Below are positions 1 to 64,000 of a stretch of 64,000 nucleotides of DNA, piece by piece (within the stretch, counting starts at the first letter, position 1; each line of letters begins with the position of its first letter). Below the pieces are notes generated by a model. It worked only from the letters and a program-made list of their open reading frames with translations. It ran no database searches and had not been told where the DNA came from. The stretch covers positions 255,501 through 319,500 of the forward strand of contig NZ_CP124576.1 in the NCBI RefSeq assembly GCF_000281715.2, read 5' to 3'. Origin of the DNA: Sphingobium sp. AP49. Lineage in GTDB: Bacteria > Pseudomonadota > Alphaproteobacteria > Sphingomonadales > Sphingomonadaceae. The translations under genes and the position numbers were made by a program.

Positions 1-682
1 AGACGATCGACTTGTAGTCGGGCGAGAAGCGCGGGGTCAGCGCGATCGACTGGCCATTGGTGATGAAGCGGTGGTTGGCGCCATCCGAATCCATGATGGC
101 GAGGCGCTTGACGCGATTATCCTTGGGGCCGCTCTCGGCGATATAGGCGATGCGGCTGTCGAAGAAGGGGCTTTCGCCCGACAGCCGGGCATAGATGGCA
201 TCGGCGCATTTGTGCGCGGCGCGGCGCCAGTCGCGCGGGCTCACGACATAGCCCTGCCGCGTCAGTTCCTGCTTCAGCGCGACATCATAGAGATAGCAGC
301 CCACGGTGATGTCGGCCTCGCCCCCGGTGGTCCGGACAAAGCCCTGTACCAGCGCCTGATAGGCACCCCATTTGTCATAGACGGGGTTGGTGACCTCCGG
401 AAAGGCCAGGGCCGGCATACCGCCTGGGCCGGAAGGGTCGAACAGGCCAGACCCCTTGAGGTCGGACGCGATCACCTCGGCGATCTTGCGGCCCAGTTCG
501 CTCGCCGTGCCGGCGGGAGTCGCCACATCCTGCTGCGCGGGTAGCGCCGGCACCGCGATCTTCAGGTTGCTGTCGATATCGCCGGTCACGTCGACCGACA
601 GCTGTGCCAGCGCGGGCAGGGCCGTGAAGGCGAGCAGGGCGGCGGTCGCCGCAGCCAGGCGGCGGAGCAGGGTCGTCGTCAT
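1..682 (-). CDS. tolB: Tol-Pal system protein TolB, partial (C-terminus beyond the left edge)
   Basis: Periplasmic beta-propeller protein of the Tol-Pal complex, which links inner membrane, peptidoglycan and Pal during envelope constriction. The start is ATG at 682-680, overlapping the tolA stop as ATGA. The first ~26 residues (MTTTLLRRLA then an Ala/Leu-rich core ending ALPALA) form a signal peptide. They are followed by a TolB N-terminal domain with the typical segment LSVDVTGDIDSN. About 227 residues are visible before the window edge, ending near RFSPDYKS, which looks like a propeller strand. It is the last visible gene of the minus-strand ybgC-tolQRAB operon; pal would be expected next, outside the window. 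Confidence 0.9.
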   Translation of the reverse strand, partial: MTTTLLRRLAAATAALLAFTALPALAQLSVDVTGDIDSNLKIAVPALPAQQDVATPAGTASELGRKIAEVIASDLKGSGLFDPSGPGGMPALAFPEVTNPVYDKWGAYQALVQGFVRTTGGEADITVGCYLYDVALKQELTRQGYVVSPRDWRRAAHKCADAIYARLSGESPFFDSRIAYIAESGPKDNRVKRLAIMDSDGANHRFITNGQSIALTPRFSPDYKSIV

Positions 683-1644
683 CGGGTCAGCCTCGCGTCA
701 AAGCGGAGTGGCCGCAGCCATTTCCATTGTTCATAATATTCGGGCGGCAGATTGCGGAAAGGCGATGCCAGCTTCACCGCCTGGATCGCGCGCTCCGCAT
801 GCAGCTTCGCCTGCGGTCGGTTGCTGGCGGTGACGCCCAGCTGGTCGATCACTTCCGGCGTACCGATCACCGCGCCATTCTTGTCCAGCCTTACTTCCAG
901 CAGGGTCACCAACTGGTCGGCGTCGGCACCTGACGGCGGGCGCCAGTTGGGCTTCAATTGCCGACGGATCTCGGCATCAAGCGCGGCCTTCTGCTGCGGC
1001 CCCATGGCGGCGGCCGGCGGGGCGGCGGCCGGCTTGCGCGGCGCATCGGCGCTGGTGTCGATGCCCTTGAGGAAATCATTGCCCAGCAGCGATCCCTTGG
1101 GCTTGGCCGCGGCCTTGCCCGATCCCGATGCAGCGGCCGGCTTGGCGGCCTTGGGTGCGGGCTTGGCGCTGGCCTTGGCCGGCGCCGCGGCTGCCGTCTT
1201 GGGCTTTTCCGGGGTCGGCTTGGCCTTGGGCCTGTCCGCCGGCTTTTCGGGCGCCGGCGTCGGCTTGGCCGCAACCTTGGGCGTTTCCTTCTTGGGCGGC
1301 GCCGGCTTGGGCTTTGGCGGCGTGGGTTTCGCGACCGGTTTGGGCGGGACGGGCTTGGGCGGCGCGGGGGTCGGTTCGGGCACCGGGGCCGGCTCGGGCT
1401 GGGCGGCGGGCGCGGCATCCTCGGTCGGGCCGCGTTCGGGCGCGACGCTGGGCGGCGGCGGTTCGCTCGAAATGCGCGGCGCCGTCGATTGCAGCGCGAC
1501 CTCGTCGACCAGGCTGACGTCCATCGGCGGGCTGTTCAGCTTCAACGGGTTGGGCGTCGCCAGGAACCCGGCCGACAGCAGGCCGAACAGCAGGACATGT
1601 CCTGCCGTTGCAACGCCAAGGCCGATTTTTTCCGCGCGTTCCAT
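679..1644 (-). CDS. tolA: TolA, cell envelope integrity protein with TonB-like C-terminus
   Basis: Bridges the TolQR motor in the inner membrane to TolB/Pal. The 321-aa protein has one N-terminal membrane helix (about residues 8-28). A long Pro/Lys/Ala-rich periplasmic arm follows (about 60-210, full of PKP and PAPK runs). The globular C-terminal domain (about 225-321) carries the ...PPEYYEQWKWLRPLRF end typical of TonB-C/TolA folds. The gene starts 18 bp after tolR and overlaps tolB by 4 bp, so the genes are co-transcribed. The low-complexity arm creates several long ORFs on other frames, which are not genes. Family assignment rests on context plus architecture. Confidence 0.88.
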   Translation of the reverse strand: MERAEKIGLGVATAGHVLLFGLLSAGFLATPNPLKLNSPPMDVSLVDEVALQSTAPRISSEPPPPSVAPERGPTEDAAPAAQPEPAPVPEPTPAPPKPVPPKPVAKPTPPKPKPAPPKKETPKVAAKPTPAPEKPADRPKAKPTPEKPKTAAAAPAKASAKPAPKAAKPAAASGSGKAAAKPKGSLLGNDFLKGIDTSADAPRKPAAAPPAAAMGPQQKAALDAEIRRQLKPNWRPPSGADADQLVTLLEVRLDKNGAVIGTPEVIDQLGVTASNRPQAKLHAERAIQAVKLASPFRNLPPEYYEQWKWLRPLRFDARLTR

Positions 1645-1662
1645 GGGTTTGACCTATGGCCC

Positions 1663-2133
1663 CTATTCTGAACGTCCGCTGACATCGTCAGCGCCGTCCT
1701 GCCCACCGGTGCTGACCAGCGCGACCTTGTTGAGGCCGGCTCGGTTGAGCTCGCCCATCACCCGCATCACCCGGCCATAGTCGAGCGCGGTGTCTGCGCG
1801 CAGGAAGATCTGCGGTGCCTCGGGCTTGCCGGCATTGGCCGATACGATCTCCGCCAGCCGGTCGGGCAGGTCGGCGTCGCTGACGACATCCTCATCGATA
1901 TAGATGGCGCCGTCGCGGTCGATCGACACCACGGTCGGCTTGGCGTCCTGGTCCAGCCCCTTGGCGCGCGTCTCGGGCAGGTTCACCGGTACGCCGGTCA
2001 CCAGCAGCGGCGCGGTCACCATGAAGATGATCAGCAGCACGAGCATGACGTCGACCAGCGGCGTCACGTTGATGTCCGCCATCGGCGCGCGATTGCGCCC
2101 GCGCCGACCGGACGGGGGGCCAGACATCGCCAT
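1663..2133 (-). CDS. tolR: TolR, ExbD/TolR proton-channel subunit
   Basis: Inner-membrane partner of TolQ in the proton-driven Tol motor. The start was set at ATG 2133-2131 (MAMSGPPSGRRG) because GGGAG lies 7 nt upstream; a longer reading from 2184 would run back into tolQ. The 156-aa product has a short Arg-rich cytoplasmic head and one TM helix (about 25-46, LVDVMLVLLIIFMV) containing the conserved membrane Asp (Asp28). A periplasmic ExbD/TolR domain follows, with the motif LRADTALDYGRVM. It lies 34 bp after tolQ and 18 bp before tolA. Confidence 0.93.
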   Translation of the reverse strand: MAMSGPPSGRRGRNRAPMADINVTPLVDVMLVLLIIFMVTAPLLVTGVPVNLPETRAKGLDQDAKPTVVSIDRDGAIYIDEDVVSDADLPDRLAEIVSANAGKPEAPQIFLRADTALDYGRVMRVMGELNRAGLNKVALVSTGGQDGADDVSGRSE

Positions 2134-2167
2134 CAGCGCGCTCCCTTTTCTGCAGCGGTGCCCAAGG

Positions 2168-2887
2168 TCACCGCTGGGCCTCAAGTTCGCGGCTCAAGGT
2201 CGCGTAAAAGCCGTCGGCAAAGCGGTTGAGACGCGATTCCATCCGGTTGATGCCATGGCTGAAGCGGTTATAGGCGATCACCGCCGGAATGGCCGCGAAC
2301 AGGCCGATCGCGGTCGCGAACAGGGCTTCGGCAATGCCCGGTGCGACGACGGCGAGCGAACTGTTCTGCGCGGCGGCGATCGAGGTGAAGGCGCGCATGA
2401 TGCCCCACACGGTGCCGAACAGGCCGACGAAGGGGGCAACCGATCCGACCGTCGCCAGGATGTTCAGCCGGTCCGACAGCCGGTCTACTTCTGCTGCAAT
2501 GGTGCTCGACATGCTGGTCGCCAGGCGGTCGCGGGTGCCGTCGCGGTCGATCACCTTTTGCGCGGTCGACCGGCGCCATTCGGTCACGCCGGCGGCCATC
2601 ACCTTGGCGGCGGGGAATTCGGCCTTGCCGCGCGCTTCATAGAAGCGATCGATATCGTCCGCCTTCCAGAAATCCTCCTCGAACTTGCGGCTTTCCTTGC
2701 TGGCCTTGCGCAGGGTGAAGCTGAAGCCCAGGATGATCGCCCAGGTCCAGATGCTGGCCAGCAACAGGCCCAGCATCACCCCCTTCACGACGATGTCGGC
2801 CTGTAGGAACAGGGCGAGCGGCGAAATGGTGGCGGCGTCGGCTGCGGCACCCATAGCGGCACCGACGTCAGGCATGGACAGGTTCAT
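2168..2887 (-). CDS. tolQ: TolQ, MotA/TolQ/ExbB proton-channel protein
   Basis: Three-TM inner-membrane component of the Tol motor. The start is ATG 2887-2885 ([12 protein letters not shown]), which overlaps the ybgC stop as ATGA; the ORF can be read further upstream but that part lies inside ybgC. The 239-aa protein has TM1 around residues 20-45. After a cytoplasmic domain come TM2 and TM3 around 140-200, with the family pattern VAPFVGLFGTVWGIM and a following AEALFATAIGLFAAIPAV. It lies first among tolQRAB and is translationally coupled to the thioesterase gene. Confidence 0.95.
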   Translation of the reverse strand: MNLSMPDVGAAMGAAADAATISPLALFLQADIVVKGVMLGLLLASIWTWAIILGFSFTLRKASKESRKFEEDFWKADDIDRFYEARGKAEFPAAKVMAAGVTEWRRSTAQKVIDRDGTRDRLATSMSSTIAAEVDRLSDRLNILATVGSVAPFVGLFGTVWGIMRAFTSIAAAQNSSLAVVAPGIAEALFATAIGLFAAIPAVIAYNRFSHGINRMESRLNRFADGFYATLSRELEAQR

Positions 2888-3354
2888 GGGTGGATGTCTT
2901 CCCCTCGCATCAAACGGCTGAAAATCTCGATCCAGGGGCGCGGCTGGCGCTGCGGTCGTCCCTGGGGTGTCAGATAGGCGACGGTGATGACGCCGTCGGT
3001 CAATATGTCCTCGCCCCGCATGACTCTTTGCTGAATGGTGCAACTCGCGGCGCGCACCTCCATCACCTGGCTGACGACCATCAGGTCGTCGTCCAGCCGG
3101 GCCGGGCGGCGATAGGCCAGTTTCAGGTCGGTGACGGCATAGACGCCCTCGCCGCCTTCATGATTGGCGCGCTGGTCGATGCCGGCGATGCGCAGCATGT
3201 CGGAACGGGCGCGCTCCATATAGCGCAGATAATTGGCGTGATAGACCAGCCCCGACAGGTCCGTATCCTCGAAATAGATGCGCAGCGGGAAATGGTGCAC
3301 GGCGGCGATGAACCGTCCGGACGCGGGCGCTGGCAGGGGATCGGCAAGGGGCAT
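2884..3354 (-). CDS. ybgC: Tol-Pal system-associated acyl-CoA thioesterase YbgC
   Basis: Hot-dog-fold 4HBT thioesterase that normally opens tol-pal operons. The 156-aa protein contains the family signature [17 protein letters not shown] (about residues 27-43), with the catalytic Asp just before the GLVYHA turn. The N-terminal ~15 residues are a variable extension. The 3' end overlaps tolQ by 4 bp. The upstream 164-bp gap to the divergent dehydrogenase at 3519 should hold the tol operon promoter. Its physiological substrate is not evident from sequence; known members hydrolyse short-chain or phospholipid-related acyl-CoA. Confidence 0.93.
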
Positions 3355-3518
3355 GGGCGGCTATTAAGCATGGCATGCGGTTCGCGCAAAGGCGGAAAAT
3401 CGCACGGGCGAACCATCCGTCCCCTGCCATGGCCCGTTTGCCGCCGGCGAAGGGGCTTGGCGCTCGACCCTACTTGCCGGTAGGGGTAGGAGGAACGCGT
3501 ATTTGTGAGGAGATTTGG

Positions 3519-4397
3519 ATGACCGAGATAAAGACCGTGGGCGTGATCGGCGCTGGCCAGATGGGGGCGGGCATTGCCCAGGTCGCCGCCCAGGCCGGCT
3601 ATGACGTCATCCTGTCCGACATCGACCTGCCCCGCGCGGAAAAGGGCAAGGCTGGCATCGCCAGGCTGCTTACCAAGGCGGTGGAAAAGGAAAAGATCAG
3701 CCAGGCCGACGCTGACGCCGCGCTGGCCCGCATCAACCCGGTTGGCGAGATTGCGCCGCTCGCTGGAGCGCAGTTGGTGATCGAGGCAGCGACCGAGCGC
3801 GAGGAGGTGAAGCGCGCCATCTTCGCCAATGTCGGCCAGATCCTGGCGCCGGGCGCCATCCTCGCCACCAACACCTCGTCCATCCCGATCACCCGCCTCG
3901 CCCAGGCGGCGCCCGATGCCGGCCGCTTCGTCGGCGTCCATTTCTTCAACCCCGTCCCGGTGATGGTGCTGGTGGAGGTCATTCGCGGCCTCGCCACCAC
4001 GCCCGAAACGGTTGCCGCCGTGGAAGCGTTCGCCGCGAAGATCGGCAAGACCACGGTGCATGCCTTCGACGCGCCGGGCTTTGTTGTGAACCGCATCCTG
4101 CTGCCGATGCTGAACGAGGCGGTGTTCGTGTTGGGCGAGGGCGTGGGCAGCGTCACCGACATCGATCAGGGCTGCAAGCTTGGCCTCAACCATCCGATGG
4201 GGCCGCTGACCCTGCTCGATTTCGTCGGTCTCGACACCGCGCTCGAAATCCTCAACGTCTTCCTCAGCACCACCGGCGATCCCAAATATCGCCCGGCGCC
4301 GCTGCTGGTCAAATATGTCGAGGCCGGCTGGTATGGTCGCAAGACCGGCAAGGGTTTCTATGACTATTCGGGTCCGGAACCTGTCCCGACCCGCTGA
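3519..4397 (+). CDS. 3-hydroxybutyryl-CoA (3-hydroxyacyl-CoA) dehydrogenase
   Basis: NAD(P)-dependent oxidation/reduction of 3-hydroxyacyl-CoA, used in butanoate/PHB-type or beta-oxidation metabolism. The chosen ATG at 3519 has GAGGAG upstream and gives [16 protein letters not shown], so the Rossmann GxGxxG lies at residues 11-16. The 292-aa length fits single-domain-pair family members (~290). The conserved block [17 protein letters not shown] and the C-terminal 3HCDH domain ([19 protein letters not shown]) are present. It stands alone: divergent from ybgC and convergent with pspF. The hbd/paaH distinction cannot be made from sequence. Confidence 0.92.
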
Positions 4398-4427
4398 ACC
4401 TGTCAGGTAGGGCGGCCCCGTGCTGCC

Positions 4428-5453
<1,026 letters not shown>

Positions 5454-5466
5454 GCGCCAAAATATG

Positions 5467-5499
5467 GCGAAATTTCCCAACTTTCAGCAAGCGAAATTT
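5467..5499. promoter_or_regulatory. Putative PspF enhancer: two GCGAAATTT direct repeats
   Basis: GCGAAATTT occurs at 5467-5475 and again at 5491-5499, 24 bp apart. Relative to the sigma-54 promoter at 5555-5572 they lie roughly 85-115 bp upstream of the predicted transcription start. This is where PspF upstream activating sequences lie in enterobacteria. They sit in the pspF-psp intergenic gap immediately before the pspF start codon, so binding could also autoregulate pspF. The position is seen; the function is inferred. Confidence 0.45.
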
Positions 5500-5554
5500 T
5501 TGCCTGGCCATGCCAAATCCGAAAAAAATGGCGGTTTTCCGTGCTTTTCAAAAA

Positions 5555-5572
5555 TTGGCACGGCCTCTGCAA
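5555..5572 (+). promoter_or_regulatory. Sigma-54 (-24/-12) promoter of the psp operon
   Basis: TTGGCACGGCCTCTGCAA matches the sigma-54 consensus TGGCACG-N4-TTGCA with one mismatch. GG is at 5557-5558 and GC at 5569-5570, the required 12-bp offset. Predicted start is near 5582, giving a ~60-nt leader before the small ORF at 5641. The divergent pspF gene supports the assignment. Confidence 0.85.
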
Positions 5573-5640
5573 TGTTGGGAACGAAGCCGCTGCACAGACA
5601 GGCGGCACCTTTAGAAGGCCAGGTTCAAGGAGTGTTGAAG

Positions 5641-5814
5641 ATGGAAAAGAACAGCAACAGCGTTCGCGAAATCGGTCAGCTGATGTCGGTCGCCATTGCC
5701 GCCGTCCTGTTCGGATCGACCATGATCCTTTCGGCGGTCGGCCCGGCCCGCGCCAGCGAAGCCCCGGTTCTCGCGACCCAGGATACCCCCGCGACCCTGC
5801 GCTATCTGGCGTAA
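5641..5814 (+). CDS. 57-aa single-pass membrane peptide, first gene of the psp transcript
   Basis: Unrecognised small protein directly after the sigma-54 promoter and before pspA. ATG 5641 has AGGAG 8 nt upstream. The sequence starts MEKNSNSVREIGQLMSVAIA, has one hydrophobic helix (about 13-33) and a short tail rich in Ala, Pro and Thr ending TLRYLA. The ARA-SEA junction after the helix could also be a signal peptidase site, so it may be a membrane anchor or a secreted peptide. It is 85 bp from pspA and presumably co-induced with it. No family was recognised; a role as a small envelope-stress peptide is inference from position. Confidence 0.7.
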   Translation: MEKNSNSVREIGQLMSVAIAAVLFGSTMILSAVGPARASEAPVLATQDTPATLRYLA

Positions 5815-5899
5815 GGCCGCACGACCCAGGCCGGGGCGGAAATGCCCCCTCTCGTCCGCCCCGGCCCCCTTGAATGAGAAGACCAGGAGCACCGTTAAA

Positions 5900-6568
5900 A
5901 TGGGTATTTTCTCCCGCACCCGCGACATCATTGCCGCCAATGTCACCGACTTGCTCGACAAGGCGGAAGATCCCGCGAAGATGATCCGCATGATCATCCT
6001 CGAAATGGAGGAGACGCTGGTCGAGGTGCGCGCGTCCGCTGCCCGCACGATCGCCGACCAGAAGGAAATGCGCCGCCACATCGCCAAGCTGGGCGCGCTG
6101 CAGGACAGCTGGACCGAAAAGGCGCAGCTCGCCCTCAGCAAGGACCGCGAGGATCTGGCCAAGGCCGCTCTGGTCGAACGCCAGAAGGCGACCGACATGG
6201 CGGAGCATCTGTCCCACGAGATCGAGACTCTCGATGATGCGCTGAAGGCCGCCGAGGAGGATATCGCCAAGCTGCAGGCCAAGCTGCGCGAAGCCCGCGC
6301 CCGCCAGAACAGCCTGGTGACCCGGATGCAGAGCGCCGAAAACCGCCTGCGCGTCCGCGAAGCCTATGCCGGCGAGAAGGTCAATGACGCCTTTGCCCGC
6401 TTCGACATGCTCGAACGCCGCGTCGACATGGCTGAAGGCCGCGCCGATGCCATGGGCCTGGGCCAGCAGCCCAAGACGCTGGAAGAAGAGATTGCGGAAT
6501 TGAAGTCGGCCGACAAGGTCGATGCCGATCTCGCCGCACTCAAGGCCAGCATGAACAAGGGAGCCTGA
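5900..6568 (+). CDS. pspA: PspA, phage shock protein A (ESCRT-III-like membrane-repair protein)
   Basis: Peripheral inner-membrane protein that oligomerises on stressed membranes and inhibits PspF when not bound there. ATG 5900 (MGIFSRTRDIIAANVTDLLD) was chosen because this is the canonical PspA/IM30 N-terminus and AGGAG lies upstream. The 222-aa protein is almost wholly helical coiled coil with the family pattern EDPAKMIRMIILEMEETLVE near residues 25-45. Length matches E. coli PspA (222). It is followed after 4 bp by pspB. Confidence 0.97.
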   Translation: MGIFSRTRDIIAANVTDLLDKAEDPAKMIRMIILEMEETLVEVRASAARTIADQKEMRRHIAKLGALQDSWTEKAQLALSKDREDLAKAALVERQKATDMAEHLSHEIETLDDALKAAEEDIAKLQAKLREARARQNSLVTRMQSAENRLRVREAYAGEKVNDAFARFDMLERRVDMAEGRADAMGLGQQPKTLEEEIAELKSADKVDADLAALKASMNKGA

Positions 6569-6572
6569 TCCG

Positions 6573-6842
6573 ATGGAAGACGTACTGGTCCCCATCGCGG
6601 TGGTCGGCATGTTGTTCATCGGCATGCCCTGGCTGATCTTCCACTATGTCACCAAGTGGAAGCAGGCCCCCAAGATCACCGACGAGGACGAGCGGCTGCT
6701 GGATGAACTCCACCTGCTCGCCCGCCGTCTCGAAGACAGGCTGCAGACGGTCGAACGGATCGTCGCCGCCGACAACCCCGACTTCCGCCCGCAACGCCCG
6801 GTACAGGGCGACGACGATTACAGCTTCGACCGGAGGAACTGA
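6573..6842 (+). CDS. pspB: PspB, envelope stress response membrane protein
   Basis: Small inner-membrane protein that works with PspC to relieve PspA inhibition of PspF. The 89-aa sequence has one N-terminal TM helix (about 5-27, including PWLIFHYVTKWK). A cytoplasmic coiled coil follows with the PspB signature LARRLEDRLQTVERIVAADN. It starts 4 bp after pspA and stops 1 bp before the pspC start codon, so translation is coupled. The C-terminal tail is acidic and slightly longer than the E. coli protein. The RLxTVExI segment is also recognisable in the five small genes downstream. Confidence 0.93.
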   Translation: MEDVLVPIAVVGMLFIGMPWLIFHYVTKWKQAPKITDEDERLLDELHLLARRLEDRLQTVERIVAADNPDFRPQRPVQGDDDYSFDRRN

Positions 6843-6843
6843 C

Positions 6844-7224
6844 ATGAGCGCCCGCCGCACCAAATTCTATCTCGACAAACAGAATGGCAAGTGGATGGGC
6901 GTGTGCTCCGGCATCGCCGACTATACCGGGATCGATGTGGTCTGGGTTCGGGTCGGCGCGGTGCTGGTGACCCTGATGGGCGCTTTTCCCTGGTCGCTGA
7001 TCGCCTATTTCGCCGCTGCCTATTTCGCCGAGAAGAAGCCGGTTGGCCTCTATGCCGACCGCGACGACGAGAAATTCTGGCAGGGCGTGCGCACCAACCC
7101 GGCGCGCTCCACCCGCGACGTCCGCTCCAAGTTCCGCGACATCGACCGCCGCCTCGCCGACATCGAGGTCTATTATACCAGCCGCAACACGCGCTTGGCC
7201 GACGAGATCGACAGCCTGCGCTGA
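6844..7224 (+). CDS. pspC: PspC domain protein
   Basis: Polytopic/bitopic sensor of the Psp response. ATG 6844 (MSARRTKFYLDKQNGKW) follows pspB directly. The 126-aa protein has the PspC domain (about 5-70): MGVCSGIADYTGIDVVWVR, then a hydrophobic segment with LVTLMGAFPWSLIAYFAAAY. A charged tail ends DIDRRLADIEVYYTSRNTRLADEIDSLR (broken here: DIDRRLADIE, VYYTSRNTRL, ADEIDSLR). That tail pattern, R-x3-LExxxT(S/D)-x(4-6)-L-x2-EI-x2-LR, recurs in the next four small genes. It is co-transcribed with pspAB. Confidence 0.93.
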   Translation: MSARRTKFYLDKQNGKWMGVCSGIADYTGIDVVWVRVGAVLVTLMGAFPWSLIAYFAAAYFAEKKPVGLYADRDDEKFWQGVRTNPARSTRDVRSKFRDIDRRLADIEVYYTSRNTRLADEIDSLR

Positions 7225-7253
7225 CAAGAGGCGGGAATCCGGGGGAAGAGAAG

Positions 7254-7490
7254 ATGGATCCGACACCATATTTCATCATGGGCGCGTTGAGCGGGATCAC
7301 CGCGACGCTCCTGATCCAGGCTTATGCCCGGCGCAAGGTTGCCAAGGCGACGGCCCAGCTGACGGCCAATGTCGTCGACCAGGACCAGCAGATCGTCACC
7401 CATGAACTGCGCGAACGGATCAAGGTGCTGGAACAGATCGTCACCGATCGGCCGGTCCGCCTGGCGGATCAGATCGAACGGCTCCGCTGA
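7254..7490 (+). CDS. Small one-TM PspB/PspC-tail-like protein, paralogue 1
   Basis: A 78-aa protein not in canonical psp operons. ATG 7254 has GGGGGAAGAG upstream. An N-terminal TM helix (about 6-26) is followed by a short basic stretch (AYARRKVAKAT) and a coiled coil with ERIKVLEQIVTDRPVRLADQ, then IERLR at the C-terminus. The end closely resembles the PspC tail (RLADEIDSLR) and the PspB helix (VERIV). It lies 29 bp after pspC in the same direction. Function unknown; a Psp sensor or adaptor role is inferred from motif sharing and position. Confidence 0.8.
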   Translation: MDPTPYFIMGALSGITATLLIQAYARRKVAKATAQLTANVVDQDQQIVTHELRERIKVLEQIVTDRPVRLADQIERLR

Positions 7491-7527
7491 ACCCGGCCCG
7501 GCCGAAGACAATAGGGAGTTCAAGGCC

Positions 7528-7818
7528 ATGAATTTCGCAGGACCGACCTTCGTTCTGGCCATCATCGCGATGTCGACGTTGGGCTGGATGTTCACCACCT
7601 GGGTCCGTGCCCGCCACGGCTATCCGGTTGAAAATGAATGGACGGGTACCGTTCATCGAACAGATCCCGACGCCGGTCGAAAAATCGACCTTCTTTCAAG
7701 TGAAAACGAAAAGCTCACTGGCCGCATCAGCCGCCTCGAAGAACGCATCGCAGTCCTCGAACGGATCGCCACCGATCCCGCCGCCCGGACCGCGCGCGAC
7801 ATCGATGCGCTGCGCTGA
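7528..7818 (+). CDS. Small one-TM PspB/PspC-tail-like protein, paralogue 2
   Basis: A 96-aa protein with ATG at 7528 and GGGAG upstream. It has a TM helix (about 5-24) ending WMFTTWVRARHGYPVENEW. A predicted coiled coil follows (SENEKLTGRISRLEERIAVL) continuing ERIATDPAARTARDIDALR. It is most similar to the next gene: both share GWxFTTWxRxRxGYPxENxW after the TM helix. The C-terminal motif RIAVLERIATD matches the other array members. Likely a membrane-anchored cytoplasmic coiled-coil adaptor produced together with PspABC; exact role unknown. Confidence 0.8.
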   Translation: MNFAGPTFVLAIIAMSTLGWMFTTWVRARHGYPVENEWTGTVHRTDPDAGRKIDLLSSENEKLTGRISRLEERIAVLERIATDPAARTARDIDALR

Positions 7819-7846
7819 CTCTGACCGGGCAAGGGGAGTATAGGAC

Positions 7847-8191
7847 ATGAACAAGACCGACATGGTAGATGCCTTCGTCATGCCCAACCTGCCGTGGATC
7901 ATCGGCGGCGGGCTTCTGATCGGGGCGATGGCGATCGGCGGGTGGATCTTCACCACCTGGCTCCGCGTCCGCAACGGCTACCCGCTGGAAAATAGCTGGG
8001 GCAAGGCGGTATATCCGCAGAAGAATGAGGAACTGGTCGAGCGCATCAAGCTGATCAGCCAGGAAAATGCCCAGTTGCGTGCGGAAATCGGCTCGATGAA
8101 GGACCGGCTTGCCGTGGTCGAGCGGATCGTCACCGACGAAAGCCATCAGCTCAATCGCGAAATCGAGCGGCTGCGCGGCCCGGCGAACTGA
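7847..8191 (+). CDS. Small one-TM PspB/PspC-tail-like protein, paralogue 3
   Basis: The largest member of the array (114 aa). ATG 7847 has AGGGGAG upstream. After ~15 residues comes a glycine-rich TM helix (about 16-36, WIIGGGLLIGAMAIGGWIF), then TTWLRVRNGYPLENSW, the block shared with paralogue 2. The C-terminal half is a long coiled coil with KDRLAVVERIVTDESHQLNR and EIERLR near the end. Tandem duplication with the preceding gene is the simplest explanation for the shared block. No enzymatic motif is visible. Confidence 0.8.
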   Translation: MNKTDMVDAFVMPNLPWIIGGGLLIGAMAIGGWIFTTWLRVRNGYPLENSWGKAVYPQKNEELVERIKLISQENAQLRAEIGSMKDRLAVVERIVTDESHQLNREIERLRGPAN

Positions 8192-8220
8192 TCGCCCCGC
8201 GCGCCCAAGGGAGGACAGAC

Positions 8221-8472
8221 ATGAATCCGTTTGAAATGGTCGTCGCCATCGTCGCGATCACCGCCATCGCCAGCGTCGTCCGCGCCAAATATGGCGTCGT
8301 GCGCCGCCACAAGGGTGAGGATTTCATCCAGCGCGGCCCCGATCCAGAGGCCGAACGCCTCCGCGCCGAAGTGAAGGCGCTCAAGGACCGGGTCGCCGTG
8401 CTGGAACGGCTCGCCACCGACAGTTCGACCGCGCTGGAGCGCGAATTCGAGAAGCTCAAGGACCGCGACTGA
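8221..8472 (+). CDS. Small one-TM PspB/PspC-tail-like protein, paralogue 4
   Basis: An 83-aa protein; ATG 8221 is preceded by GGGAGG. A short N-terminal hydrophobic helix (about 5-20, EMVVAIVAITAIASVV) is followed by a basic patch (RAKYGVVRRHKGED). The coiled coil contains KALKDRVAVLERLATDSSTA followed by LEREFEKLK. The VAVLERLATD segment is the array signature. The spacing of 29 bp from the preceding gene is like that of the other members. The basic patch may contact phospholipid head groups, but that is conjecture. Confidence 0.78.
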   Translation: MNPFEMVVAIVAITAIASVVRAKYGVVRRHKGEDFIQRGPDPEAERLRAEVKALKDRVAVLERLATDSSTALEREFEKLKDRD

Positions 8473-8500
8473 TCGCGGCAAAGGACACAGGGAGGACATC

Positions 8501-8734
8501 ATGCAGGATCCCCTCTTCTATCTGACCATGGCCACCGCCGGCCTCGCCGGTCTCACCATCGTCGCCTTCGCGTCGCTGCGCGGCTGGAATGGCTGGCTCG
8601 ACCTCAAACGTGCCGAACTGGGGCGCCGGGTCGAGGAAGCCGCACCGCCCTCGGCCGCCGCCCGGATCGAGGTTGCCGACCTCAAGGAACGCATCCGCAA
8701 GCTCGAAGCCATCGCCGCCGGCGTCGATCTGTAA
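8501..8734 (+). CDS. Small one-TM coiled-coil protein, paralogue 5 and last gene of the psp array
   Basis: A 77-aa protein, the most diverged member. ATG 8501 is preceded by GGGAGG. A TM helix (about 6-26) ends SLRGWNGWLDLKR, followed by a short coiled coil with VADLKERIRKLEAIAAGVDL. The LKERIRKLEAIA piece is a weak version of the shared RIxVLExIxTD signature, and the LR tail is missing. It is followed by a hairpin (8736-8767), so the psp transcript probably ends here. Confidence 0.75.
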   Translation: MQDPLFYLTMATAGLAGLTIVAFASLRGWNGWLDLKRAELGRRVEEAAPPSAAARIEVADLKERIRKLEAIAAGVDL

Positions 8735-8735
8735 C

Positions 8736-8767
8736 GGCCCTTCTCCGTTCGCCCTGAGCGAAGGGCC
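8736..8767. repeat. Hairpin at the end of the psp array, dispersed-repeat type
   Basis: GGCCCTTC (8736-8743) pairs perfectly with GAAGGGCC (8760-8767). The loop contains CGTTCGCCCTGAGC, the core of the intergenic palindrome family seen again at 37901-37995. No T-run follows, so it is either a weak terminator or a 3'-end stabiliser. Confidence 0.5.
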
Positions 8768-8845
8768 AGGCTGAGCCAAAGGCGAAGCCGCTTCCCTCCG
8801 CTTGGGGGCCGGTTTCGGGCTTTCCCGCCCCGCTTTTCCTCTTAT

Positions 8846-9280
8846 ATGGGCGGCATGACCGATCAGCCCGCCCCGATGCCCGTTCTGGCCGACCTCCAGG
8901 AAGAATATGAATTTCTCGACGCCGATGATCGCTATCGCCTGTTGATCGACCTCGGCCGGGGGCTGGAGGATATGCCCGACGCGCTCAAGACCGATGCGAC
9001 GCTGGTGCGGGGCTGTTCGGCGGCGGTCTGGGTCTATCCGACGGTGCTCGCCGATGGCCGGCTCCATTTCCTTGCAGACAGCAATGCCGCCATCACCAAG
9101 GGGATCATCGCGCTGGTGCTGCTCACCGTGCAGGACTGCGCGCCCGCAGAGATCGGCGCGACCGATATCGAGGGCGCCCTCGCGCCCTTCGACCTCAAGA
9201 ACCAGCTCAGTTCCAACCGCACCCAGGGCATTCCCAACATGATCGCCCTGATCCGCGAGACCGCTACGCGCTACGCCTGA
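8846..9280 (+). CDS. sufE: SufE family sulfur-acceptor protein
   Basis: Accepts persulfide sulfur from the cysteine desulfurase SufS and passes it to the SufBCD scaffold. The protein is 144 aa from ATG 8846 (141 from ATG 8855, equally plausible). The catalytic Cys is in VRGCSAAVW (Cys57 from the first ATG). The motif NQLSSNRTQGIPNMIALIRE near the C-terminus is characteristic. It lies 5 kb away from the suf operon at 14102-20505 in this window, so it is transcribed separately, between the psp locus and a lipoprotein gene. Confidence 0.9.
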   Translation: MGGMTDQPAPMPVLADLQEEYEFLDADDRYRLLIDLGRGLEDMPDALKTDATLVRGCSAAVWVYPTVLADGRLHFLADSNAAITKGIIALVLLTVQDCAPAEIGATDIEGALAPFDLKNQLSSNRTQGIPNMIALIRETATRYA

Positions 9281-9333
9281 CGGAAACCCCGGCGCATCCC
9301 CTGCGTTCTCCCTTCGACAAGGAGAATGCGACA

Positions 9334-9831
9334 ATGCGCCATATCATGCCCCTCGCCATGCTCGGCCTGCTGGCCGCCTGTTCGGGTGGGGACAGGAAGG
9401 AACCGACCCAGCGCGAGCAGATCGGCCAGGTCTGGAAATATGAAACCGCCGGCGCCAGCCAGAAGGTCGCCTATATCGGCAGCGCCAACAGCGTGCAGAC
9501 GATGACCGCCGCCGACACCTTCTCGGTGCTGATGGTCCAGCCCATGTCCAATGGCGAAAAGACGGTGACGGTGAAGCTGGTCGGCGCGCCCTTCCAGTGC
9601 GACCTCTCCGACTGCGCGGTCGATGCGACCACCGACGATGGCAAGGCCCATCGCTGGAAGGGCCGCATGACCGAAGCGAAGGACGGGATCGAGATCATGC
9701 CCTCGCAAAATGCCTATGAGGCGATCGCCAAGGCGAAGAGCGTGAAGGTAAACCTCGCCGTCGGCCCGAAGGATCAGCGCTTCCCGTTCGAATTCAACGT
9801 CGCCGGGCTCGACCTCAAAAAGGGCGCCTGA
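9334..9831 (+). CDS. Predicted lipoprotein of unknown function
   Basis: A 165-aa protein with a type II signal: MRHIMPLAMLGLLAACSGGD, lipobox LAAC with Cys16. AAGGAG sits before ATG 9334. The mature part is soluble and mixed alpha/beta in appearance. It contains two further Cys residues close together (FQCDLSDCAVDA) that could form a disulfide. No family recognised. It follows sufE by 53 bp and may share its transcript. The gene end faces gamma-glutamyltransferase with a strong hairpin between them. Confidence 0.8.
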   Translation: MRHIMPLAMLGLLAACSGGDRKEPTQREQIGQVWKYETAGASQKVAYIGSANSVQTMTAADTFSVLMVQPMSNGEKTVTVKLVGAPFQCDLSDCAVDATTDDGKAHRWKGRMTEAKDGIEIMPSQNAYEAIAKAKSVKVNLAVGPKDQRFPFEFNVAGLDLKKGA

Positions 9832-9839
9832 CGCGCGAC

Positions 9840-9865
9840 TGGCGAGCGCAGCAATGCGCTCGCCA
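9840..9865. terminator. Hairpin between convergent genes
   Basis: TGGCGAGCGCA (9840-9850) and TGCGCTCGCCA (9855-9865) form a perfect 11-bp stem with a GCAA tetraloop. It lies between the lipoprotein gene and the converging gamma-glutamyltransferase gene. There is no T-run on either side, so termination would be hairpin-only or Rho-assisted. Confidence 0.55.
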
Positions 9866-9877
9866 TGATCGCCTGCC

Positions 9878-11587
9878 TTATTCCTGCAGCGACACGCCGG
9901 GACTGCGCGGGTCGGCCGCGCCGATCCAGTGGCCGTCAGCGGTCCGCTCGGCGGCATTGGCCTTGAGGCCCAGGCGCGAAATGCTGACGCGGTGGCCCAG
10001 TCTCTCCAGTGGTGCCTTCATCGCCTCCAGCGACGTGCCCTGTTCCAGCACCAGCCCGTCGCCATTGAAGAATTCCAGCCCCAGCGCGATCGAATCCTGC
10101 GCCGACAGGCCCCAGTCGAAATGGGCGATCAGCGCCTTGGCGACCTGCATGATGATGGTCTTGCCGCCGGCCGCGCCGACGGTGAAGATCGGCGTGCCCT
10201 TATCGTCATAGACGATGGTCGGCGACATGGACGACAGCGGCCGCTTGCCCGGTTCCACCCGGTTGGCGACCGGCGCGCCATTTTTCTCGGGCGTGAAGCT
10301 GAAATCGGTGAGCTCATTGTTCAGGATCACGCCATTGGCGACCAGCTGGCTGCCGAAGAAGCTCTCGATCGTCGATGTCCAGGCGGCGATGTCGCCATTG
10401 CGGTCCACCGCGACGAAATGGCTGGTGCCGCTTTCCGGCTGGGGCAGGGCGCTGGTGCGCGGCTGCGCCCCGGCGGGCAGGCCCGGCTTATAGGCATTGA
10501 GCGCCTTGTTCAGCCGGATCTCGCCCGACCGCTGCTTCAAATAAGCGGGATCGATCAGCCCGGCGATCGGCACATGCACGAAATCGGGGTCGCCCAGCCA
10601 GGTATCGCGGTCGGCATAGGCCAGCTGCATCGCTTCGCCGATCACATGCCAGGACCGCGCATCATCCTTGCCCCATTGGGTCAGCGGGAAACGCTCGACC
10701 ATGCCCAATATCTGCAGCACCGTGACGCCGCCGGCCGATGCCGGCCCCATGCCGCACACCGTGTAGACGCGATAATGGCCGCACACCGGCTTGCGGTCCT
10801 TGACCTGATAATTGGCCAGGTCCTGCGTCGTCATCGGCACGGGATTTTTCGGCGCTTCGGTCACCGCCTTGGCGATCGCCTGCGCATTCTCGCCCAGATA
10901 GAAGGCGTCCGGCCCTTCCGCCGCGATCCGTTTGAACAGGGCGGCCAGTGGCGGGTTCTTCAGCGTGGTGCCGACCGCCGGCAATTGTCCGTCGATCCAG
11001 TAATAGCTGCGGATTTCGGGGAAATCGGCCCAGATATTCTGCAACGCCTTCAGTGCCGTCGCGGTGCGCTCGCCCAGCTGGAACCCATCGTCGGCCAGCC
11101 GGATGGCCGGCTGGAACAGGTCGGCCCAGGGCAGCTTGCCCCATTTCTTGTGCGCTTCCCACGCCATGCGCAAATTGCCCGGCACGCCGACCGAATAACC
11201 GCCCGGCCAGGCCTCGACAAAAGGCAGGGGCTTGCCGTCGGCGCCCATGAAGCGGTCGGGCCGGGCGGCGGCCGGGGCGGTCTCGCGCCCGTCGATCGAT
11301 TCCAGCACGCCGCTCGCGCCGTCATGGTGCATCAGGAAACCGCCGCCGCCGATGCCGCTATTATGCGGCTCGACCACGTTCAGCGCCAGCATCATCGCGA
11401 TTGCCGCGTCGGTGGCGCTGCCACCCTTGCGCAATATCTCCTGGCCTGCCGCCGCCGCACGCGGATCGGCGGCGGACACGGTGGCATTCAAGGCCACCGG
11501 ATCGCGCGCCAGCGCGGTCGCGGGCGCCAGGGCCATCGGAGCGATCAGGGCGAAGGGGGCCAGCAGGCCGGTCAGGCGGGACGTCAT
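9878..11587 (-). CDS. ggt: Gamma-glutamyltransferase (gamma-glutamyltranspeptidase)
   Basis: Periplasmic Ntn-hydrolase that cleaves or transfers gamma-glutamyl groups from glutathione. ATG 11587-11585 (MTSRLTGLLAPFALIAPMAL) gives a signal peptide; an in-frame extension to 11641 lacks one. The 569-aa protein has the large-subunit motif HNSGIGGGGFLMHH. The autoprocessing/catalytic Thr is at SGTSHFVAVDRNGD, and a small subunit contains RPLSSMSPTIVYDDKG. Length matches the family (~560-580). It is 70 bp downstream of pyrD on the same strand. Confidence 0.93.
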   Translation of the reverse strand: MTSRLTGLLAPFALIAPMALAPATALARDPVALNATVSAADPRAAAAGQEILRKGGSATDAAIAMMLALNVVEPHNSGIGGGGFLMHHDGASGVLESIDGRETAPAAARPDRFMGADGKPLPFVEAWPGGYSVGVPGNLRMAWEAHKKWGKLPWADLFQPAIRLADDGFQLGERTATALKALQNIWADFPEIRSYYWIDGQLPAVGTTLKNPPLAALFKRIAAEGPDAFYLGENAQAIAKAVTEAPKNPVPMTTQDLANYQVKDRKPVCGHYRVYTVCGMGPASAGGVTVLQILGMVERFPLTQWGKDDARSWHVIGEAMQLAYADRDTWLGDPDFVHVPIAGLIDPAYLKQRSGEIRLNKALNAYKPGLPAGAQPRTSALPQPESGTSHFVAVDRNGDIAAWTSTIESFFGSQLVANGVILNNELTDFSFTPEKNGAPVANRVEPGKRPLSSMSPTIVYDDKGTPIFTVGAAGGKTIIMQVAKALIAHFDWGLSAQDSIALGLEFFNGDGLVLEQGTSLEAMKAPLERLGHRVSISRLGLKANAAERTADGHWIGAADPRSPGVSLQE

Positions 11588-11657
11588 GGCCGGCACCCTA
11601 AAGCTCGCATTTCGTTTCGCAACCCGTCTTGTCTCGATCATGCCCGGGAAGGACGGA

Positions 11658-12710
11658 TCAGGCGTCGATTCCCACCACTTCGCCGATATGCCGCACGCCG
11701 TCGCGCGCCATCAGCCCCTTGAGGCCCGCGTTGATCCGCCTGGCGAGATAGGGGCCTTCATAGACCAGCGCGCTATAGACCTGCACCAGCGAGGCGCCGG
11801 CGCGGATCCGGGCATAGGCCTGCTGCGCATTGGCGATGCCGCCCACGCCGATCAGCGGCAGTCGGTCGCCCAGCAGGCGCCGGAAATCGCGGATCTTGCC
11901 CAGTGACAGGTCGGTCAGCGGCGCGCCCGACAGACCGCCGGTCTCGCCGGCATGCGGGGATTGCAGGGCAGGCCGCGTGATCGTGGTGTTGGACACGATC
12001 AGCGCGTCGATCCTGTGGTCGATGCAGGCGGCGGCGATATCCTCGATATCCGCCGGTTCCAGGTCGGGCGCGACCTTCAGGAAGATCGGCGGCCCGCCGG
12101 CCGGTCGTGCTGCCATCACCGCGCTCAGCAGATCGTCCAGCGCCGCCCGGCCCTGCAGCGCGCGCAGGCCCGGCGTGTTGGGGGAGGAGATGTTGACAGT
12201 CAGATAATCGGCCAGCGGCGCCATGCAGGTGACGCCGGTGGCATAATCGGCATTGGCGCGCCCGGCCGCCGTCGCGTCCTTGTTGGCGCCGATATTGATG
12301 CCGATCACCGGACCCTCACCCACCGGCCGGCGATAGCGGGCGATGCGGTCGGCAGCGGCGCCCTGGCCACCATTGTTGAAGCCGAAGCGATTGATCACCG
12401 CCTTGTCCTCGACCAGGCGGAACAGGCGCGGCTGGGGATTGCCCGGCTGCGCCAGCGGGGTCAGCGTGCCCAGTTCGGCAAAGCCGAAGCCCAGCCCATG
12501 CATCTTGTGCGCGACCCGGCCATCCTTGTCATAGCCCGCCGCCAGGCCGACCGGATTGGGAAAGGTGATGCCCGCCACCCTCTGTGCCAGCATCGGGTCG
12601 ACTTTCAGCGGTGCCGGGGTCGGCATCATCCGCAGCAGGGCGATCGACAGATTATGGGCGCGCTCGGCATCGAGGGCGAAGAAGAGCGGGCGGATCAGGC
12701 GATAGGACAT
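11658..12710 (-). CDS. pyrD: Dihydroorotate dehydrogenase (quinone), class 2
   Basis: Oxidises dihydroorotate to orotate in pyrimidine synthesis, delivering electrons to ubiquinone at the inner membrane. ATG 12710 (MSYRLIRPLFFALDAERAHN) gives the amphipathic N-terminal helix region typical of class 2 enzymes. An upstream extension to 12815 is unlikely. The 350-aa protein carries GLAAGYDKDG, NRFGFNNGG, VNISSPNTPGLR and VSNTTITR, all FMN/substrate motifs of PyrD. Two perfect palindromes (12750-12767, 12786-12808) lie just upstream and may regulate it. Confidence 0.96.
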   Translation of the reverse strand: MSYRLIRPLFFALDAERAHNLSIALLRMMPTPAPLKVDPMLAQRVAGITFPNPVGLAAGYDKDGRVAHKMHGLGFGFAELGTLTPLAQPGNPQPRLFRLVEDKAVINRFGFNNGGQGAAADRIARYRRPVGEGPVIGINIGANKDATAAGRANADYATGVTCMAPLADYLTVNISSPNTPGLRALQGRAALDDLLSAVMAARPAGGPPIFLKVAPDLEPADIEDIAAACIDHRIDALIVSNTTITRPALQSPHAGETGGLSGAPLTDLSLGKIRDFRRLLGDRLPLIGVGGIANAQQAYARIRAGASLVQVYSALVYEGPYLARRINAGLKGLMARDGVRHIGEVVGIDA

Positions 12711-12785
12711 GGCTGTGCTATGCCAGCGGCTCCGGGCGGCGTCGAGTCGTGTTGCGTTAGGGCAACAATCATTCCCCAACGTCAT

Positions 12786-12808
12786 TTCATGACAGAAATC
12801 GTCATGAA
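12786..12808. promoter_or_regulatory. Perfect 8-bp-arm palindrome, probable operator
   Basis: TTCATGAC at 12786-12793 and GTCATGAA at 12801-12808 with a 7-bp spacer, about 76 bp upstream of the pyrD start codon. Size and symmetry are those of a dimeric repressor site. The regulator is unknown. Confidence 0.45.
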
Positions 12809-12927
12809 TCGGCACGTTTTGGTCAGTCTGATGTCCGATCTGTCCAATAAACTTGCACCGATTCGGGCGTAAAGCCCTTCCTGCGACCCGAAGGCTCTAG
12901 GCCATTTTGGCTGATGAGACCTTTTCC

Positions 12928-12960
12928 TGACCCGGCAGTGCAAGCTGCCGGGTCATTTTT
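12928..12960 (+). terminator. Rho-independent terminator
   Basis: GACCCGGCAG (12928-12937), loop TGCAAG, CTGCCGGGTC (12944-12953), then A and six T. The GC-rich 10-bp stem plus T-run is a textbook terminator for a plus-strand transcript. There is no protein gene just upstream. Confidence 0.85.
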
Positions 12961-13052
12961 TATCGCCGCTCCGGCGTTAAAGCCCGCTTTTGGCGTCATG
13001 GCCCTTGCGCCGCCATGCGGGGCGCGCATAGTGCGTCAATTGGGGTAGAAAC

Positions 13053-13997
13053 ATGGGGTCGCATCAATTCGAGATGCCGCTGACGGCGGCGCGAGGCGTC
13101 ACGCCGGACAAGCGCGGTCCCCTGTCCTATTCGGTCGATGCCGAACAGGGGCCGGTTCGTCTTCGCTATTTCACGCCGCCTGACCGGGTGGCGCGCTATT
13201 TTGGTTCGCTCTACATCTTCTCGGTCACGGCGGATCGCTACGCGGATGTCACACGCGCCGACGTACCGCAACTGCGCTTCCTGCTGAAGGGGGGTGGGCA
13301 GTATCATTTCCAGGATGGAACGGCGCATCCGCAACCGCCCGTTGGCCTGCTCGGGCCGACCCTGGGGGCGACACGCTTTGCGCTGGACGGTCCTACCCGG
13401 ATATTGGGGGTCTCGTTGCTGCCGGCGGGGTGGCATGCGCTGCATGGTGGTGAAGCGCATCTGATGGCGGACCGGATCTGCGATCTCGCGCTGGATCGCG
13501 ACCCGGCCTATCTCGATCTCCACGCCCAGTTGCAACAGATGGACGATGGCGATGCGATGGCGGCGCTCTGCTGGTCCTATCTCGCAGATCGGATCAAGCC
13601 GCTGCCGGATGCGACCTGGGCCTTGCTGCAGGCGGTCGATAGCTGGCTGATCGGGGAAGGCTCGCCCCGGATCGAGGTGTTGAGCGAAATGACGGATTTG
13701 TCGCCACGCCAGTTGGCCCGGCTCACCAACCGTTATTATGGTGCCCCGCCCAAGCTGCTCGCCCGCAAATATCGCGCCCTGCGTTGCAGCGCGCGGATCG
13801 CGCTCGACCATGAAAGCTGGCAGGCGCTGTGCGACGATGGCAGCTTCTACGACCAGTCGCATTTCATCCGCGAGATCAAGCATTTCATCGGCATGACCCC
13901 GCATCAGCTCCAGACCGAGCCGACCGCCGTGGTCCAGCTCACCCTGCTCCGCCGCACGCTGGGCGGCGATGTCGCGGTGCTCAACCGCCTCAGCTGA
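13053..13997 (+). CDS. AraC-family transcriptional regulator
   Basis: A 314-aa protein with an N-terminal sensing domain (about 1-200) and a C-terminal AraC/XylS-type double helix-turn-helix (about 205-300). The DNA-binding part includes LSEMTDLSPRQLARLTNRYY, and the second HTH carries SFYDQSHFIREIKHFIGMTP, the usual family signature. The sensing domain resembles the DUF6597-like group in overall look (LLKGGGQYHFQDG, then GPTLGATRFALDGP), but no ligand can be named. It is divergent from pyrD across a 342-bp gap and upstream of the suf regulator. Confidence 0.85.
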   Translation: MGSHQFEMPLTAARGVTPDKRGPLSYSVDAEQGPVRLRYFTPPDRVARYFGSLYIFSVTADRYADVTRADVPQLRFLLKGGGQYHFQDGTAHPQPPVGLLGPTLGATRFALDGPTRILGVSLLPAGWHALHGGEAHLMADRICDLALDRDPAYLDLHAQLQQMDDGDAMAALCWSYLADRIKPLPDATWALLQAVDSWLIGEGSPRIEVLSEMTDLSPRQLARLTNRYYGAPPKLLARKYRALRCSARIALDHESWQALCDDGSFYDQSHFIREIKHFIGMTPHQLQTEPTAVVQLTLLRRTLGGDVAVLNRLS

Positions 13998-14057
13998 TCG
14001 CCCCTTCGATCCAATCAAAAATGCCTTGATTCCGGGGGCGAGTGGGACCACATGCCC

Positions 14058-14096
14058 AATCGGATTGATTCGATCCGATTTGAGAATGGTTCGCAA
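14058..14096. promoter_or_regulatory. Two overlapping palindromes in front of the suf regulator gene
   Basis: A perfect inverted repeat AATCGGAT (14058-14065) / ATCCGATT (14073-14080) is followed by an imperfect one, TTGAGAA-TGG-TTCGCAA (14080-14096), six bases before ATG 14102. The second resembles the TTxAGAA-N3-TTCxxAA layout of iron-responsive Irr-type boxes. The first may be the autoregulatory site of the Rrf2 protein. The symmetry is seen; the binding proteins are inferred. Confidence 0.45.
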
Positions 14097-14101
14097 CACG
14101 C

Positions 14102-14545
14102 ATGAAATTATCGAGCTTTGCCGATTATGCCGTCGTGCTGATGTCTGCCGCCGCCCGCCACTGCGGTGCGGGAGCGGGGCTTGACCCTGTGACCAACAGG
14201 CATCTCAAGATGAACGCGACCACGCTCAGCGCCGAAACCGGCATCCCGTTGCCCACCGCGCAGAAGCTGGTGAGCCGGCTGTCGGCGGCGGGTCTGCTCG
14301 AATCGAGCCGGGGCACCGGCGGCGGCGTGCGCCTGTCGCGCCCGCCCGCGACGATCACCCTGGCGGACGTGGTGGAGGCGGTCGAAGGCCCCATCGCCAT
14401 GACCGCATGCAGCGAACAGGGGGCGCATGACTGCAATCTGGAACAGGATTGCCGCATCCGCCCGCACATGAATCTGGCGAACAACGCGATCCGCGAAGCG
14501 CTCGCGAACGTGACCATCGCCAGCCTGACACGAGAAATGGCATGA
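14102..14545 (+). CDS. Rrf2-family SUF Fe-S assembly regulator (IscR/SufR-like)
   Basis: Winged-helix repressor expected to sense Fe-S status and control the suf operon it heads. The 147-aa sequence starts [20 protein letters not shown], has an HTH at about 40-62, the wing motif [15 protein letters not shown] (68-82), and three Cys in a C-X7-C-X5-C arrangement (Cys103, Cys111, Cys117) suited to cluster binding. The stop overlaps sufB as ATGA. It matches the SUF system Fe-S cluster assembly regulator type found ahead of sufB in sphingomonads. Confidence 0.9.
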
Positions 14546-16026
14546 CCGAAGAAGTGAGCACCGTCCGTAATCAGGAAGCGCTGGAGGCCGCCGAGCGCGC
14601 CTCCACCTATGAACATGGCTGGTCGTCGGCCATCGAGCAGGATTTCGCGCCCAAGGGCCTGAACGAGGATACGGTCCGCTTCATCTCGGCCAAGAAGAAC
14701 GAGCCGCAATGGCTGCTCGACTGGCGCCTGAAGGCCTTCGCCATGTGGCAGAAGATGGAAGCGCCAGACTGGGCCAAGCTCAACGTCCCGCCGATCGATT
14801 ACCAGGACGCCTATTATTACGCCGAGCCCAAGAAGAAGGTGGAGCTGGATTCGCTGGATCAGGTCGATCCCGAGATTCTCGCCACCTATCAGAAGCTGGG
14901 CATCCCCATCGCCGAGCAGGAAATGCTCGCCGGCGTGAAGGGCAGCCGCAAGATCGCGGTCGATGCCGTGTTCGATTCGGTTTCGGTCGCCACCACCTTC
15001 CGCAAGGAGCTGGAGGAAGCGGGCGTCATCTTCCGTTCGATCAGCGAAGCGGTGCGCGAATTTCCCGACCTCGTAAAGAAGTGGCTGGGCAAGGTCGTGC
15101 CGATGCACGACAATTATTTCGCGACCTTGAACTGCGCGGTCTTTTCCGACGGCACCTTCGTCTACATTCCCAAGGGCGTCCGCTGCCCGATGGAGCTGTC
15201 GACCTATTTCCGCATCAATGCGGAAAATACGGGGCAGTTCGAGCGCACGCTGATCGTCGCCGACGAGGGCAGCTATGTCTCCTATCTCGAAGGCTGCACC
15301 GCGCCGATGCGCGATGAAAATCAGCTCCACGCCGCCGTGGTGGAACTGGTCGCGCTCGACGATGCGGAGATCAAGTATAGCACCGTCCAGAACTGGTATC
15401 CCGGTGACGAGAATGGCAAGGGCGGCATCTATAATTTCGTGACCAAGCGCGCGCTCTGCCAGGGCCGCAACTCCAAGGTCAGCTGGACCCAGGTCGAAAC
15501 CGGATCGGCCATCACCTGGAAATATCCGTCCTGCGTGCTGAATGGCGAAAATAGCGTCGGCGAATTCTACTCGGTCGCGCTCACCAACAATCTGCAGCAG
15601 GCCGATACCGGCACCAAGATGATCCACAATGGCAAGGGCAGTCGCTCGACCATCGTGTCGAAGGGCATCTCGGCCGGGCGCAGCAACAACACCTATCGCG
15701 GCCTCGTCCGCGTCGCGCCGGGCGCGGAAGGCGTGCGCAACTTCACCCAGTGCGACAGCCTGCTGCTGGGCGACCAGTGTGGCGCCCACACCGTGCCCTA
15801 TATCGAGGTGCGCAATCCCTCGGCCCAGATCGAGCATGAGGCGACCACCAGCAAGATCAGCGACGATCAGCTTTTTTACGCGATGCAGCGCGGCCTGGAC
15901 CAGGAAAGCGCGGTCAGCCTGATCGTCAACGGCTTCGCCAAGGAAGTGCTGCAGCAACTGCCGATGGAGTTCGCGGTGGAAGCGCAGAAGCTGCTCGGCA
16001 TTTCGCTGGAGGGTTCGGTCGGTTGA
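14542..16026 (+). CDS. sufB: SufB, Fe-S cluster assembly scaffold subunit
   Basis: Core scaffold of the SufBCD complex that builds Fe-S clusters. ATG 14542 overlaps the regulator's stop codon. The 494-aa protein shows family blocks [36 protein letters not shown], and the beta-helix region [20 protein letters not shown]. Its C-terminus has [20 protein letters not shown]. Length is typical (~490). Its stop overlaps a TTG-started ORF for a DUF559 protein that is inserted before the rest of the operon. Confidence 0.97.
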
Positions 16027-16532
16027 TCGATCAGACACCTCTGGATCAGGCACACCGCCTAAACTCCCCTCCCCTTCAGGGGAGGGGCCGGGGGTGGGGG
16101 CTCTCGGCTGGTCGTCTCGACCAGTTGAAGGGCTTCGCGCGCGAAATGCGTCATGAGCCGACCGAGCCGGAAAAGCGCCTATGGGCGAGATTGTCCCGCT
16201 CCCAGATCGGTGGCCATAAATTCCGCCGCCAATCCGTGATCGGCCCTTTCATCGTCGACTTCCTCTGCCCGCAAAGGGCGCTGATCGTGGAAGTCGATGG
16301 AGACACCCATGTTGCGGGTTCCGATGTGGCGCGCGATCAGGCGCTGCAACAACAAGGTTATCAGGTCATTCGCATCGCCAACCAGGACGTGATGCGGAAT
16401 ATCGAAGGGGTTTGTGCCGCGATCCTCGGCGCGCTGGATCAGGCGCCGGATCGTTGGGCTAGCCCCCACCCCAACCCCTCCCCTGAAGGGGAGGGGCTTT
16501 TTCAGATCAACGAAAAGACGAGCGATCAATGA
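16023..16532 (+). CDS. DUF559 endonuclease-like protein inserted in the suf operon
   Basis: Restriction-endonuclease-fold protein related to very-short-patch-repair nucleases. The full reading uses TTG 16023 (overlapping the sufB stop) and gives 169 aa; ATG 16146 (128 aa, [16 protein letters not shown]) covers the entire recognisable domain. Catalytic-type motif: [18 protein letters not shown] then [10 protein letters not shown], i.e. the D...ExD pattern. The reading frame runs through palindromic repeats at both ends ([13 protein letters not shown] and [13 protein letters not shown] are translated repeat). The stop overlaps the next ATG as ATGA. DNA targets are unknown. Confidence 0.85.
16064..16102 (+). 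repeat. Left palindromic repeat flanking the DUF559 gene
   Basis: CCCCTCCCC (16066-16074), TTCA, GGGGAGGGG (16079-16087), then the tail CCGGGGGTGGGGGCT pointing into the DUF559 gene. It is the inverted counterpart of 16461-16496. REP-like in size and build. Confidence 0.8.
16461..16496 (-). repeat. Right palindromic repeat flanking the DUF559 gene
   Basis: AGCCCCCACCCC, then CCCCTCCCC (16475-16483), TGAA, GGGGAGGGG (16488-16496). Read on the minus strand it is the same element as 16064-16102, so the two copies face each other across the nuclease ORF. Confidence 0.8.
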
Positions 16533-16984
16533 GCGACGAAGACGATATCCAGGATGCCCTCGCCGATTTCGCGGAGGATGTCGGCAATGGCCAGGCGTGG
16601 ACCGCTGCGATCCGCATTCTGACCGAAGATTATGAGCTGGAAGAGGGCGAGCTTCAGACGCGCGCCGCCAAGGATTTCGGCGATCTTGATGCCTATCAGG
16701 CCGAATGCCGCGATGCGCTGGAAAAGGGCGACGTCGCGATGACCGAGAAGCTGCGGAGCGACAAGGCCTTCCACAAGGCGAAGGCGCCCAACCTCGCCCG
16801 CATGGGCCCGGTCAGCGAATTCGTCGTCGCGCTGCTGGAAAAGGGCGCGCCCGAACCGGACGCCGACTGGTGGCCCTATATGCCGATCAAGCGCCATATC
16901 GACACGCTGTTCCCCGCGCCCGGCGACGTGCGCGACATGGCCTTCTGGACCGCGCGGACGCTCCAGCGCGCGCACAAGGACTAA
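16529..16984 (+). CDS. Unknown suf-operon protein
   Basis: A 151-aa soluble, acidic protein that I do not recognise. It begins [20 protein letters not shown] and ends with DADWWPYMPIKRHIDTLFPA and an AFWTARTLQRAHKD tail; it has two nearby Trp and a mostly helical look. There is no signal peptide, and the one Cys visible (AECRDAL) is not in a cluster. ATG 16529 overlaps the DUF559 stop, and sufC starts 6 bp after its stop. It is therefore co-translated with the suf genes. A helper role in Fe-S assembly is possible but rests on position alone. Confidence 0.7.
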   Translation: MSDEDDIQDALADFAEDVGNGQAWTAAIRILTEDYELEEGELQTRAAKDFGDLDAYQAECRDALEKGDVAMTEKLRSDKAFHKAKAPNLARMGPVSEFVVALLEKGAPEPDADWWPYMPIKRHIDTLFPAPGDVRDMAFWTARTLQRAHKD

Positions 16985-16990
16985 AGACAC

Positions 16991-17737
16991 ATGCTGACGA
17001 TCGATAACCTCACCAACGAAATCGACGGCAAGGCGATCCTCAAGGGCCTGTCGCTCCAGATCAACGCGGGCGAAATCCATGCGATCATGGGTCCGAACGG
17101 CGCCGGCAAGTCGACGCTCGCCTACACGCTGGGCGGCCGCCCCAACTATGACGTGACCGGCGGCACCGCGACCTTCGAGGGCGCCGACCTGTTCGACATG
17201 GACCCGCATGAGCGCGCCGCTGCCGGGCTCTTTTTGGGCTTCCAATATCCGGTCGAGATTCCCGGCGTGTCCAACCTGCAATTCCTGCGCGAAAGCCTCA
17301 ATTCGCAGCGCCGCGCGCGCGGTGAGAAGGAACTGAACGGCGGCGAGTTCATCAAGCTGGCCAAGGAAAAGGCCGGCCTGCTCGGCCTCGACATGGAGAT
17401 GCTCAAGCGTCCGGTGAATGTCGGCTTTTCCGGCGGCGAGAAGAAGCGCGCCGAAATGGTGCAGATGGGCATCCTCGATCCCAAGTTCGCCATCCTCGAC
17501 GAGACCGATTCCGGCCTCGACATCGACGCGCTCAAGACCGTCGGCGCGGGCATCAACGCGATCATGCGCAAGCCTGACAAGGCGGTGCTGCTGATCACCC
17601 ATTATCAGCGCCTGCTCGACTATGTGAAGCCGGACTTCGTCCACGTCCTGGCCGCCGGCCGGATCGTCAAGTCGGGCGGCCCCGAACTGGCGCTGCAACT
17701 GGAAAGCGAAGGCTATTCAGAGGTAATCGCGGCGTGA
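16991..17737 (+). CDS. sufC: SufC, Fe-S assembly ATPase
   Basis: ABC-type ATPase of the SufBCD complex. The 248-aa protein has Walker A GPNGAGKST (34-42), the Suf-specific FLGFQYPVEIPGVSNLQFLR region, ABC signature FSGGEKKRAEM, Walker B/D-loop ILDETDSGLDIDAL, and the switch His in LLITHYQRLLDYV. The length is standard. The stop overlaps sufD (GTGA). Confidence 0.98.
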   Translation: MLTIDNLTNEIDGKAILKGLSLQINAGEIHAIMGPNGAGKSTLAYTLGGRPNYDVTGGTATFEGADLFDMDPHERAAAGLFLGFQYPVEIPGVSNLQFLRESLNSQRRARGEKELNGGEFIKLAKEKAGLLGLDMEMLKRPVNVGFSGGEKKRAEMVQMGILDPKFAILDETDSGLDIDALKTVGAGINAIMRKPDKAVLLITHYQRLLDYVKPDFVHVLAAGRIVKSGGPELALQLESEGYSEVIAA

Positions 17738-18486
17738 CCCTCCTCGCTCTCCCCACGCGCAAGGATGAAGCCTGGCGTTACAGCGATCTTGACGCACTCG
17801 CCGCTGCCTGGCCGGTGCCGGCCGCGACCCGGATCACGGTGGCAGAGGGCGAAAGCGCGCATGATCATCTGCTGCAGGACGCGGCCGATGGCACGACCGC
17901 TGTGCATGACTATGTCATTGATATCGCGGACGGCGCCCGGTTCGATTTCCATCTGCTCAACATCGGCGGCAAGCTTGGACGTGTCACCTTCGCTGTCACG
18001 CTCGGCAAGGGCAGTCATTTCGAGCTGAACGGCGCGATCATCGGCGGTGGCGAGCAGACGCTGGAGATCATCACCAGCGTCACCCATGCCCAGCCCGACG
18101 CGACCAGCGGCCAGACCGTCCGTTCGATCCTGGGCAGCCACGCCACCGGCAATTATCTGGGCAGCATCAATGTCGCCCGCGATGCCCAGCGCACCGATGC
18201 CTTCCAGTCGATCAAGGCGATGCTGCTCGACCGCACCGCCACAGCCAATGCCAAGCCGGAACTGGAAATCTACGCCGACGACGTGAAATGCGCTCATGGC
18301 GCGACCGTCGGCGAGCTGGACCGCCAAGCGCTCTTCTACATGGCGTCGCGCGGCATGGACCCGGCCACCGCCAAGACATTGCTGCTGAAAGCCTTCGTCG
18401 CCGGCGTGTTCGACGATGTCGCGCAGGACGATCTGCGCGAACGGTTCGAGGCGGCCGCGCTCGCCAAGCTGGGGACGCTGGTATGA
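17734..18486 (+). CDS. sufD: SufD, short form, Fe-S assembly scaffold subunit
   Basis: Partner of SufB and SufC. Starts with GTG 17734, overlapping the sufC stop; an internal start is unlikely because the N-terminus LPTRKDEAWRYSDLDALA is the conserved SufD beginning (KxExWRYT/S). At 250 aa it is far shorter than the ~400-aa enterobacterial protein: most of the N-terminal and central beta-helix is missing. The C-terminal core CAHGATVGELDRQALFYMAS RGMD (shown split) with the functional His is retained. Its stop overlaps sufS. Confidence 0.9.
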   Translation: MTLLALPTRKDEAWRYSDLDALAAAWPVPAATRITVAEGESAHDHLLQDAADGTTAVHDYVIDIADGARFDFHLLNIGGKLGRVTFAVTLGKGSHFELNGAIIGGGEQTLEIITSVTHAQPDATSGQTVRSILGSHATGNYLGSINVARDAQRTDAFQSIKAMLLDRTATANAKPELEIYADDVKCAHGATVGELDRQALFYMASRGMDPATAKTLLLKAFVAGVFDDVAQDDLRERFEAAALAKLGTLV

Positions 18487-19688
18487 CCGATCTCGCCCAA
18501 GGCCTGCGCCTGCGGGACGATTTCCCCGGTGTCGGCAACTGGCATTATCTCGACAGCGCCGCCACCGCGCAGAAGCCGACCGCGGTGATCGACGCGATCG
18601 CCCGTGCCTATGGCCCGGACTATGCCACCGTGCATCGCGGCGTCTATGAACGCTCGGCCAATATGACGCTCGCCTATGAAGCCGCCCGGCGCAAGGTCGC
18701 CGGCTTCATCGGCGCCGCGTCGGACAGCGAGATCGTCTATGTCCGCGGCGCGACCGAGGGCATCAATCTGGTCGCGCAGTGCTGGGCCGGCACGCAGCTC
18801 AAGGCGGGCGACCGCATCCTGCTGTCGACCCTCGAACATCACAGCAATATCGTCCCCTGGCAGATCGTCGCCGAAAAGGTCGGCGCCCATATCGATGTGG
18901 TGCCGCTGACGGAAGACGGCCGGATCGATCTTGACGCGATGCGCGCGATGATCACGCCGCAGCACCGCATGGTTGCGCTTGCCCATGTGTCGAACGTGCT
19001 CGGCAGCGTGCTCGATTGCCGCCGCGCCGCCGACATCGCCCATATGGTCGGCGCCAAGATCCTGATCGACGGTTGCCAGGCGGTCCCCCGCCTCGCCGTC
19101 GACGTGGCTGCGCTCGACTGCGACTTTTACGTCTTCTCCGCGCACAAGCTTTACGGCCCGACCGGCATCGGTGTGCTGTGGGGCCGCAAGAAATTGCTCG
19201 ACATTATGCCCCCCTATCAGGGTGGCGGATCGATGATCGACAAGGTGACGTTCGAAAAGACGACCTATGCCCCCGCGCCGACCCGGTTCGAGGCGGGGAC
19301 GCCGCATATCGTCGGCGTCGTCGGCCTGTCGGCGGCGATCGACTATGTCCAGGGCATCGGCCTCGACGCGATCCACGCCCATGAATGCGCGATGGTGGCC
19401 AAGGCCCGCACCGCGATCAGCCAGATCAACAGCGTGCGCGTCTTTGGTCCGGAAGATTCGGCCGGAATCCTCTCTTTCGAGGTGGAGGGGGTGCATCCGC
19501 ACGATGTCGGCACCATATTGGACGAAACGGGTGTCGCGATCCGCGCCGGCCATCATTGCGCCCAGCCGCTGATGCGGCATCTGGGCGTAGAGGCGACCGC
19601 ACGGGCCAGTTTCGGCATCTATAGCGACGACAGCGACGTGGATGCGCTGGTCAAGGGCATCGAACGAGTAAGGAAGATCTTCGGATGA
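18483..19688 (+). CDS. sufS: SufS, cysteine desulfurase
   Basis: PLP enzyme that takes sulfur from L-cysteine as a persulfide. ATG 18483 overlaps sufD. The 401-aa protein begins LRDDFPGVGNWHYLDSAATA, has the PLP Lys in FSAHKLYGPTG (Lys222), and the persulfide Cys in RAGHHCAQPL (Cys359). It belongs to the group II (SufS/CsdA) type, which needs SufE; sufE is at 8846. The stop overlaps the next gene as ATGA. Confidence 0.97.
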   Translation: MTDLAQGLRLRDDFPGVGNWHYLDSAATAQKPTAVIDAIARAYGPDYATVHRGVYERSANMTLAYEAARRKVAGFIGAASDSEIVYVRGATEGINLVAQCWAGTQLKAGDRILLSTLEHHSNIVPWQIVAEKVGAHIDVVPLTEDGRIDLDAMRAMITPQHRMVALAHVSNVLGSVLDCRRAADIAHMVGAKILIDGCQAVPRLAVDVAALDCDFYVFSAHKLYGPTGIGVLWGRKKLLDIMPPYQGGGSMIDKVTFEKTTYAPAPTRFEAGTPHIVGVVGLSAAIDYVQGIGLDAIHAHECAMVAKARTAISQINSVRVFGPEDSAGILSFEVEGVHPHDVGTILDETGVAIRAGHHCAQPLMRHLGVEATARASFGIYSDDSDVDALVKGIERVRKIFG

Positions 19689-20146
19689 CCGAGGAACGCA
19701 AGATCATGGTGGAAGAAGTGGACGCGGTGGAAACCCCGCCCAAGGCGCGCGTGGAAGAGGCAGAGGCTGCTCCGCGCCAGCGCGACTATCTCGACGGTTT
19801 CCTGGCGCAAAAGCCCAGCGAGGTCGCGGTAGGCGAGCCGGGCGGCGATCTCTATGACGGCATCATCGATGCGTTGAAGGAAATCTTCGACCCGGAAATC
19901 CCGGTCAATATCTATGACCTGGGCCTCATCTACGGCGTCGACGTCACCAGCGACGGCCATGCCGTCGTCACCATGACGCTGACCACGCCGCACTGCCCGG
20001 TCGCCGAATCCATGCCTGGCGAAGTCGAACTGCGCGTCGGCGCGGTGCCCGGCGTCGGCGATGTCGAGGTGAACCTGGTCTGGGACCCGCCATGGGACCC
20101 GGGCAAGATGTCGGACGAAGCCAAGCTCGAACTGGGAATGCTCTGA
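19685..20146 (+). CDS. sufT: SufT-like DUF59/MIP18 Fe-S maturation protein
   Basis: Small Fe-S maturation factor of the MIP18 family that aids cluster delivery. The 153-aa protein has an extended acidic N-terminus (1-50). The DUF59 domain starts near DALKEIFDPEIPVNIYDLGL and contains TTPHCPVAESMP with the conserved Cys, ending VNLVWDPPWDPGKMSDEAK. ATG 19685 overlaps sufS; its stop shares a base with the sufA start. Gene symbol by operon context. Confidence 0.9.
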   Translation: MTEERKIMVEEVDAVETPPKARVEEAEAAPRQRDYLDGFLAQKPSEVAVGEPGGDLYDGIIDALKEIFDPEIPVNIYDLGLIYGVDVTSDGHAVVTMTLTTPHCPVAESMPGEVELRVGAVPGVGDVEVNLVWDPPWDPGKMSDEAKLELGML

Positions 20147-20505
20147 TGACCGTTGAGACCAAGACCCGCGCCCGCCCCGCCGCCGTCATCCTGACGCCCA
20201 GCGCGCAAGGCCGCATCGCGGAGCTGATGGCGCAGGCACCCGAAGGCGCGATCGGGGTCAAGCTCTCGACCCCCAAGCGCGGCTGCTCGGGCCTCGCTTA
20301 CTCGGTCGACTATGTCACCGAGGAAGCCAAGTTCGACGAGAAGATCGAAACCCCCGGCGGCGTCCTCTATATCGACGGCGCCTCGGTCCTCTATCTCATC
20401 GGTTCGACCATGAACTGGGTCGAGGATGATTTCACCGCCGGCTTCGTCTTCGCCAATCCCAATGCCAAGGGCAGCTGCGGCTGCGGCGAGAGCTTCACGG
20501 TCTGA
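20146..20505 (+). CDS. sufA: SufA/HesB-type Fe-S carrier
   Basis: A-type carrier that receives clusters from SufBCD and passes them on. ATG 20146 follows sufT with a 1-base overlap. The 119-aa protein has the three conserved Cys: Cys47 in KRGCSGLAYS, and Cys111/Cys113 in GSCGCGESFTV. Last canonical suf gene in the operon; the SDR gene 23 bp downstream is on the same strand and may be co-transcribed. Confidence 0.96.
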   Translation: MTVETKTRARPAAVILTPSAQGRIAELMAQAPEGAIGVKLSTPKRGCSGLAYSVDYVTEEAKFDEKIETPGGVLYIDGASVLYLIGSTMNWVEDDFTAGFVFANPNAKGSCGCGESFTV

Positions 20506-20528
20506 TGCCGGTTTAGGGGAGGGCGCTG

Positions 20529-21344
20529 ATGTTGCACATGCTGATCCTCGGCATGGGCTATAGCGCCTCCCGCCTTGCCGCCCGGCTGCGGGCCGAGGGC
20601 TGGCAGGTCACCGGCGTCCGCCGCAGCGCCGATGCGGACAATATCGCCTTCGACGACGAGGTCGCCGTCCGCGCTGCCATCGCCGGCGCCACCCATATCC
20701 TCTCCTCCGTCCCGCCCGAGGGCGAGGATGACCCCGTCCTCACCCGCTATGGCGCCGCCATCGCCGCCGCGCCGGCGCTGTGGGTCGGCTATCTCTCCTC
20801 GACCGGCGTCTATGGCGATGCCGCCGGCGCCTGGGTCGATGAGGCCAGCCCCGTGGGGCAGGGGCGCCGCACTGCCCGCGCCCATGCCGATCTCGCATGG
20901 GGCGCCTTGCGGCCCGATGTCCGTCGCTTCCGCCTCCCCGGCATCTATGGTCCCGGTCGCTCCGCGCTTGATCGCGTCCGGGCCGGCAAGGCGCATCGCG
21001 TCGCCCTGCCCGGACAAGTGTTCAGCCGGGTCCATGTCGATGATATCGTCGGCGGCATCGTCGCGTCTTTCGATGGCCCGCCTGGCACCTATAATCTCGC
21101 CGACGACCGGCCCTGTGCCCAGAATGACGTGATCGCCACGGCCTGCGATCTGCTTGGTCACCCGCTGCCGCCGATGCTGTCGCTGGAACAGGCGGATATT
21201 TCGCCCCAGGCGCTGGCTTTCTATGCCGAAAATCGCCGCGTCGCCAATGGCCGGGCGCGCCGATTGCTGGATTGGAAACCCCTTTACCCGACCCATGTCG
21301 AAGGGCTAAGGGCCTGTCTTGTGGAAGAAAATCAGCCTTGCTGA
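20529..21344 (+). CDS. NAD(P)-dependent epimerase/dehydratase-like SDR (YeeZ type)
   Basis: A 271-aa extended-SDR-like protein. The N-terminal Rossmann motif is degenerate: MLILGMGYSASRLAARL in place of GxxGxxG. Further blocks are GYLSSTGVYGDAAGAWVDE and the active-site-like region RLPGIYGPGRSALDRV, with FSRVHVDDIV near residue 165. The Tyr-x3-Lys pair is not intact (VYGD), so catalysis is uncertain. Comparable YeeZ-type proteins are annotated as putative epimerases without known substrate. It lies 23 bp after sufA. Confidence 0.75.
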   Translation: MLHMLILGMGYSASRLAARLRAEGWQVTGVRRSADADNIAFDDEVAVRAAIAGATHILSSVPPEGEDDPVLTRYGAAIAAAPALWVGYLSSTGVYGDAAGAWVDEASPVGQGRRTARAHADLAWGALRPDVRRFRLPGIYGPGRSALDRVRAGKAHRVALPGQVFSRVHVDDIVGGIVASFDGPPGTYNLADDRPCAQNDVIATACDLLGHPLPPMLSLEQADISPQALAFYAENRRVANGRARRLLDWKPLYPTHVEGLRACLVEENQPC

Positions 21345-21421
21345 TCGGTTCGTCGCATGGTTTACGCCCTGTTAACCAGCGCGCCCCGAAAGCGGGATTA
21401 CCGCATCAACAGGGGTTTGCC

Positions 21422-21589
21422 ATGACCAGCATCGAAAGCATCGACAGGGCCGTTTCCACGCTTGGCGATCGGATAAATGCGCTCGCGATACCGGATCGCG
21501 CAACCACGGTGCATGAACCGCTCAGCAGCCTGATCGCCCGCCTCAACATGGCCAAGCTGCGCTACCAGCCCGGCGGCGTCAGGTTCTGA
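21422..21589 (+). CDS. 55-aa hypothetical protein
   Basis: Short soluble protein beginning MTSIESIDRAVSTLGDRINA and ending RYQPGGVRF. ATG 21422 follows a weak ribosome-binding site. The sequence is helical in appearance, with no Cys and no membrane segment. Its last 11 bp overlap the end of the convergent DMT transporter gene. Coding status rests on codon pattern and a clean start; no family recognised. Confidence 0.45.
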   Translation: MTSIESIDRAVSTLGDRINALAIPDRATTVHEPLSSLIARLNMAKLRYQPGGVRF

Positions 21590-22505
21590 CAGTCGACTTG
21601 GCGCGCAGCGCGATCACCATCCCGGCGATCGCCAGCAGCGCGCCCGGCACCGCCACTCCGCTCCAGCGATAGCCTTCGGCCAGCGTCGAAATCAGCATCG
21701 CGATCACTGGGATCAGCACGCTGGTATAGGCGGCCCGACCCGCGCCCATGCGCTGGATCAGCCCGAAATAGAGCGGGAAGGTCACGACCGACCCCGCCAG
21801 CCCCAGCCAGCCTATCCCCAGCAGATAGCCGATCCGCGGCTCGATCACCGGCGGCCCGGTGGTGATCCAGGCAAAGGCGGCGTCGACCCCCGCGCCGATC
21901 AGCATCGCCCAGGCCAGCACGGCAATCATCGGCAGCCGCCGGGCGATCTCCATCCCCTGCATCACATTGGCGGTCGATGCGCTCATAAGGCCGGCACAGG
22001 CAAAGGCTGCGCCCAACACCACCTTGTCCGGGTCGATCCCGGCAAAGCGATATTCATGCACCAGCATCATGGCGATGCCCGCCGTCGCGATCACCGACCC
22101 GCCGATGAAGGCCCGGCTCACCGGCTGGCGATGGAAGATCCAGGCCAGGATGCTGTTGGGGATCAGCAGCATCGCATAGACCACCGCCACCACGCCCGAC
22201 GTCAGATAGACTTCGGCCCGATAGACGAAATTGAAATTCAGCACGAACTGCGCCGTGCCGAGCAGCGCGGCAAAGACCAGGCCGCTCCGCCCGATATTGA
22301 GCGACACGCCGCGCATCCGGGCGAACGCCGCCATCGCCACCCCCGCCAGCAGGAAGCGATAGCAGACCGACCAGCTCGCCGGTACGCTGCCCAACTGGTC
22401 GCGGATCACGATCCAGGTCGAACTCCAGATCAGCGTGACGAGGATGAAGGGCAGGGCGATGCCGCCCCGCTCCATCCCGCGCTGCGCGCTGTCGTCAGGC
22501 GTCAT
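21579..22505 (-). CDS. EamA-family (DMT) transporter
   Basis: Ten-TM metabolite exporter of the drug/metabolite superfamily; substrate unknown. Start placed at ATG 22505 (MTPDDSAQRGMERGG), overlapping the threonine aldolase stop by 11 bp; ATG 22475 (MERGGIALPFILVTLIWSST) is the alternative. About 308 aa with repeated EamA halves: LIWSSTWIVIRDQLG in TM1 and a second repeat from about residue 155. The pairing with threonine aldolase suggests amino-acid export, but this is only context. Confidence 0.85.
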   Translation of the reverse strand: MTPDDSAQRGMERGGIALPFILVTLIWSSTWIVIRDQLGSVPASWSVCYRFLLAGVAMAAFARMRGVSLNIGRSGLVFAALLGTAQFVLNFNFVYRAEVYLTSGVVAVVYAMLLIPNSILAWIFHRQPVSRAFIGGSVIATAGIAMMLVHEYRFAGIDPDKVVLGAAFACAGLMSASTANVMQGMEIARRLPMIAVLAWAMLIGAGVDAAFAWITTGPPVIEPRIGYLLGIGWLGLAGSVVTFPLYFGLIQRMGAGRAAYTSVLIPVIAMLISTLAEGYRWSGVAVPGALLAIAGMVIALRAKSTVRT

Positions 22506-23520
22506 GATGCCCCAATGCCCGGATCGCGGCGGCCAGTGGGGCAACGCTCTGTGCATCCTGCGACCAATTGGTCACCAGCCGCGCCGCACCCTCGCCCCAG
22601 TCATAGAAATCGAAGCCCTGCGCGCGCAGCGTCGCCGCTTCGGCCGGGGTCAGCCAGACGAACAGCTCATTGGCCTCCACCGGGTGCATCAGCCGCCCGG
22701 TCGCCGCATCGGCCAGCGCCTGCGCCGCGCCATTGGCGGCGCGGGCATTGTCCAGCCACAGCCCATCCTCGATCATCGCCAATATCTGCGCGGCGAGATA
22801 GCGGCCCTTGGAAAACAGGTGCCCCGCCCGCTTGCGCCAGCGCGCCGCTTCCGCCGCGCGCGCATCGGCCTGCGGCCCGAAGAACAGCAGCGCCTCTCCC
22901 ACCATGCCACCATTCTTGACGCAGCCGAAGGACAGGATGTCGATCCCCGCGCGCCAGGTGACGTCGGCGGGCGCGCAGCCCAGATGCGCCACCGCATTGG
23001 CAAAGCGCGCGCCGTCCATGTGGAAGCCCAGGCCATGGGCGCGTGCGATCTCACCCAGCGCCGCGACTTCGTCCGGCGTATAGACCATGCCATATTCGGT
23101 CGCATTGGTGATGCTGATCGCCCGCGCCGGCACCTGATGCACATCGGGGCGGATCGCCTTCAGCCGTGCCTCGACCATATCGGGCAACAGCTTGGCGCCG
23201 ACGCCGGGCAACGCTATCAGGCTGGCGCCATGGGTGTAGAAGCCCGGCGCGCCGCATTCGTCGGCGACGATATGCGCTTCCTCATGGCAGATCACCCCGC
23301 CATAGGGCGGGCACAGGCAGGCGAGCGCGATGCTGTTCGCCGCCGTGCCGGTGGCGATCCATTGCGCCTTCACTGGCGTCTCGAACAGATTGGAAAAGGC
23401 GCCGTCCAGCCGCGCGCTCCAGGCGTCGCCGTCATAGCCATGGTCGGCATGGTCTGCGGCGGCGATGGCGGCCATCACCTGCGGGCAGATCGGGGTGGCA
23501 TTGTCCGAAAAGAAGTGCAT
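22495..23520 (-). CDS. Low-specificity L-threonine aldolase / beta-eliminating lyase
   Basis: PLP-dependent cleavage of threonine/allo-threonine to glycine and acetaldehyde. The 341-aa protein starts MHFFSDNATPICPQVMAAIA. It has the active-site block FHMDGARFANAVAHLG, and the PLP Lys in LSFGCVKNGGMVGEAL. Overall length matches LtaE-type enzymes. It is co-directional and overlapping with the DMT transporter. A 154-bp gap separates it from the divergent ilvE. Confidence 0.9.
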   Translation of the reverse strand: MHFFSDNATPICPQVMAAIAAADHADHGYDGDAWSARLDGAFSNLFETPVKAQWIATGTAANSIALACLCPPYGGVICHEEAHIVADECGAPGFYTHGASLIALPGVGAKLLPDMVEARLKAIRPDVHQVPARAISITNATEYGMVYTPDEVAALGEIARAHGLGFHMDGARFANAVAHLGCAPADVTWRAGIDILSFGCVKNGGMVGEALLFFGPQADARAAEAARWRKRAGHLFSKGRYLAAQILAMIEDGLWLDNARAANGAAQALADAATGRLMHPVEANELFVWLTPAEAATLRAQGFDFYDWGEGAARLVTNWSQDAQSVAPLAAAIRALGHHDA

Positions 23521-23596
23521 GGCGCATGCGATACAGGGCGCGCGCTGGGACGGGAAGGGGCCAGCGATCGCATGCTGGCTCTTTATGTTTAAAATG

Positions 23597-23613
23597 GGTC
23601 AGTATATATGACC
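23597..23613. promoter_or_regulatory. GGTCA-N7-TGACC inverted repeat
   Basis: GGTCA (23597-23601) and TGACC (23609-23613) flank an AT-rich spacer GTATATA in the 154-bp gap between divergent threonine aldolase and ilvE genes. Both are amino-acid genes, so a shared regulator is plausible. It is the only AT-rich dyad in the gap. Confidence 0.4.
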
Positions 23614-23674
23614 AATTGTTTCGCAGGGCGGGATGTGACATAGGCGCCCCCGTCCAACCCAAAGGAGACTCATC

Positions 23675-24766
<1,092 letters not shown>

Positions 24767-24805
24767 TCTAGATCCGCATTTCCAAAAAGACTCTGAGACA
24801 ATTTG

Positions 24806-24838
24806 TCGCCCCCGCTTTCACCCCGAAAGCGGGGGCGA
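24806..24838 (+). terminator. Rho-independent-type terminator after ilvE
   Basis: TCGCCCCCGCTTTC (24806-24819) pairs with GAAAGCGGGGGCGA (24825-24838), loop ACCCC, followed by TGCTTTT. A perfect 14-bp stem. Confidence 0.8.
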
Positions 24839-24876
24839 TGCTTTTCAAAGCGCGCTCAAGCGCCTAGACAGTCTCC

Positions 24877-26085
24877 ATGCAACGCTTCGACGTCGTCATT
24901 CTTGGCGGGGGCCTGGTTGGCCTCACCCTGGGCATCGCTCTTTCGCGCCATGGCGTGCAATGCGCCGTGATCGATCCGGCCGACCCCGTGCAGGCCACGG
25001 CCGCCGGTTTCGACGGCCGTGTCTCGGCGATCAGCTCGACCAGCCATGCCATGCTCCAGGCGATCGGCGTCGGCAGGCATCTGGAGGGCAAGGGCTGCCC
25101 GATCGACCGCATCTGGGTCAGCGACGGGCTGGAGCCGGGCGCGCTCGATTTCGTGCCGGACGCGGATGACGGCGTGATGGGGACGATGTTCCCCAATCGC
25201 GACCTGCGCGTCGCGCTGGCACAGACCGCCGCCGAGGCTGAAAACCTTACCCTCTTCCAGCCCGACCGCGCCGTCCATGTCGATCGCAACGCTGATGGCG
25301 TCACCCTGACGCTGCAGAACGGCGCGACGATCCACGGCGCACTGCTGGTCGCGGCGGAGGGGCGCAACAGCCCCACGCGCGAGGCCGCGGGCATCAACAC
25401 CACCCGCTGGCACTATAAGCACACCGCTATGGTCACCGCGATCGACCATGAGGTGCCGCACGCCAACACCGCCTATGAAATCTTCTATGTCGGCGGCCCG
25501 CTCGCGCTGTTGCCGATGCTGCCGGGCACCCGATCCGCCGTGGTCTGGACCGTGCCCACCGATCAGGCGCCGGCGATGCTCAAGCTGTCGGAACGGGCAT
25601 GGCTCGCCGAAATGCAGAAGCGCATCGGCGGCTTCCTGGGCGAAATCAGCCTGGCCGGCCCGCGTTCCTCCTATCCGCTCGGCTTCCATCATGCCGCGCG
25701 CATCACCGACACCCGCCTCGCGCTGGTCGGCGACAGCGCCCATGCCATCCACCCGATCGCCGGACAGGGCCTCAATCTCGGCTTCCGCGACGTGGCGGCA
25801 CTGGTCGAGGTCTTGGTGGAAGGCATGCGCCTCGGCCTCGATCCGGGCGATGCGCAGTTGCTCGCACGCTACCAGCGCTGGCGCGGCCTCGACACGATGA
25901 TGACCAGCGTCGCGATGGATGGCCTGGTTCGTCTGTTCGACATTCCCGGCAAGCTGCCCTCGCTCGTCCGCCGCGCCGGCCTTGCCGCCGTGCAGCGCAC
26001 CAGCCTGCTCAAGAACCGCTTCATGGCCGAAGCCCGCGGCCAGTCCGGCGCCCTCCCGCGCCTGCTCGCCGGCGAGATGGTCTAG
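24877..26085 (+). CDS. FAD-dependent ubiquinone-biosynthesis hydroxylase (UbiH/COQ6 family)
   Basis: Flavoprotein monooxygenase that hydroxylates the ubiquinone ring precursor. The 402-aa protein has the N-terminal dinucleotide motif ILGGGLVGLTLG (8-19). It has DGRVSAISSTSHAML, the GD motif ALVGDSAHAIHPIAGQGLNL typical of UbiH/UbiF/UbiI, and a C-terminal helical tail. UbiH, UbiI, UbiF and UbiL cannot be separated from the sequence alone. A gene of its own after the ilvE terminator, convergent with cytochrome b561. Confidence 0.92.
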   Translation: MQRFDVVILGGGLVGLTLGIALSRHGVQCAVIDPADPVQATAAGFDGRVSAISSTSHAMLQAIGVGRHLEGKGCPIDRIWVSDGLEPGALDFVPDADDGVMGTMFPNRDLRVALAQTAAEAENLTLFQPDRAVHVDRNADGVTLTLQNGATIHGALLVAAEGRNSPTREAAGINTTRWHYKHTAMVTAIDHEVPHANTAYEIFYVGGPLALLPMLPGTRSAVVWTVPTDQAPAMLKLSERAWLAEMQKRIGGFLGEISLAGPRSSYPLGFHHAARITDTRLALVGDSAHAIHPIAGQGLNLGFRDVAALVEVLVEGMRLGLDPGDAQLLARYQRWRGLDTMMTSVAMDGLVRLFDIPGKLPSLVRRAGLAAVQRTSLLKNRFMAEARGQSGALPRLLAGEMV

Positions 26086-26095
26086 CGGCAGGCGG

Positions 26096-26608
26096 TCACA
26101 GCATCCGTCGCAATACCCCGTCCTTCAGCATGAAATGATGGCGCAGCGCCGCCAGGATGTGGACGATGATGAGCGCGCTCCACAGCCAGGGGATCAGTTC
26201 ATGCGCCTCATGCGATAGGCCGACGATCGCATCGCCCTTGGCCACGCCGAATTTCGGCACGTCGAACAGGAAGAACCAGTTCAAGGGCCGCTCGCCCGCC
26301 GACGACATGATCCAGCCGGACAGCGGCACGATCAGCATGAAGGCGTAGAAGGCGAAATGGGTGAGGTTGGCGGCCAGCTTCTCCCAGCCCGGCATCGCGA
26401 CCGGCAGCGCCGGCGGCTTGTGGGCCAGTCGCCAGCCAATCCGGACCAGCGTCAGCGCCAGCACGGTCAGGCCGATCGACTTGTGGACCGGCATCACCTT
26501 CCAGTCCTTGGGCAGGCTGTCATGGGCAAAGCCCAGCCACAGATTGACCAGGATCAGGATCGCGATGATCCAGTGCAACAGGCGGGCGACGGACGTGTAA
26601 CGGGCCAT
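26096..26608 (-). CDS. Cytochrome b561
   Basis: Di-haem b-type inner-membrane protein for electron transfer with ubiquinol. The 170-aa protein begins MARYTSVARLLHWIIAILIL. It has four TM helices with conserved His in LLHWII, MPVHKSIG, LTHFAFYA and a C-terminal VHILAALRHHFMLKDGVL, matching the YodB/CybB family. The stop lies 10 bp from the convergent UbiH-type gene. Confidence 0.93.
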   Translation of the reverse strand: MARYTSVARLLHWIIAILILVNLWLGFAHDSLPKDWKVMPVHKSIGLTVLALTLVRIGWRLAHKPPALPVAMPGWEKLAANLTHFAFYAFMLIVPLSGWIMSSAGERPLNWFFLFDVPKFGVAKGDAIVGLSHEAHELIPWLWSALIIVHILAALRHHFMLKDGVLRRML

Positions 26609-26729
26609 GGGCTGCTCCTTGTACGGAAGTCTCGCCTGTTCGGTGCGCGCACTACCCCGCCCGCACCGAACAGCTATGTCGAAAGGATACGCACGGGCGC
26701 GATAAGTTCCTTATCCGGCGTGCCTTTTC

Positions 26730-28673
26730 CTATCCCTGACGATTGGCGACCAGATTATCCACCACGGCCGGGTCGGCCAATGTACTAACGTCCCCCAGCG
26801 CCTGCGCGGACACTTCGCCCTCGGCGATCTTGCGCAATATGCGGCGCATGATCTTGCCCGACCGGGTCTTGGGCAGGCCGGGCGCGAACTGGATCGCGTC
26901 GGGCGTGGCGATCGGGCCGATCTCGGTCCGCACCCATTTCACCAGATCCTTGCGCAAATCGTCGCTCGGTTCCTCGTTCGCGTTCAGCGTGACATAGGCA
27001 TAGATGCCCTGCCCCTTGATGTCGTGCGGGAAGCCGACCACCGCCGCCTCGGCGACGCTTTCATGCAGCACCAGCGCGCTCTCGACCTCGGCCGTGCCCA
27101 TGCGGTGGCCCGACACGTTGATGACATCGTCGACCCGGCCGGTGATCCAGTAATAGCCGTCGGCGTCGCGCCGCGCTCCGTCGCCGGTCGTATATTTGCC
27201 GGGGAAGGTGGTGAAATAGGTCTGGAAAAAGCGCTCATGGTCGCCCCACACCGTGCGCATCTGGCCAGGCCAGCTACCCGCGATTACCAGATTGCCTTCG
27301 GTAGCCCCCTCCTGCACCGCGCCTTCGCCATCGACGATCTGCGGGATGACGCCCGGCATGGGCAGGGTGGCGCTGCCCGGCTTCAGGTCGGTGGCGCCGG
27401 GCATCGGCGCGATCATCGCGCCACCGGTCTCGGTCTGCCACCAAGTGTCGATGATCGGGCAGCGGCCTTCGCCGATGACATTGTGATACCAGCGCCAGGC
27501 TTCCGGATTGATCGGCTCGCCCACCGTGCCCAGCACGCGCAGCGAGGCGCGGCTGGTCGAATGGACATGGTCGTCGCCCTCCTTCATCAGCGCGCGCAGC
27601 GCCGTGGGGGCGGTGAAGATGGTGTGGACCTGATGCTTGTCGACCACTTCCCAGATCCGCGCCGGCGTCGGCCAGTTGGGCACGCCTTCATACATCAGCG
27701 TCGTCGCGCCGTTCGCCAGCGGGCCATAGACGATATAGCTGTGACCCGTGACCCAGCCGATGTCGGCCGCGCACCACCAGATGTCGCCGGGCCGATAGTC
27801 GAAGCACAGCTCATGCGTCAGGCTCGCCCACAACAGATAGCCGCCGCTGGTATGCAGCACGCCCTTGGGCTTGCCGGTGGAGCCGGAGGTATAGAGGATG
27901 AACAGCGGGTCTTCGGCATTCATCGACTCGGGCGGGCAGTCGGGCGACACCCGCGCCGCCGCCTCGTGCAGCCAGATGTCGCGGCCATCCTTCATCCGGA
28001 TGTCGCCACCGGTCGCCCGCACCACGACTACCTTGCGAACACAGGGCGCCTCGGCCAGCGCCGCGTCGACATTGGCCTTCAACGGCACGGTCTTGCCCGC
28101 GCGGCGGCCTTCGTCGGCGGTGATGACGATGGTCGAATCGCAGTCGACCAGGCGGCCGGCCAGCGCCTCGGGCGAAAAGCCACCGAACACGACGCTGTGG
28201 ATCGCGCCGATCCGCGCACAGGCCAGCAAGGCAAAGGCCGCCTCGGGGATCATCGGCATGTAGATGGTGATCCGGTCGCCCTTCCGCGCGCCGGCGTCCT
28301 TCAGCACATTGGCGAGGCGGCAGACTTCCTCATGCACCTGCTTGTAGGTGTAGCGGCGCACCTGCGCATCGGGGCTGTCCGGTTCCCAGATGATCGCGAC
28401 CTGGTCGCCGCGTGTCGCCAGATGGCGGTCGATGCAGTTGGCGCTGACGTTCAGTTCGCCGTCGGCAAACCATGTGACGCCGAAATCCGCCTCGTTGAAG
28501 CTGCTTTCATCGGCCTTGGTCGGCGGCGTGATCCAGTCGAGCCGCCGCGCCCGTTCCAGCCAATAGGCATCGGCATCCTCGATCGAGCGTGCATAGTCGG
28601 CGGCGCGGCCTTCCCGGTCGAGCAGGGCGTTGGCGGCCCATTCAGAGGGAACCGGGAAGAAATCGTCAGACAT
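26730..28673 (-). CDS. acs: Acetyl-coenzyme A synthetase
   Basis: Converts acetate, ATP and CoA to acetyl-CoA. The 647-aa protein has the AMP-binding motif [16 protein letters not shown], the adenylation core [13 protein letters not shown] and [20 protein letters not shown]. The C-terminal regulatory Lys (Pat acetylation site in E. coli) lies in [14 protein letters not shown]. Length and motifs are canonical. It is divergent from the GST-fold gene at 28826, with 152 bp between them. Confidence 0.97.
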
Positions 28674-28825
28674 CCAGCTATCCTTTCCTGTGCGCTAAAT
28701 TCCATGCGCTTGCAGCAGGTTGTAGGGGCCACGCGCCGCCACTTAAAGGGGCGATCCGCGATTATGCGCGTTTCTGTGTTTTTGCGCCTTTCCCGGCGCG
28801 CGGCCCGGGCCTAACAGAAGATCAT

Positions 28826-29497
28826 ATGTGGCAACTTTTCCAATTTCCGCTCTGTCCCTTCTCCCGCAAGGTCCGTTTGCTGCTCGGCGAAAAGGGCATT
28901 GGCTATGATCTGGTGCGCGAATCCCCCTGGGAGATGCGCGACGAGTTCCTGGATCTCAATCCGGCCGGGACGACCCCGGTGGTCGTCGACCAGGAAAAGG
29001 GTATCACCCTGATCGACAGCCAGGCGATCTGTGAATATTTCGAGGAAACGGTCGAGAAATTCCCGCTGATCTCCGGCACGGCGGCGGGCCGGGCCGAGGT
29101 GCGCCGGCTGACCGCCTTCTTCGACCAGAATTTCTATGGCGATGTCGTGGGACCGCTGCTGCACGAGCGGATGAAGAAACGGCTGGTGGAACGCGCTGCG
29201 CCCGATGCCCGGGTCCTGCGCGAAGCGATGCGCCGGGCCAATGTCCATATGGACTATATGGACTATCTGCTCGACCATCGCAGCTGGATGGCCGGCGGGA
29301 CGCTCAGCCTCGCCGACATCGCGGCGGCGGCGCATCTGTCGGTGGCGGATTATCTGGGCGGTATCGACTGGGCCGGGCATGAACCGGTCAAGCGCTGGTA
29401 TGCCGGCTTCAAGTCGCGCCCCTCCTTCCGTCCGCTATTGTCGGAACGGATGGAAGTCATCACCCCGCCGGCCCATTATGAGAAGCCGGATTTTTGA
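28826..29497 (+). CDS. fzlA: GST-fold protein, FzlA-like (FtsZ-localised) in Alphaproteobacteria
   Basis: Glutathione S-transferase fold. ATG 28826 gives a 223-aa protein with N-terminal thioredoxin-like FPLCPFSRKVRLLLGEKG. The conserved acidic alphaproteobacterial tail TPPAHYEKPDF closes the sequence. In Caulobacter the FzlA protein ends in a closely similar HYADLDF tail and drives cell constriction through FtsZ/FtsW. The tail match is the main evidence. A catalytic GST role is the alternative; GST and FzlA share the fold. Confidence 0.6.
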   Translation: MWQLFQFPLCPFSRKVRLLLGEKGIGYDLVRESPWEMRDEFLDLNPAGTTPVVVDQEKGITLIDSQAICEYFEETVEKFPLISGTAAGRAEVRRLTAFFDQNFYGDVVGPLLHERMKKRLVERAAPDARVLREAMRRANVHMDYMDYLLDHRSWMAGGTLSLADIAAAAHLSVADYLGGIDWAGHEPVKRWYAGFKSRPSFRPLLSERMEVITPPAHYEKPDF

Positions 29498-29513
29498 AGA
29501 TGGGTGAGGCGGA

Positions 29514-30671
29514 CTAGTCCGCCTCGGCCGCCAGATAGACGCGGTTGCGGCCATGTTCCTTGGCCAGGTACAGCGCGCGGTCGGCTGCCTTGAGCGCTGC
29601 GCGCGGATCGTCATAGGCAAGGACGTTGGCGACGCCTGCGGAGAAGCTGACCCGTTCCATCCGCTCGCCATTGGTGCGGTTGACCAGGCTGCGGGTTGCC
29701 AGGTCCTCGCGCACCGCATCGACCGCTTCGCAGGTTTCGGCCGCCGTCTTGCCGCGGAACAGCATGACGAATTCCTCGCCGCCATGGCGGGCGACATGGC
29801 ATCGGTCGTCGGAAATCTTGGAGAGCAGGCCGGCGACGAACTTGAGCACCCGGTCGCCCGTGTCATGGCCGTGGGTGTCGTTGACCAGCTTGAAATGGTC
29901 GATGTCGCAAAAGGCGACGGACAATTGCTCGCCGCGTTCGCGCGCCAGCTGCAGTTCCTCGCGCAGGACAGCTTCAAAGGCGCGGCGGTTGGGCAGGCCG
30001 GTCAGATGATCATGCTCGGCGGCGCGGCGGGCGCTCTCCAGGCTGGATTTGAGCGTCTGGGTCTGTTTCTGGCTTTCGCGCAGCTGGTTTTCCACCTGGC
30101 GGGTCTTTTCCACCATCGACCGGGTCAGGCCGACCAGTCTGGACAGGATCGGCTCATTGTCGCCACCAGCCTCCAGGCCCTTGGCCTGTTCCTGCAGCGC
30201 GGCGCCATAATCCTTGGCGGAATTGCGCGATTCGGTCATCAGGCCGGTAAATTGGGACAGATTCTCCTCGACCTTGTCGAGCATCGAGGCCAGGGCGTCG
30301 GGCGTGATCTCATCGGCGCGCTGACTGGCGACTACGGTCTCCATCCACCCGTTGGTGATCTTGCCGCGTTCCATCAGAACGGCCCGCACCGCCTTCTCGA
30401 CCGTGATGTTCGCACCGGTCAGATAGTCGAGCGCCACGCCGAAATTGAGTGGCGTCAGATCCAGGTCATGCGCAAAGAGGAACTCGCCGATCTCGTCATA
30501 CAGGCGGCGACGGCGATTGATCTCGCGATTGGCGGCACCGCCGACGCGCGCACGCTGCTCTTCGGTCGTTTCGGAATCTTCCGGTTTGCCTGACAGGCCT
30601 CTGGCCCAGCGCGAAAGACGATCGGTCAGCCCGTGATGCGGGCTAGCGGAAGATGATGATGCCCCAGTCAT
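29514..30671 (-). CDS. GGDEF diguanylate cyclase with N-terminal helical region
   Basis: Makes cyclic di-GMP. The 385-aa cytosolic protein has a helical/coiled-coil N-terminal half (about 50-215) of unassigned family. The GGDEF domain follows (about 217-385): DHLTGLPNRRAFE, FCDIDHFKLVNDTHGHDTGD and active-site HGGEEF (297-301). The RxxD inhibitory site normally found just before the GGEEF is absent (RCHV here), so product inhibition is probably weak. No TM segment or signal peptide. Confidence 0.92.
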   Translation of the reverse strand: MTGASSSSASPHHGLTDRLSRWARGLSGKPEDSETTEEQRARVGGAANREINRRRRLYDEIGEFLFAHDLDLTPLNFGVALDYLTGANITVEKAVRAVLMERGKITNGWMETVVASQRADEITPDALASMLDKVEENLSQFTGLMTESRNSAKDYGAALQEQAKGLEAGGDNEPILSRLVGLTRSMVEKTRQVENQLRESQKQTQTLKSSLESARRAAEHDHLTGLPNRRAFEAVLREELQLARERGEQLSVAFCDIDHFKLVNDTHGHDTGDRVLKFVAGLLSKISDDRCHVARHGGEEFVMLFRGKTAAETCEAVDAVREDLATRSLVNRTNGERMERVSFSAGVANVLAYDDPRAALKAADRALYLAKEHGRNRVYLAAEAD

Positions 30672-30762
30672 GTCTCCTATAACGGAGAGTCCCGAACAAG
30701 GTTAAGGACGGCTTGGAGAAAAGAAGCAGTGGATTGAATCCAATAGCTTTTTTGTCTCCATC

Positions 30763-31647
30763 CTAGATATTCGCGGCGACCAGCCAGTCCCGGAAGATGC
30801 GCACGGCCCGCGTTTGCAGGGCACGCGGGCGGCAGACGAAGAAATAGCGATATGGGCTATCGACCGGAATCGACGGGAACAGGCGCATCAGCCGAGGATC
30901 GCCCGATTGTTCGTAATGGCTCGCATGCATCACCGCCACGCCCAGTCCCTGGGCGGCGGCCTCCAGCATCAGCTGGCCCGAATCATAATTGTCGATCGCC
31001 AGCGGTTGCAGGTCGGGCAGGCCGGCGGCATCCTTCCAGGCATCGAAGGACAGCGCCATGTCCCGGTGGAGCAGGATCGTCTGTTGGGCCAGCTCTTCGG
31101 GTGAATGCAGCGGGTGAGGGCCTTCCGCCAGTTCGCGCCGGCCGATCAGGTAGATTTTCTCATGATCCAGCTCATAGGCGTAGAGCGCCGGATCGATATC
31201 CTTGCTGGCCAGCACGATCGCCGCATCCAGCCCCTCGCCCAGGCGGGCGACCGCATGGGGCGTGGTTTCGATGTCGATGTGCAGCTGGGGGTGTTGCTGG
31301 CGCAACTTGCCAAGATGGGGAAATAGTCGCTGCGTGGCGAAGAGCGGCATCACGGCCAGACGCAGGCGCAACTGGTTGCCGCCACTCTGGATATTCTCCA
31401 GCGCCTGGCTGAGGGAGTCGAGCGCGGGGGCAATGTCGTCCAGCAGCCTCTGCCCTTCGGCATTGATCTCCAGGGCCTGATGCTTGCGGTCGAACAAGGG
31501 GCGGCCGATGAAGCGCTCCAGCGCCTGGACGCGCCGGCTCAGCGCCGGAGTCGACAGGGCGAGCTCCTCGGCAGCCGCCTTGACCGAGCCGAGGCGGGCA
31601 ACCTGAACAAAGGCCTCCAGGGCCGTAAGAGGCGGCAGTCTACGCAT
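30763..31647 (-). CDS. LysR-family transcriptional regulator (GcvA-like)
   Basis: A 294-aa LTTR with an N-terminal winged HTH (LTALEAFVQVARLGSVKAAA, then LALSTPALSRRVQALE). The PBP2-type effector domain contains ETTPHAVARLGEGLDAAIV and a short C-terminus RIFRDWLV. LysR proteins usually regulate a neighbouring divergent gene; here the divergent side is a 329-bp gap with a terminator and then the CDC48-type gene. The ligand is unknown. Confidence 0.9.
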   Translation of the reverse strand: MRRLPPLTALEAFVQVARLGSVKAAAEELALSTPALSRRVQALERFIGRPLFDRKHQALEINAEGQRLLDDIAPALDSLSQALENIQSGGNQLRLRLAVMPLFATQRLFPHLGKLRQQHPQLHIDIETTPHAVARLGEGLDAAIVLASKDIDPALYAYELDHEKIYLIGRRELAEGPHPLHSPEELAQQTILLHRDMALSFDAWKDAAGLPDLQPLAIDNYDSGQLMLEAAAQGLGVAVMHASHYEQSGDPRLMRLFPSIPVDSPYRYFFVCRPRALQTRAVRIFRDWLVAANI

Positions 31648-31896
31648 AAATGGTCAAAATCTATTAGCCGGTCCGCTGCGTCGCATCATATCCTATTGTC
31701 GTGCGGCGCACATTCCGGGTTCAAGCATCCTCTCTGCAATGAGCAGGAAAATGCGACAAATGGCAAGATGCAAAAAATGCAACTCCCCAATTCTTTTCGC
31801 ACTTGCAATAATACCTCCCGCACTGCACATAGGAAAGGCCTTTCAGGCATCCTCTCCTAAAACTTTCGGGCTGGCCTTCGGGTCGGCCCTTTTTTT
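31648..31896 (+). ncRNA. Putative small RNA ending at a strong terminator
   Basis: Gene-free 329-bp gap (31648-31976) upstream of the CDC48-type gene. A plus-strand terminator at 31868-31896 lies 80 bp before that gene, so it must end something else, yet no ORF starts in a credible way. A transcript of about 100-200 nt ending in the UUCG tetraloop hairpin would contain CCTCTCC and CCTCCC anti-Shine-Dalgarno-like segments. The 5' end is not placed; no clear promoter was found. Confidence 0.35.
31868..31896 (+). terminator. Rho-independent terminator with TTCG loop
   Basis: GGGCTGGCC (31868-31876), TTCG, GGTCGGCCC (31881-31889), then seven T (31890-31896). Nine pairs including two G-U wobbles. 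Confidence 0.85.
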
Positions 31897-31976
31897 GTTT
31901 CCGGTCAAACGAACGGCGCCCCCTTTCCCTCCTCCCCGGCGTTACCTATCTTCGTTTCGCAACCACAAGGACGGGG

Positions 31977-34271
31977 ATGGCCATGGCCGATCAGGAGAGC
32001 AGCGGACGCAGGATACAGGTGGCCAATGCCCGGCCGGAGGATGCCGGGCGCGGTTTGGCGCGGTTGCCGCTTACCGTCATGACCGAACTGCAACTGGCCG
32101 AAGGCGACATGATCGAGATCGTCGGCAAGCGGTCGACGCCGGCGCGGGTCGTGCGACCCTATAAGGAGGATGAGGGACTCGACGTGCTTCGCCTCGACGG
32201 GCTTCAGCGTGCCAATGCGGGCGTCGGCTCCGGCGATTTCGTCCAGGTCCGCAAGGTCGACCCGCGCCCGGCCCAGCGCGTTGTGTTCGCACCTGCACAA
32301 AATAACCTGCGTCTTCAGGGTAATCCCGATGCGCTCAAGCGGGTTTTCTTCCAGCGGCCTTTGACGGCAGGCGATGTCGTGGCGACGGCCGGCCAGCAAC
32401 AGGTGCCGCCGGGCGACATGCCGCCCCAACTGCGACAGATGCTGGCGGCGCCCGCCTATGCGCTGCAGGAAATCCGCCTGATCGTGGTGTCGACCGTGCC
32501 CAAGGGCATCGTCCATATCGACGCGGATACGGAGGTCGAGCTGCGCGCGGAATATGAGGAACCACGCGAATCCCGCCGCGCCGATGTGACCTATGACGAT
32601 GTCGGCGGCATGGCGGACACGATCGACCAGCTGCGCGAGATGGTGGAACTGCCGCTGCGCTATCCCGAATTGTTCGAGCGGCTGGGCGTCGATCCGCCCA
32701 AGGGGGTGATGCTCCATGGTCCGCCGGGCACCGGCAAGACTCGCCTTGCCCGCGCCGTCGCCAATGAATCGGAGGCCGAATTCTTCCTCATCAACGGGCC
32801 GGAGATCATGGGATCGGCCTATGGCGAGTCCGAAAAGAAGCTGCGCGAGATATTCGAGGAAGCGGCCAAGGCCGCGCCTTCGATCCTGTTCATCGACGAG
32901 ATCGATTCGATCGCGCCCAAGCGTGGCCAGGTCACCGGGGAAACCGAAAAGCGACTGGTAGCGCAGCTGTTGACGCTGATGGATGGGCTTGAACCGCGTA
33001 CCAATCTGGTCGTCATCGCCGCCACCAACCGGCCCGAGGCGATTGACGAGGCGCTCCGCCGGCCCGGCCGCTTCGACCGCGAGATCGTGGTCGGCGTGCC
33101 CGACGAACGCGGCCGGCGCGAGATATTGGGCATCCATACCCGTGGCATGCCGCTCGGCGACCGGGTCGACCTCGCCGAACTGGCACGCATGACCTATGGC
33201 TTTGTCGGTGCCGATCTTGCCGCGCTCACCCGCGAGGCCGCGATCGAGACGGTGCGTCGCTTCATGCCCCGCCTCAATCTGGAGGATGGCACTATCCCGC
33301 CCGATGTGCTGGAGGAACTGAGCGTCACGCGCGAGGATTTCCTGTCGGCGATCAAGCGGGTCCAGCCTTCCGCCATGCGCGAGGTGATGGTGCAGGCGCC
33401 CAATATCGGCTGGTCTGACATTGGCGGGCTGGGCGATGCGCAGATGCGCCTCAAGGAAGGGGTGGAGCTGCCGCTCAAGGATCCCGATGCCTTCCGCCGT
33501 ATCGGCATTCGGCCGGCCAAGGGCTTCCTGCTCTATGGCCCGCCCGGTACGGGCAAGACCTTGCTGGCCAAGGCGGTCGCGCGCGAGGCGCAGGCGAACT
33601 TCATCGCCACCAAGTCGAGCGACCTCCTCTCCAAATGGTATGGCGAAAGCGAACAGCAGATTGCCCGCCTGTTCGCCCGCGCGCGCCAGGTGGCGCCGAC
33701 GGTCATCTTCATCGACGAACTGGACAGCTTGGTCCCCGCCCGGGGCGGTGGCCTGGGCGAACCGGCGGTGACCGAACGGGTGGTCAACACCATCCTGGCC
33801 GAGATGGACGGGCTGGAGGAACTGCAGTCGGTGGTCGTCATCGGCGCCACCAACCGGCCGACCCTGGTCGATCCGGCGCTGTTGCGGCCGGGCCGGTTCG
33901 ACGAGCTCATTTATGTGCCCGTTCCCGACCAGGCCGGGCGACGGCATATCCTGGCGATCCATACCGCCAAGATGCCGCTGGCCGCGGATGTCGATCTGGA
34001 TCTGCTGGCGGCCCGTACCGAGCGCTTCACCGGCGCGGATCTGGAGGATCTGTCCCGCCGGGCCGGCCTCATCGCCCTGCGCCAGTCACTCGGCATCGAA
34101 GCGGTCACCATGGCCCATTTTGAAGCCGCGCTCGACGATACAAGGGCGTCGGTAACGCCTGAAATGGAGCGTGAATATGAGCAGATTCAGGCGACCTTGA
34201 AGCAAAGCGCGATGCAGATCGATCCGATCGGTTTCGTCTCGCCCGGGATGCTGCGCGCCCGCGAGAGCTAG
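31977..34271 (+). CDS. CDC48/VCP-type double AAA+ ATPase
   Basis: Protein-unfolding ATPase of the CDC48 (p97, VAT) type, rare in bacteria but seen in some Proteobacteria. The 764-aa protein begins with a substrate-binding N-domain (CDC48_N beta-barrel, then CDC48_2, about 1-190). It has D1 with Walker A GPPGTGKTR (~248-255) and Walker B LFIDEIDSI, and D2 with GPPGTGKTL (~521-528) and FIDELDSLVPARGGG. Both second-region-of-homology segments (AATNRPEAIDEALRRPGR and ATNRPTLVDPALLRPGR) are intact. ATG 31977 or 31983 are both possible starts. Bacterial substrates are unknown. Confidence 0.92.
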   Translation: MAMADQESSGRRIQVANARPEDAGRGLARLPLTVMTELQLAEGDMIEIVGKRSTPARVVRPYKEDEGLDVLRLDGLQRANAGVGSGDFVQVRKVDPRPAQRVVFAPAQNNLRLQGNPDALKRVFFQRPLTAGDVVATAGQQQVPPGDMPPQLRQMLAAPAYALQEIRLIVVSTVPKGIVHIDADTEVELRAEYEEPRESRRADVTYDDVGGMADTIDQLREMVELPLRYPELFERLGVDPPKGVMLHGPPGTGKTRLARAVANESEAEFFLINGPEIMGSAYGESEKKLREIFEEAAKAAPSILFIDEIDSIAPKRGQVTGETEKRLVAQLLTLMDGLEPRTNLVVIAATNRPEAIDEALRRPGRFDREIVVGVPDERGRREILGIHTRGMPLGDRVDLAELARMTYGFVGADLAALTREAAIETVRRFMPRLNLEDGTIPPDVLEELSVTREDFLSAIKRVQPSAMREVMVQAPNIGWSDIGGLGDAQMRLKEGVELPLKDPDAFRRIGIRPAKGFLLYGPPGTGKTLLAKAVAREAQANFIATKSSDLLSKWYGESEQQIARLFARARQVAPTVIFIDELDSLVPARGGGLGEPAVTERVVNTILAEMDGLEELQSVVVIGATNRPTLVDPALLRPGRFDELIYVPVPDQAGRRHILAIHTAKMPLAADVDLDLLAARTERFTGADLEDLSRRAGLIALRQSLGIEAVTMAHFEAALDDTRASVTPEMEREYEQIQATLKQSAMQIDPIGFVSPGMLRARES

Positions 34272-34409
34272 GATAAGCGCTTCAGCGCGCGGCCAATGGA
34301 GTGAACCCATCCGCTGGCCGCGCGTTTCCTTGCCATGGCGCGCAATGCCGCTTGCCAGCGGCCGCCAATTTTGCGACGCCGCGAGGAATAGTCACACAGG
34401 CGGATATTG

Positions 34410-35057
34410 ATGGCCTCCACTCCCTTTAAGGACAAGAAGAATACGGTGTCGAAGCCTAGGCAAGGCACCTCCTTTATCGGCCAGTGGGCCATGTTCTTCC
34501 GACAGTTCGTTAAACATCCCGGCATGATCGGTTCGGTCATCCCCTCCTCGCCGACGCTGGTCGCGCGCATGCTCGATGGCGTCGATTGGCAGCGCACCCG
34601 CCTGTTCGTCGAATATGGCCCGGGGCTGGGTACCTTCACCCATTCGATCCTGGAACGGCTGCATCCCGATGCGACCCTGCTGGCGATCGACCTCAATCTC
34701 GATTTTGTGGCCTATCTGGAATCGGAAATCCGTGATCCCCGTCTGCGCGTGGTCCATGGTTCGGCTGCCGACGTTCGCCGCTTCGTGATGGAAGCCGGCT
34801 ATCAGCAGGCGGACTATGTCCTCTCGGGCATACCCTTCTCGACCCTGCCCGATGGCGTGGGTGACGCCATTTGCGCTGAAACCCGCTCGATCTTGCGCAA
34901 CGGCGGTGCATTCCTCGTCTATCAATATTCGCGTTATGTCCGCCGGCTGCTGGATCCGCTGTTTGATCAGGTCAGCGACGAACTGGAATGGCGCAACATT
35001 CCGCCCTGTCGCCTGTTTCACGCCATCAAGGCAGAGGCGTTGGCCAAAGCGGCCTGA
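34410..35057 (+). CDS. SAM-dependent methyltransferase (phospholipid N-methyltransferase-like)
   Basis: A 215-aa class I methyltransferase. ATG 34410 (TTG 34407 in frame) with AGGCGG upstream. Motif I is VEYGPGLGTFT with the acidic residue in LLAIDLNLDF. The early block FFRQFVKHPGMIGSVIPSS is the signature of the PmtA/ribosomal-dimethylase-like family that methylates phosphatidylethanolamine in other Alphaproteobacteria. It has no signal peptide. Whether it makes phosphatidylcholine precursors here is inference. Confidence 0.75.
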   Translation: MASTPFKDKKNTVSKPRQGTSFIGQWAMFFRQFVKHPGMIGSVIPSSPTLVARMLDGVDWQRTRLFVEYGPGLGTFTHSILERLHPDATLLAIDLNLDFVAYLESEIRDPRLRVVHGSAADVRRFVMEAGYQQADYVLSGIPFSTLPDGVGDAICAETRSILRNGGAFLVYQYSRYVRRLLDPLFDQVSDELEWRNIPPCRLFHAIKAEALAKAA

Positions 35058-35170
35058 ATCTGTCTAATCTGCATCAATATGGCCGTTGTCCGGCCGTTTT
35101 GTCGGGATCTGTCATTTGACACGCCCTTGATATTGGGCAAGCCTTTTCCGGGGGGAAAAGGGGTTTCGAC

Positions 35171-36271
35171 ATGGCGTCATACGCCGAAGGCAATGATCCG
35201 TGGGCCGATCTCTTCCTGTCGGCTGCGCTTGAGCCGGATCGATGGGACGATGCGATCCGGGCGATGGCACAGGCGACCGGCTCCCGGCATGGCCAATTGA
35301 TCGGATTTGGTCCCGGGGCGGTCGCGTTCAACTGGATCAGCGATATTGACGACGGCATCATCGCCAAGACGGCGGTGATCGATACGGGGTCGCCCGATCT
35401 CAATTTCCGCGTCGCTGCCGATGCTATCCCCAATCGGCCGGATGTCGTGCACGAGGCGCATTACGACATGGCGCGCCAGACCCTGCGCAGCGATGACTAT
35501 CTCGATCTGTGCGCCGATTATGACATTTTCGACGGATGCCAGACCCGCTTGTTGCGCGGTTCCGATATGATGATCGGTCTGGCGCTGCTGCGCGATCGCA
35601 AGGATGGCCGGACGAGTCAGGACCAACGCGATCTGTTCGCCCATATTGCGGGCCATGCGCGCACGGCGGTCCAGCTCCAGCGGGCAATCGAGCAACAGGG
35701 CTTCGCGCTGCTGGCCGGCACGTTCGAGGCCATGGACCGGGCATGCTGGCTGCTCGATGCGACCGGTCGGGTCAGCGGCATGACGCCGCGGGCCGAGGAT
35801 ATTCTGTCGACCAGCCGCATTCGCCTTGCCGATCGCTGGCTGGCGAGCGACCGGGCGGATGAAACCCGCGCGATCCTGCGGTCGGTGCGGGCGGTGGTCG
35901 ATGCCCCGGCTCGCGTGGCCGATCCCATTGCCCTTGCGGATGATGAGGGTGGCGTCGGCATCATGCTCGAATTTTATCCGTTGCCGGCGCGGCCCTGGTC
36001 ATTGCCGTTCGCCCCGCGTGCGATCGTGGTGGCGCGGGTGGGGGCGCCGACGGATCGCCATGTTCGTCTGCTGATGCGCATCTTTCGCCTCACCCCGGCC
36101 GAGGCCGATATTGCGATGCACCTTGCGGCGGGATTGTCGCGGGCGGAAATCGCCCGCCGGCGAGCGGTGTCGACGGAGACGCTCAAAGTCCAGCTACGCA
36201 GCATCTACGACAAGACGGGATGCAGTCGGGAGTCGCAGCTCGTCCGCATCGTCGGGCTGATCAGCAGCTGA
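35171..36271 (+). CDS. LuxR-type helix-turn-helix regulator with unassigned sensing domain
   Basis: A 366-aa protein with a C-terminal GerE/LuxR HTH: FRLTPAEADIAMHLAAGLSR, then AEIARRRAVSTETLKVQLRS, plus a terminal YDKTGCSRESQLVRIV. The N-terminal ~280 residues show no receiver domain and no autoinducer-binding motif. The type is seen repeatedly in sphingomonads. ATG 35171 follows GGGGGGAAAAGGGG. A 353-bp structured gap follows its stop. Confidence 0.8.
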   Translation: MASYAEGNDPWADLFLSAALEPDRWDDAIRAMAQATGSRHGQLIGFGPGAVAFNWISDIDDGIIAKTAVIDTGSPDLNFRVAADAIPNRPDVVHEAHYDMARQTLRSDDYLDLCADYDIFDGCQTRLLRGSDMMIGLALLRDRKDGRTSQDQRDLFAHIAGHARTAVQLQRAIEQQGFALLAGTFEAMDRACWLLDATGRVSGMTPRAEDILSTSRIRLADRWLASDRADETRAILRSVRAVVDAPARVADPIALADDEGGVGIMLEFYPLPARPWSLPFAPRAIVVARVGAPTDRHVRLLMRIFRLTPAEADIAMHLAAGLSRAEIARRRAVSTETLKVQLRSIYDKTGCSRESQLVRIVGLISS

Positions 36272-36624
36272 TCATTGCGGATAATATGTAATTTTAACCA
36301 GGCTTACCCCCTTTGGGGTATGTGCGGCGGCGATACAGCGCGTAGGTCGGCGGACGGAGGCAAGATTCTCTTGCCCGCCGGCGGCCGATCCATATGCGAC
36401 CCATGGGTCGGCCGCCGGCAATCCCGTTGCTTCGCCAGGGTTCCGTTCCGCGACATTTTCGTGCTAAGCCGCTGCCGGATTTGAAGCATCATGCGAAAAA
36501 GTGGGCGAGCCGGAGTCGAGTACCTCCAGCTCGGGTTTTTCGCTTCAAACGATGCGACAACCAAAAGATGGATCACGCGACCTGCGTTGGATTTGACGCA
36601 GCGCGCGTTAGCGCGAGATTACCG
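36272..36624. other. 353-bp gene-free region with several dyads upstream of proA
   Basis: Contains TACCCC/GGGGTA (36305-36320), a 12-bp perfect stem GCCGGCGGCCGA/TCGGCCGCCGGC (36377-36388 / 36408-36419), and a long composite hairpin (36479-36549) ending in a T-run. ORFs here are short and their translations look random. It probably encodes a structured leader or small RNA. No known riboswitch class was recognised. Confidence 0.45.
36479..36549 (+). terminator. Long bulged hairpin with T-run
   Basis: GCGAAAAA (36493-36500) pairs with TTTTTCGC (36536-36543). Inner GAGC/GCTC and GGAG/CTCC pairs extend the stem, and outer TTTGAA/TTCAAA pairs enclose it. The five-T stretch lies inside the stem rather than after it. 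It could be a terminator for a small RNA, or an attenuator-type element ahead of proA. Confidence 0.4.
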
Positions 36625-37890
36625 ATGAACGACCTGACGCAGACCCCCGAAATGCTGATCGCGCAGATGGGCGCGCGTGCGCGCCGCGCCGCCGCCCTGC
36701 TCGCGCCAGCCGGGGACGCGCAGAAGGTCGATGCGCTGCGCCGCGCGGCCCAGGCCCTGCGGGATCAGGCGCCCGCCATCCTCGCGGCCAATGCGCGCGA
36801 CATGGACAATGGCATCGACAATGGCCTGTCCGCCGCGATGCTCGACCGGCTGCGGCTGGACGCGGACCGGATCGCCGCCATGGCCGCCGGCGTGGATCAG
36901 GTCGCGACGCTTGACAATCCGCTCGGCAGCGTGATCGACAGCAGCCTGCGGCCCAATGGTCTGGAACTCAGCCGGGTGCGCGTGCCGCTGGGCGTCATCG
37001 GCATCATCTATGAAAGCCGCCCCAACGTCACCGCCGACGCCGCTGCGCTGTGCCTGCGCGCCGGCAACGCCGTGATCCTGCGCGGCGGCAGCGAGGCGAA
37101 GGAAAGCAACCGCGCCATCCACGCCGCCATGGCAGAGGGGATCGCCGCCGCCGGCCTGCCCGCCGAAGCGGTGCAGCTTGTCCCCACCACCGATCGCGCG
37201 GTGGTCGGCGCGCTGCTGCGGGCGTCGGATTTCGTCGACCTGATCGTGCCGCGCGGCGGCAAGAGCCTGGTCGCGCGCGTGCAGGAGGAAGCGCGGGTGC
37301 CGGTGCTCGCCCATCTGGACGGCATCAATCACAGCTATGTCGACGGCGCCGCCGATCCCGCCATGGCGGAAAGCCTGGTGCTCAATGCCAAGCTGCGCCG
37401 GACCGGCGTCTGCGGCTCGACCGAAACGGTGCTGATCGACCGGGCCTACGCCCATGCCCCCGCGCTGGTGAAGGCGCTGCTCGACGCCAAGTGCGAAGTG
37501 CGCGGCGATGACGCGGTGCAGGCGATGGACGATCGCGTGCTTGCCGCATCGGACGAGGATTGGGACACCGAATATCTCGACGCCATCGTCTCGATCCGGC
37601 TGGTCGACGGCGTGGAAGAGGCGATCGCCCATATCGCCGCCCATGCCAGCCACCATACCGATGCGATCATCACCGAGGATGCGGCGGTGGCCGAACGCTT
37701 CCTCAATGCGGTCGACAGCGCGATCGTGATGTGGAACGCCTCGACCCAGTTCGCCGATGGCGGCGAGTTCGGCCTCGGCGCGGAAATCGGCATCTCGACC
37801 GGCCGCCTCCACGCCCGCGGTCCGGTCGCGCTCGAAGGGCTCACCACCTATAAATGGATCGTCCGCGGTCGCGGCCAGGCCCGACCCTAG
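36625..37890 (+). CDS. proA: Gamma-glutamyl phosphate reductase
   Basis: Second step of proline synthesis from glutamate. ATG 36625 ([16 protein letters not shown]) gives 421 aa, the normal length. Motifs: [50 protein letters not shown], and catalytic Cys in [15 protein letters not shown]. The upstream SD is weak and the leader is structured, which may mean post-transcriptional control. proB was not found in the window. Convergent with kdsA. Confidence 0.95.
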
Positions 37891-37900
37891 GGGCCTTTTT

Positions 37901-37995
37901 CCGTTCGGGCTGAGCGAAGTCGAAGCCTCTGCCTGAGCTTGGCGAAGGCTTCGACTTCGCTCAGCCTTTTCCTTCGACAAGCTCAGGACGAACGG
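37901..37995. repeat. Nested inverted repeat between convergent proA and kdsA
   Basis: A 21-bp perfect inverted pair (37908-37928 and 37946-37966), core CTGAGCGAAGTCGAAG, is nested in an outer CCGTTCG (37901-37907) / CGAACGG (37989-37995) pair. It is the same family as the loop at 8736-8767. It probably serves as a bidirectional terminator and belongs to the dispersed palindromes of sphingomonad genomes. Confidence 0.75.
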
Positions 37996-38007
37996 AGAGC
38001 GGGAAAC

Positions 38008-38835
38008 CTACCCCTTCACCACCGTATCGATCGCCTTCAACTGCTTCAGCATCGGCCCGACCCAGTCGAGCTTCAGCATCACCGGCCCGTCCGACGGCGC
38101 ATTGTCCGGGTCTTCATGCGCTTCGGCGAAGATCGCCGCCACGCCGGCCGCCACCGCGCTGCGCGCCAGCAGCGGCGCATAGTCGCGCTGGCCACCGGAG
38201 GCCGATCCCAGTCCGCCGGGCTGCTGCACCGAATGGGTGGCGTCGAACACCACCGGATAGCCCGTCTCCGCCATCACCGGCAGCGCGCGCATGTCGCTGA
38301 CCAGCGTATTATAGCCGAAACTCGCGCCGCGCTCGGTCAGCAATATGCGCTCATTGCCGGTCGACGCGACCTTCTGCGCCACCGCCGCCATGTCCCAGGG
38401 GGCCAGGAACTGCCCCTTCTTGACGTTGATCACCGCGCCGGTCTTCCCCGCCGCGATCAGCAGGTCGGTCTGGCGGCAGAGAAAGGCCGGGATCTGCAGG
38501 ATATCCACCGCCTGCGCCGCCGCCTCGACCTGTTCGGGGCCATGAATGTCGGTCAGCACCGGGCAGCCCAGCGTCGCCTTCACCTCGGCCAGGATCGCCA
38601 GCCCCGCATCGATGCCGACGCCGCGCTTGCCCGATACCGACGTGCGGTTCGCCTTGTCGAAGCTGCTCTTGAAGATGAAGGGCACGCCCGCATCCGCCGC
38701 CGCCTTGGCCAGCGCATCGGCCATGAACAGCGCATGGTCGCGGCTTTCGATCTGGCAGGGGCCGGAAATCAGGACGAAGGGCAGGTCGTTGCCGAAGGTG
38801 ACCGGGCCGACCTTCACATGCTTGGGATCGCTCAT
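38008..38835 (-). CDS. kdsA: 3-deoxy-8-phosphooctulonate synthase (KDO-8-P synthase)
   Basis: Condenses PEP and arabinose 5-phosphate for lipopolysaccharide inner core (KDO). ATG 38835 ([20 protein letters not shown]) gives 275 aa; a longer frame to 38886 is less likely. Motifs [36 protein letters not shown] and [12 protein letters not shown] are diagnostic. Five bases downstream of the small gene at 38841, in the same direction. Confidence 0.96.
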
Positions 38836-38840
38836 GCCGC

Positions 38841-39134
38841 TCACTTGGGCGCCTTTGCGAAGCGGCGCAACAATTGTCCGCGCCACAGACCCTTGCCGGG
38901 ATGATAATTCCAGCAGAACCAGCCAAAGGTCAGGCAGGCGAGCAGCGAGGGCAAAGCCATTGGGTCGCCATTGGCCTTCATATGGCGATAGAAGGTCATG
39001 TCGGCGCGCCAGCGGTCGCGTTCGCTGCCGCCGCCATTGATGCCGTACATATTGTCATGCTTCCTGCAACCGACATTCCGGTTGTATTTGCGATGGTCTA
39101 TGAAATAGCAGTAGTCGCGTTCGGGCGTGGTCAT
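38841..39134 (-). CDS. 97-aa phospholipase A2-like small protein
   Basis: ATG 39134-39132 ([18 protein letters not shown]). It contains [17 protein letters not shown] (His26-Asp27) and, after ~18 residues, [10 protein letters not shown] (Asp45). This His-Asp plus later Asp arrangement matches prokaryotic PLA2-like domains (C-x2-HD-x2-Y ... AD-x2-F). The C-terminal part has an aromatic, hydrophobic stretch ([12 protein letters not shown]). It could be membrane associated. The usual calcium-loop Gly residues are not clearly visible, so activity is uncertain. kdsA is 5 bp downstream; the divergent hydrolase start is 21 bp away. Confidence 0.65.
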
Positions 39135-39155
39135 GTCCCGATTAGGACCGGGGCA

Positions 39156-40283
39156 GTGCAGAAATTCAAGCGTAAAGTCTTTTATCTGGGTGGTTTCGAT
39201 CCGCGCGGCGTCCGTTTCTATCACCAGCTCTATCGCGATCAGGCGGCCCGCTACACCGCGCTGACCGGCGACGCGGTGGAGGTCAGCGCGCGCCGCGCCG
39301 GCCCGGCCAACTCGGCGATCTGGACCGTCGCCAACGCCAGTGCCGGGGTCGAGACCGACTATGAATATCTCCGCTGGGAAGATTTGATCGGCAAGGTCTG
39401 GATTCGCCATCCCTTCACCCTCGCCTGGCGCGCTGCCCGTGCCTATGCCGGCCATGCCCGGCTGATGCAGTTCGGCCGGATGCGCAAATTGCGCCGCGGT
39501 CCGGTCATCACCATCCTCTATCCGCCGATCCTGGCCGTGCTGATCCCGCTGCTGCTGGCGCTGGTCCCGGCGCTGCTGCTGTCGCTCCTGCTGCCCTTCT
39601 GGGCCAGTGCGCTGGTCGGCATCGGCATCAGTGCCTTCTTCTCCGGCCGCATCCTCGACAAGCTGGTCGTGCCCTGGCTGCTGCGCTTCATGACCTATCA
39701 TGGCGCGCTCGCGGCCGACGGGCCGGGCGACGAGCTTAATGCCCGGCTCGACCAGTTCGCCGCCCGCATCGCGGCGGAGCTGGACGGCGACTGGGACGAG
39801 GTCCAACTCGTCACCCACAGCGCCGGCACCATATTGGGCATGAGCCTGATGCGCCGCATCTTCGCGCTGCGCGGCGCCGCGCCGCTGCCCGACCATTTCG
39901 TCATGGTCGGCATGGGGCAGGTGGTGCCGGTGATCGGCCTGCGCCGCGACGCGCGCTGGTATCATGCCGATCTCAAGGCCCTGTCCGACCAGCATTTCCG
40001 CTATGTCGACATCAGCTCGCCGCCCGACGGCGCGGCCTATTACAACGTCAATCCGCTGCGCCTTGTCGCCGATCAATTTGCCGCGCGGGTGGACATGCTA
40101 TCGCCGCGTTTCCATCTCTTCTACGAGCCGGAAAATTATCACGGGGGCTGGTCCAACAAATATGAGGCGCATTTCGATTATCTCAGGGTCGGCGACCGCC
40201 TGTCGCCGCTGGATTTCGTGAGCCTGACCGCCGGCCGCCGCACCGTGGACGAGGCTGTCGCCGCCTTCCGGACGATCCCATGA
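39156..40283 (+). CDS. Membrane-anchored alpha/beta-hydrolase-like protein
   Basis: GTG 39156 (then QKFKRKVFYLGGFDPRGVRF) gives 375 aa; GGGGC sits upstream. It has an amphipathic N-terminal half and two adjacent TM helices (about 122-170, ILYPPILAVLIPLLLALVPA then LLLSLLLPFWASALVGIG). A hydrolase-like elbow V-THSAGTILG follows with Ser222. The rest of the alpha/beta-hydrolase triad (Asp/His) is not clear. It is translationally coupled (ATGA) to the P450 gene, suggesting they act on the same lipid or hydrophobic substrate. Confidence 0.6.
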   Translation: MQKFKRKVFYLGGFDPRGVRFYHQLYRDQAARYTALTGDAVEVSARRAGPANSAIWTVANASAGVETDYEYLRWEDLIGKVWIRHPFTLAWRAARAYAGHARLMQFGRMRKLRRGPVITILYPPILAVLIPLLLALVPALLLSLLLPFWASALVGIGISAFFSGRILDKLVVPWLLRFMTYHGALAADGPGDELNARLDQFAARIAAELDGDWDEVQLVTHSAGTILGMSLMRRIFALRGAAPLPDHFVMVGMGQVVPVIGLRRDARWYHADLKALSDQHFRYVDISSPPDGAAYYNVNPLRLVADQFAARVDMLSPRFHLFYEPENYHGGWSNKYEAHFDYLRVGDRLSPLDFVSLTAGRRTVDEAVAAFRTIP

Positions 40284-41647
40284 GCACGCCCTTCACGCCC
40301 CCCTATCCCGAGCCGCCCAAGGACAAGCGCGGCCTCTTCAAACGTTTCCTGCGTGGCTGGCACAGCTGGATCCATGTGCTGTTCGACAAAAGCTATACGA
40401 TGAAGATGGGCGAAATCCGCATGCCCGGCCGCATCATGTATATCGCCAACGAACTGCCGCTGGTGGACAGGATCCTCAAGGGCGGCACCGCCTTCCCAAA
40501 GCATAGCGAACTGGTCCGCAATCTCGATCCGCTGATCGGCAATTCGGTCTTCTCCGCCAATGGTGAGGATTGGGAAAGCCAGCGGGCGATGGTCAATCCC
40601 GCCTTCGCCCATACCGCGCTCAATCGCTCCATGCCGCTGATGGTCGCCGCCGCCGACGATCTGCTCGCCCGGCTCGATGCCGCCGATCGGTCAAAGCCGG
40701 TCGATATCGACCCGATGATGACCCATGTCGCGGCCGACATCATCTTCCGCACCCTCTTCTCGCAGACGCTGGACGAGGAACGCTCCAACATCATCCACAC
40801 CGCCTTCGGCCGGTTCCAGCGGCTCGCCCATTCCGCCTCGATGCTGCGCCTCTACGGCATCCCCGCCGGCTGGTTCGAGAAGCGCTCGAAAGGCCCGGCC
40901 CGCGCCATCCATGACGTGTTCCGCCCGATCGTCGAAGCCCGCTACGAGGGCTATCATGGCCGGGGCGAGGCGCCCCATCGCGACATTCTCCAGTCGCTGA
41001 TCGAGGTGCAGGATGCGCAGACCGGCGCCCATTTCACCTGCGAACAGGTGATGGAACAGGTCTCGACCATCTTCCTTGCCGGTCATGAAACCTCGGCCAG
41101 CACCATGACCTGGGCGCTCTACATGCTCGCCGAATGCGCCCATATCCAGGATCGGGTCCGCGTCGAAGTGGCCGGCATCGCCGGAGCCGAAGCGCTGACC
41201 GCGCCAATGCTCAAGGATATGAGCCATGTTCGCAACATCTTCCGCGAAACGCTGCGCCTCTATCCGCCGGTCGCCTTCTTCCCGCGCGAAGTCACCTGCC
41301 CGATGGAAATGCGCGACAAGAGCCTTGAAGAAGGATCGATGCTGGTCGTCGCGCCCTGGCTGACCCAGCGCAACAAGGATAATTGGGCCTGCCCGCACGC
41401 CTTCGATCCCGACCGTTTCGATGATCCGGCCAATGCCGACATGGTGAAACAGGCCTGGTTCCCCTTCGGCCGCGGCCCGCGCGTCTGCGTCGGCGCCGGC
41501 TTCGCCCAGCAGGAGGTGATGACTGTGATCGCCTCGGTCATCCGCCGCTACAGGCTGACCATGCCCGCCGGCTTCAAACCCGAACCCATCAGCCGCCTCA
41601 CCATCCGCCCAAGGACCGGCATGAAACTGTTGTTCGAGCGGGAGTGA
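40280..41647 (+). CDS. Cytochrome P450
   Basis: Haem-thiolate monooxygenase. The 455-aa protein has the I-helix oxygen-binding motif FLAGHETSASTMTW, the ExxR motif IFRETLRLYPPV, and the haem loop FPFGRGPRVCVGAGFA with Cys403. There is no N-terminal membrane anchor of the eukaryotic type. Sequence type is of the long-chain/lipid-like class rather than the CYP101 group; the precise family is not called. No ferredoxin or reductase gene is adjacent. It shares a 4-bp overlap with the hydrolase. Confidence 0.93.
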   Translation: MSTPFTPPYPEPPKDKRGLFKRFLRGWHSWIHVLFDKSYTMKMGEIRMPGRIMYIANELPLVDRILKGGTAFPKHSELVRNLDPLIGNSVFSANGEDWESQRAMVNPAFAHTALNRSMPLMVAAADDLLARLDAADRSKPVDIDPMMTHVAADIIFRTLFSQTLDEERSNIIHTAFGRFQRLAHSASMLRLYGIPAGWFEKRSKGPARAIHDVFRPIVEARYEGYHGRGEAPHRDILQSLIEVQDAQTGAHFTCEQVMEQVSTIFLAGHETSASTMTWALYMLAECAHIQDRVRVEVAGIAGAEALTAPMLKDMSHVRNIFRETLRLYPPVAFFPREVTCPMEMRDKSLEEGSMLVVAPWLTQRNKDNWACPHAFDPDRFDDPANADMVKQAWFPFGRGPRVCVGAGFAQQEVMTVIASVIRRYRLTMPAGFKPEPISRLTIRPRTGMKLLFERE

Positions 41648-41705
41648 GGACGGCCATATTCTCATCTGTTCGATCTGGCAGACTTGAGCCAGTTTGCCGC
41701 TTTTA

Positions 41706-42128
41706 ATGATATACTATTGGGATCAACTGATGATTCTTGCCGTCGCCATTTCGATACCGTTGATTGCATTAGCCCAAGTGACCGATGTTAACGCGGAACC
41801 GAGTACAGACCTGATCGCTCAATGTCGGCAGGAGCAAGTTGAGAAGCGCACCGCTCGTTGTTCTGCCGATATTTCGCATATTCAGCGGTTATTTATGACC
41901 AAGTTTTACCGTGAACGTTTAGCGCCTCCGTTTTGTGTGCCGGAGGGCAGCCATCCGGCAACCCGCAGAGATGCGTTGCTGTTGGAGATTAATGAGCGGC
42001 CTCGGTTAGAAAAACTGTCCAAGGTGATGCTGGTTTTTGAAGTTTCCAAACGGCGGTTTCCATGCCCTAAGGGCAATAGTTGGTCACCCTATTATGTTAT
42101 GGGGACGAAGGCTTTGGAGGTGCGCTAG
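41706..42128 (+). CDS. Rap1a/Tai-like secreted small protein
   Basis: ATG 41706 (a TTG at 41694 also in frame) gives 140 aa. It has an N-terminal hydrophobic signal (MILAVAISIPLIALAQ). The C-terminal block APPFCVPEGSHPATRRDALL continues with an Arg/Lys helix and FPCPKG. This matches the Rap1a domain pattern (FCxPxG ... PC), a fold known from T6SS immunity proteins and periplasmic proteins. GC content is visibly lower than the surroundings (many AT-rich codons), suggesting recent transfer. No type VI genes are near. Confidence 0.55.
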   Translation: MIYYWDQLMILAVAISIPLIALAQVTDVNAEPSTDLIAQCRQEQVEKRTARCSADISHIQRLFMTKFYRERLAPPFCVPEGSHPATRRDALLLEINERPRLEKLSKVMLVFEVSKRRFPCPKGNSWSPYYVMGTKALEVR

Positions 42129-42175
42129 ACCGTTCTTGGGTTAAAGTTCCTGCCATGGCCGGTTGATGGCGTCGA

Positions 42176-42358
42176 TCACTTCCCACCCTGAGCGGCCGGC
42201 AATTCCACCTGTACCTGCGTCGGGATCGGCGCGGCCATGATCGCGATCCCCGCGACGATCCCCAGCACGCCCCACACCCAGCGCTTCGCGCGCAAATCCA
42301 TGACGCCGCGCGCCAGGCAGTAAAGGCCGGCCAGGACCAGGATGATGGCGGCGATCAT
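42176..42358 (-). CDS. 60-aa two-TM protein at the end of the transglutaminase cluster
   Basis: MIAAIILVLAGLYCLARGVM with a second hydrophobic segment (WVWGVLGIVAGIAIMA) and an Ala/Pro/Gln tail. ATG 42358 overlaps the transglutaminase stop (ATGA), so it is co-translated. It may anchor or export the cluster's product. No family recognised. Confidence 0.6.
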   Translation of the reverse strand: MIAAIILVLAGLYCLARGVMDLRAKRWVWGVLGIVAGIAIMAAPIPTQVQVELPAAQGGK

Positions 42359-43260
42359 GCGACTTCCTCTTTTGCTGTCTCGTCCTCGGGCACGACATCG
42401 ACGGCAACGCTGATGCTCTGGCCCGATCCGCCGACGAACAGCCCGTCCATCGGCGCGACATCGGCATAGTCGCGGCCCATGGCGATGAACAGATGATCCT
42501 CGCCGGTGATGACGCCATTGGTGGGGTCGAAGCCGATCCAGCCGCGCGTCGGCCCGCACCACAGCATCACCCAGGCATGCATGGCGTCGGCGCCGACCAG
42601 CCGGGGCATGCCCGGCGGCGGATAGGTGCGCAGATAGCCGCTGACATAAGCGGCAGGCAGGCCGACGAGGCGCAGCGCCACCACCATCACATGGGCGAAA
42701 TCCTGGCACACGCCGTGGCGTGCGGCAAAGGCGTCGGCCACCGGCGTCCCGGCATCGGTGGCGCTGGGGTCATAGGCAAATTCCGCCTTGATCCGCTGCG
42801 CGAGTTCCCATGCAGCCGCGACGATCGGCCGATCGGGCGCCAGCATCGCGCCCGCCCAGCTACCGATCGCGTCCAGCATCGGCGCGCGGGGCGAGGCATA
42901 GAGGAATTGCGCGGGGGCAGAGGCGCTGATGTCGCGATCCGCCAGCGCCGCGCGCGCCACCATGGCGATGCTGGGGTCGTCCGCCTGCGGCTGGATCGGC
43001 GCGCCGCCCGTCACCCCGGCGCGGAACCGGCTCTCGATCGTCAGTTGCCGCAATGGCTGGTCGATCACCAGTCGCTCGACATGCACCGGCCAGGCGCCCG
43101 GCCGCGCCTCGATCGACAGCGGCGCGGGATCGACGCTCAAGGCATAGTCGGCGGTCCATTGCCCGGCCCAGGCCATCGGCCGCAGCCGCAGATTGAAGCG
43201 GGCGACCCGCACCGGCGCGCTATAGCGTAATATGCTTTTGTGCCGGACATGGTAGATCAT
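42355..43260 (-). CDS. Transglutaminase-like protein
   Basis: A 301-aa protein with a bacterial transglutaminase N-terminal domain and a papain-like transglutaminase core. The triad is visible: Cys185 in HGVCQDFAH, His228 in DAMHAW, Asp245 in GFDPTNG. There is no signal peptide, so it is cytoplasmic. It overlaps the ATP-grasp gene by 4 bp. This class is linked to ATP-grasp/alpha-E clusters, where it may be the peptidase or acyltransferase that acts on the synthesised peptide. Confidence 0.88.
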   Translation of the reverse strand: MIYHVRHKSILRYSAPVRVARFNLRLRPMAWAGQWTADYALSVDPAPLSIEARPGAWPVHVERLVIDQPLRQLTIESRFRAGVTGGAPIQPQADDPSIAMVARAALADRDISASAPAQFLYASPRAPMLDAIGSWAGAMLAPDRPIVAAAWELAQRIKAEFAYDPSATDAGTPVADAFAARHGVCQDFAHVMVVALRLVGLPAAYVSGYLRTYPPPGMPRLVGADAMHAWVMLWCGPTRGWIGFDPTNGVITGEDHLFIAMGRDYADVAPMDGLFVGGSGQSISVAVDVVPEDETAKEEVA

Positions 43261-45740
43261 GACAGCAGTTCTGCGCCCTCGACCTTTTCCGTCTTGCGGA
43301 CCTGCAGGAAATAGCGCTGGCCGATCGCGTCGGACAAGGCGAGCAGCCGGCTTTCGATATCGGTCAGCGCCGCCATGGTCAGCATGTCGCCGGTCAGCGG
43401 CGCCAGCGTCGCCGCCAGCGCGCCCGCCAACCGCTGCGGTTCCTCCGGCAGGCCGTCGCCGCGCAGCGTGGGCAGGGCAGCGACATGTTCGGCGATGCGC
43501 TGCGCCTGATAGGCGATCGAGCGGGGATTCTGCGGCTCCAGCGCGACCAGATCGCGCACCGGCGGCAGCGACGGGCCGGTCAAATAGCGGTTGCGATAGC
43601 TGATCTGGCTGTCATGCAGGTCGAGCAGCACGGTCAGGTCGTCGGCCGACGCCCAGTCGCTGCCCAGCAGCAATGTCAGCCGGCATCCGGTGATCGCCCG
43701 CTCGATCCGCCGCCCCATGTCATGGAAGCGCCAGCCCTCGGTGCGTGCCATATTCTCCGCCGCCAGCCCCGACAGCGCCGAAATCCGCTCGATCATGCGC
43801 GATGCCGCGTCCAGCAGCGTCTCGGTCACCGCCCCGTCGAAGGCGGGCAGCGGCAGGCGCACCAACCGCCAGAAATCGGTCGCCAGCCTGTCGCGCAGCC
43901 CCTCGCCGATATTGGCGGCCACGCCCATCAGCGCGCGCACGCTGCCCGGCCGGCGCGCATCGCCCAGCGCCTGCGCGCACAGCGCGCCGACCGGCTGCGC
44001 CGCGTTTCCGGTGGCCCCCCACAGCGCCAGCTGCCCCGCCAGTCGCGCCATGGTCGGCGAATCCGACGACGGCCCCATATCGACCTCAATCGATTCGCCC
44101 ACCACCGCGCGGATCACGCGCAGCGTCATTTCGGTCCGTTCGATATAGCGGCCCAGCCAATAGAGATTGTCCGCCGCCTTGGCCGGCAACAGCCCGCCGA
44201 TCCGCCGGATCGCCGGCGCGCCGCCATCGCCCAGCAGCGTGTCGGGCGGCACCGGCTGGCTGTCGATCACGCACATGTCGGCCGACATGTCGCCTTCGCC
44301 CATCAGCGCGGCGCGGATATCGCCATGGGCGGCCAGCCGCGCGAAGGCGCCCGGCATGATCCGCCATTGCCCGAGGCCATCGCGCGCCACGAACACGCGC
44401 AGGGTGAAGGGCAGGGGGGCCAGCCGCCCGCCGACGATCGCCGGGGTGGTGGACAGCTTCACCACTTCCTGCCCGACATAGTCCATCGGCCGCCGCGCCA
44501 TTGCCTCCAGCAAGGTCGCGCGCTGGTCCGCGTCCAGCGTCGATCCCTGCACCGATCGCGCCGGGCCAAGCCCCGCCGCATCCCGGTCGAACGCTGAAGC
44601 CACCAGCAATGCGTCCAGATGGCCGGTCACATGGCCGCGCTCACGCTCCTGTCCGCACCACCAGGTGGCGATATTGGGCAGCAGCAATTCGGTGCCCAGC
44701 AGGGCCTTGGCCAGTTGCGGCAGGAAGGCGGCAAAGGCGCGCGCCTCGATCACGCCCGCGCCCGGCCAATTGCTGACCATCAGCCCGCCGCGCGCGCAGG
44801 CATCATACAGGTCGGGCACGCCGATCCGCGATTCCCCGTCGAACGCCAGCGGGTCGAGGAAGCGGCTGTCCATCCAGCGCCACAGCCCGTCGATCCGCTT
44901 CAGCCCCTCGATCGTGCGCACGAACAGGCGGCCGTCGCTGACGATCAGGTCATCGCCCTCGACCAGCATCAGGCCCAGATAGCGGGCCAGATGCGCCTGT
45001 TCGGCATAGCTCTGGTTGAACCGGCCCGGCGTCAGCAGGCCGATGCGCGGATCGGCGCGCTGGCAATCGACCGCCAGGCCCCGGCGCAGGTCGGCGAAGA
45101 AGGGCGCCAGCCGCCGCGTGTTCATCGCACCCAGCAGGTCGCCGGTCGCGCGCGACAGCGCCAGCCTGTTCTCCAGCGCATAGCCGACGCCGACGGGCGT
45201 GCGCACCCGGTCGGCCAGCACGCGCCATTCGCCGTCCGGCCCGCGCCCCAGATCGGCGGCATAGAAATGGAGATAATGGCCGCGCGGTGGCGCCGCCCCG
45301 GTCATCACCCGCCAATAATGCGGGCTGCCGGTCACCACCGCGGCGGGCAGCTTGCCCTCGCGCACCAGGCTCTGGCCGCTGTAGATGTCGCTGATCACCC
45401 GCTCCAGCAGCTCGGCCCGCTGCATCAGCCCCTGTTCGATCCGGGTCCATTCGCCCGCGCCGATCAGCATCGGGATCGGGCTCAGCGGCCAGGGCCGTTC
45501 CTGCTCGTCGCCGGTCAGGCGGAATGCCAGGCCCAGATCCTGCGCCTGCCGCTCGACATTGCCGGCCAGCGTCGCCGGATCGCCCTGTCCCTGTTCCGAC
45601 AATCGATCCAGCATCGCCCGCCAGCGGGGCGCCATCTCCGCCGGCGCCCCGGCGAACAGGTCGCCGCCCGACGCGCGCGCCAGATAGTCGCCGGCCCAGC
45701 CGGACGCTTCGAGACCCGGCAGGACAGGCGAGTCGGTCAT
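43257..45740 (-). CDS. Circularly permuted ATP-grasp fused to alpha-E domain
   Basis: An 827-aa fusion. The N-terminal part (about 70-470) is a CP-ATP-grasp domain: GHYLHFYAADLGRGPDGEW, the CP-ATP-grasp block GLLTPGRFNQSYAEQAHLAR, and VGQEVVKLSTTPAIV. The C-terminal part (about 510-820) is an alpha-E domain, with LLPAKAADNLYWLGRYIERT. These two are usually separate proteins; fusion indicates they form one complex. The predicted chemistry is ATP-dependent peptide-bond or amidoligase type. Three base pairs separate it from the DUF2126 gene. Confidence 0.88.
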   Translation of the reverse strand: MTDSPVLPGLEASGWAGDYLARASGGDLFAGAPAEMAPRWRAMLDRLSEQGQGDPATLAGNVERQAQDLGLAFRLTGDEQERPWPLSPIPMLIGAGEWTRIEQGLMQRAELLERVISDIYSGQSLVREGKLPAAVVTGSPHYWRVMTGAAPPRGHYLHFYAADLGRGPDGEWRVLADRVRTPVGVGYALENRLALSRATGDLLGAMNTRRLAPFFADLRRGLAVDCQRADPRIGLLTPGRFNQSYAEQAHLARYLGLMLVEGDDLIVSDGRLFVRTIEGLKRIDGLWRWMDSRFLDPLAFDGESRIGVPDLYDACARGGLMVSNWPGAGVIEARAFAAFLPQLAKALLGTELLLPNIATWWCGQERERGHVTGHLDALLVASAFDRDAAGLGPARSVQGSTLDADQRATLLEAMARRPMDYVGQEVVKLSTTPAIVGGRLAPLPFTLRVFVARDGLGQWRIMPGAFARLAAHGDIRAALMGEGDMSADMCVIDSQPVPPDTLLGDGGAPAIRRIGGLLPAKAADNLYWLGRYIERTEMTLRVIRAVVGESIEVDMGPSSDSPTMARLAGQLALWGATGNAAQPVGALCAQALGDARRPGSVRALMGVAANIGEGLRDRLATDFWRLVRLPLPAFDGAVTETLLDAASRMIERISALSGLAAENMARTEGWRFHDMGRRIERAITGCRLTLLLGSDWASADDLTVLLDLHDSQISYRNRYLTGPSLPPVRDLVALEPQNPRSIAYQAQRIAEHVAALPTLRGDGLPEEPQRLAGALAATLAPLTGDMLTMAALTDIESRLLALSDAIGQRYFLQVRKTEKVEGAELLS

Positions 45741-45743
45741 CGT

Positions 45744-48700
45744 CTAATATTCGGGATGCCTGAACCGAAGGTCCAGCGTCATCGGAAATTCGCTTGGGCT
45801 TTCGGTCGGCGGCATGTCGACGGGGCCGGGCGTATGGCCATGATCCTGGAACCGCGCCTTGCGCCGCGCCTCCGCCTCATAGCTGTTGATCGGCACATCG
45901 TCATAATTGCGCCCGCCTGGATGGGCGACATGATAGACGCAGCCGCCCAGCGACCGCCCGCTCCAACTGTCGAATATGTCGAAGGTCAGCGGCGCATTGG
46001 CGGGCAGATTGGGGTGCAGGCAATTGGCCGGCGCCCATGCCTTGTACCGCACGCCGCCCACCGCCTCGCCCGGCACGCCGGTCGGCGTCATCGGCACCCG
46101 CCGGCCGTTGCAGCTGACGATATGGCGCCTGGCGACCAGGCCGGACACGCGCACCTGCAATCGCTCGGTCGAACTGTCGACATAGCGCACCGTGCCGCCG
46201 ATCGCACCGGTCTCGCCCAGCACGTTCCACGGCTCCAGCGCATGGCTGATTTCCAGCCCGACGCCGCCGGCCTCCACGCTGCCATGCACCGGGAAGCGGA
46301 ACTGGCGCTGCGCCTCGAACCAGTTGGGATCGAAATCATAGCCCGCCTGGCGCAGATCGTTCAGCACCTCCAGGAAATCGGCCCAGACGAAATGGCCCAG
46401 GAAGAAACGATCGTGCAGCGCTGTGCCCCAGCGCACCAGATTGCCCTGCTGCGGTTCGCGCCAGAACCAGGCGGTCAGCGCACGCAGCAGCAATTGCTGG
46501 GCCAGGCTCATCTGCGGGTCTGGCGGCATCTCGAACCCGCGAAACTCGACGAGGCCCAGGCGCCCGGTCGGCCCGTCGGGCGAGAACAGCTTGTCGATGC
46601 AGATTTCGGTGCGATGGGTATTGCCGGTCACATCGACCAGCAGGTTGCGGAACAGCCGGTCGACCAGCCAGGGCGGCGGTAGCTTGTCCTCGCCGTCGCG
46701 CACCGGATTGGGCACCTGCGCCAGCGCGATCTCCAGCTCATACAGGCTGTCGTGCCGCGCCTCGTCGATGCGCGGCGCCTGGCTGGTCGGGCCGATGAAC
46801 AGGCCGGAAAACAGATAGGAGAGGGAGGGGTGCCGCTGCCAGTAGAGGACGAAGCTCTTGAGCAAGTCCGGCCGGCGGATGAACGGGCTGTCGTTCACGC
46901 TCGCCCCGCCCAGCACCAGATGATTGCCGCCGCCGGTGCCGACCGACCGGCCGTCGACCATGAACTTGTCGGCGGTCATCTTCACCTCGCGGGCATCGTC
47001 ATAGACGCCCTGGGTGATCGCCACCGTCTCGGCCCAGCTTGTCGCCGGCTGGATATTCACCTCGACCACGCCGGGGTCGGGCGTCACCTTCAGCACGTTG
47101 ACGCGCGGGTCGGACGGCGGCGCATAGCCCTCGATCCGCACCGGGATGCGCGTCGCCTCAGCCACCTTCTCGACCTGCGCAACCAGTTCCAGATAATCAT
47201 CCAGCGTCTTCACCGGCGGGATGAACACCGACAGGAAATTGCCGCGCGGCTCGACCGTGACGGCGGTGCGCACCGCCCCTTCGATGAAGATCTGTTCCTG
47301 CCGGTCCTGATGCTCGGCGGCGGCGACTTCGGACCGCTCGAACCGTTCCGCCGGCGCATTGGTTTCGGCTGCCGCCTCGGTGCGATAATCGGCCAGCGGT
47401 TCCCGCGGCTCGCTCGTGTCCTGGGGGTGGATATAGGGGAAATCGGACGGCGGCACATAGGGTAGGGTGCCCAGCGGCAGGCGATAGCCCAGCGCCGAAT
47501 CGCCCGGCACCGCGAACAGCGCCTTGCGCCGCACCTTCCACACCTCGCTCTGCCAGCGCGGCGCGCTCGCCTGCGTCTGCCAGCGCTGGATCGGCAACAC
47601 ATAGCCGACCGTCTTGGAAAGGCCGCCCTCGAACGCGCGCACCATCCGGCTGCGCTCCTCGGGATTGTCGAACTTGGGGTCGCCCGGCTCGGTATTGGCG
47701 GGCAGTTCCGCCTCCTTCACCGACCAGGCCAGCGCATCCTCGAACACCGGCTGGACGAAATCCGTCTCGACCCCCAGCCCGTCCGCCATGGCGGTCAGGA
47801 AGCGGCCGGCATCCTCGGCGGTAATGGTCTTGTCGCCCGCCTCCGGCTCGCCCGCGATCAGCCCGGCATCGCGCCAGATCGGCACGCCGTCCGCCCGCCA
47901 GTAGATCGAATAGCCCCAGCGCGGCAGGCTTTCGCCCGGATACCATTTGCCCTGGCCATGATGCAGCAGCGCGCCTGGCGCGAACCGGTCGCGCAGCCGC
48001 CGGATCAGCCGGTCGGCATAGCCCGCCTTGGTCGGCCCCACCGCATCGCCATTCCATTCGCCCGCCTGTGGATCGTCGACCGCGACGAAGGTCGGCTCAC
48101 CGCCGGTGGTCAGCCGCACATCCTGCGCGATCAGGTCCGCGTCCACCTGCTCGCCCAGCGCCATCAGCGACGCCCAGCGCCCTTCGGTAAAGGGCTTGGT
48201 GATCCGCACCGCCTCGGCAATGCGGCTGACATTCATCGCGAAATTGAAATCGACCTCGGCTGGTTCGGCCATGCCGCTGATCGGCGCGGCGGACCGATAA
48301 TGGGGCGTGGCGCAGAGCGGGATATGCCCCTCGCCCGCGAACATGCCGCTGGTCGCGTCGAGCGCGATCCAGCCGGCGCCGGGCACATAGGCTTCGGCCC
48401 AGGCATGCAGGTCGACCACATCCTGGGTAACGCCCTTCGGCCCTTCGATCGGTTCCACATCGGCGACCAACTGGATCGAATAGCCCGACACGAAGCGCGC
48501 GGCAAAGCCCAGCCGGCGTAGCAACTGCACCAGCAGCCAGGCCGAATCGCGGCACGATCCGGTGCCGATGTCCAGCGTCTCCTCGGGCGTCTGCACCCCG
48601 GTTTCCATGCGGATGACATAGCCGATGCGCTGCTGCAGCTTGCTGTTCACATCGACCAGGAAGTCGATCGTCCGCCCCTCGAACGACGCATGCTGGGCCA

Positions 48701-49088
48701 CCAGTTCCTCGAACAGCGGCCCCTGCATCTCGACATCATAATAGGCCGCTAGATCGGTCTCCAGCTGCTCGTCATAGCTGAAGGGGTAATTTTCGGCATA
48801 GGGTTCGACGAAGAAGTCGAACGGGTTGATGATATCCAGATCGGCCAGCAGGTCGACCTCGATCGAGAAATGATCGACCGGATCGGGAAAGACGATCCGC
48901 GCCAGCCAGTTGCCGTGCGGGTCCTGCTGCCAGTTGAGGAAATGGTTCGCCGGCTCGATCTTCAGCGCATAATTGGGCACCTTGGTGCGACTGTGCGGAG
49001 CGGGCCGCAATCTTATCACCTGCGGACCCAGACGGATCGGGCGGCTATAGCGATAGGCGGTCAGGTGGTGCAGCGCGGCCTTGAGCAT
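45744..49088 (-). CDS. Transglutaminase fused to DUF2126
   Basis: ATG 49088 ([20 protein letters not shown]) gives a 1114-aa protein. The N-terminal transglutaminase (1-~280) has Cys179 in [10 protein letters not shown], His228 in DLHAW, Asp244 in ALDATSG. The rest is DUF2126 (about 310-1110) with [21 protein letters not shown] and [10 protein letters not shown], a large domain resembling glutamine-synthetase-like peptide ligases. An upstream extension to 49157 is unlikely. It is the first gene of the minus-strand cluster. Confidence 0.9.
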
Positions 49089-49234
49089 GATGCGATCAGA
49101 AACCACGCTTTGCTGCAATGCAATGCGAAACTGTCGCTTCGCCAAAGATTCTCGCAATTTCCGTTCGCGTCAGCGCCTCAACGCACCGCCGTCATCCCCG
49201 CGAAGCGGTATCTCTCTCTCTTCTTCCTCCGCGC

Positions 49235-49289
49235 CTCCGCGTCTTCGCGCGAACCGGAAAAATTCACGCGGAGCCGCGAAGACGCGGAG
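49235..49289. repeat. Inverted repeat CTCCGCGTCTTCGCG, dispersed type
   Basis: CTCCGCGTCTTCGCG (49235-49249) and CGCGAAGACGCGGAG (49275-49289) enclose a 25-nt loop in the 222-bp gap between two minus-strand genes. Sequences of this kind (CGCGGAG-type motifs) are dispersed in many proteobacterial genomes. Confidence 0.55.
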
Positions 49290-49310
49290 ATTGGGAGAAA
49301 GGGCTTCCCC

Positions 49311-51407
49311 CTATTTCCCCTCCAGCCTTTGGCTGAAATAGACCATCTGCATCGCCTGCAACCGCGCGCCCTGTTCGATGTCCGCATCGCCCGAATGGCC
49401 GCCGGCGGTATCTTCGTAAAACAGATAGGGCAGGCCATAATCCTTCAGCCGCGCGGCGAATTTGCGCGCATGCTGCGGCCCGACCCGGTCATCCTTGGTC
49501 GTGGTCCAGATATAGGGCGTGGGATAGGCCACCCCCTTGCGGATATTGGCATAGGGCGAAATCTTCTCGAGAAACGCCTTCTCCTCCGGCACCGACACGC
49601 TGCCATATTCATCGACCCAGGATGCACCGGCCGCGATCTGTTCATATCGGATCATGTCGAGCAGCGGCACCTGGATCACCACCCCGTTCCAGAGGTCAGG
49701 ATGCTGGTTGAACTCCACCCCCATCAACAGCCCGCCATTGGACCCGCCATAGATGCCGAATTTCTGCGGGCTGGACAGTTTGCGCGCGAAGATATCCTGC
49801 GCCACCGCCGCGAAATCATCATAGATGATCTGGCGCTTGGTTTTGAGGCCCGCCTCATGCCAGGCCGGGCCGAACTCGCCACCGCCACGGATATTGGCCA
49901 GCACGAAACTATTGCCCCGCTCCAGCCACAGCTTGCCGGTGATCGCCGCATAGCTGGGCGTCATCGGCACCTCGAAGCCGCCATAGGCGGTCATGATCGT
50001 CGGCGTGCTGCCGTCGGGCGTCATCCCCTTCTTGTGGACGATGAAATAGGGGATCTTGGTTCCGTCGCTCGACCTGGCTTCAAACTGCTCGACCACCAGC
50101 CCCGCCGCATCGAAGCGCGCCGGCATCGCCTTCACCTGCACCGGTTTCGGGTCGGCCGCGTCCATCGCCCATAATGTCGTCGGCGCCAGGAAGCCCGCGA
50201 CGCTCAGATAAACCTGGTCGCTCTTGTCGGATGCGGCGACCGTGCTGATCGTCGCATTGTCGGGCAGGTCGACCGGCTGTGCGCTCCATTCCTTTGCACC
50301 GCGCGCATAGACCCGCACCCGCCCGCGCACATTGTCGTTGAGGCTCAGCACGACCCGATTCTGCGTTGCCACCACCCCGTCGATCGACTGGCGCGGTGTC
50401 GGCGCGAACAGGATTTCGGGCGTCAGCACCCCACCATCCTGCAGGGCTTTCAGCGCCACGCTCGCCAGCGCCCCCGCCGGCACGGTCACGCCGCCGCTTT
50501 CCCACGCCTCGCTGGTCTGGATCAGGACCTGCCCATCGACCATGCCCTGCAACTGGCTCTTGGCCGGCAGCGTCAGCCGCTTCGTCCCCTGCGCCGTCAG
50601 CAGCCAGGTCTCGTTGCCGAAGAAGGTGACGCCGCGAAACAGGAAGGCCGCCCTATTGCCCTGTCCATCGCTCAGCAGGATCGGCATCGACATCAGCTGG
50701 TCGCTCGCCGCGCCGCGAAACACCTCCTGCGCCTCGTCCAGTGTCTGCCCGCGCTTCAGCGTCTTGATGACGAAGGGATAGCCCGACTTGGTCAGGCTGT
50801 CCGCACCCCAGTCGCGCGACAGAAGGAGCGTATCCTTGTCCAGCCACACCGCATTCTGCTTGGCATTGGCAATGTCGAACCCGCCCGGCATGAACCGGCC
50901 GTCGACCAGGTCGAACTCGCGCAGCCGCACCGCATCCTCGCCACCATCCGATAGCGCCAGCAGCGCGATCCGCTCCTCGGGGTCGAGGATGGTCGCGCCC
51001 TTCCAAACCCATTTCTTCCCTTCCGCCCTGGACAGCGCATCTAGGTCCAGCACCGTCGTCCAGTTGGGCGCGGCCGACGCATAATCAGCCTCGGACGTAT
51101 AGCGCCACACGCCCTGCGGATGGTCGGCATCGCGCCAGAAATTATAGACGCGGCCATGGATCAGCATCGGCATCGCGATCCGGTCCTTGGCCGATGCGAT
51201 CGCCAGCGCATCCCTGTAATAGCCGGCATAGCGCGGATCGCCCTGCAGCGTGGCGACGGTCGCCTTGTTCTCCGCCTCCACCCACTGCATCGCGCGCGGC
51301 CCGGTCCAGTCCTCCAGCCAGACGAACGGATCGTCGGCCGGAGCGGGGGCGGGCGCAGCAGCGCCGGTCAGCAGGGCAGCAGAAACCATCGTCAAAAACC
51401 TCTTCAT
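49311..51407 (-). CDS. Prolyl oligopeptidase family serine peptidase (S9)
   Basis: Exported peptidase cleaving after Pro in oligopeptides. ATG 51407 (MKRFLTMVSAALLTGAAAPA) starts a signal peptide; GAGGGG lies upstream. The 698-aa protein has the propeller domain, then the hydrolase core: YGGSNGGLLMG with the nucleophile Ser, TTKDDRVGPQHARKFAARL with Asp, and TAGGHSGD with His. Length is typical of S9A. Followed across a 222-bp gap by the DUF2126 gene. Confidence 0.93.
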   Translation of the reverse strand: MKRFLTMVSAALLTGAAAPAPAPADDPFVWLEDWTGPRAMQWVEAENKATVATLQGDPRYAGYYRDALAIASAKDRIAMPMLIHGRVYNFWRDADHPQGVWRYTSEADYASAAPNWTTVLDLDALSRAEGKKWVWKGATILDPEERIALLALSDGGEDAVRLREFDLVDGRFMPGGFDIANAKQNAVWLDKDTLLLSRDWGADSLTKSGYPFVIKTLKRGQTLDEAQEVFRGAASDQLMSMPILLSDGQGNRAAFLFRGVTFFGNETWLLTAQGTKRLTLPAKSQLQGMVDGQVLIQTSEAWESGGVTVPAGALASVALKALQDGGVLTPEILFAPTPRQSIDGVVATQNRVVLSLNDNVRGRVRVYARGAKEWSAQPVDLPDNATISTVAASDKSDQVYLSVAGFLAPTTLWAMDAADPKPVQVKAMPARFDAAGLVVEQFEARSSDGTKIPYFIVHKKGMTPDGSTPTIMTAYGGFEVPMTPSYAAITGKLWLERGNSFVLANIRGGGEFGPAWHEAGLKTKRQIIYDDFAAVAQDIFARKLSSPQKFGIYGGSNGGLLMGVEFNQHPDLWNGVVIQVPLLDMIRYEQIAAGASWVDEYGSVSVPEEKAFLEKISPYANIRKGVAYPTPYIWTTTKDDRVGPQHARKFAARLKDYGLPYLFYEDTAGGHSGDADIEQGARLQAMQMVYFSQRLEGK

Positions 51408-51426
51408 TGCGCCCCCCTCATTGTCC

Positions 51427-51696
51427 TCAATCCTGCGCCAACTGCCCCCGCAGGTAACGCCGTCGCAGCACCGCGCCCGCCACCAGCAGCGGCAGCGACG
51501 CGGCACAGGCGATCAGCCCCAGCAGCATCGGCGACCAGCCCATCAGGCTGTGGACGCCAAAGGCTGATGGCAGGATCAGCAGCAGCGCGCCCAGGGTGAG
51601 CAGCCACAGCCCCCAGCGTCGCGGCCGAACCGCCACCATCCGCATCTCGTGCCGCAACGCCTTGCGCCGGGCCTTCTCGTCGGTGGCGACGCTCAT
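51427..51696 (-). CDS. 89-aa two-TM protein
   Basis: ATG 51696 (MSVATDEKARRKALRHEMRM) overlaps the HxlR stop as ATGA. A basic N-terminal segment is followed by two TM helices (about 28-46, WGLWLLTLGALLLIL; and 53-74, MLLGLIACAASLPLLVAGAV). Ends YLRGQLAQD. No known family. Co-transcribed with the HxlR regulator. Confidence 0.65.
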   Translation of the reverse strand: MSVATDEKARRKALRHEMRMVAVRPRRWGLWLLTLGALLLILPSAFGVHSLMGWSPMLLGLIACAASLPLLVAGAVLRRRYLRGQLAQD

Positions 51697-52082
51697 GCCG
51701 CCTCCGCCTGGCGCGCGGCGAAATCGGCCCGCGCCTGCACCACCGCCGGATAGCTGCCCTCGATCCACTGGAACAGCGGCCCCAGCGCATCGCCCAGCGA
51801 CACGCCCAGTGGCGTCAGTTCATATTCGACATGGGGCGGCACGGTCGCGAAGTCATGGCGCACCACCAGCCCATTGGCCTCCAGTGCGCGCAGCGTCTGG
51901 GTCAGCATCTTCTGGCTGATGCCGCCGATCCGCCGCTTCAGCTCGCCATTGCGTCGCACCCCCTGGCCGACCACCAGCAGGATCAGCAGGCTCCAGCGAT
52001 CCCCGATCAGGTCCAGCAGGTCGCGGGACGGGCAATGCGCCTCGCACGGATCGATCCGCTCGGTCCATTCCGGCAGGCTCAT
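51693..52082 (-). CDS. HxlR-family transcriptional regulator
   Basis: Winged-helix repressor of the HxlR/YodB group that senses quinone, aldehyde or disulfide stress. The 129-aa protein has Cys13 and Cys17 near the N-terminus (DPCEAHCPSRD), then GDRWSLLILLVV, the HTH GISQKMLTQTLRALEANGLV, and VPPHVEYELTPLG. Paired N-terminal Cys suit thiol-based sensing. It is divergent from the flavodoxin-like reductase across a GTACT-N8-AGTAC palindrome. Confidence 0.92.
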   Translation of the reverse strand: MSLPEWTERIDPCEAHCPSRDLLDLIGDRWSLLILLVVGQGVRRNGELKRRIGGISQKMLTQTLRALEANGLVVRHDFATVPPHVEYELTPLGVSLGDALGPLFQWIEGSYPAVVQARADFAARQAEAA

Positions 52083-52102
52083 GGGTAGGTACTCCAAGGT
52101 GC

Positions 52103-52120
52103 GTACTTCACTTGCAGTAC
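52103..52120. promoter_or_regulatory. Putative HxlR operator
   Basis: GTACT (52103-52107), TCACTTGC, AGTAC (52116-52120). This TACT-N-AGTA arrangement is like YodB/HypR-type sites. It lies in the ~99-bp gap between the HxlR gene and its divergent target. Confidence 0.55.
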
Positions 52121-52181
52121 CTAGGCATCCATCTTGGCGTCCGCAAGCCGGCTGCACCCTCATGACGTGCAACAAGGACAT

Positions 52182-52811
52182 ATGAAAATGAGCAAGATCG
52201 CCATCGTCTACCATAGCGGCTTCGGCCATACCGATGTGCTGGCGCGCGACGTCGCCCGGGGCGTCACCGACAGCGGCGGCGTCGCCGACCTGCTGCGCAT
52301 TGACGGCCTCCAGGCCGATTTCGGCGAATTTTTCGATCGCCTCGCCGATGCCGATGCCATCATCTTCGGCTCCCCCACCTATATGGGCACCGTCTCCGCG
52401 CCGATGAAGGCGTTCATGGACGCCAGCGCCAAAGTCTATTTCACCAAGCAATGGAAGGACAAGCTGGGCGCTGCCTTCACCGTCTCCGGCTCGCCCTCGG
52501 GCGACAAGCTCAACACCCTGACCAGCCTTGCCATCTTCGCTGCCCAGCATGGCATGCTGTGGATCGGCACCGGCCAGAATCCGGGCAATAATGACGATGA
52601 AAGCGCCGCGACCGACGCCGAAAACCGCCTCGGCAGCTTCATCGGCGCCATGGCCCAGGCGGCCAATGACAGTCCCGATGTCACGCCGAAAGCCGGCGAC
52701 CGCGCCACCGCCCGTTCGCTGGGCCGCCGCGTGGCCCTGGCCGCCACACGCTGGCGCGCCGGCGCCGCGGCTGTTCCTCTAGGGGCGATCGACATTCAGA
52801 TGATGACGTGA
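52182..52811 (+). CDS. Flavodoxin-like NAD(P)H oxidoreductase (WrbA-type)
   Basis: ATG 52182 (MKMSKIAIVYHSGFGHTDVL) gives 209 aa. FMN-binding P-loop YHSGFGHT (10-17), block FGSPTYMGTVSAPMKAFMDA, and GSPSGDKLNTL are the flavodoxin/WrbA hallmarks; quinone reduction is the likely function. Pairing with a divergent HxlR regulator matches a quinone-stress response module. There is a C-terminal extension of ~15 residues beyond the family core. Confidence 0.88.
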   Translation: MKMSKIAIVYHSGFGHTDVLARDVARGVTDSGGVADLLRIDGLQADFGEFFDRLADADAIIFGSPTYMGTVSAPMKAFMDASAKVYFTKQWKDKLGAAFTVSGSPSGDKLNTLTSLAIFAAQHGMLWIGTGQNPGNNDDESAATDAENRLGSFIGAMAQAANDSPDVTPKAGDRATARSLGRRVALAATRWRAGAAAVPLGAIDIQMMT

Positions 52812-52814
52812 CGA

Positions 52815-52891
52815 AAATGGTGGTTTTCTGTGACCCGGAGCGCAGCGTACTAAAAGTACGTGAGCACCGGAAGCGCGGGAAACCGCCATTT
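52815..52891. repeat. Long hairpin with two nested dyads
   Basis: AAATGGTGGTTTTC (52815-52828) is complementary to GGAAACCGCCATTT (52878-52891, one G-T pair). In the centre CGTACT/AGTACG (52846-52860) form a second stem. It sits just after the flavodoxin-like gene, so it may end that transcript or be a dispersed element. Confidence 0.5.
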
Positions 52892-52989
52892 GCAGGCCGT
52901 CAGGGCTGAATGCCGATTGACCCTAACCCGATCTTAAACCCGATCGGCTATCCCGCGCGCATCTTCGTTCTTCCAGGCAGGCGCATATC

Positions 52990-54614
52990 GTGGCGATCAT
53001 TGTCTTCACCCGGCCCGTTCCCTTTCCGATCGCTTCGCTGCGCCAGCTTCTTGCCGCGCAACTGCCGCTCTACAAATGGACCGTGGGCGAGGATGATGAT
53101 GGCGGCGCGGAAACCATGGGCCAATGGGCCGATGCCCAGCTGATCTGCGGCCGCACCGACGCCAGCATCGTCTTCTGCGAGCTGTTCGCTCGCGCCCAGC
53201 CCTTTGCCGGCGATGCGCCGGTGCATCGCTGGCATCTGGAGCTGAAGCGGCCGACCACCGACAATGACGTGATTGCCCATCGCATCCTGTTGCTCGTCGC
53301 CGCGACCGTGATGCTGGCCGACGATGGCGCGCTGTGCCAGTTGCTGCCGGGCGGCGGCTGGCTGTCGAGCGACGACATGATCCGCGCCACCCGCGCGCTG
53401 CTCGCTGGCGAATCGCTTGAAAAGCTCGCCCAGTTCGGCCGCCCCGCCAGCGCCTTTGCCGGCAGCGCGCCTGCGCCGGTTGCCGCGTCCGTGCCGCGCC
53501 CGGCCGGCCGCTATGCCGGGCTAGCCCCGGAACAGGCGATGTCGCTGGGCCAGATGGACGAAAGCTTCGCCCGCATCCTGCGCGAAAAGGGGATGGGTGA
53601 CATTGCCGACAGCATGGGCCTGGCCGCGCCGCCGGCCTTCGCGCATGAACGGCCCCGGGCCGATCGCCTGCCGACCATGGTGCTGCTCGCCACCCAGCCG
53701 CTGATTCTCGACTGGGCATTGGTGCAGGAAGGGATCGGCGCGATCGACCCGCGCGGCGACTGGACGCTGTCTGAAACCGGGCTCAGTCATGGCGTGCTGG
53801 CCGGGCGCGGGGCGACGATCCGCATCGATACCCATCATGCGCCGCTGCCCGCCTACCTCATGGCCCAGGCCCAGGCGCGCAGCCACGGCCTGACCGAAGA
53901 GGATAAGCGGCTGCTCGCCACCCATCGCCTGCATCACAGTGTCAGCGTCGATCTCGATACCCGCGCCGCCGATTTCGTCGATGTGCGCCAGTCCGCCAAG
54001 GTGGCGACCTTGCTGATGGGGCTGGCGGCCAAGCGGCAGGGCTGCATCGGCCTGTTCAACGCCGGCGTTGGTACGGTGATGCCGGTCGCGCGCCTGCAGC
54101 AGCAGGTCGGCATATTGGGCAGCGACGAAGTGCCGATCACGCTCTGGACCTGGTGCGCCTTTGAATCGATCCAGCCCGACGCCATCTCGATCTCCACCGG
54201 GGCATGCTGCCCTTCACCGGCTATGAAGTGGAATTGTGGAATGCGCCGGGTACGCTCGAACAGGTGGCGGAGCGGCTGAACGGGGTGCTGCGCTACCTGC
54301 TCATCAACGGTCCGGTGATCAGCCATGGCGACACGATCGGCGATCATGCCGCCGACCGCTCGACCCGCTGCTTCCTGGGCGACAGCCGCGCCGATCGCGG
54401 CGCGGATGTGGTGCCAGCGATGCTGCTCGAATTTGACGGTGTGTCCGGCGATACTGCCGTCCGTCCGCGCGCCGACCTGCCGCAGGCGGCTTCGGCCATT
54501 GCGCCGCCCATTCCTGCCGCCGCCAGCGCACCGGCGATGCCTGCGCCGTCCCGTGCTACGCCCGCCGGGCTTGGTCGCCGCGCGCCGGGGGGCTTCGGCC
54601 GCAAGGGGCTTTAA
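52990..54614 (+). pseudogene. DUF4261-like protein with a -1 frameshift
   Basis: GTG 52990 opens a frame that runs to 54279 but changes character after DAISISTG near 54199. From 54201 the -1 frame continues with MLPFTGYEVELWNAPGTLEQ and DGDTIGDH-like text (SHGDTIGDHAADRSTRCFLG), both DUF4261 features. One missing base in the GGGG run (54199-54202) explains the break. Rejoined, the protein would be ~541 aa. The N-terminal half looks like VAIIVFTRPVPFPIASLRQL and has no known motif. Either a real pseudogene or a homopolymer error in the assembly. Confidence 0.65.
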
Positions 54615-54644
54615 CTCTCCATCCGCTTGCGCTATCGCAGGCAC

Positions 54645-54740
54645 ATATCCCCGGGGGACCGTCCGCAGACGGTTGAGAGGCGGCTTTGTGGCCGCGACCC
54701 GCTGAACCTGATCCAGTTGACACTGGCGTAGGGAGGGAGT
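54645..54740 (+). promoter_or_regulatory. TPP riboswitch (THI element)
   Basis: The aptamer contains GGGGGACC (54653-54660), GTTGAGAGG (54672-54680), CGACCCGCTGAACCTGATCC and AGTTGACACTGGCGTAGGGA. These are the THI-box segments that form P3, J2-4 and P4-P5. P1 is TCCCC (54648-54652) with part of GGGAGGGAG. Downstream is a four-TM gene and thiC, as expected for thiamine control. Confidence 0.93.
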
Positions 54741-54772
54741 GGCTCTTGCCCGTAACAGGCTGTCCGCGCCCA

Positions 54773-54804
54773 TCCTCCGCCCAAAGATATGGCGAATAGG
54801 AGGA
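54773..54804 (+). promoter_or_regulatory. SD-sequestering hairpin of the TPP riboswitch
   Basis: TCCTCC (54773-54778) can pair with GGAGGA (54799-54804), the Shine-Dalgarno of ATG 54814, extended by GCC/GGC. In the TPP-free state, TCCTCC could instead pair with GGAGGG (54732-54737) in the aptamer 3' part. This would free the SD, suggesting translational control. Confidence 0.55.
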
Positions 54805-54813
54805 CGTCTGCGC

Positions 54814-57128
<2,315 letters not shown>

Positions 57129-57203
57129 GTAATCACTCCCCCCTTGCGCTTCCCGTTGGCCCGATTAATCAGGCTGACGGGGATTATTGGGGGGAGAGTT
57201 TTC

Positions 57204-58484
57204 GTGCGTTATCATTCTGTTGCCGCCATCATTCTGGCGGCGGCCTTGCCGTGCCATCCGCTGCTTGCGCAGAATATGATGATGGTCCCGGTCGGGGGCG
57301 GCACGGCGACGCCGGTGCCGCAGGCCCCGGCGATGGATCCCAAGGACAGTCCGGAGGAGATCGCACGTGATTCTGCGCGTGACCTCACCGGTAGCCGTTT
57401 CTACAACAAACCGGGCGCGACCCGGGCCGATTATGATGCGGCATGGCAGGATTGCCGTCTGATCGCGCGGGGCTCGCGCACGCCTTCGGGCACTGTGCCC
57501 TATTATTATAATCCGGCCGTCATCTCGCCGTTGGCTGCAGGTGTGGGCGCGGGGCTTGGCGGCCTGATCGCCGGCGCGATCATCGAAGGCGAGCAACGTC
57601 GCGCCAATCGCCGCAGCTGCCTGCTGATCCGCGGCTGGCGTCAGGTGGAATTGCCCGCGCAGGAAGCGGTACGTGTCGCCGCGCTCAGCGAGGCGGATCG
57701 CAGCAGCTATTTCAACGGCATCGTCGGTGCAACGGATGTGCAGGGGGACGTGACAGCGCGGACCAGCTTCACGCCGCCCAGCGATCCGTCTTTCCTGCTT
57801 GATGGCCCACTGGCCGGGCCATCCACGCTGTTCCTCGGCAAGAAGGTTGATCCGGCCGCACCGCTGACATTGGCGCCGGGTGAAGGTGCGGTCGTCATCG
57901 CCTATCGTCGCACGGGCAAGCCATTCAACGGACACGGTTTCGTTCAATTCGCCCGCTATGATGCCGCCGGGAACGACCTGATCTATCAGCCCAAGGACTG
58001 GAAGAAAAAGGGAGACAAGACCAGCTATTTGTCATTGGCTGGCAGTGCGAATGGCAAGGCGCCCTATGAAGTCCAGATCATCCGGTTGACGGCTGGCGAT
58101 TATGTGATTTCCGACACGGGCCTGGGTCGGATTTCGACAGGGGGCTCCAATTGCTTCGGCGCGCCGACTTTTCATGTCAGCGAAGGCGAAGTGGCCTATA
58201 TCGGAGACTTCATTCCCGTCGTTGGCGCAAAGGCTGCGGATGGAACAAAATTCTACGGCATCACTTACGCCTCGCACATTGAGGACGCCCGACAGGCGCT
58301 GGCCGCGCAGCAGGCCGATATCGCCAAGCTGCTGAAGCCCGCGAAAATGCATAATGCGGCAACCTACGCCTGCTCCGGGACAGTCATGAATCGTTGGGAC
58401 ATACCCGGGGCGGATGGCGGGGCACAGATTGCCGCGACGCCGGCCGTTGCTGGTTCCGACGTGCCGATCGCTCCGGCATCCTGA
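57204..58484 (+). CDS. Exported glycine-zipper protein of unknown function
   Basis: GTG 57204 (then RYHSVAAIILAAALPCHPLL) was chosen over a TTG at 57144: GGGGAGAG lies upstream and a signal peptide starts at once. The 426-aa protein has a short Met-rich mature start, a glycine-zipper-type helix AAGVGAGLGGLIAGAIIEGE, and a C-terminal half with beta-rich look (SCLLIRGWRQVELPAQE). Two Cys-containing regions are seen. No family recognised. Confidence 0.75.
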   Translation: MRYHSVAAIILAAALPCHPLLAQNMMMVPVGGGTATPVPQAPAMDPKDSPEEIARDSARDLTGSRFYNKPGATRADYDAAWQDCRLIARGSRTPSGTVPYYYNPAVISPLAAGVGAGLGGLIAGAIIEGEQRRANRRSCLLIRGWRQVELPAQEAVRVAALSEADRSSYFNGIVGATDVQGDVTARTSFTPPSDPSFLLDGPLAGPSTLFLGKKVDPAAPLTLAPGEGAVVIAYRRTGKPFNGHGFVQFARYDAAGNDLIYQPKDWKKKGDKTSYLSLAGSANGKAPYEVQIIRLTAGDYVISDTGLGRISTGGSNCFGAPTFHVSEGEVAYIGDFIPVVGAKAADGTKFYGITYASHIEDARQALAAQQADIAKLLKPAKMHNAATYACSGTVMNRWDIPGADGGAQIAATPAVAGSDVPIAPAS

Positions 58485-58503
58485 GCGCGCGCGAGGGAAA
58501 GCA

Positions 58504-58535
58504 CCAAGAGCCGTCCTCATAACGGCGGCTCTTGG
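58504..58535. promoter_or_regulatory. Operator palindrome of the AbrB-Doc toxin-antitoxin pair
   Basis: CCAAGAGCCG (58504-58513) and CGGCTCTTGG (58526-58535) are perfect 10-bp arms with a 12-bp loop. The right arm overlaps the -35 box of the TA promoter. Toxin-antitoxin repressors typically bind such sites. Confidence 0.6.
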
Positions 58536-58560
58536 TATGGCAGGGCGGACATGTTATAAC
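58532..58560 (+). promoter_or_regulatory. Sigma-70-like promoter of the toxin-antitoxin pair
   Basis: TTGGTA (58532-58537), 17-bp spacer, TATAAC (58555-58560). The predicted start falls at about 58567, on the first base of the antitoxin ATG, so the mRNA may be leaderless. Confidence 0.65.
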
Positions 58561-58566
58561 TTTCGT

Positions 58567-58794
58567 ATGAACGCTCCCCTCAAGATCACGAAGATCGGCA
58601 ACAGCGCCGGTGTGATCCTGCCCAAGGAATTGCTGGCGCATCTCCAGGCGGCGGCGGGCGACAGCCTTTCGGTTGTCCTCACGCCGCGCGGCATCGAACT
58701 ATCGGCCGCCGAGCCGGATTTCGAGGCGCAGATGGCCGCCGCACGGGAAGTCATGGCGCGGCGCAAGCGGGCGCTGCGCGAACTGGCGAAATAA
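58567..58794 (+). CDS. AbrB/MazE-type antitoxin
   Basis: A 75-aa protein with a swapped-hairpin AbrB domain: MNAPLKITKIGNSAGVILPK (residues 1-20) and LSVVLTPRGIELS. A helical tail (EVMARRKRALRELAK) should neutralise the toxin. ATG 58567 has no SD. Its stop shares a base with the Doc start (TAATG). Confidence 0.88.
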   Translation: MNAPLKITKIGNSAGVILPKELLAHLQAAAGDSLSVVLTPRGIELSAAEPDFEAQMAAAREVMARRKRALRELAK

Positions 58795-59186
58795 TGGCCC
58801 GGCCCGATTGGGTCTGGATCACGCCCGCCGTGGCGGAAGCCGCCCATGCCGAGCAGATTGCCGAACATGGCGGAGGCGGCGATGCGCTGCGCGATCGCGG
58901 CCTGTTCGAAAGCGCGATGGCGCGGCCCCAACAACTTGCCCATTATGGTGAACCGGATGCCGCTGACCTGGCGGCTGCTTACGCCTATGGGCTGGCGCGC
59001 AATCATCCCTTTGTCGATGGCAACAAACGGATTGCGGCGGTGGTCAGCGAAACCTTCCTGCTGCTGAATGGTCATGCCCTGACCGCGACCGACGCCGAAA
59101 TGGTCGTGGCCTTCATGGATCTGGCCGCCGGCACCCTGTCGGAAGAAGAACTGGCCGACTGGTTCCGCCACCATCTCGCGCCCTGA
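58794..59186 (+). CDS. doc: Doc-type toxin (Fic/Doc family)
   Basis: A 130-aa Fic-fold kinase that inactivates EF-Tu in P1 Doc. The catalytic motif is HPFVDGNKRIAAV (about residues 65-77), the Doc form with the final R retained. Preceding DRGLFESAMARPQ and closing EEELADWFRHHL fit the family. Encoded with the AbrB-type antitoxin and controlled by the palindrome upstream. Confidence 0.88.
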   Translation: MARPDWVWITPAVAEAAHAEQIAEHGGGGDALRDRGLFESAMARPQQLAHYGEPDAADLAAAYAYGLARNHPFVDGNKRIAAVVSETFLLLNGHALTATDAEMVVAFMDLAAGTLSEEELADWFRHHLAP

Positions 59187-59236
59187 CGCTGCGCCGCCCC
59201 TGTCCTACACGGCGATCCTCTGATCTACCCTGGGGC

Positions 59237-59533
59237 ATGACACAGCACATCCCCGCTCGCCCGCCCGCGCCGATCGCGCCGGCTATCTTCACTCCCGCCC
59301 GCTGGACCCCGGCCCGGCAACGCACCTTCCTGACCGCCCTCTACCAGAGCGGCAGCGTGGCCCAGGCCGCGCGCATGGTCGGCATGTCGCCCTCCAGCGC
59401 GCATCGCCTGCGCCGCCGGCTCGCCGGCACCGCCTTCGACCGGGACTGGAGCAACGCGCTGGCGCTCCATGCCCAGGCGATGGCCGACCCGATCGCCACC
59501 CAGCTTCGCCCACAGGCCGCGACGCGTCGTTGA
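59237..59533 (+). CDS. Small helix-turn-helix-like protein
   Basis: A 98-aa protein with FTPARWTPARQRTFLTALYQ and an HTH-like core SGSVAQAARMVGMSPSSAHR LRRR (shown split). Sphingomonad genomes contain larger (~200 aa) proteins with this N-terminus; this one ends after ~90 residues, so it may be shortened. The rest is Ala/Gln-rich. Function unknown; DNA binding is expected from the HTH. Confidence 0.6.
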   Translation: MTQHIPARPPAPIAPAIFTPARWTPARQRTFLTALYQSGSVAQAARMVGMSPSSAHRLRRRLAGTAFDRDWSNALALHAQAMADPIATQLRPQAATRR

Positions 59534-59760
59534 GGAAAATTGGTGCAAAACAGGTGCAATAGTGTCGCGTCACCGGGGCTTTGTGGGCGCATGATGCGTC
59601 GCCCCGGTGGCGCGTATTGATGCACGACAGGCGCGTGGGTGACGCGCGACCGGTGCAAAAGCGGCGCAAATCCCCCGAAAAGGCCGATAACGCTGTGAAC
59701 TTCGGGCGTGACCCTGGGCCTTTCGCCATGAGCCGCCTTGCAGGATCGCGGAAAATATGA
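59534..59760. other. Gene-free region with direct and inverted repeats
   Basis: Contains CACCGGGGC (59571-59579) / GCCCCGGTG (59601-59609). Two similar blocks GGTGCAAAAC AGGTGCAA (near 59542) and GGTGCAAAAG CGGCGCAA (near 59652) occur. Antisense ORFs here look like shadow translations of these repeats. No protein gene is supported. Confidence 0.45.
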
Positions 59761-59775
59761 GAACAAATAACGAAC
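59761..59775. promoter_or_regulatory. LexA-like SOS box GAAC-N7-GAAC
   Basis: GAAC (59761-59764), AAATAAC, GAAC (59772-59775), the alphaproteobacterial LexA consensus direct repeat. It lies 27 bp before ATG 59803. LexA binding is inferred. Confidence 0.6.
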
Positions 59776-59802
59776 ATGATTCGTCCTCAGGGGAGGAAGT
59801 CC

Positions 59803-60204
59803 ATGGTTCATCGTCTCACATCGCTTTTACCGCTGCTGCTCGCCGCGATCCTTGTCGGCATGCCCGGCCCGGCGGCGGCCAAGCCTGATTTTTCCCATGT
59901 CACGTCGCGTGAGCAGGCGGAGGCGCTGGTGGCGACCGGCGCCCTGGTGCGCATCTATCTCTTCCCGATCCGTCTGGGCGGGCCGAAGCGCAAGGCGAAT
60001 ATCAGCTATGTCCCGCCGGGGGCCGGCGCGGCGCTTGACCAGATTACCGGCACACTACAGCGCTTCACCCGGCAAGGGCTGGTCGACCGGCTGGAGGTCA
60101 TACCCGAATATCGCGGCACCAGCTTCGTACCGACGCGCATCAATATATATGCCACCCATAGCGGGCAGGAGGGCGGTTTCCACCCGAGCATCGAGATATG
60201 GTGA
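59803..60204 (+). CDS. Small exported protein behind a LexA-like box
   Basis: ATG 59803 has GGGAGGA upstream; an in-frame ATG at 59776 abuts the LexA-like box and is less likely. The 133-aa protein has a signal peptide (MVHRLTSLLPLLLAAILVGM then PGPAAA) and a mature part with VTSREQAEALVATGALVRIY. It ends THSGQEGGFHPSIEIW. No family recognised. The mature part resembles a small alpha/beta domain. Confidence 0.7.
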   Translation: MVHRLTSLLPLLLAAILVGMPGPAAAKPDFSHVTSREQAEALVATGALVRIYLFPIRLGGPKRKANISYVPPGAGAALDQITGTLQRFTRQGLVDRLEVIPEYRGTSFVPTRINIYATHSGQEGGFHPSIEIW

Positions 60205-60232
60205 CGGTCGGCGCGGGCCAGGTGCTGCCCGC

Positions 60233-60892
60233 TCAGGCCTCCAGCATGCGCAGGCTGCGGCGCTTCTTCCAGTCCAGCACCACCTGGATGCGCATGCTCC
60301 AGCTGCCGTCCCATTCGACCGCCAGCCCATGCGTTTCCAATTGCGTCGCGATCCGCCGGCCGATCTCCAGCGCCGCCGCCTCGCCCGCCGCGCAGGCGCC
60401 ATAGTTGAGGTACAGGCCTTCGCCCTCGACCGCCGCCTCGGTGTCCTGCATGTGGAAAAAGGCATAGCCCTCGGCCGGGCGGCCTTCGCCGATCGCTTCC
60501 TCGATCTCGTCCCAGATCTCGGTCGCGCCGCAATTGCCGCAACAGGTGAAATTCTGCCGCGCGATCACGCCCTCGGCCTCCAGCGCGGCAAAGGCGGCGT
60601 CCAGCCGGTCGCAATCGGTCATGTCGGGCCAGGCCTTCTCGGCGGCACGATGCTCGGCCAGCGCCTGGCGCAGCGCGGCCGAAGCCTCGCGCCGCAGGGT
60701 CGGGGCGGGCAATTCCTCCTCGAACGCATCATGGGCGGCGGTCAGCACCGCGTCATCGTCGTGAAATCCGCCGGCGACATCGCGCCATACCTGGTCGCGC
60801 AGCGCCGCGAGCGGATCATAGGGGGGAAGGGCGGGTTGTTGCTCGGGGGCGTTGGTCTTGCCGAAGATTCGATTCCACAATGCGCCGAACAT
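60233..60892 (-). CDS. DUF6891-like cytosolic protein
   Basis: ATG 60892 (MFGALWNRIFGKTNAPEQQP) gives 219 aa. Cys-rich segment NFTCCGNCGATEIWDEIEEA, then YAFFHMQDTEAAVEGEGLYL, the DUF6891 hallmark. Two CysCys-x2-Cys residues may bind zinc. The function of the family is not established. It is convergent with the small exported protein. In-frame extension to 61018 is unlikely. Confidence 0.75.
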   Translation of the reverse strand: MFGALWNRIFGKTNAPEQQPALPPYDPLAALRDQVWRDVAGGFHDDDAVLTAAHDAFEEELPAPTLRREASAALRQALAEHRAAEKAWPDMTDCDRLDAAFAALEAEGVIARQNFTCCGNCGATEIWDEIEEAIGEGRPAEGYAFFHMQDTEAAVEGEGLYLNYGACAAGEAAALEIGRRIATQLETHGLAVEWDGSWSMRIQVVLDWKKRRSLRMLEA

Positions 60893-61033
60893 GCGTTTGC
60901 CAGCCTCCCGCGATGCACCGTCCTGTCCGCAACATGGCGCGTCCGAAGGCAAAGGAAAAGGGGGGAATTGACCGATGAATCGCGACAGCTTCACGGTCCG
61001 CCGCAGCGATGCCCCCAAATGGCCTCCCGATCG

Positions 61034-61474
61034 TTACGGCGCGGGTTCCAGCACCACGTCCCAATGGTCCTCGGTCACCGCCATGCGCCTGGCCTCCTCG
61101 GCATCGAACGCCGCCTTGTCGGGGAACAGACGCGCCTTGGCCGCCGCCATCGCCGCCTTGTACGCTTCGCCGGCGCCCACGCCGTCGGCGCCATGCTTGT
61201 AGACGATGGTGGTGCGCACGTCCCACCGCGTGCTGCCGCCCATATGGGTGAAGGGCATCTCCACCGTGACATCGTTGATAAAGCCCTGCCGCATCATTTC
61301 GCGCAGCAAGGCTTCGTGCTGTTTATGATAGGCGGCCAGGAACTGGCCCATGCCGCCCCATTTGACGCGATAATAATTTTCCACCTTCAACGGACCATCG
61401 GCGGGCGCGGCCGTCTGGGCGGTGGCAGGCGTGGCAGCCAGGCCGAGCAGGATCAGGACAAGGGGCAGGCGCAT
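61034..61474 (-). CDS. Small exported protein
   Basis: ATG 61474 (MRLPLVLILLGLAATPATAQ) encodes a signal peptide with an Ala-x-Ala cleavage site; the in-frame extension to 61591 lacks this. The 146-aa protein has a mature part KVENYYRVKWGGMGQFLAAY, then MGGSTRWDVRTTIVYKHG. Similar to small periplasmic ferredoxin-like (alpha/beta) domains in look, but not identified. Confidence 0.75.
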   Translation of the reverse strand: MRLPLVLILLGLAATPATAQTAAPADGPLKVENYYRVKWGGMGQFLAAYHKQHEALLREMMRQGFINDVTVEMPFTHMGGSTRWDVRTTIVYKHGADGVGAGEAYKAAMAAAKARLFPDKAAFDAEEARRMAVTEDHWDVVLEPAP

Positions 61475-61621
61475 CGCGGCGGGAACCTTTCGGGACAAAG
61501 GGAAGGACTGCCCTTCCAGACGGATCAGCCGCAGATTTCCGCGCCCTTTGGTGCAATCGCGCTTGCCCCGCATCGCGCAAGGCTCCACCATGACGCCACT
61601 TTATCCAGCGAAGGACCGCCG

Positions 61622-62164
61622 ATGACCCGCCCCCGCCTCTGGACCGTCCTCACCTTGTCCGCCGCTCTGGCCGCCTGCAGCGGCGACAAGACGGCACCTA
61701 CCAATAATGCGGTCGAAAATGCTTTGAATGCAGCGGCCAATGCCGCTGAAAATGCCGCCGCCAATGCCGTCAACGCCACCAATATCGCGCCACCCACGGC
61801 CAACGCCTTCGGCAAATATGTCGGCAAATATCCGTTCGACAAGGTCGGTGCCCATAGCTGGGCCGACGATCCGGCCGTGACCAAAGCGGTGGAAACGGCG
61901 GTCGCCGACAAGGCAGTGCGCAAATGGGTGCTGGACGATGCCGGGCCTTCCTCGCCGATCGGCACCATCGATGGCAAGGTGGCGGCCTGGTCGTGCCAGA
62001 CCCATAATTGCGGCCCGCACCAGTGGCTGACCCTGGTCGATCCGGCCAGCGGCACGGCCGAGATCTGCTATTATGACGAATCCGTCGATGCCCAGTCGAC
62101 CCGCTGGTTCAAGGCCGGCAAGGAGGAGAAGCGTCCAGGCAAATGTCCCGAGATCCCGAGCTGA
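61622..62164 (+). CDS. Predicted lipoprotein with an Asn-Ala repeat linker
   Basis: ATG 61622 (MTRPRLWTVLTLSAALAACS) has lipobox LAAC (Cys19). A low-complexity linker (about 27-55) of NAAxNAAENAAANAVNAT type is followed by a 110-aa domain with KYVGKYPFDKVGAHSWADDP and paired Cys at WSCQTHNCGPHQW, then AEICYYDES and a closing GKCPEIPS. The latter part looks like a small disulfide-stabilised inhibitor fold. Function unknown. Confidence 0.78.
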   Translation: MTRPRLWTVLTLSAALAACSGDKTAPTNNAVENALNAAANAAENAAANAVNATNIAPPTANAFGKYVGKYPFDKVGAHSWADDPAVTKAVETAVADKAVRKWVLDDAGPSSPIGTIDGKVAAWSCQTHNCGPHQWLTLVDPASGTAEICYYDESVDAQSTRWFKAGKEEKRPGKCPEIPS

Positions 62165-62485
62165 TCAATCCGCCCGCTCCCGCGCCTTGACCTTTCGCAC
62201 CTCGGCGAGCTGGCCCATCAATATGGCCAGCGCGTCGCGCTCCGCCTGGGGCAGGTCTTTGGCCTCGAAATGGCGGATTAGCACTTCCAGTGCATCGCCG
62301 ATCCGGCCGATCTGCCGGCCATAGCTGCCGACCTCGTTCAGCACCGCCCGTTCCATGTCCGGCCGTGCCGTCTGGCCCAGCGCGATATTGACCAGGCCGA
62401 CCTGCCCGCCATTTTGCGTCCAGGTCAGGGGATTGATCGCCTGCCACAATTTCTCGGGTGCCAGCGCAATGCTGAAAGGTTCCAT
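62165..62485 (-). CDS. 106-aa cytosolic protein of unknown function
   Basis: ATG 62485 (MEPFSIALAPEKLWQAINPL) with AAGGAG upstream. Helical; contains TWTQNGGQVGLVNIALGQTA. The last codon abuts the convergent lipoprotein stop with no gap (62164/62165). No family recognised. Sphingomonad hypothetical. Confidence 0.7.
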   Translation of the reverse strand: MEPFSIALAPEKLWQAINPLTWTQNGGQVGLVNIALGQTARPDMERAVLNEVGSYGRQIGRIGDALEVLIRHFEAKDLPQAERDALAILMGQLAEVRKVKARERAD

Positions 62486-62756
62486 GCCGTGCTCCTTGTC
62501 GGGGAAGGATGACGGAGGCGAAGCCTGCCATGGCCGCCGCATCGGGGCAAGATGCTGTCCTACAGCGGCCCGCCCCGCTATTCTTGCTACCCAACCCTCG
62601 ACTTTTCGATAGGATCAGCGGGGCGCAAGAAAATGTCAGAATGTGCGGGAAATGTGCGAAGTTAAGCGGATGATCTCCAACAAGGGATGCTTTTGCGTGG
62701 CCGGCCGGATGCCCGTGCCACTGGATTGCTACCGGTCATGCTCTAAATAGCAACAA

Positions 62757-64000
62757 ATGCCCCCAGCCACGCCCGATTCCACGCCCCTTCCGCCCGCCTG
62801 GGCCACTTTGCGGCGCTTCATCCCCTATCTCTGGCCGGCCGACGCGCCGGCCTTGCGCCGCCGCGTCGCGATTGCGCTGGCACTGGTTGCGCTGGCGAAG
62901 GTCATCACCCTCGCCATGCCCTTCGCCTATAAGGGCGCGATCGACCGGATGGCGCCGGGGCTGGAGCCGGCCGCCGGCCTCGCCATGGCGCTGGTCGTCG
63001 CCTATGCCGGCGCGCGCTTTGGCGGCGTGTTGTTCGACAATCTGCGCAACGCCATTTTCGAGAAGGTCGGGCAGGAAGCGGGCCGGCGCCTGGCCGACGA
63101 CGTCTTCGTCCATCTCCACCGCCTGTCGCTGCGCTTCCATCTCGACCGCCGCACCGGCGCCGTCACCAAGATCGTCGAACGCGGCACGAAAAGCATCGAT
63201 ACGATGCTCTATTTCCTGCTGTTCAACATCGCGCCGACGGTGCTGGAACTGCTCGCCGTCTGCGCCATCTTCCTGGTGAAATTCGGCCCCGGCCTGGTCG
63301 CCGCGACGCTGGTCATGGTCGCCCTCTATATCTGGTTCACCCGCCTCGTCACCGAATGGCGCAACCAGCTTCGCCGCGACATGGTGGACATGGACACCAG
63401 CGCCGTCGCCCATGCCGTCGACAGCCTGCTCAATTTCGAGACGGTCAAATATTTCGGCGCAGAGGAGCGCGAGGCGCGGCGCTACGGCACTGCCATGCGC
63501 CGCTATGCCAAGGCGGCGGTAAAGTCGGAAAACAGCCTCGCCTGGCTCAATATCGGCCAGTCGCTCATCACCAACCTGATGATGGGCGGGGCGATGGCCT
63601 ATACCGTCTGGGGCTGGAGCCGGGGGCAATTCTCCACCGGCGACGTGGTGCTGGTGAACACGCTCCTGTCGCAACTGTTCCGCCCGCTCGACCTGCTCGG
63701 CATGGTCTATCGCACCATCCGCCAGGGCCTGATCGACATGGAGGCGATGTACAAGCTGATCGATACTGAGACGGAGGTGGCGGACGTGCCCGGCGCCCCG
63801 GCGCTGCAGGTGGCCGGTGGCGCGGTCCGTTTCGACAGCGTCCGTTTCGGCTATGATCCTGAGCGCGAAATCCTCCATGGCGTCAGCTTCGCGGTGCCGG
63901 CGGGCAAGACGCTTGCCATCGTCGGTCCCTCGGGCGCGGGCAAGTCGACCATCGCCCGCATCCTGTTCCGCTTCTACGATATCCAGGGCGGCACCGTGTC
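62757..64000 (+). CDS. Atm1/HMT1-type ABC exporter, partial (C-terminus beyond the right edge)
   Basis: ATG 62757 gives 414 visible residues. It has an N-terminal six-TM domain, with HLHRLSLRFHLDRRTGAVTK and the Atm1 signature NFETVKYFGAEEREARRY, then ATPase start FDSVRFGYDPEREILHGVSF and Walker A GPSGAGKST. The family exports glutathione-bound or metal-bound compounds; Atm1 supports extramitochondrial Fe-S proteins. Located downstream of a cluster of small envelope proteins. Confidence 0.92.
   Translation, partial: MPPATPDSTPLPPAWATLRRFIPYLWPADAPALRRRVAIALALVALAKVITLAMPFAYKGAIDRMAPGLEPAAGLAMALVVAYAGARFGGVLFDNLRNAIFEKVGQEAGRRLADDVFVHLHRLSLRFHLDRRTGAVTKIVERGTKSIDTMLYFLLFNIAPTVLELLAVCAIFLVKFGPGLVAATLVMVALYIWFTRLVTEWRNQLRRDMVDMDTSAVAHAVDSLLNFETVKYFGAEEREARRYGTAMRRYAKAAVKSENSLAWLNIGQSLITNLMMGGAMAYTVWGWSRGQFSTGDVVLVNTLLSQLFRPLDLLGMVYRTIRQGLIDMEAMYKLIDTETEVADVPGAPALQVAGGAVRFDSVRFGYDPEREILHGVSFAVPAGKTLAIVGPSGAGKSTIARILFRFYDIQGGTV

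Follow-up and report, generated by a model that had tools for sequence, protein, structure and literature searches.

How PspB and PspC capture PspA at the stressed membrane is debated, including the topology of PspC (PMC3068692). The C-terminus of PspC is reported to bind PspA (PMC5596341), its leucine zipper to be needed, and a fragment of residues 40-119, comprising the span and the tail, to interact with PspA and to induce psp without PspB (both PMC3068692). Exchange of V125 in Yersinia PspC is reported to abolish the PspC-PspA interaction (PMC6003685). Additional small proteins whose role is unclear, PspD among them, are encoded in other psp operons (PMC9239133). Ravi et al. 2024 mention in one sentence pspFABC operons with PspB duplicates (example AOL22920.1) and describe PspC fused to a divergent PspB (PMC11237479); their treatment of these operons differs from the present one in that its relevant passages deal with neither sphingomonads ('sphingo' occurs zero times in the main text), nor an array of up to eight genes, nor the tail motif, nor a family-wide survey.

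The locus described here lies in a 64,000-nucleotide stretch of the Sphingobium sp. AP49 genome (the window), in which five small genes, named X1-X5, come after pspABC. The X proteins resemble PspB (PF06667, TIGR02976) in their short N-terminus, single span, predicted cytoplasmic coil with an LExR(I/L)xxxERI block, and place in a psp operon. However, they fall far under the PspB cut-offs (X4 14.3 bits against 51.7, X2 12.7; X1, X3 and X5 are unlisted), and the second half of their tail, present in X1-X4 and in PspC (TIGR02978), is absent from PspB. The likeness to PspC is likewise partial: X1-X5 lack the PspC domain PF04024, which is also not among the 25 families listed for 80 diverse X proteins. 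The Psp regulon also includes the small membrane proteins PspD and PspG, but neither X1-X5 nor the 80 X proteins match a PspD or PspG family in Pfam or NCBIfam.

Layout of the Sphingobium psp operon

Re-reading the genes from the sequence bears out the original prediction of five extra same-direction genes after pspABC with gaps of 28-37 bp; from pspC through X1, X2, X3, X4 and X5 these are 29, 37, 28, 29 and 28 bp.

4428..5480, minus strand: pspF, sigma-54 activator (open reading frame, codon score 118; orthologues in relatives are divergent from pspA)
5556..5571, plus strand: sigma-54-type promoter TGGCACG-N4-CTGCA (21/22 in a simple score)
5641..5814, plus strand: S, 57 aa, hydrophobic N-terminus, first gene of the operon (orthologues ahead of pspA in most Sphingobium loci)
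5900..6568, plus strand: pspA (TIGR02977, 282 bits, above cut-off)
6573..6842, plus strand: pspB (PF06667, E 5.6e-26)
6844..7224, plus strand: pspC, with a 38-residue C-terminal tail (TIGR02978, 127.8 bits, above cut-off)
7254..7490, plus strand: X1, 78 aa, one membrane span and PspC-type tail (tail E 2e-15, own row included in the profile)
7528..7818, plus strand: X2, 96 aa, one span and PspC-type tail (tail dN/dS 0.13)
7847..8191, plus strand: X3, 114 aa, one span and PspC-type tail (TIGR02978 E 8e-4, under cut-off)
8221..8472, plus strand: X4, 83 aa, one span and PspC-type tail (TIGR02978 E 0.002 and TIGR02976 E 0.038, both under cut-off)
8501..8734, plus strand: X5, 77 aa, one span and first half of the tail block (tail dN/dS 0.06; linked weakly to X4 by profile, E 7e-5)

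Good ribosome sites had been claimed for all five genes; X2-X5 have them (GGGAG/GGAGG-type), but that of X1 is weaker and purine-rich. The pair described earlier as duplicates, X2 and X3, does share the motif GW-x-FTTW-x-R-x-R-x-GYP-x-EN-x-W. Spurious open reading frames are ruled out by orthologues and low dN/dS. The small gene S, which the original prediction did not include, comes first in the operon, behind the sigma-54-type site.

A sigma-54 score of at least 20 is found within 450 nt upstream of pspA in 86 of 96 psp loci; in 800 random 160-nt stretches of the window, a control whose stretch length differs from 450 nt, the 95% level is 18 and the maximum 20. Within the X array, the promoter scan finds neither a sigma-54 site above 18/22 nor a sigma-70 match. 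Because no good promoter lies within the array, X production probably accompanies that of PspA and follows induction. A scan finds no terminator 3' of X5, its site count being below that of shuffled sequence.

The PspC-type tail block

None of X1-X5 reaches the curated cut-offs of Pfam and NCBIfam, which identify PspA, PspB and PspC. When the 80 diverse X proteins are compared with 18,950 NCBIfam models at E<=0.05, PspC TIGR02978 (47/80) and PspB TIGR02976 (30/80) take the first two ranks. PspB also ranks first among 24,736 Pfam models (18/80), with generic coiled-coil families close behind (bZIP_1, 16/80). Relatives of X3 number 6108 at E<=0.001.

As predicted, four of the extra proteins end in a PspC-like block: the tails of X1-X4 align without gaps to the PspC tail over 38 columns, while X5 carries the first half only, the half that homology to PspB covers. 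Across 16 PspC tails and 17 X tails, R15, E20, T24 and L37 are invariant; column 25, by contrast, is serine in every PspC row and aspartate in every X row. The two tail profiles match with an hhalign E of ~7e-8 and a score of 32.6, which was set against column shuffles, a reversed profile and rotations. Heptad-preserving shuffles reach at most 23.3, with 0/300 matching the real score; the maximum of 300 free shuffles is 17.5, and the reversed profile scores 15.0. Profiles rotated by 7, 14, 21, 28 and 31 score 31.1, 28.8, 20.5, 16.3 and 19.5; values up to 31.1 are as expected here, because long blocks stay together and the same local match is kept. Chance or generic coiled-coil likeness of the X1-X4 tails is rejected, since heptad-preserving shuffles fall short of the score.

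Profile comparison and library matches thus uphold the claim that the extra proteins are related to PspB and PspC and bear the PspC tail reported to bind PspA. The block spans the residue required for PspC-PspA binding in Yersinia, and V105 of E. coli PspC falls on column 23, where 17/17 X rows have V, A or I. Searched on its own genome, the PspC-tail profile alone matches only PspC, and the X-tail profile finds PspC (E 0.42) and PspB (E 4.9) weakly; the X5 profile gives no significant link to PspB or PspC. The predicted model of X3 has helices at 3-42 and 60-110. A PDB search with an 80-row X alignment returned a potassium channel as its best match (E 8e-4), followed by coiled coils, and these matches are judged to be chance.

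Topology, selection and candidate roles

All 80 X proteins have one span, and 79/80 follow the positive-inside pattern by hydrophobicity and charge, which predicts a PspB-like topology with the N-terminus outside and the coil in the cytoplasm. The tail is under stronger selection than the remaining parts of the protein: dN/dS values for X2-X5 are 0.06-0.13 in the tails versus 0.19-0.32 in other parts.

The reading we favour, with moderate confidence and from sequence comparison, is that the X proteins are membrane-anchored PspC-type tails that putatively bind PspA and/or the coils of PspB and PspC. X1-X4, together with a shorter-tailed X5, would be single-span inner-membrane proteins holding the tail in the cytoplasm. 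Upon PspF/sigma-54 induction, the operon would yield many tails on top of PspC's own. Their targets would be PspA and, probably, the coils of PspB and PspC, contacted via the helix around E-x-x-(V/A)-T-D; they might keep PspA at the membrane and adjust the amount left for PspF inhibition. The juxtamembrane types (GYPxExxW, KAAQY, NPFEMV) probably assign each paralogue to a particular partner, or to a particular position within a mixed coiled-coil assembly; they probably do not make it a separate periplasmic sensor. Since the tail of PspC is repeated in several X proteins, the stress system may use several grips on PspA where one serves elsewhere.

The original prediction had gone further, proposing one stress readout split over several membrane sensors. 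In such a scheme each X would be an alternative sensor or adaptor: individual X proteins would respond to different membrane stresses, and all would act on PspA-PspF. It is consistent with the recurrence of X subfamilies in 20 loci of other genera, where simple patterns find X3-type in 19, X5 in 19, X6-type in 16 and X2-type in 15; because several recur across genera, each subfamily has kept a distinct identity. However, the median length of the segment ahead of the span is 4 residues across the 80 proteins, no family search in Pfam or NCBIfam finds a sensor domain, and the array offers no good promoter of an X gene's own, which points to production after induction. With almost nothing of X protruding from the membrane, the separate-sensor proposal is unsupported, and we consider it unlikely; a role as additional anchors, scaffolds or feedback elements suits the data at least as well.

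Alternatively, the X proteins could be effectors, small membrane proteins whose production in bulk would stabilise the membrane or help to keep up proton-motive force, with the tail mainly linking them to one another and to PspC. PspD is one of the small proteins with unclear function reported from other psp operons (PMC9239133), and copy number is free to vary, at 2-8 tail genes per locus in 20 loci. Yet the selection pattern singles out the tail, not the membrane part, and E. coli PspD does not resemble the tail (E 0.49 against the X-tail profile in a search among 3 sequences), leaving this a rather improbable account.

Distribution and natural variants

The tail profile matches 279/298 Sphingomonadaceae genomes and 90/96 genera, so the array passed the test of conservation in related genomes that had been set beforehand as a means of refuting the prediction. 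X genes lie in the psp operon in the window and in 20/20 and 79/80 preselected Sphingomonadaceae loci; the array is also present in L206, from the laboratory Sphingobium SYK-6. Among 35 other Sphingobium loci, X1 recurs in 4 (2 truncated), X2 in 25, X3 in 23, X4 in 32 (one a short piece) and X5 in 34. X1 is rare within the genus. Tail-bearing X proteins are dispensable, since three of the 35 loci (L062, L065, L067), as well as L255 and L256, have psp and X5 without them.

Where PspB is missing, the tail is usually missing as well: 274 of the 298 genomes have both, 5 the tail only, 3 PspB only and 16 neither (Fisher p 1.5e-19, a statistic that ignores kinship). One genome, G152, was scored tail-positive on a single E 0.0066 match in a 534-residue frame, without a PspA match; recounted as negative, it shifts the table to 274/4/3/17 (p 3e-21). 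One PspB-negative genome is taken by inference to be G346. Of the three PspB-only genomes, two (G135 and G176) carry X5 as their sole X gene, and in the third (G156) PspB is 300 bases away from the end of a contig.

Outside the family the picture differs, and it is here that a role with non-Psp partners would find its support, the psp-operon place then reflecting no more than common induction under stress, and the tail resemblance being an old common coil. Neighbouring families of the order mostly have one X gene per genome, and 12 of 15 fetched regions lack a psp gene beside it, with rpoD immediately before X in three of them. Genome G536 has an X pair 3' of coaBC-dut, ~80 kb from its pspA. 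Within the Sphingomonadaceae, however, X tails and PspB are present or absent together, and the X proteins of one genome (G100) kept the tail that its PspC lost; we therefore regard non-Psp partners as very unlikely. A class-wide search gave matches in 22/385 genomes, the solid ones being 5 Sphingomonadaceae and G536; the other 16 (E 9e-4 to 0.01) are judged noise.

Returning to membrane-anchored tails, a tentative extension, possible but not favoured, is that sphingomonads have made the PspC tail an independent, repeated module: up to eight different membrane anchors would assemble into a mixed coiled-coil platform to recruit and organise PspA, a bacterial ESCRT-III protein, at the inner membrane, and at least one lineage may have come to rely on the platform instead of PspC and PspB for PspA binding. 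The Sphingomonadaceae supply natural single-span versions of the PspC tail and thousands of sequences that have no domain assignment, and in some members the PspC tail or PspB has been lost naturally; the PspA-binding step is therefore testable with small proteins. This would further illustrate that expansion of a core envelope-stress operon can run through a whole family with the added genes labelled hypothetical. Natural tests that favour the anchored-tail reading come from two genomes. G100 encodes an 88-aa PspC without the tail, no PspB and two tail-bearing X proteins, and four more tail-less PspC sequences are 74-82% identical. G346, with PspB missing, has the gene order A-C-X-X-X.

Layout of the psp operon and its X genes

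Five small one-span membrane protein genes, X1–X5, lie downstream of pspABC in the window, and X1–X4 end in a recurrence of the 38-residue C-terminal block of PspC, here called the tail. The locus is arranged as follows:

(-) strand: pspF, first in order
5556–5571: sigma-54-type site, between pspF and S
5641–5814: S, a small gene (57 aa), between the sigma-54-type site and pspA
After S, in this order: pspA, pspB, pspC, X1, X2, X3, X4, X5
8846–9280: sufE, directly beyond X5

From pspC onward the intergenic distances are 28–37 bp, confirming the short spacings originally reported, while the good ribosome sites ascribed to the array are clear for X2–X5 and weaker for X1. The remaining locus details of the original prediction hold overall, except that the tail of X5 is limited to its first half and that S was omitted. 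Of 96 loci, 86 have a sigma-54-type site ahead of pspA. Because this site precedes pspA and no better promoter was seen within the window's X array, the X genes are probably co-induced with psp.

S has a hydrophobic N-terminus with a possible signal-peptide site (PARA-SEAP); orthologues are present in most Sphingobium loci, and under a loose rule 67 of 99 loci have a small ORF preceded by a ribosome site at its position. In two Zymomonas studies (PMC3495753, PMC8645129), ethanol or xylose induces pspA-C, and the gene numbered before pspA, at the position of S, is labeled hypothetical or 'pspD'. The array is followed by sufE in 20/20 loci of other genera picked from X-tail matches, and sufE is also downstream in most named loci found with X3. 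The window's genome holds a second PspC-domain gene, a 78-residue open frame (L002, G000:C1:730377-730538), with comparable matches in many genomes of the genus. PspC-domain genes lacking the tail, additional to a full pspC in the same operon, occur at loci L132 (5527–5721) and L041 (5535–5690).

Distribution and possible origin of the array

The X array is real, old within the Sphingomonadaceae and unannotated. The window's genome belongs to the genus Sphingobium, as do the nearest named homologues. Among 36 other Sphingobium genomes searched, 35 have a psp locus; X5 was called in 34 of these, X4 in 32 (one a short piece), X2 in 25, X3 in 23, X1 in four (two truncated) and X6, a further subfamily of the KAAQY type, in three. 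Three of the 35 (L062, L065, L067) possess X5 and no tail-bearing X. The conservation expected of the array in related genomes is borne out across the family, where a profile of the X tail (E<=0.01) matches 279/298 genomes and 90/96 genera, with at most nine matches per genome. In two locus sets, both preselected for X, pspA-B-C is followed by 2–8 X genes in all 20 loci of other genera (picked from X-tail profile matches; X5 follows in 19) and by 2–6 in 79 of 80 named loci found with X3 (Sphingobium, Sphingomonas, Sphingopyxis, Stakelama, Chakrabartia and others), X5 likewise being present in 79. The exceptions among the 80, L238 and L217, are both short contigs. Two loci of one genus, g46 (L252, L253), have a single X and no X5, and two others (L255, L256) have X5 only.

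At E<=0.001, 6108 relatives of X3 were retrieved; no Pfam domain is assigned to any of the 120 listed, and those shown with a name are called hypothetical or uncharacterized. X5 has at least 8000 relatives (8000 of 8000 candidates passed); of 120 entries listed, two carry the name YecT (DUF1311), and the rest of the names given are again hypothetical or uncharacterized. No published account of such an array was found in literature checked mainly by title and abstract and mostly open-access, and the accessible part of PMC9239133 does not mention one. Ravi et al. 2024 (PMC11237479) mention PspB duplicates within pspFABC operons.

Across the same 298 genomes, PspB is present in 277. X tail and PspB occur together in 274, the tail only in five, PspB only in three and neither in 16 (Fisher p 1.5e-19, kinship ignored; the entry for genome G346 is inferred). 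Genomes lacking both include nearly complete ones from at least five genera (g39, g57, g83, g92, g109); some of the others are incomplete. PspB is missing from G346 (L274), where the order is A-C-X-X-X, and from genome G100 (L273), which has pspA, an 88-aa PspC ending before the tail and two X proteins with good tails. A sequencing slip as the cause of this short PspC was ruled out, since a protein search with it returned five sequences of 87–88 aa, its own and four at 74–82% identity. Recognisable tails at the G100 locus, a single lineage, are on X proteins only.

Searched with the window's X proteins, 19 psp loci of the order's other families have an X relative beside psp in only two (L039, L041). 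A profile search of the order (E<=0.001) matches 121/147 genomes; outside the Sphingomonadaceae these mostly carry one X gene each (families f2, f5, f6, f7 and f8). Of 15 such regions, three are at psp (L283, L285, L288), and the other 12 show no pspA, pspC or pspF match within the stretch covered, some being cut by contig ends. The immediate upstream neighbor of the stand-alone X4-like gene is rpoD in all three regions tested (L281, L282, L286), which belong to another family of the order, and L280 holds an X tandem pair. Over 385 genomes of the class, the sole solid match outside the Sphingomonadaceae is G536, with a tandem pair of X-like genes behind coaBC-dut (L254, 5227–5709, (-) strand), ~80 kb from pspA. 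Because X genes outside the family are mostly single and often away from psp, a lone X4-like gene may be older than the array, its recruitment to psp and multiplication possibly following in the Sphingomonadaceae.

Relationship of the X tail to PspC and PspB

Sixteen PspC tails and seventeen X tails align gap-free across 38 columns, and R15, E20, T24 and L37 do not vary in either set; at column 25 PspC has S and X has D. Profile alignment of the two sets (hhalign) gives probability 94.6, E 7e-8 and score 32.6, against top scores of 23.3 in 300 heptad-preserving column shuffles and 17.5 in 300 free shuffles. In full-length comparisons, where each E value is for one pair, PspC matches X3 (1.6e-7), X4 (5e-7) and X6 (2e-5), PspB matches X6 (7e-6), X3 (9e-6) and X4 (6e-5), and PspB and PspC match each other at 0.004; X5 pairs with X4 (7e-5), PspB (0.016) and PspC (0.11). 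Libraries made independently of this analysis were run on 80 diverse X proteins at E<=0.05: the two commonest of 18,950 NCBIfam models are PspC (47/80) and PspB (30/80), and among 24,736 Pfam models PspB is commonest (18/80), followed by bZIP_1 (16/80). None of the window's X1–X5 reaches curated cut-offs.

Counting against homology, the PspC-tail profile matches PspC only in the window's genome. The X-tail profile matches X1–X4 there, but all four are profile members; beyond them it reaches X5 (E 0.17), PspC (0.42) and PspB (4.9), with two unrelated places (0.78, 1.7) between PspC and PspB. Judged from the alignments, the tail of X1–X4 is the PspC tail; the PspC-like tail claimed for the extra proteins stands for these four and is reduced to its first half in X5.

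Topology and proposed role

Each of the 80 X proteins contains a single hydrophobic segment, preceded by a median of 4 residues, and K/R are more numerous after than before it in 79. The coil should therefore be cytoplasmic, as predicted from this charge excess. The X3 model (mean pLDDT 72.5, pTM 0.31) has helices at 3–42 and 60–110, the second of which takes in the tail; block means are 82–89 over residues 71–100, and the linker is poor. dN/dS for X2–X5 is 0.06–0.13 in the tails and 0.19–0.32 in the remaining parts; values for PspB and PspC (0.25–0.32) were obtained with outgroups and compare only approximately.

In E. coli, according to PMC3068692, the PspC leucine zipper is required for PspA interaction, and a PspC fragment of span plus tail (40–119) can interact with PspA and induce psp in the absence of PspB, a change of topology being discussed by the authors. 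PMC6003685 reports that exchange of V125 in Yersinia abolishes the PspC-PspA interaction, and that V105D in E. coli is said, from then-unpublished work, to abolish PspC-dependent signalling. V105 of K-12 PspC aligns with tail column 23, immediately before T-S, and this column is V, A or I in 17/17 X rows. Given these fragment and valine data and the conservation of column 23, X proteins resemble naturally occurring PspC fragments made up of span and tail. The best supported reading, which we consider somewhat probable, is that they are membrane modules binding PspA and/or PspB/PspC. The original proposal of separate membrane sensors is disfavored, as the few residues before the span leave no room for a periplasmic sensor and the genes are probably co-induced. 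The probable co-induction with psp would fit a part for the proposed modules in anchoring or feedback better than one in first-line sensing.
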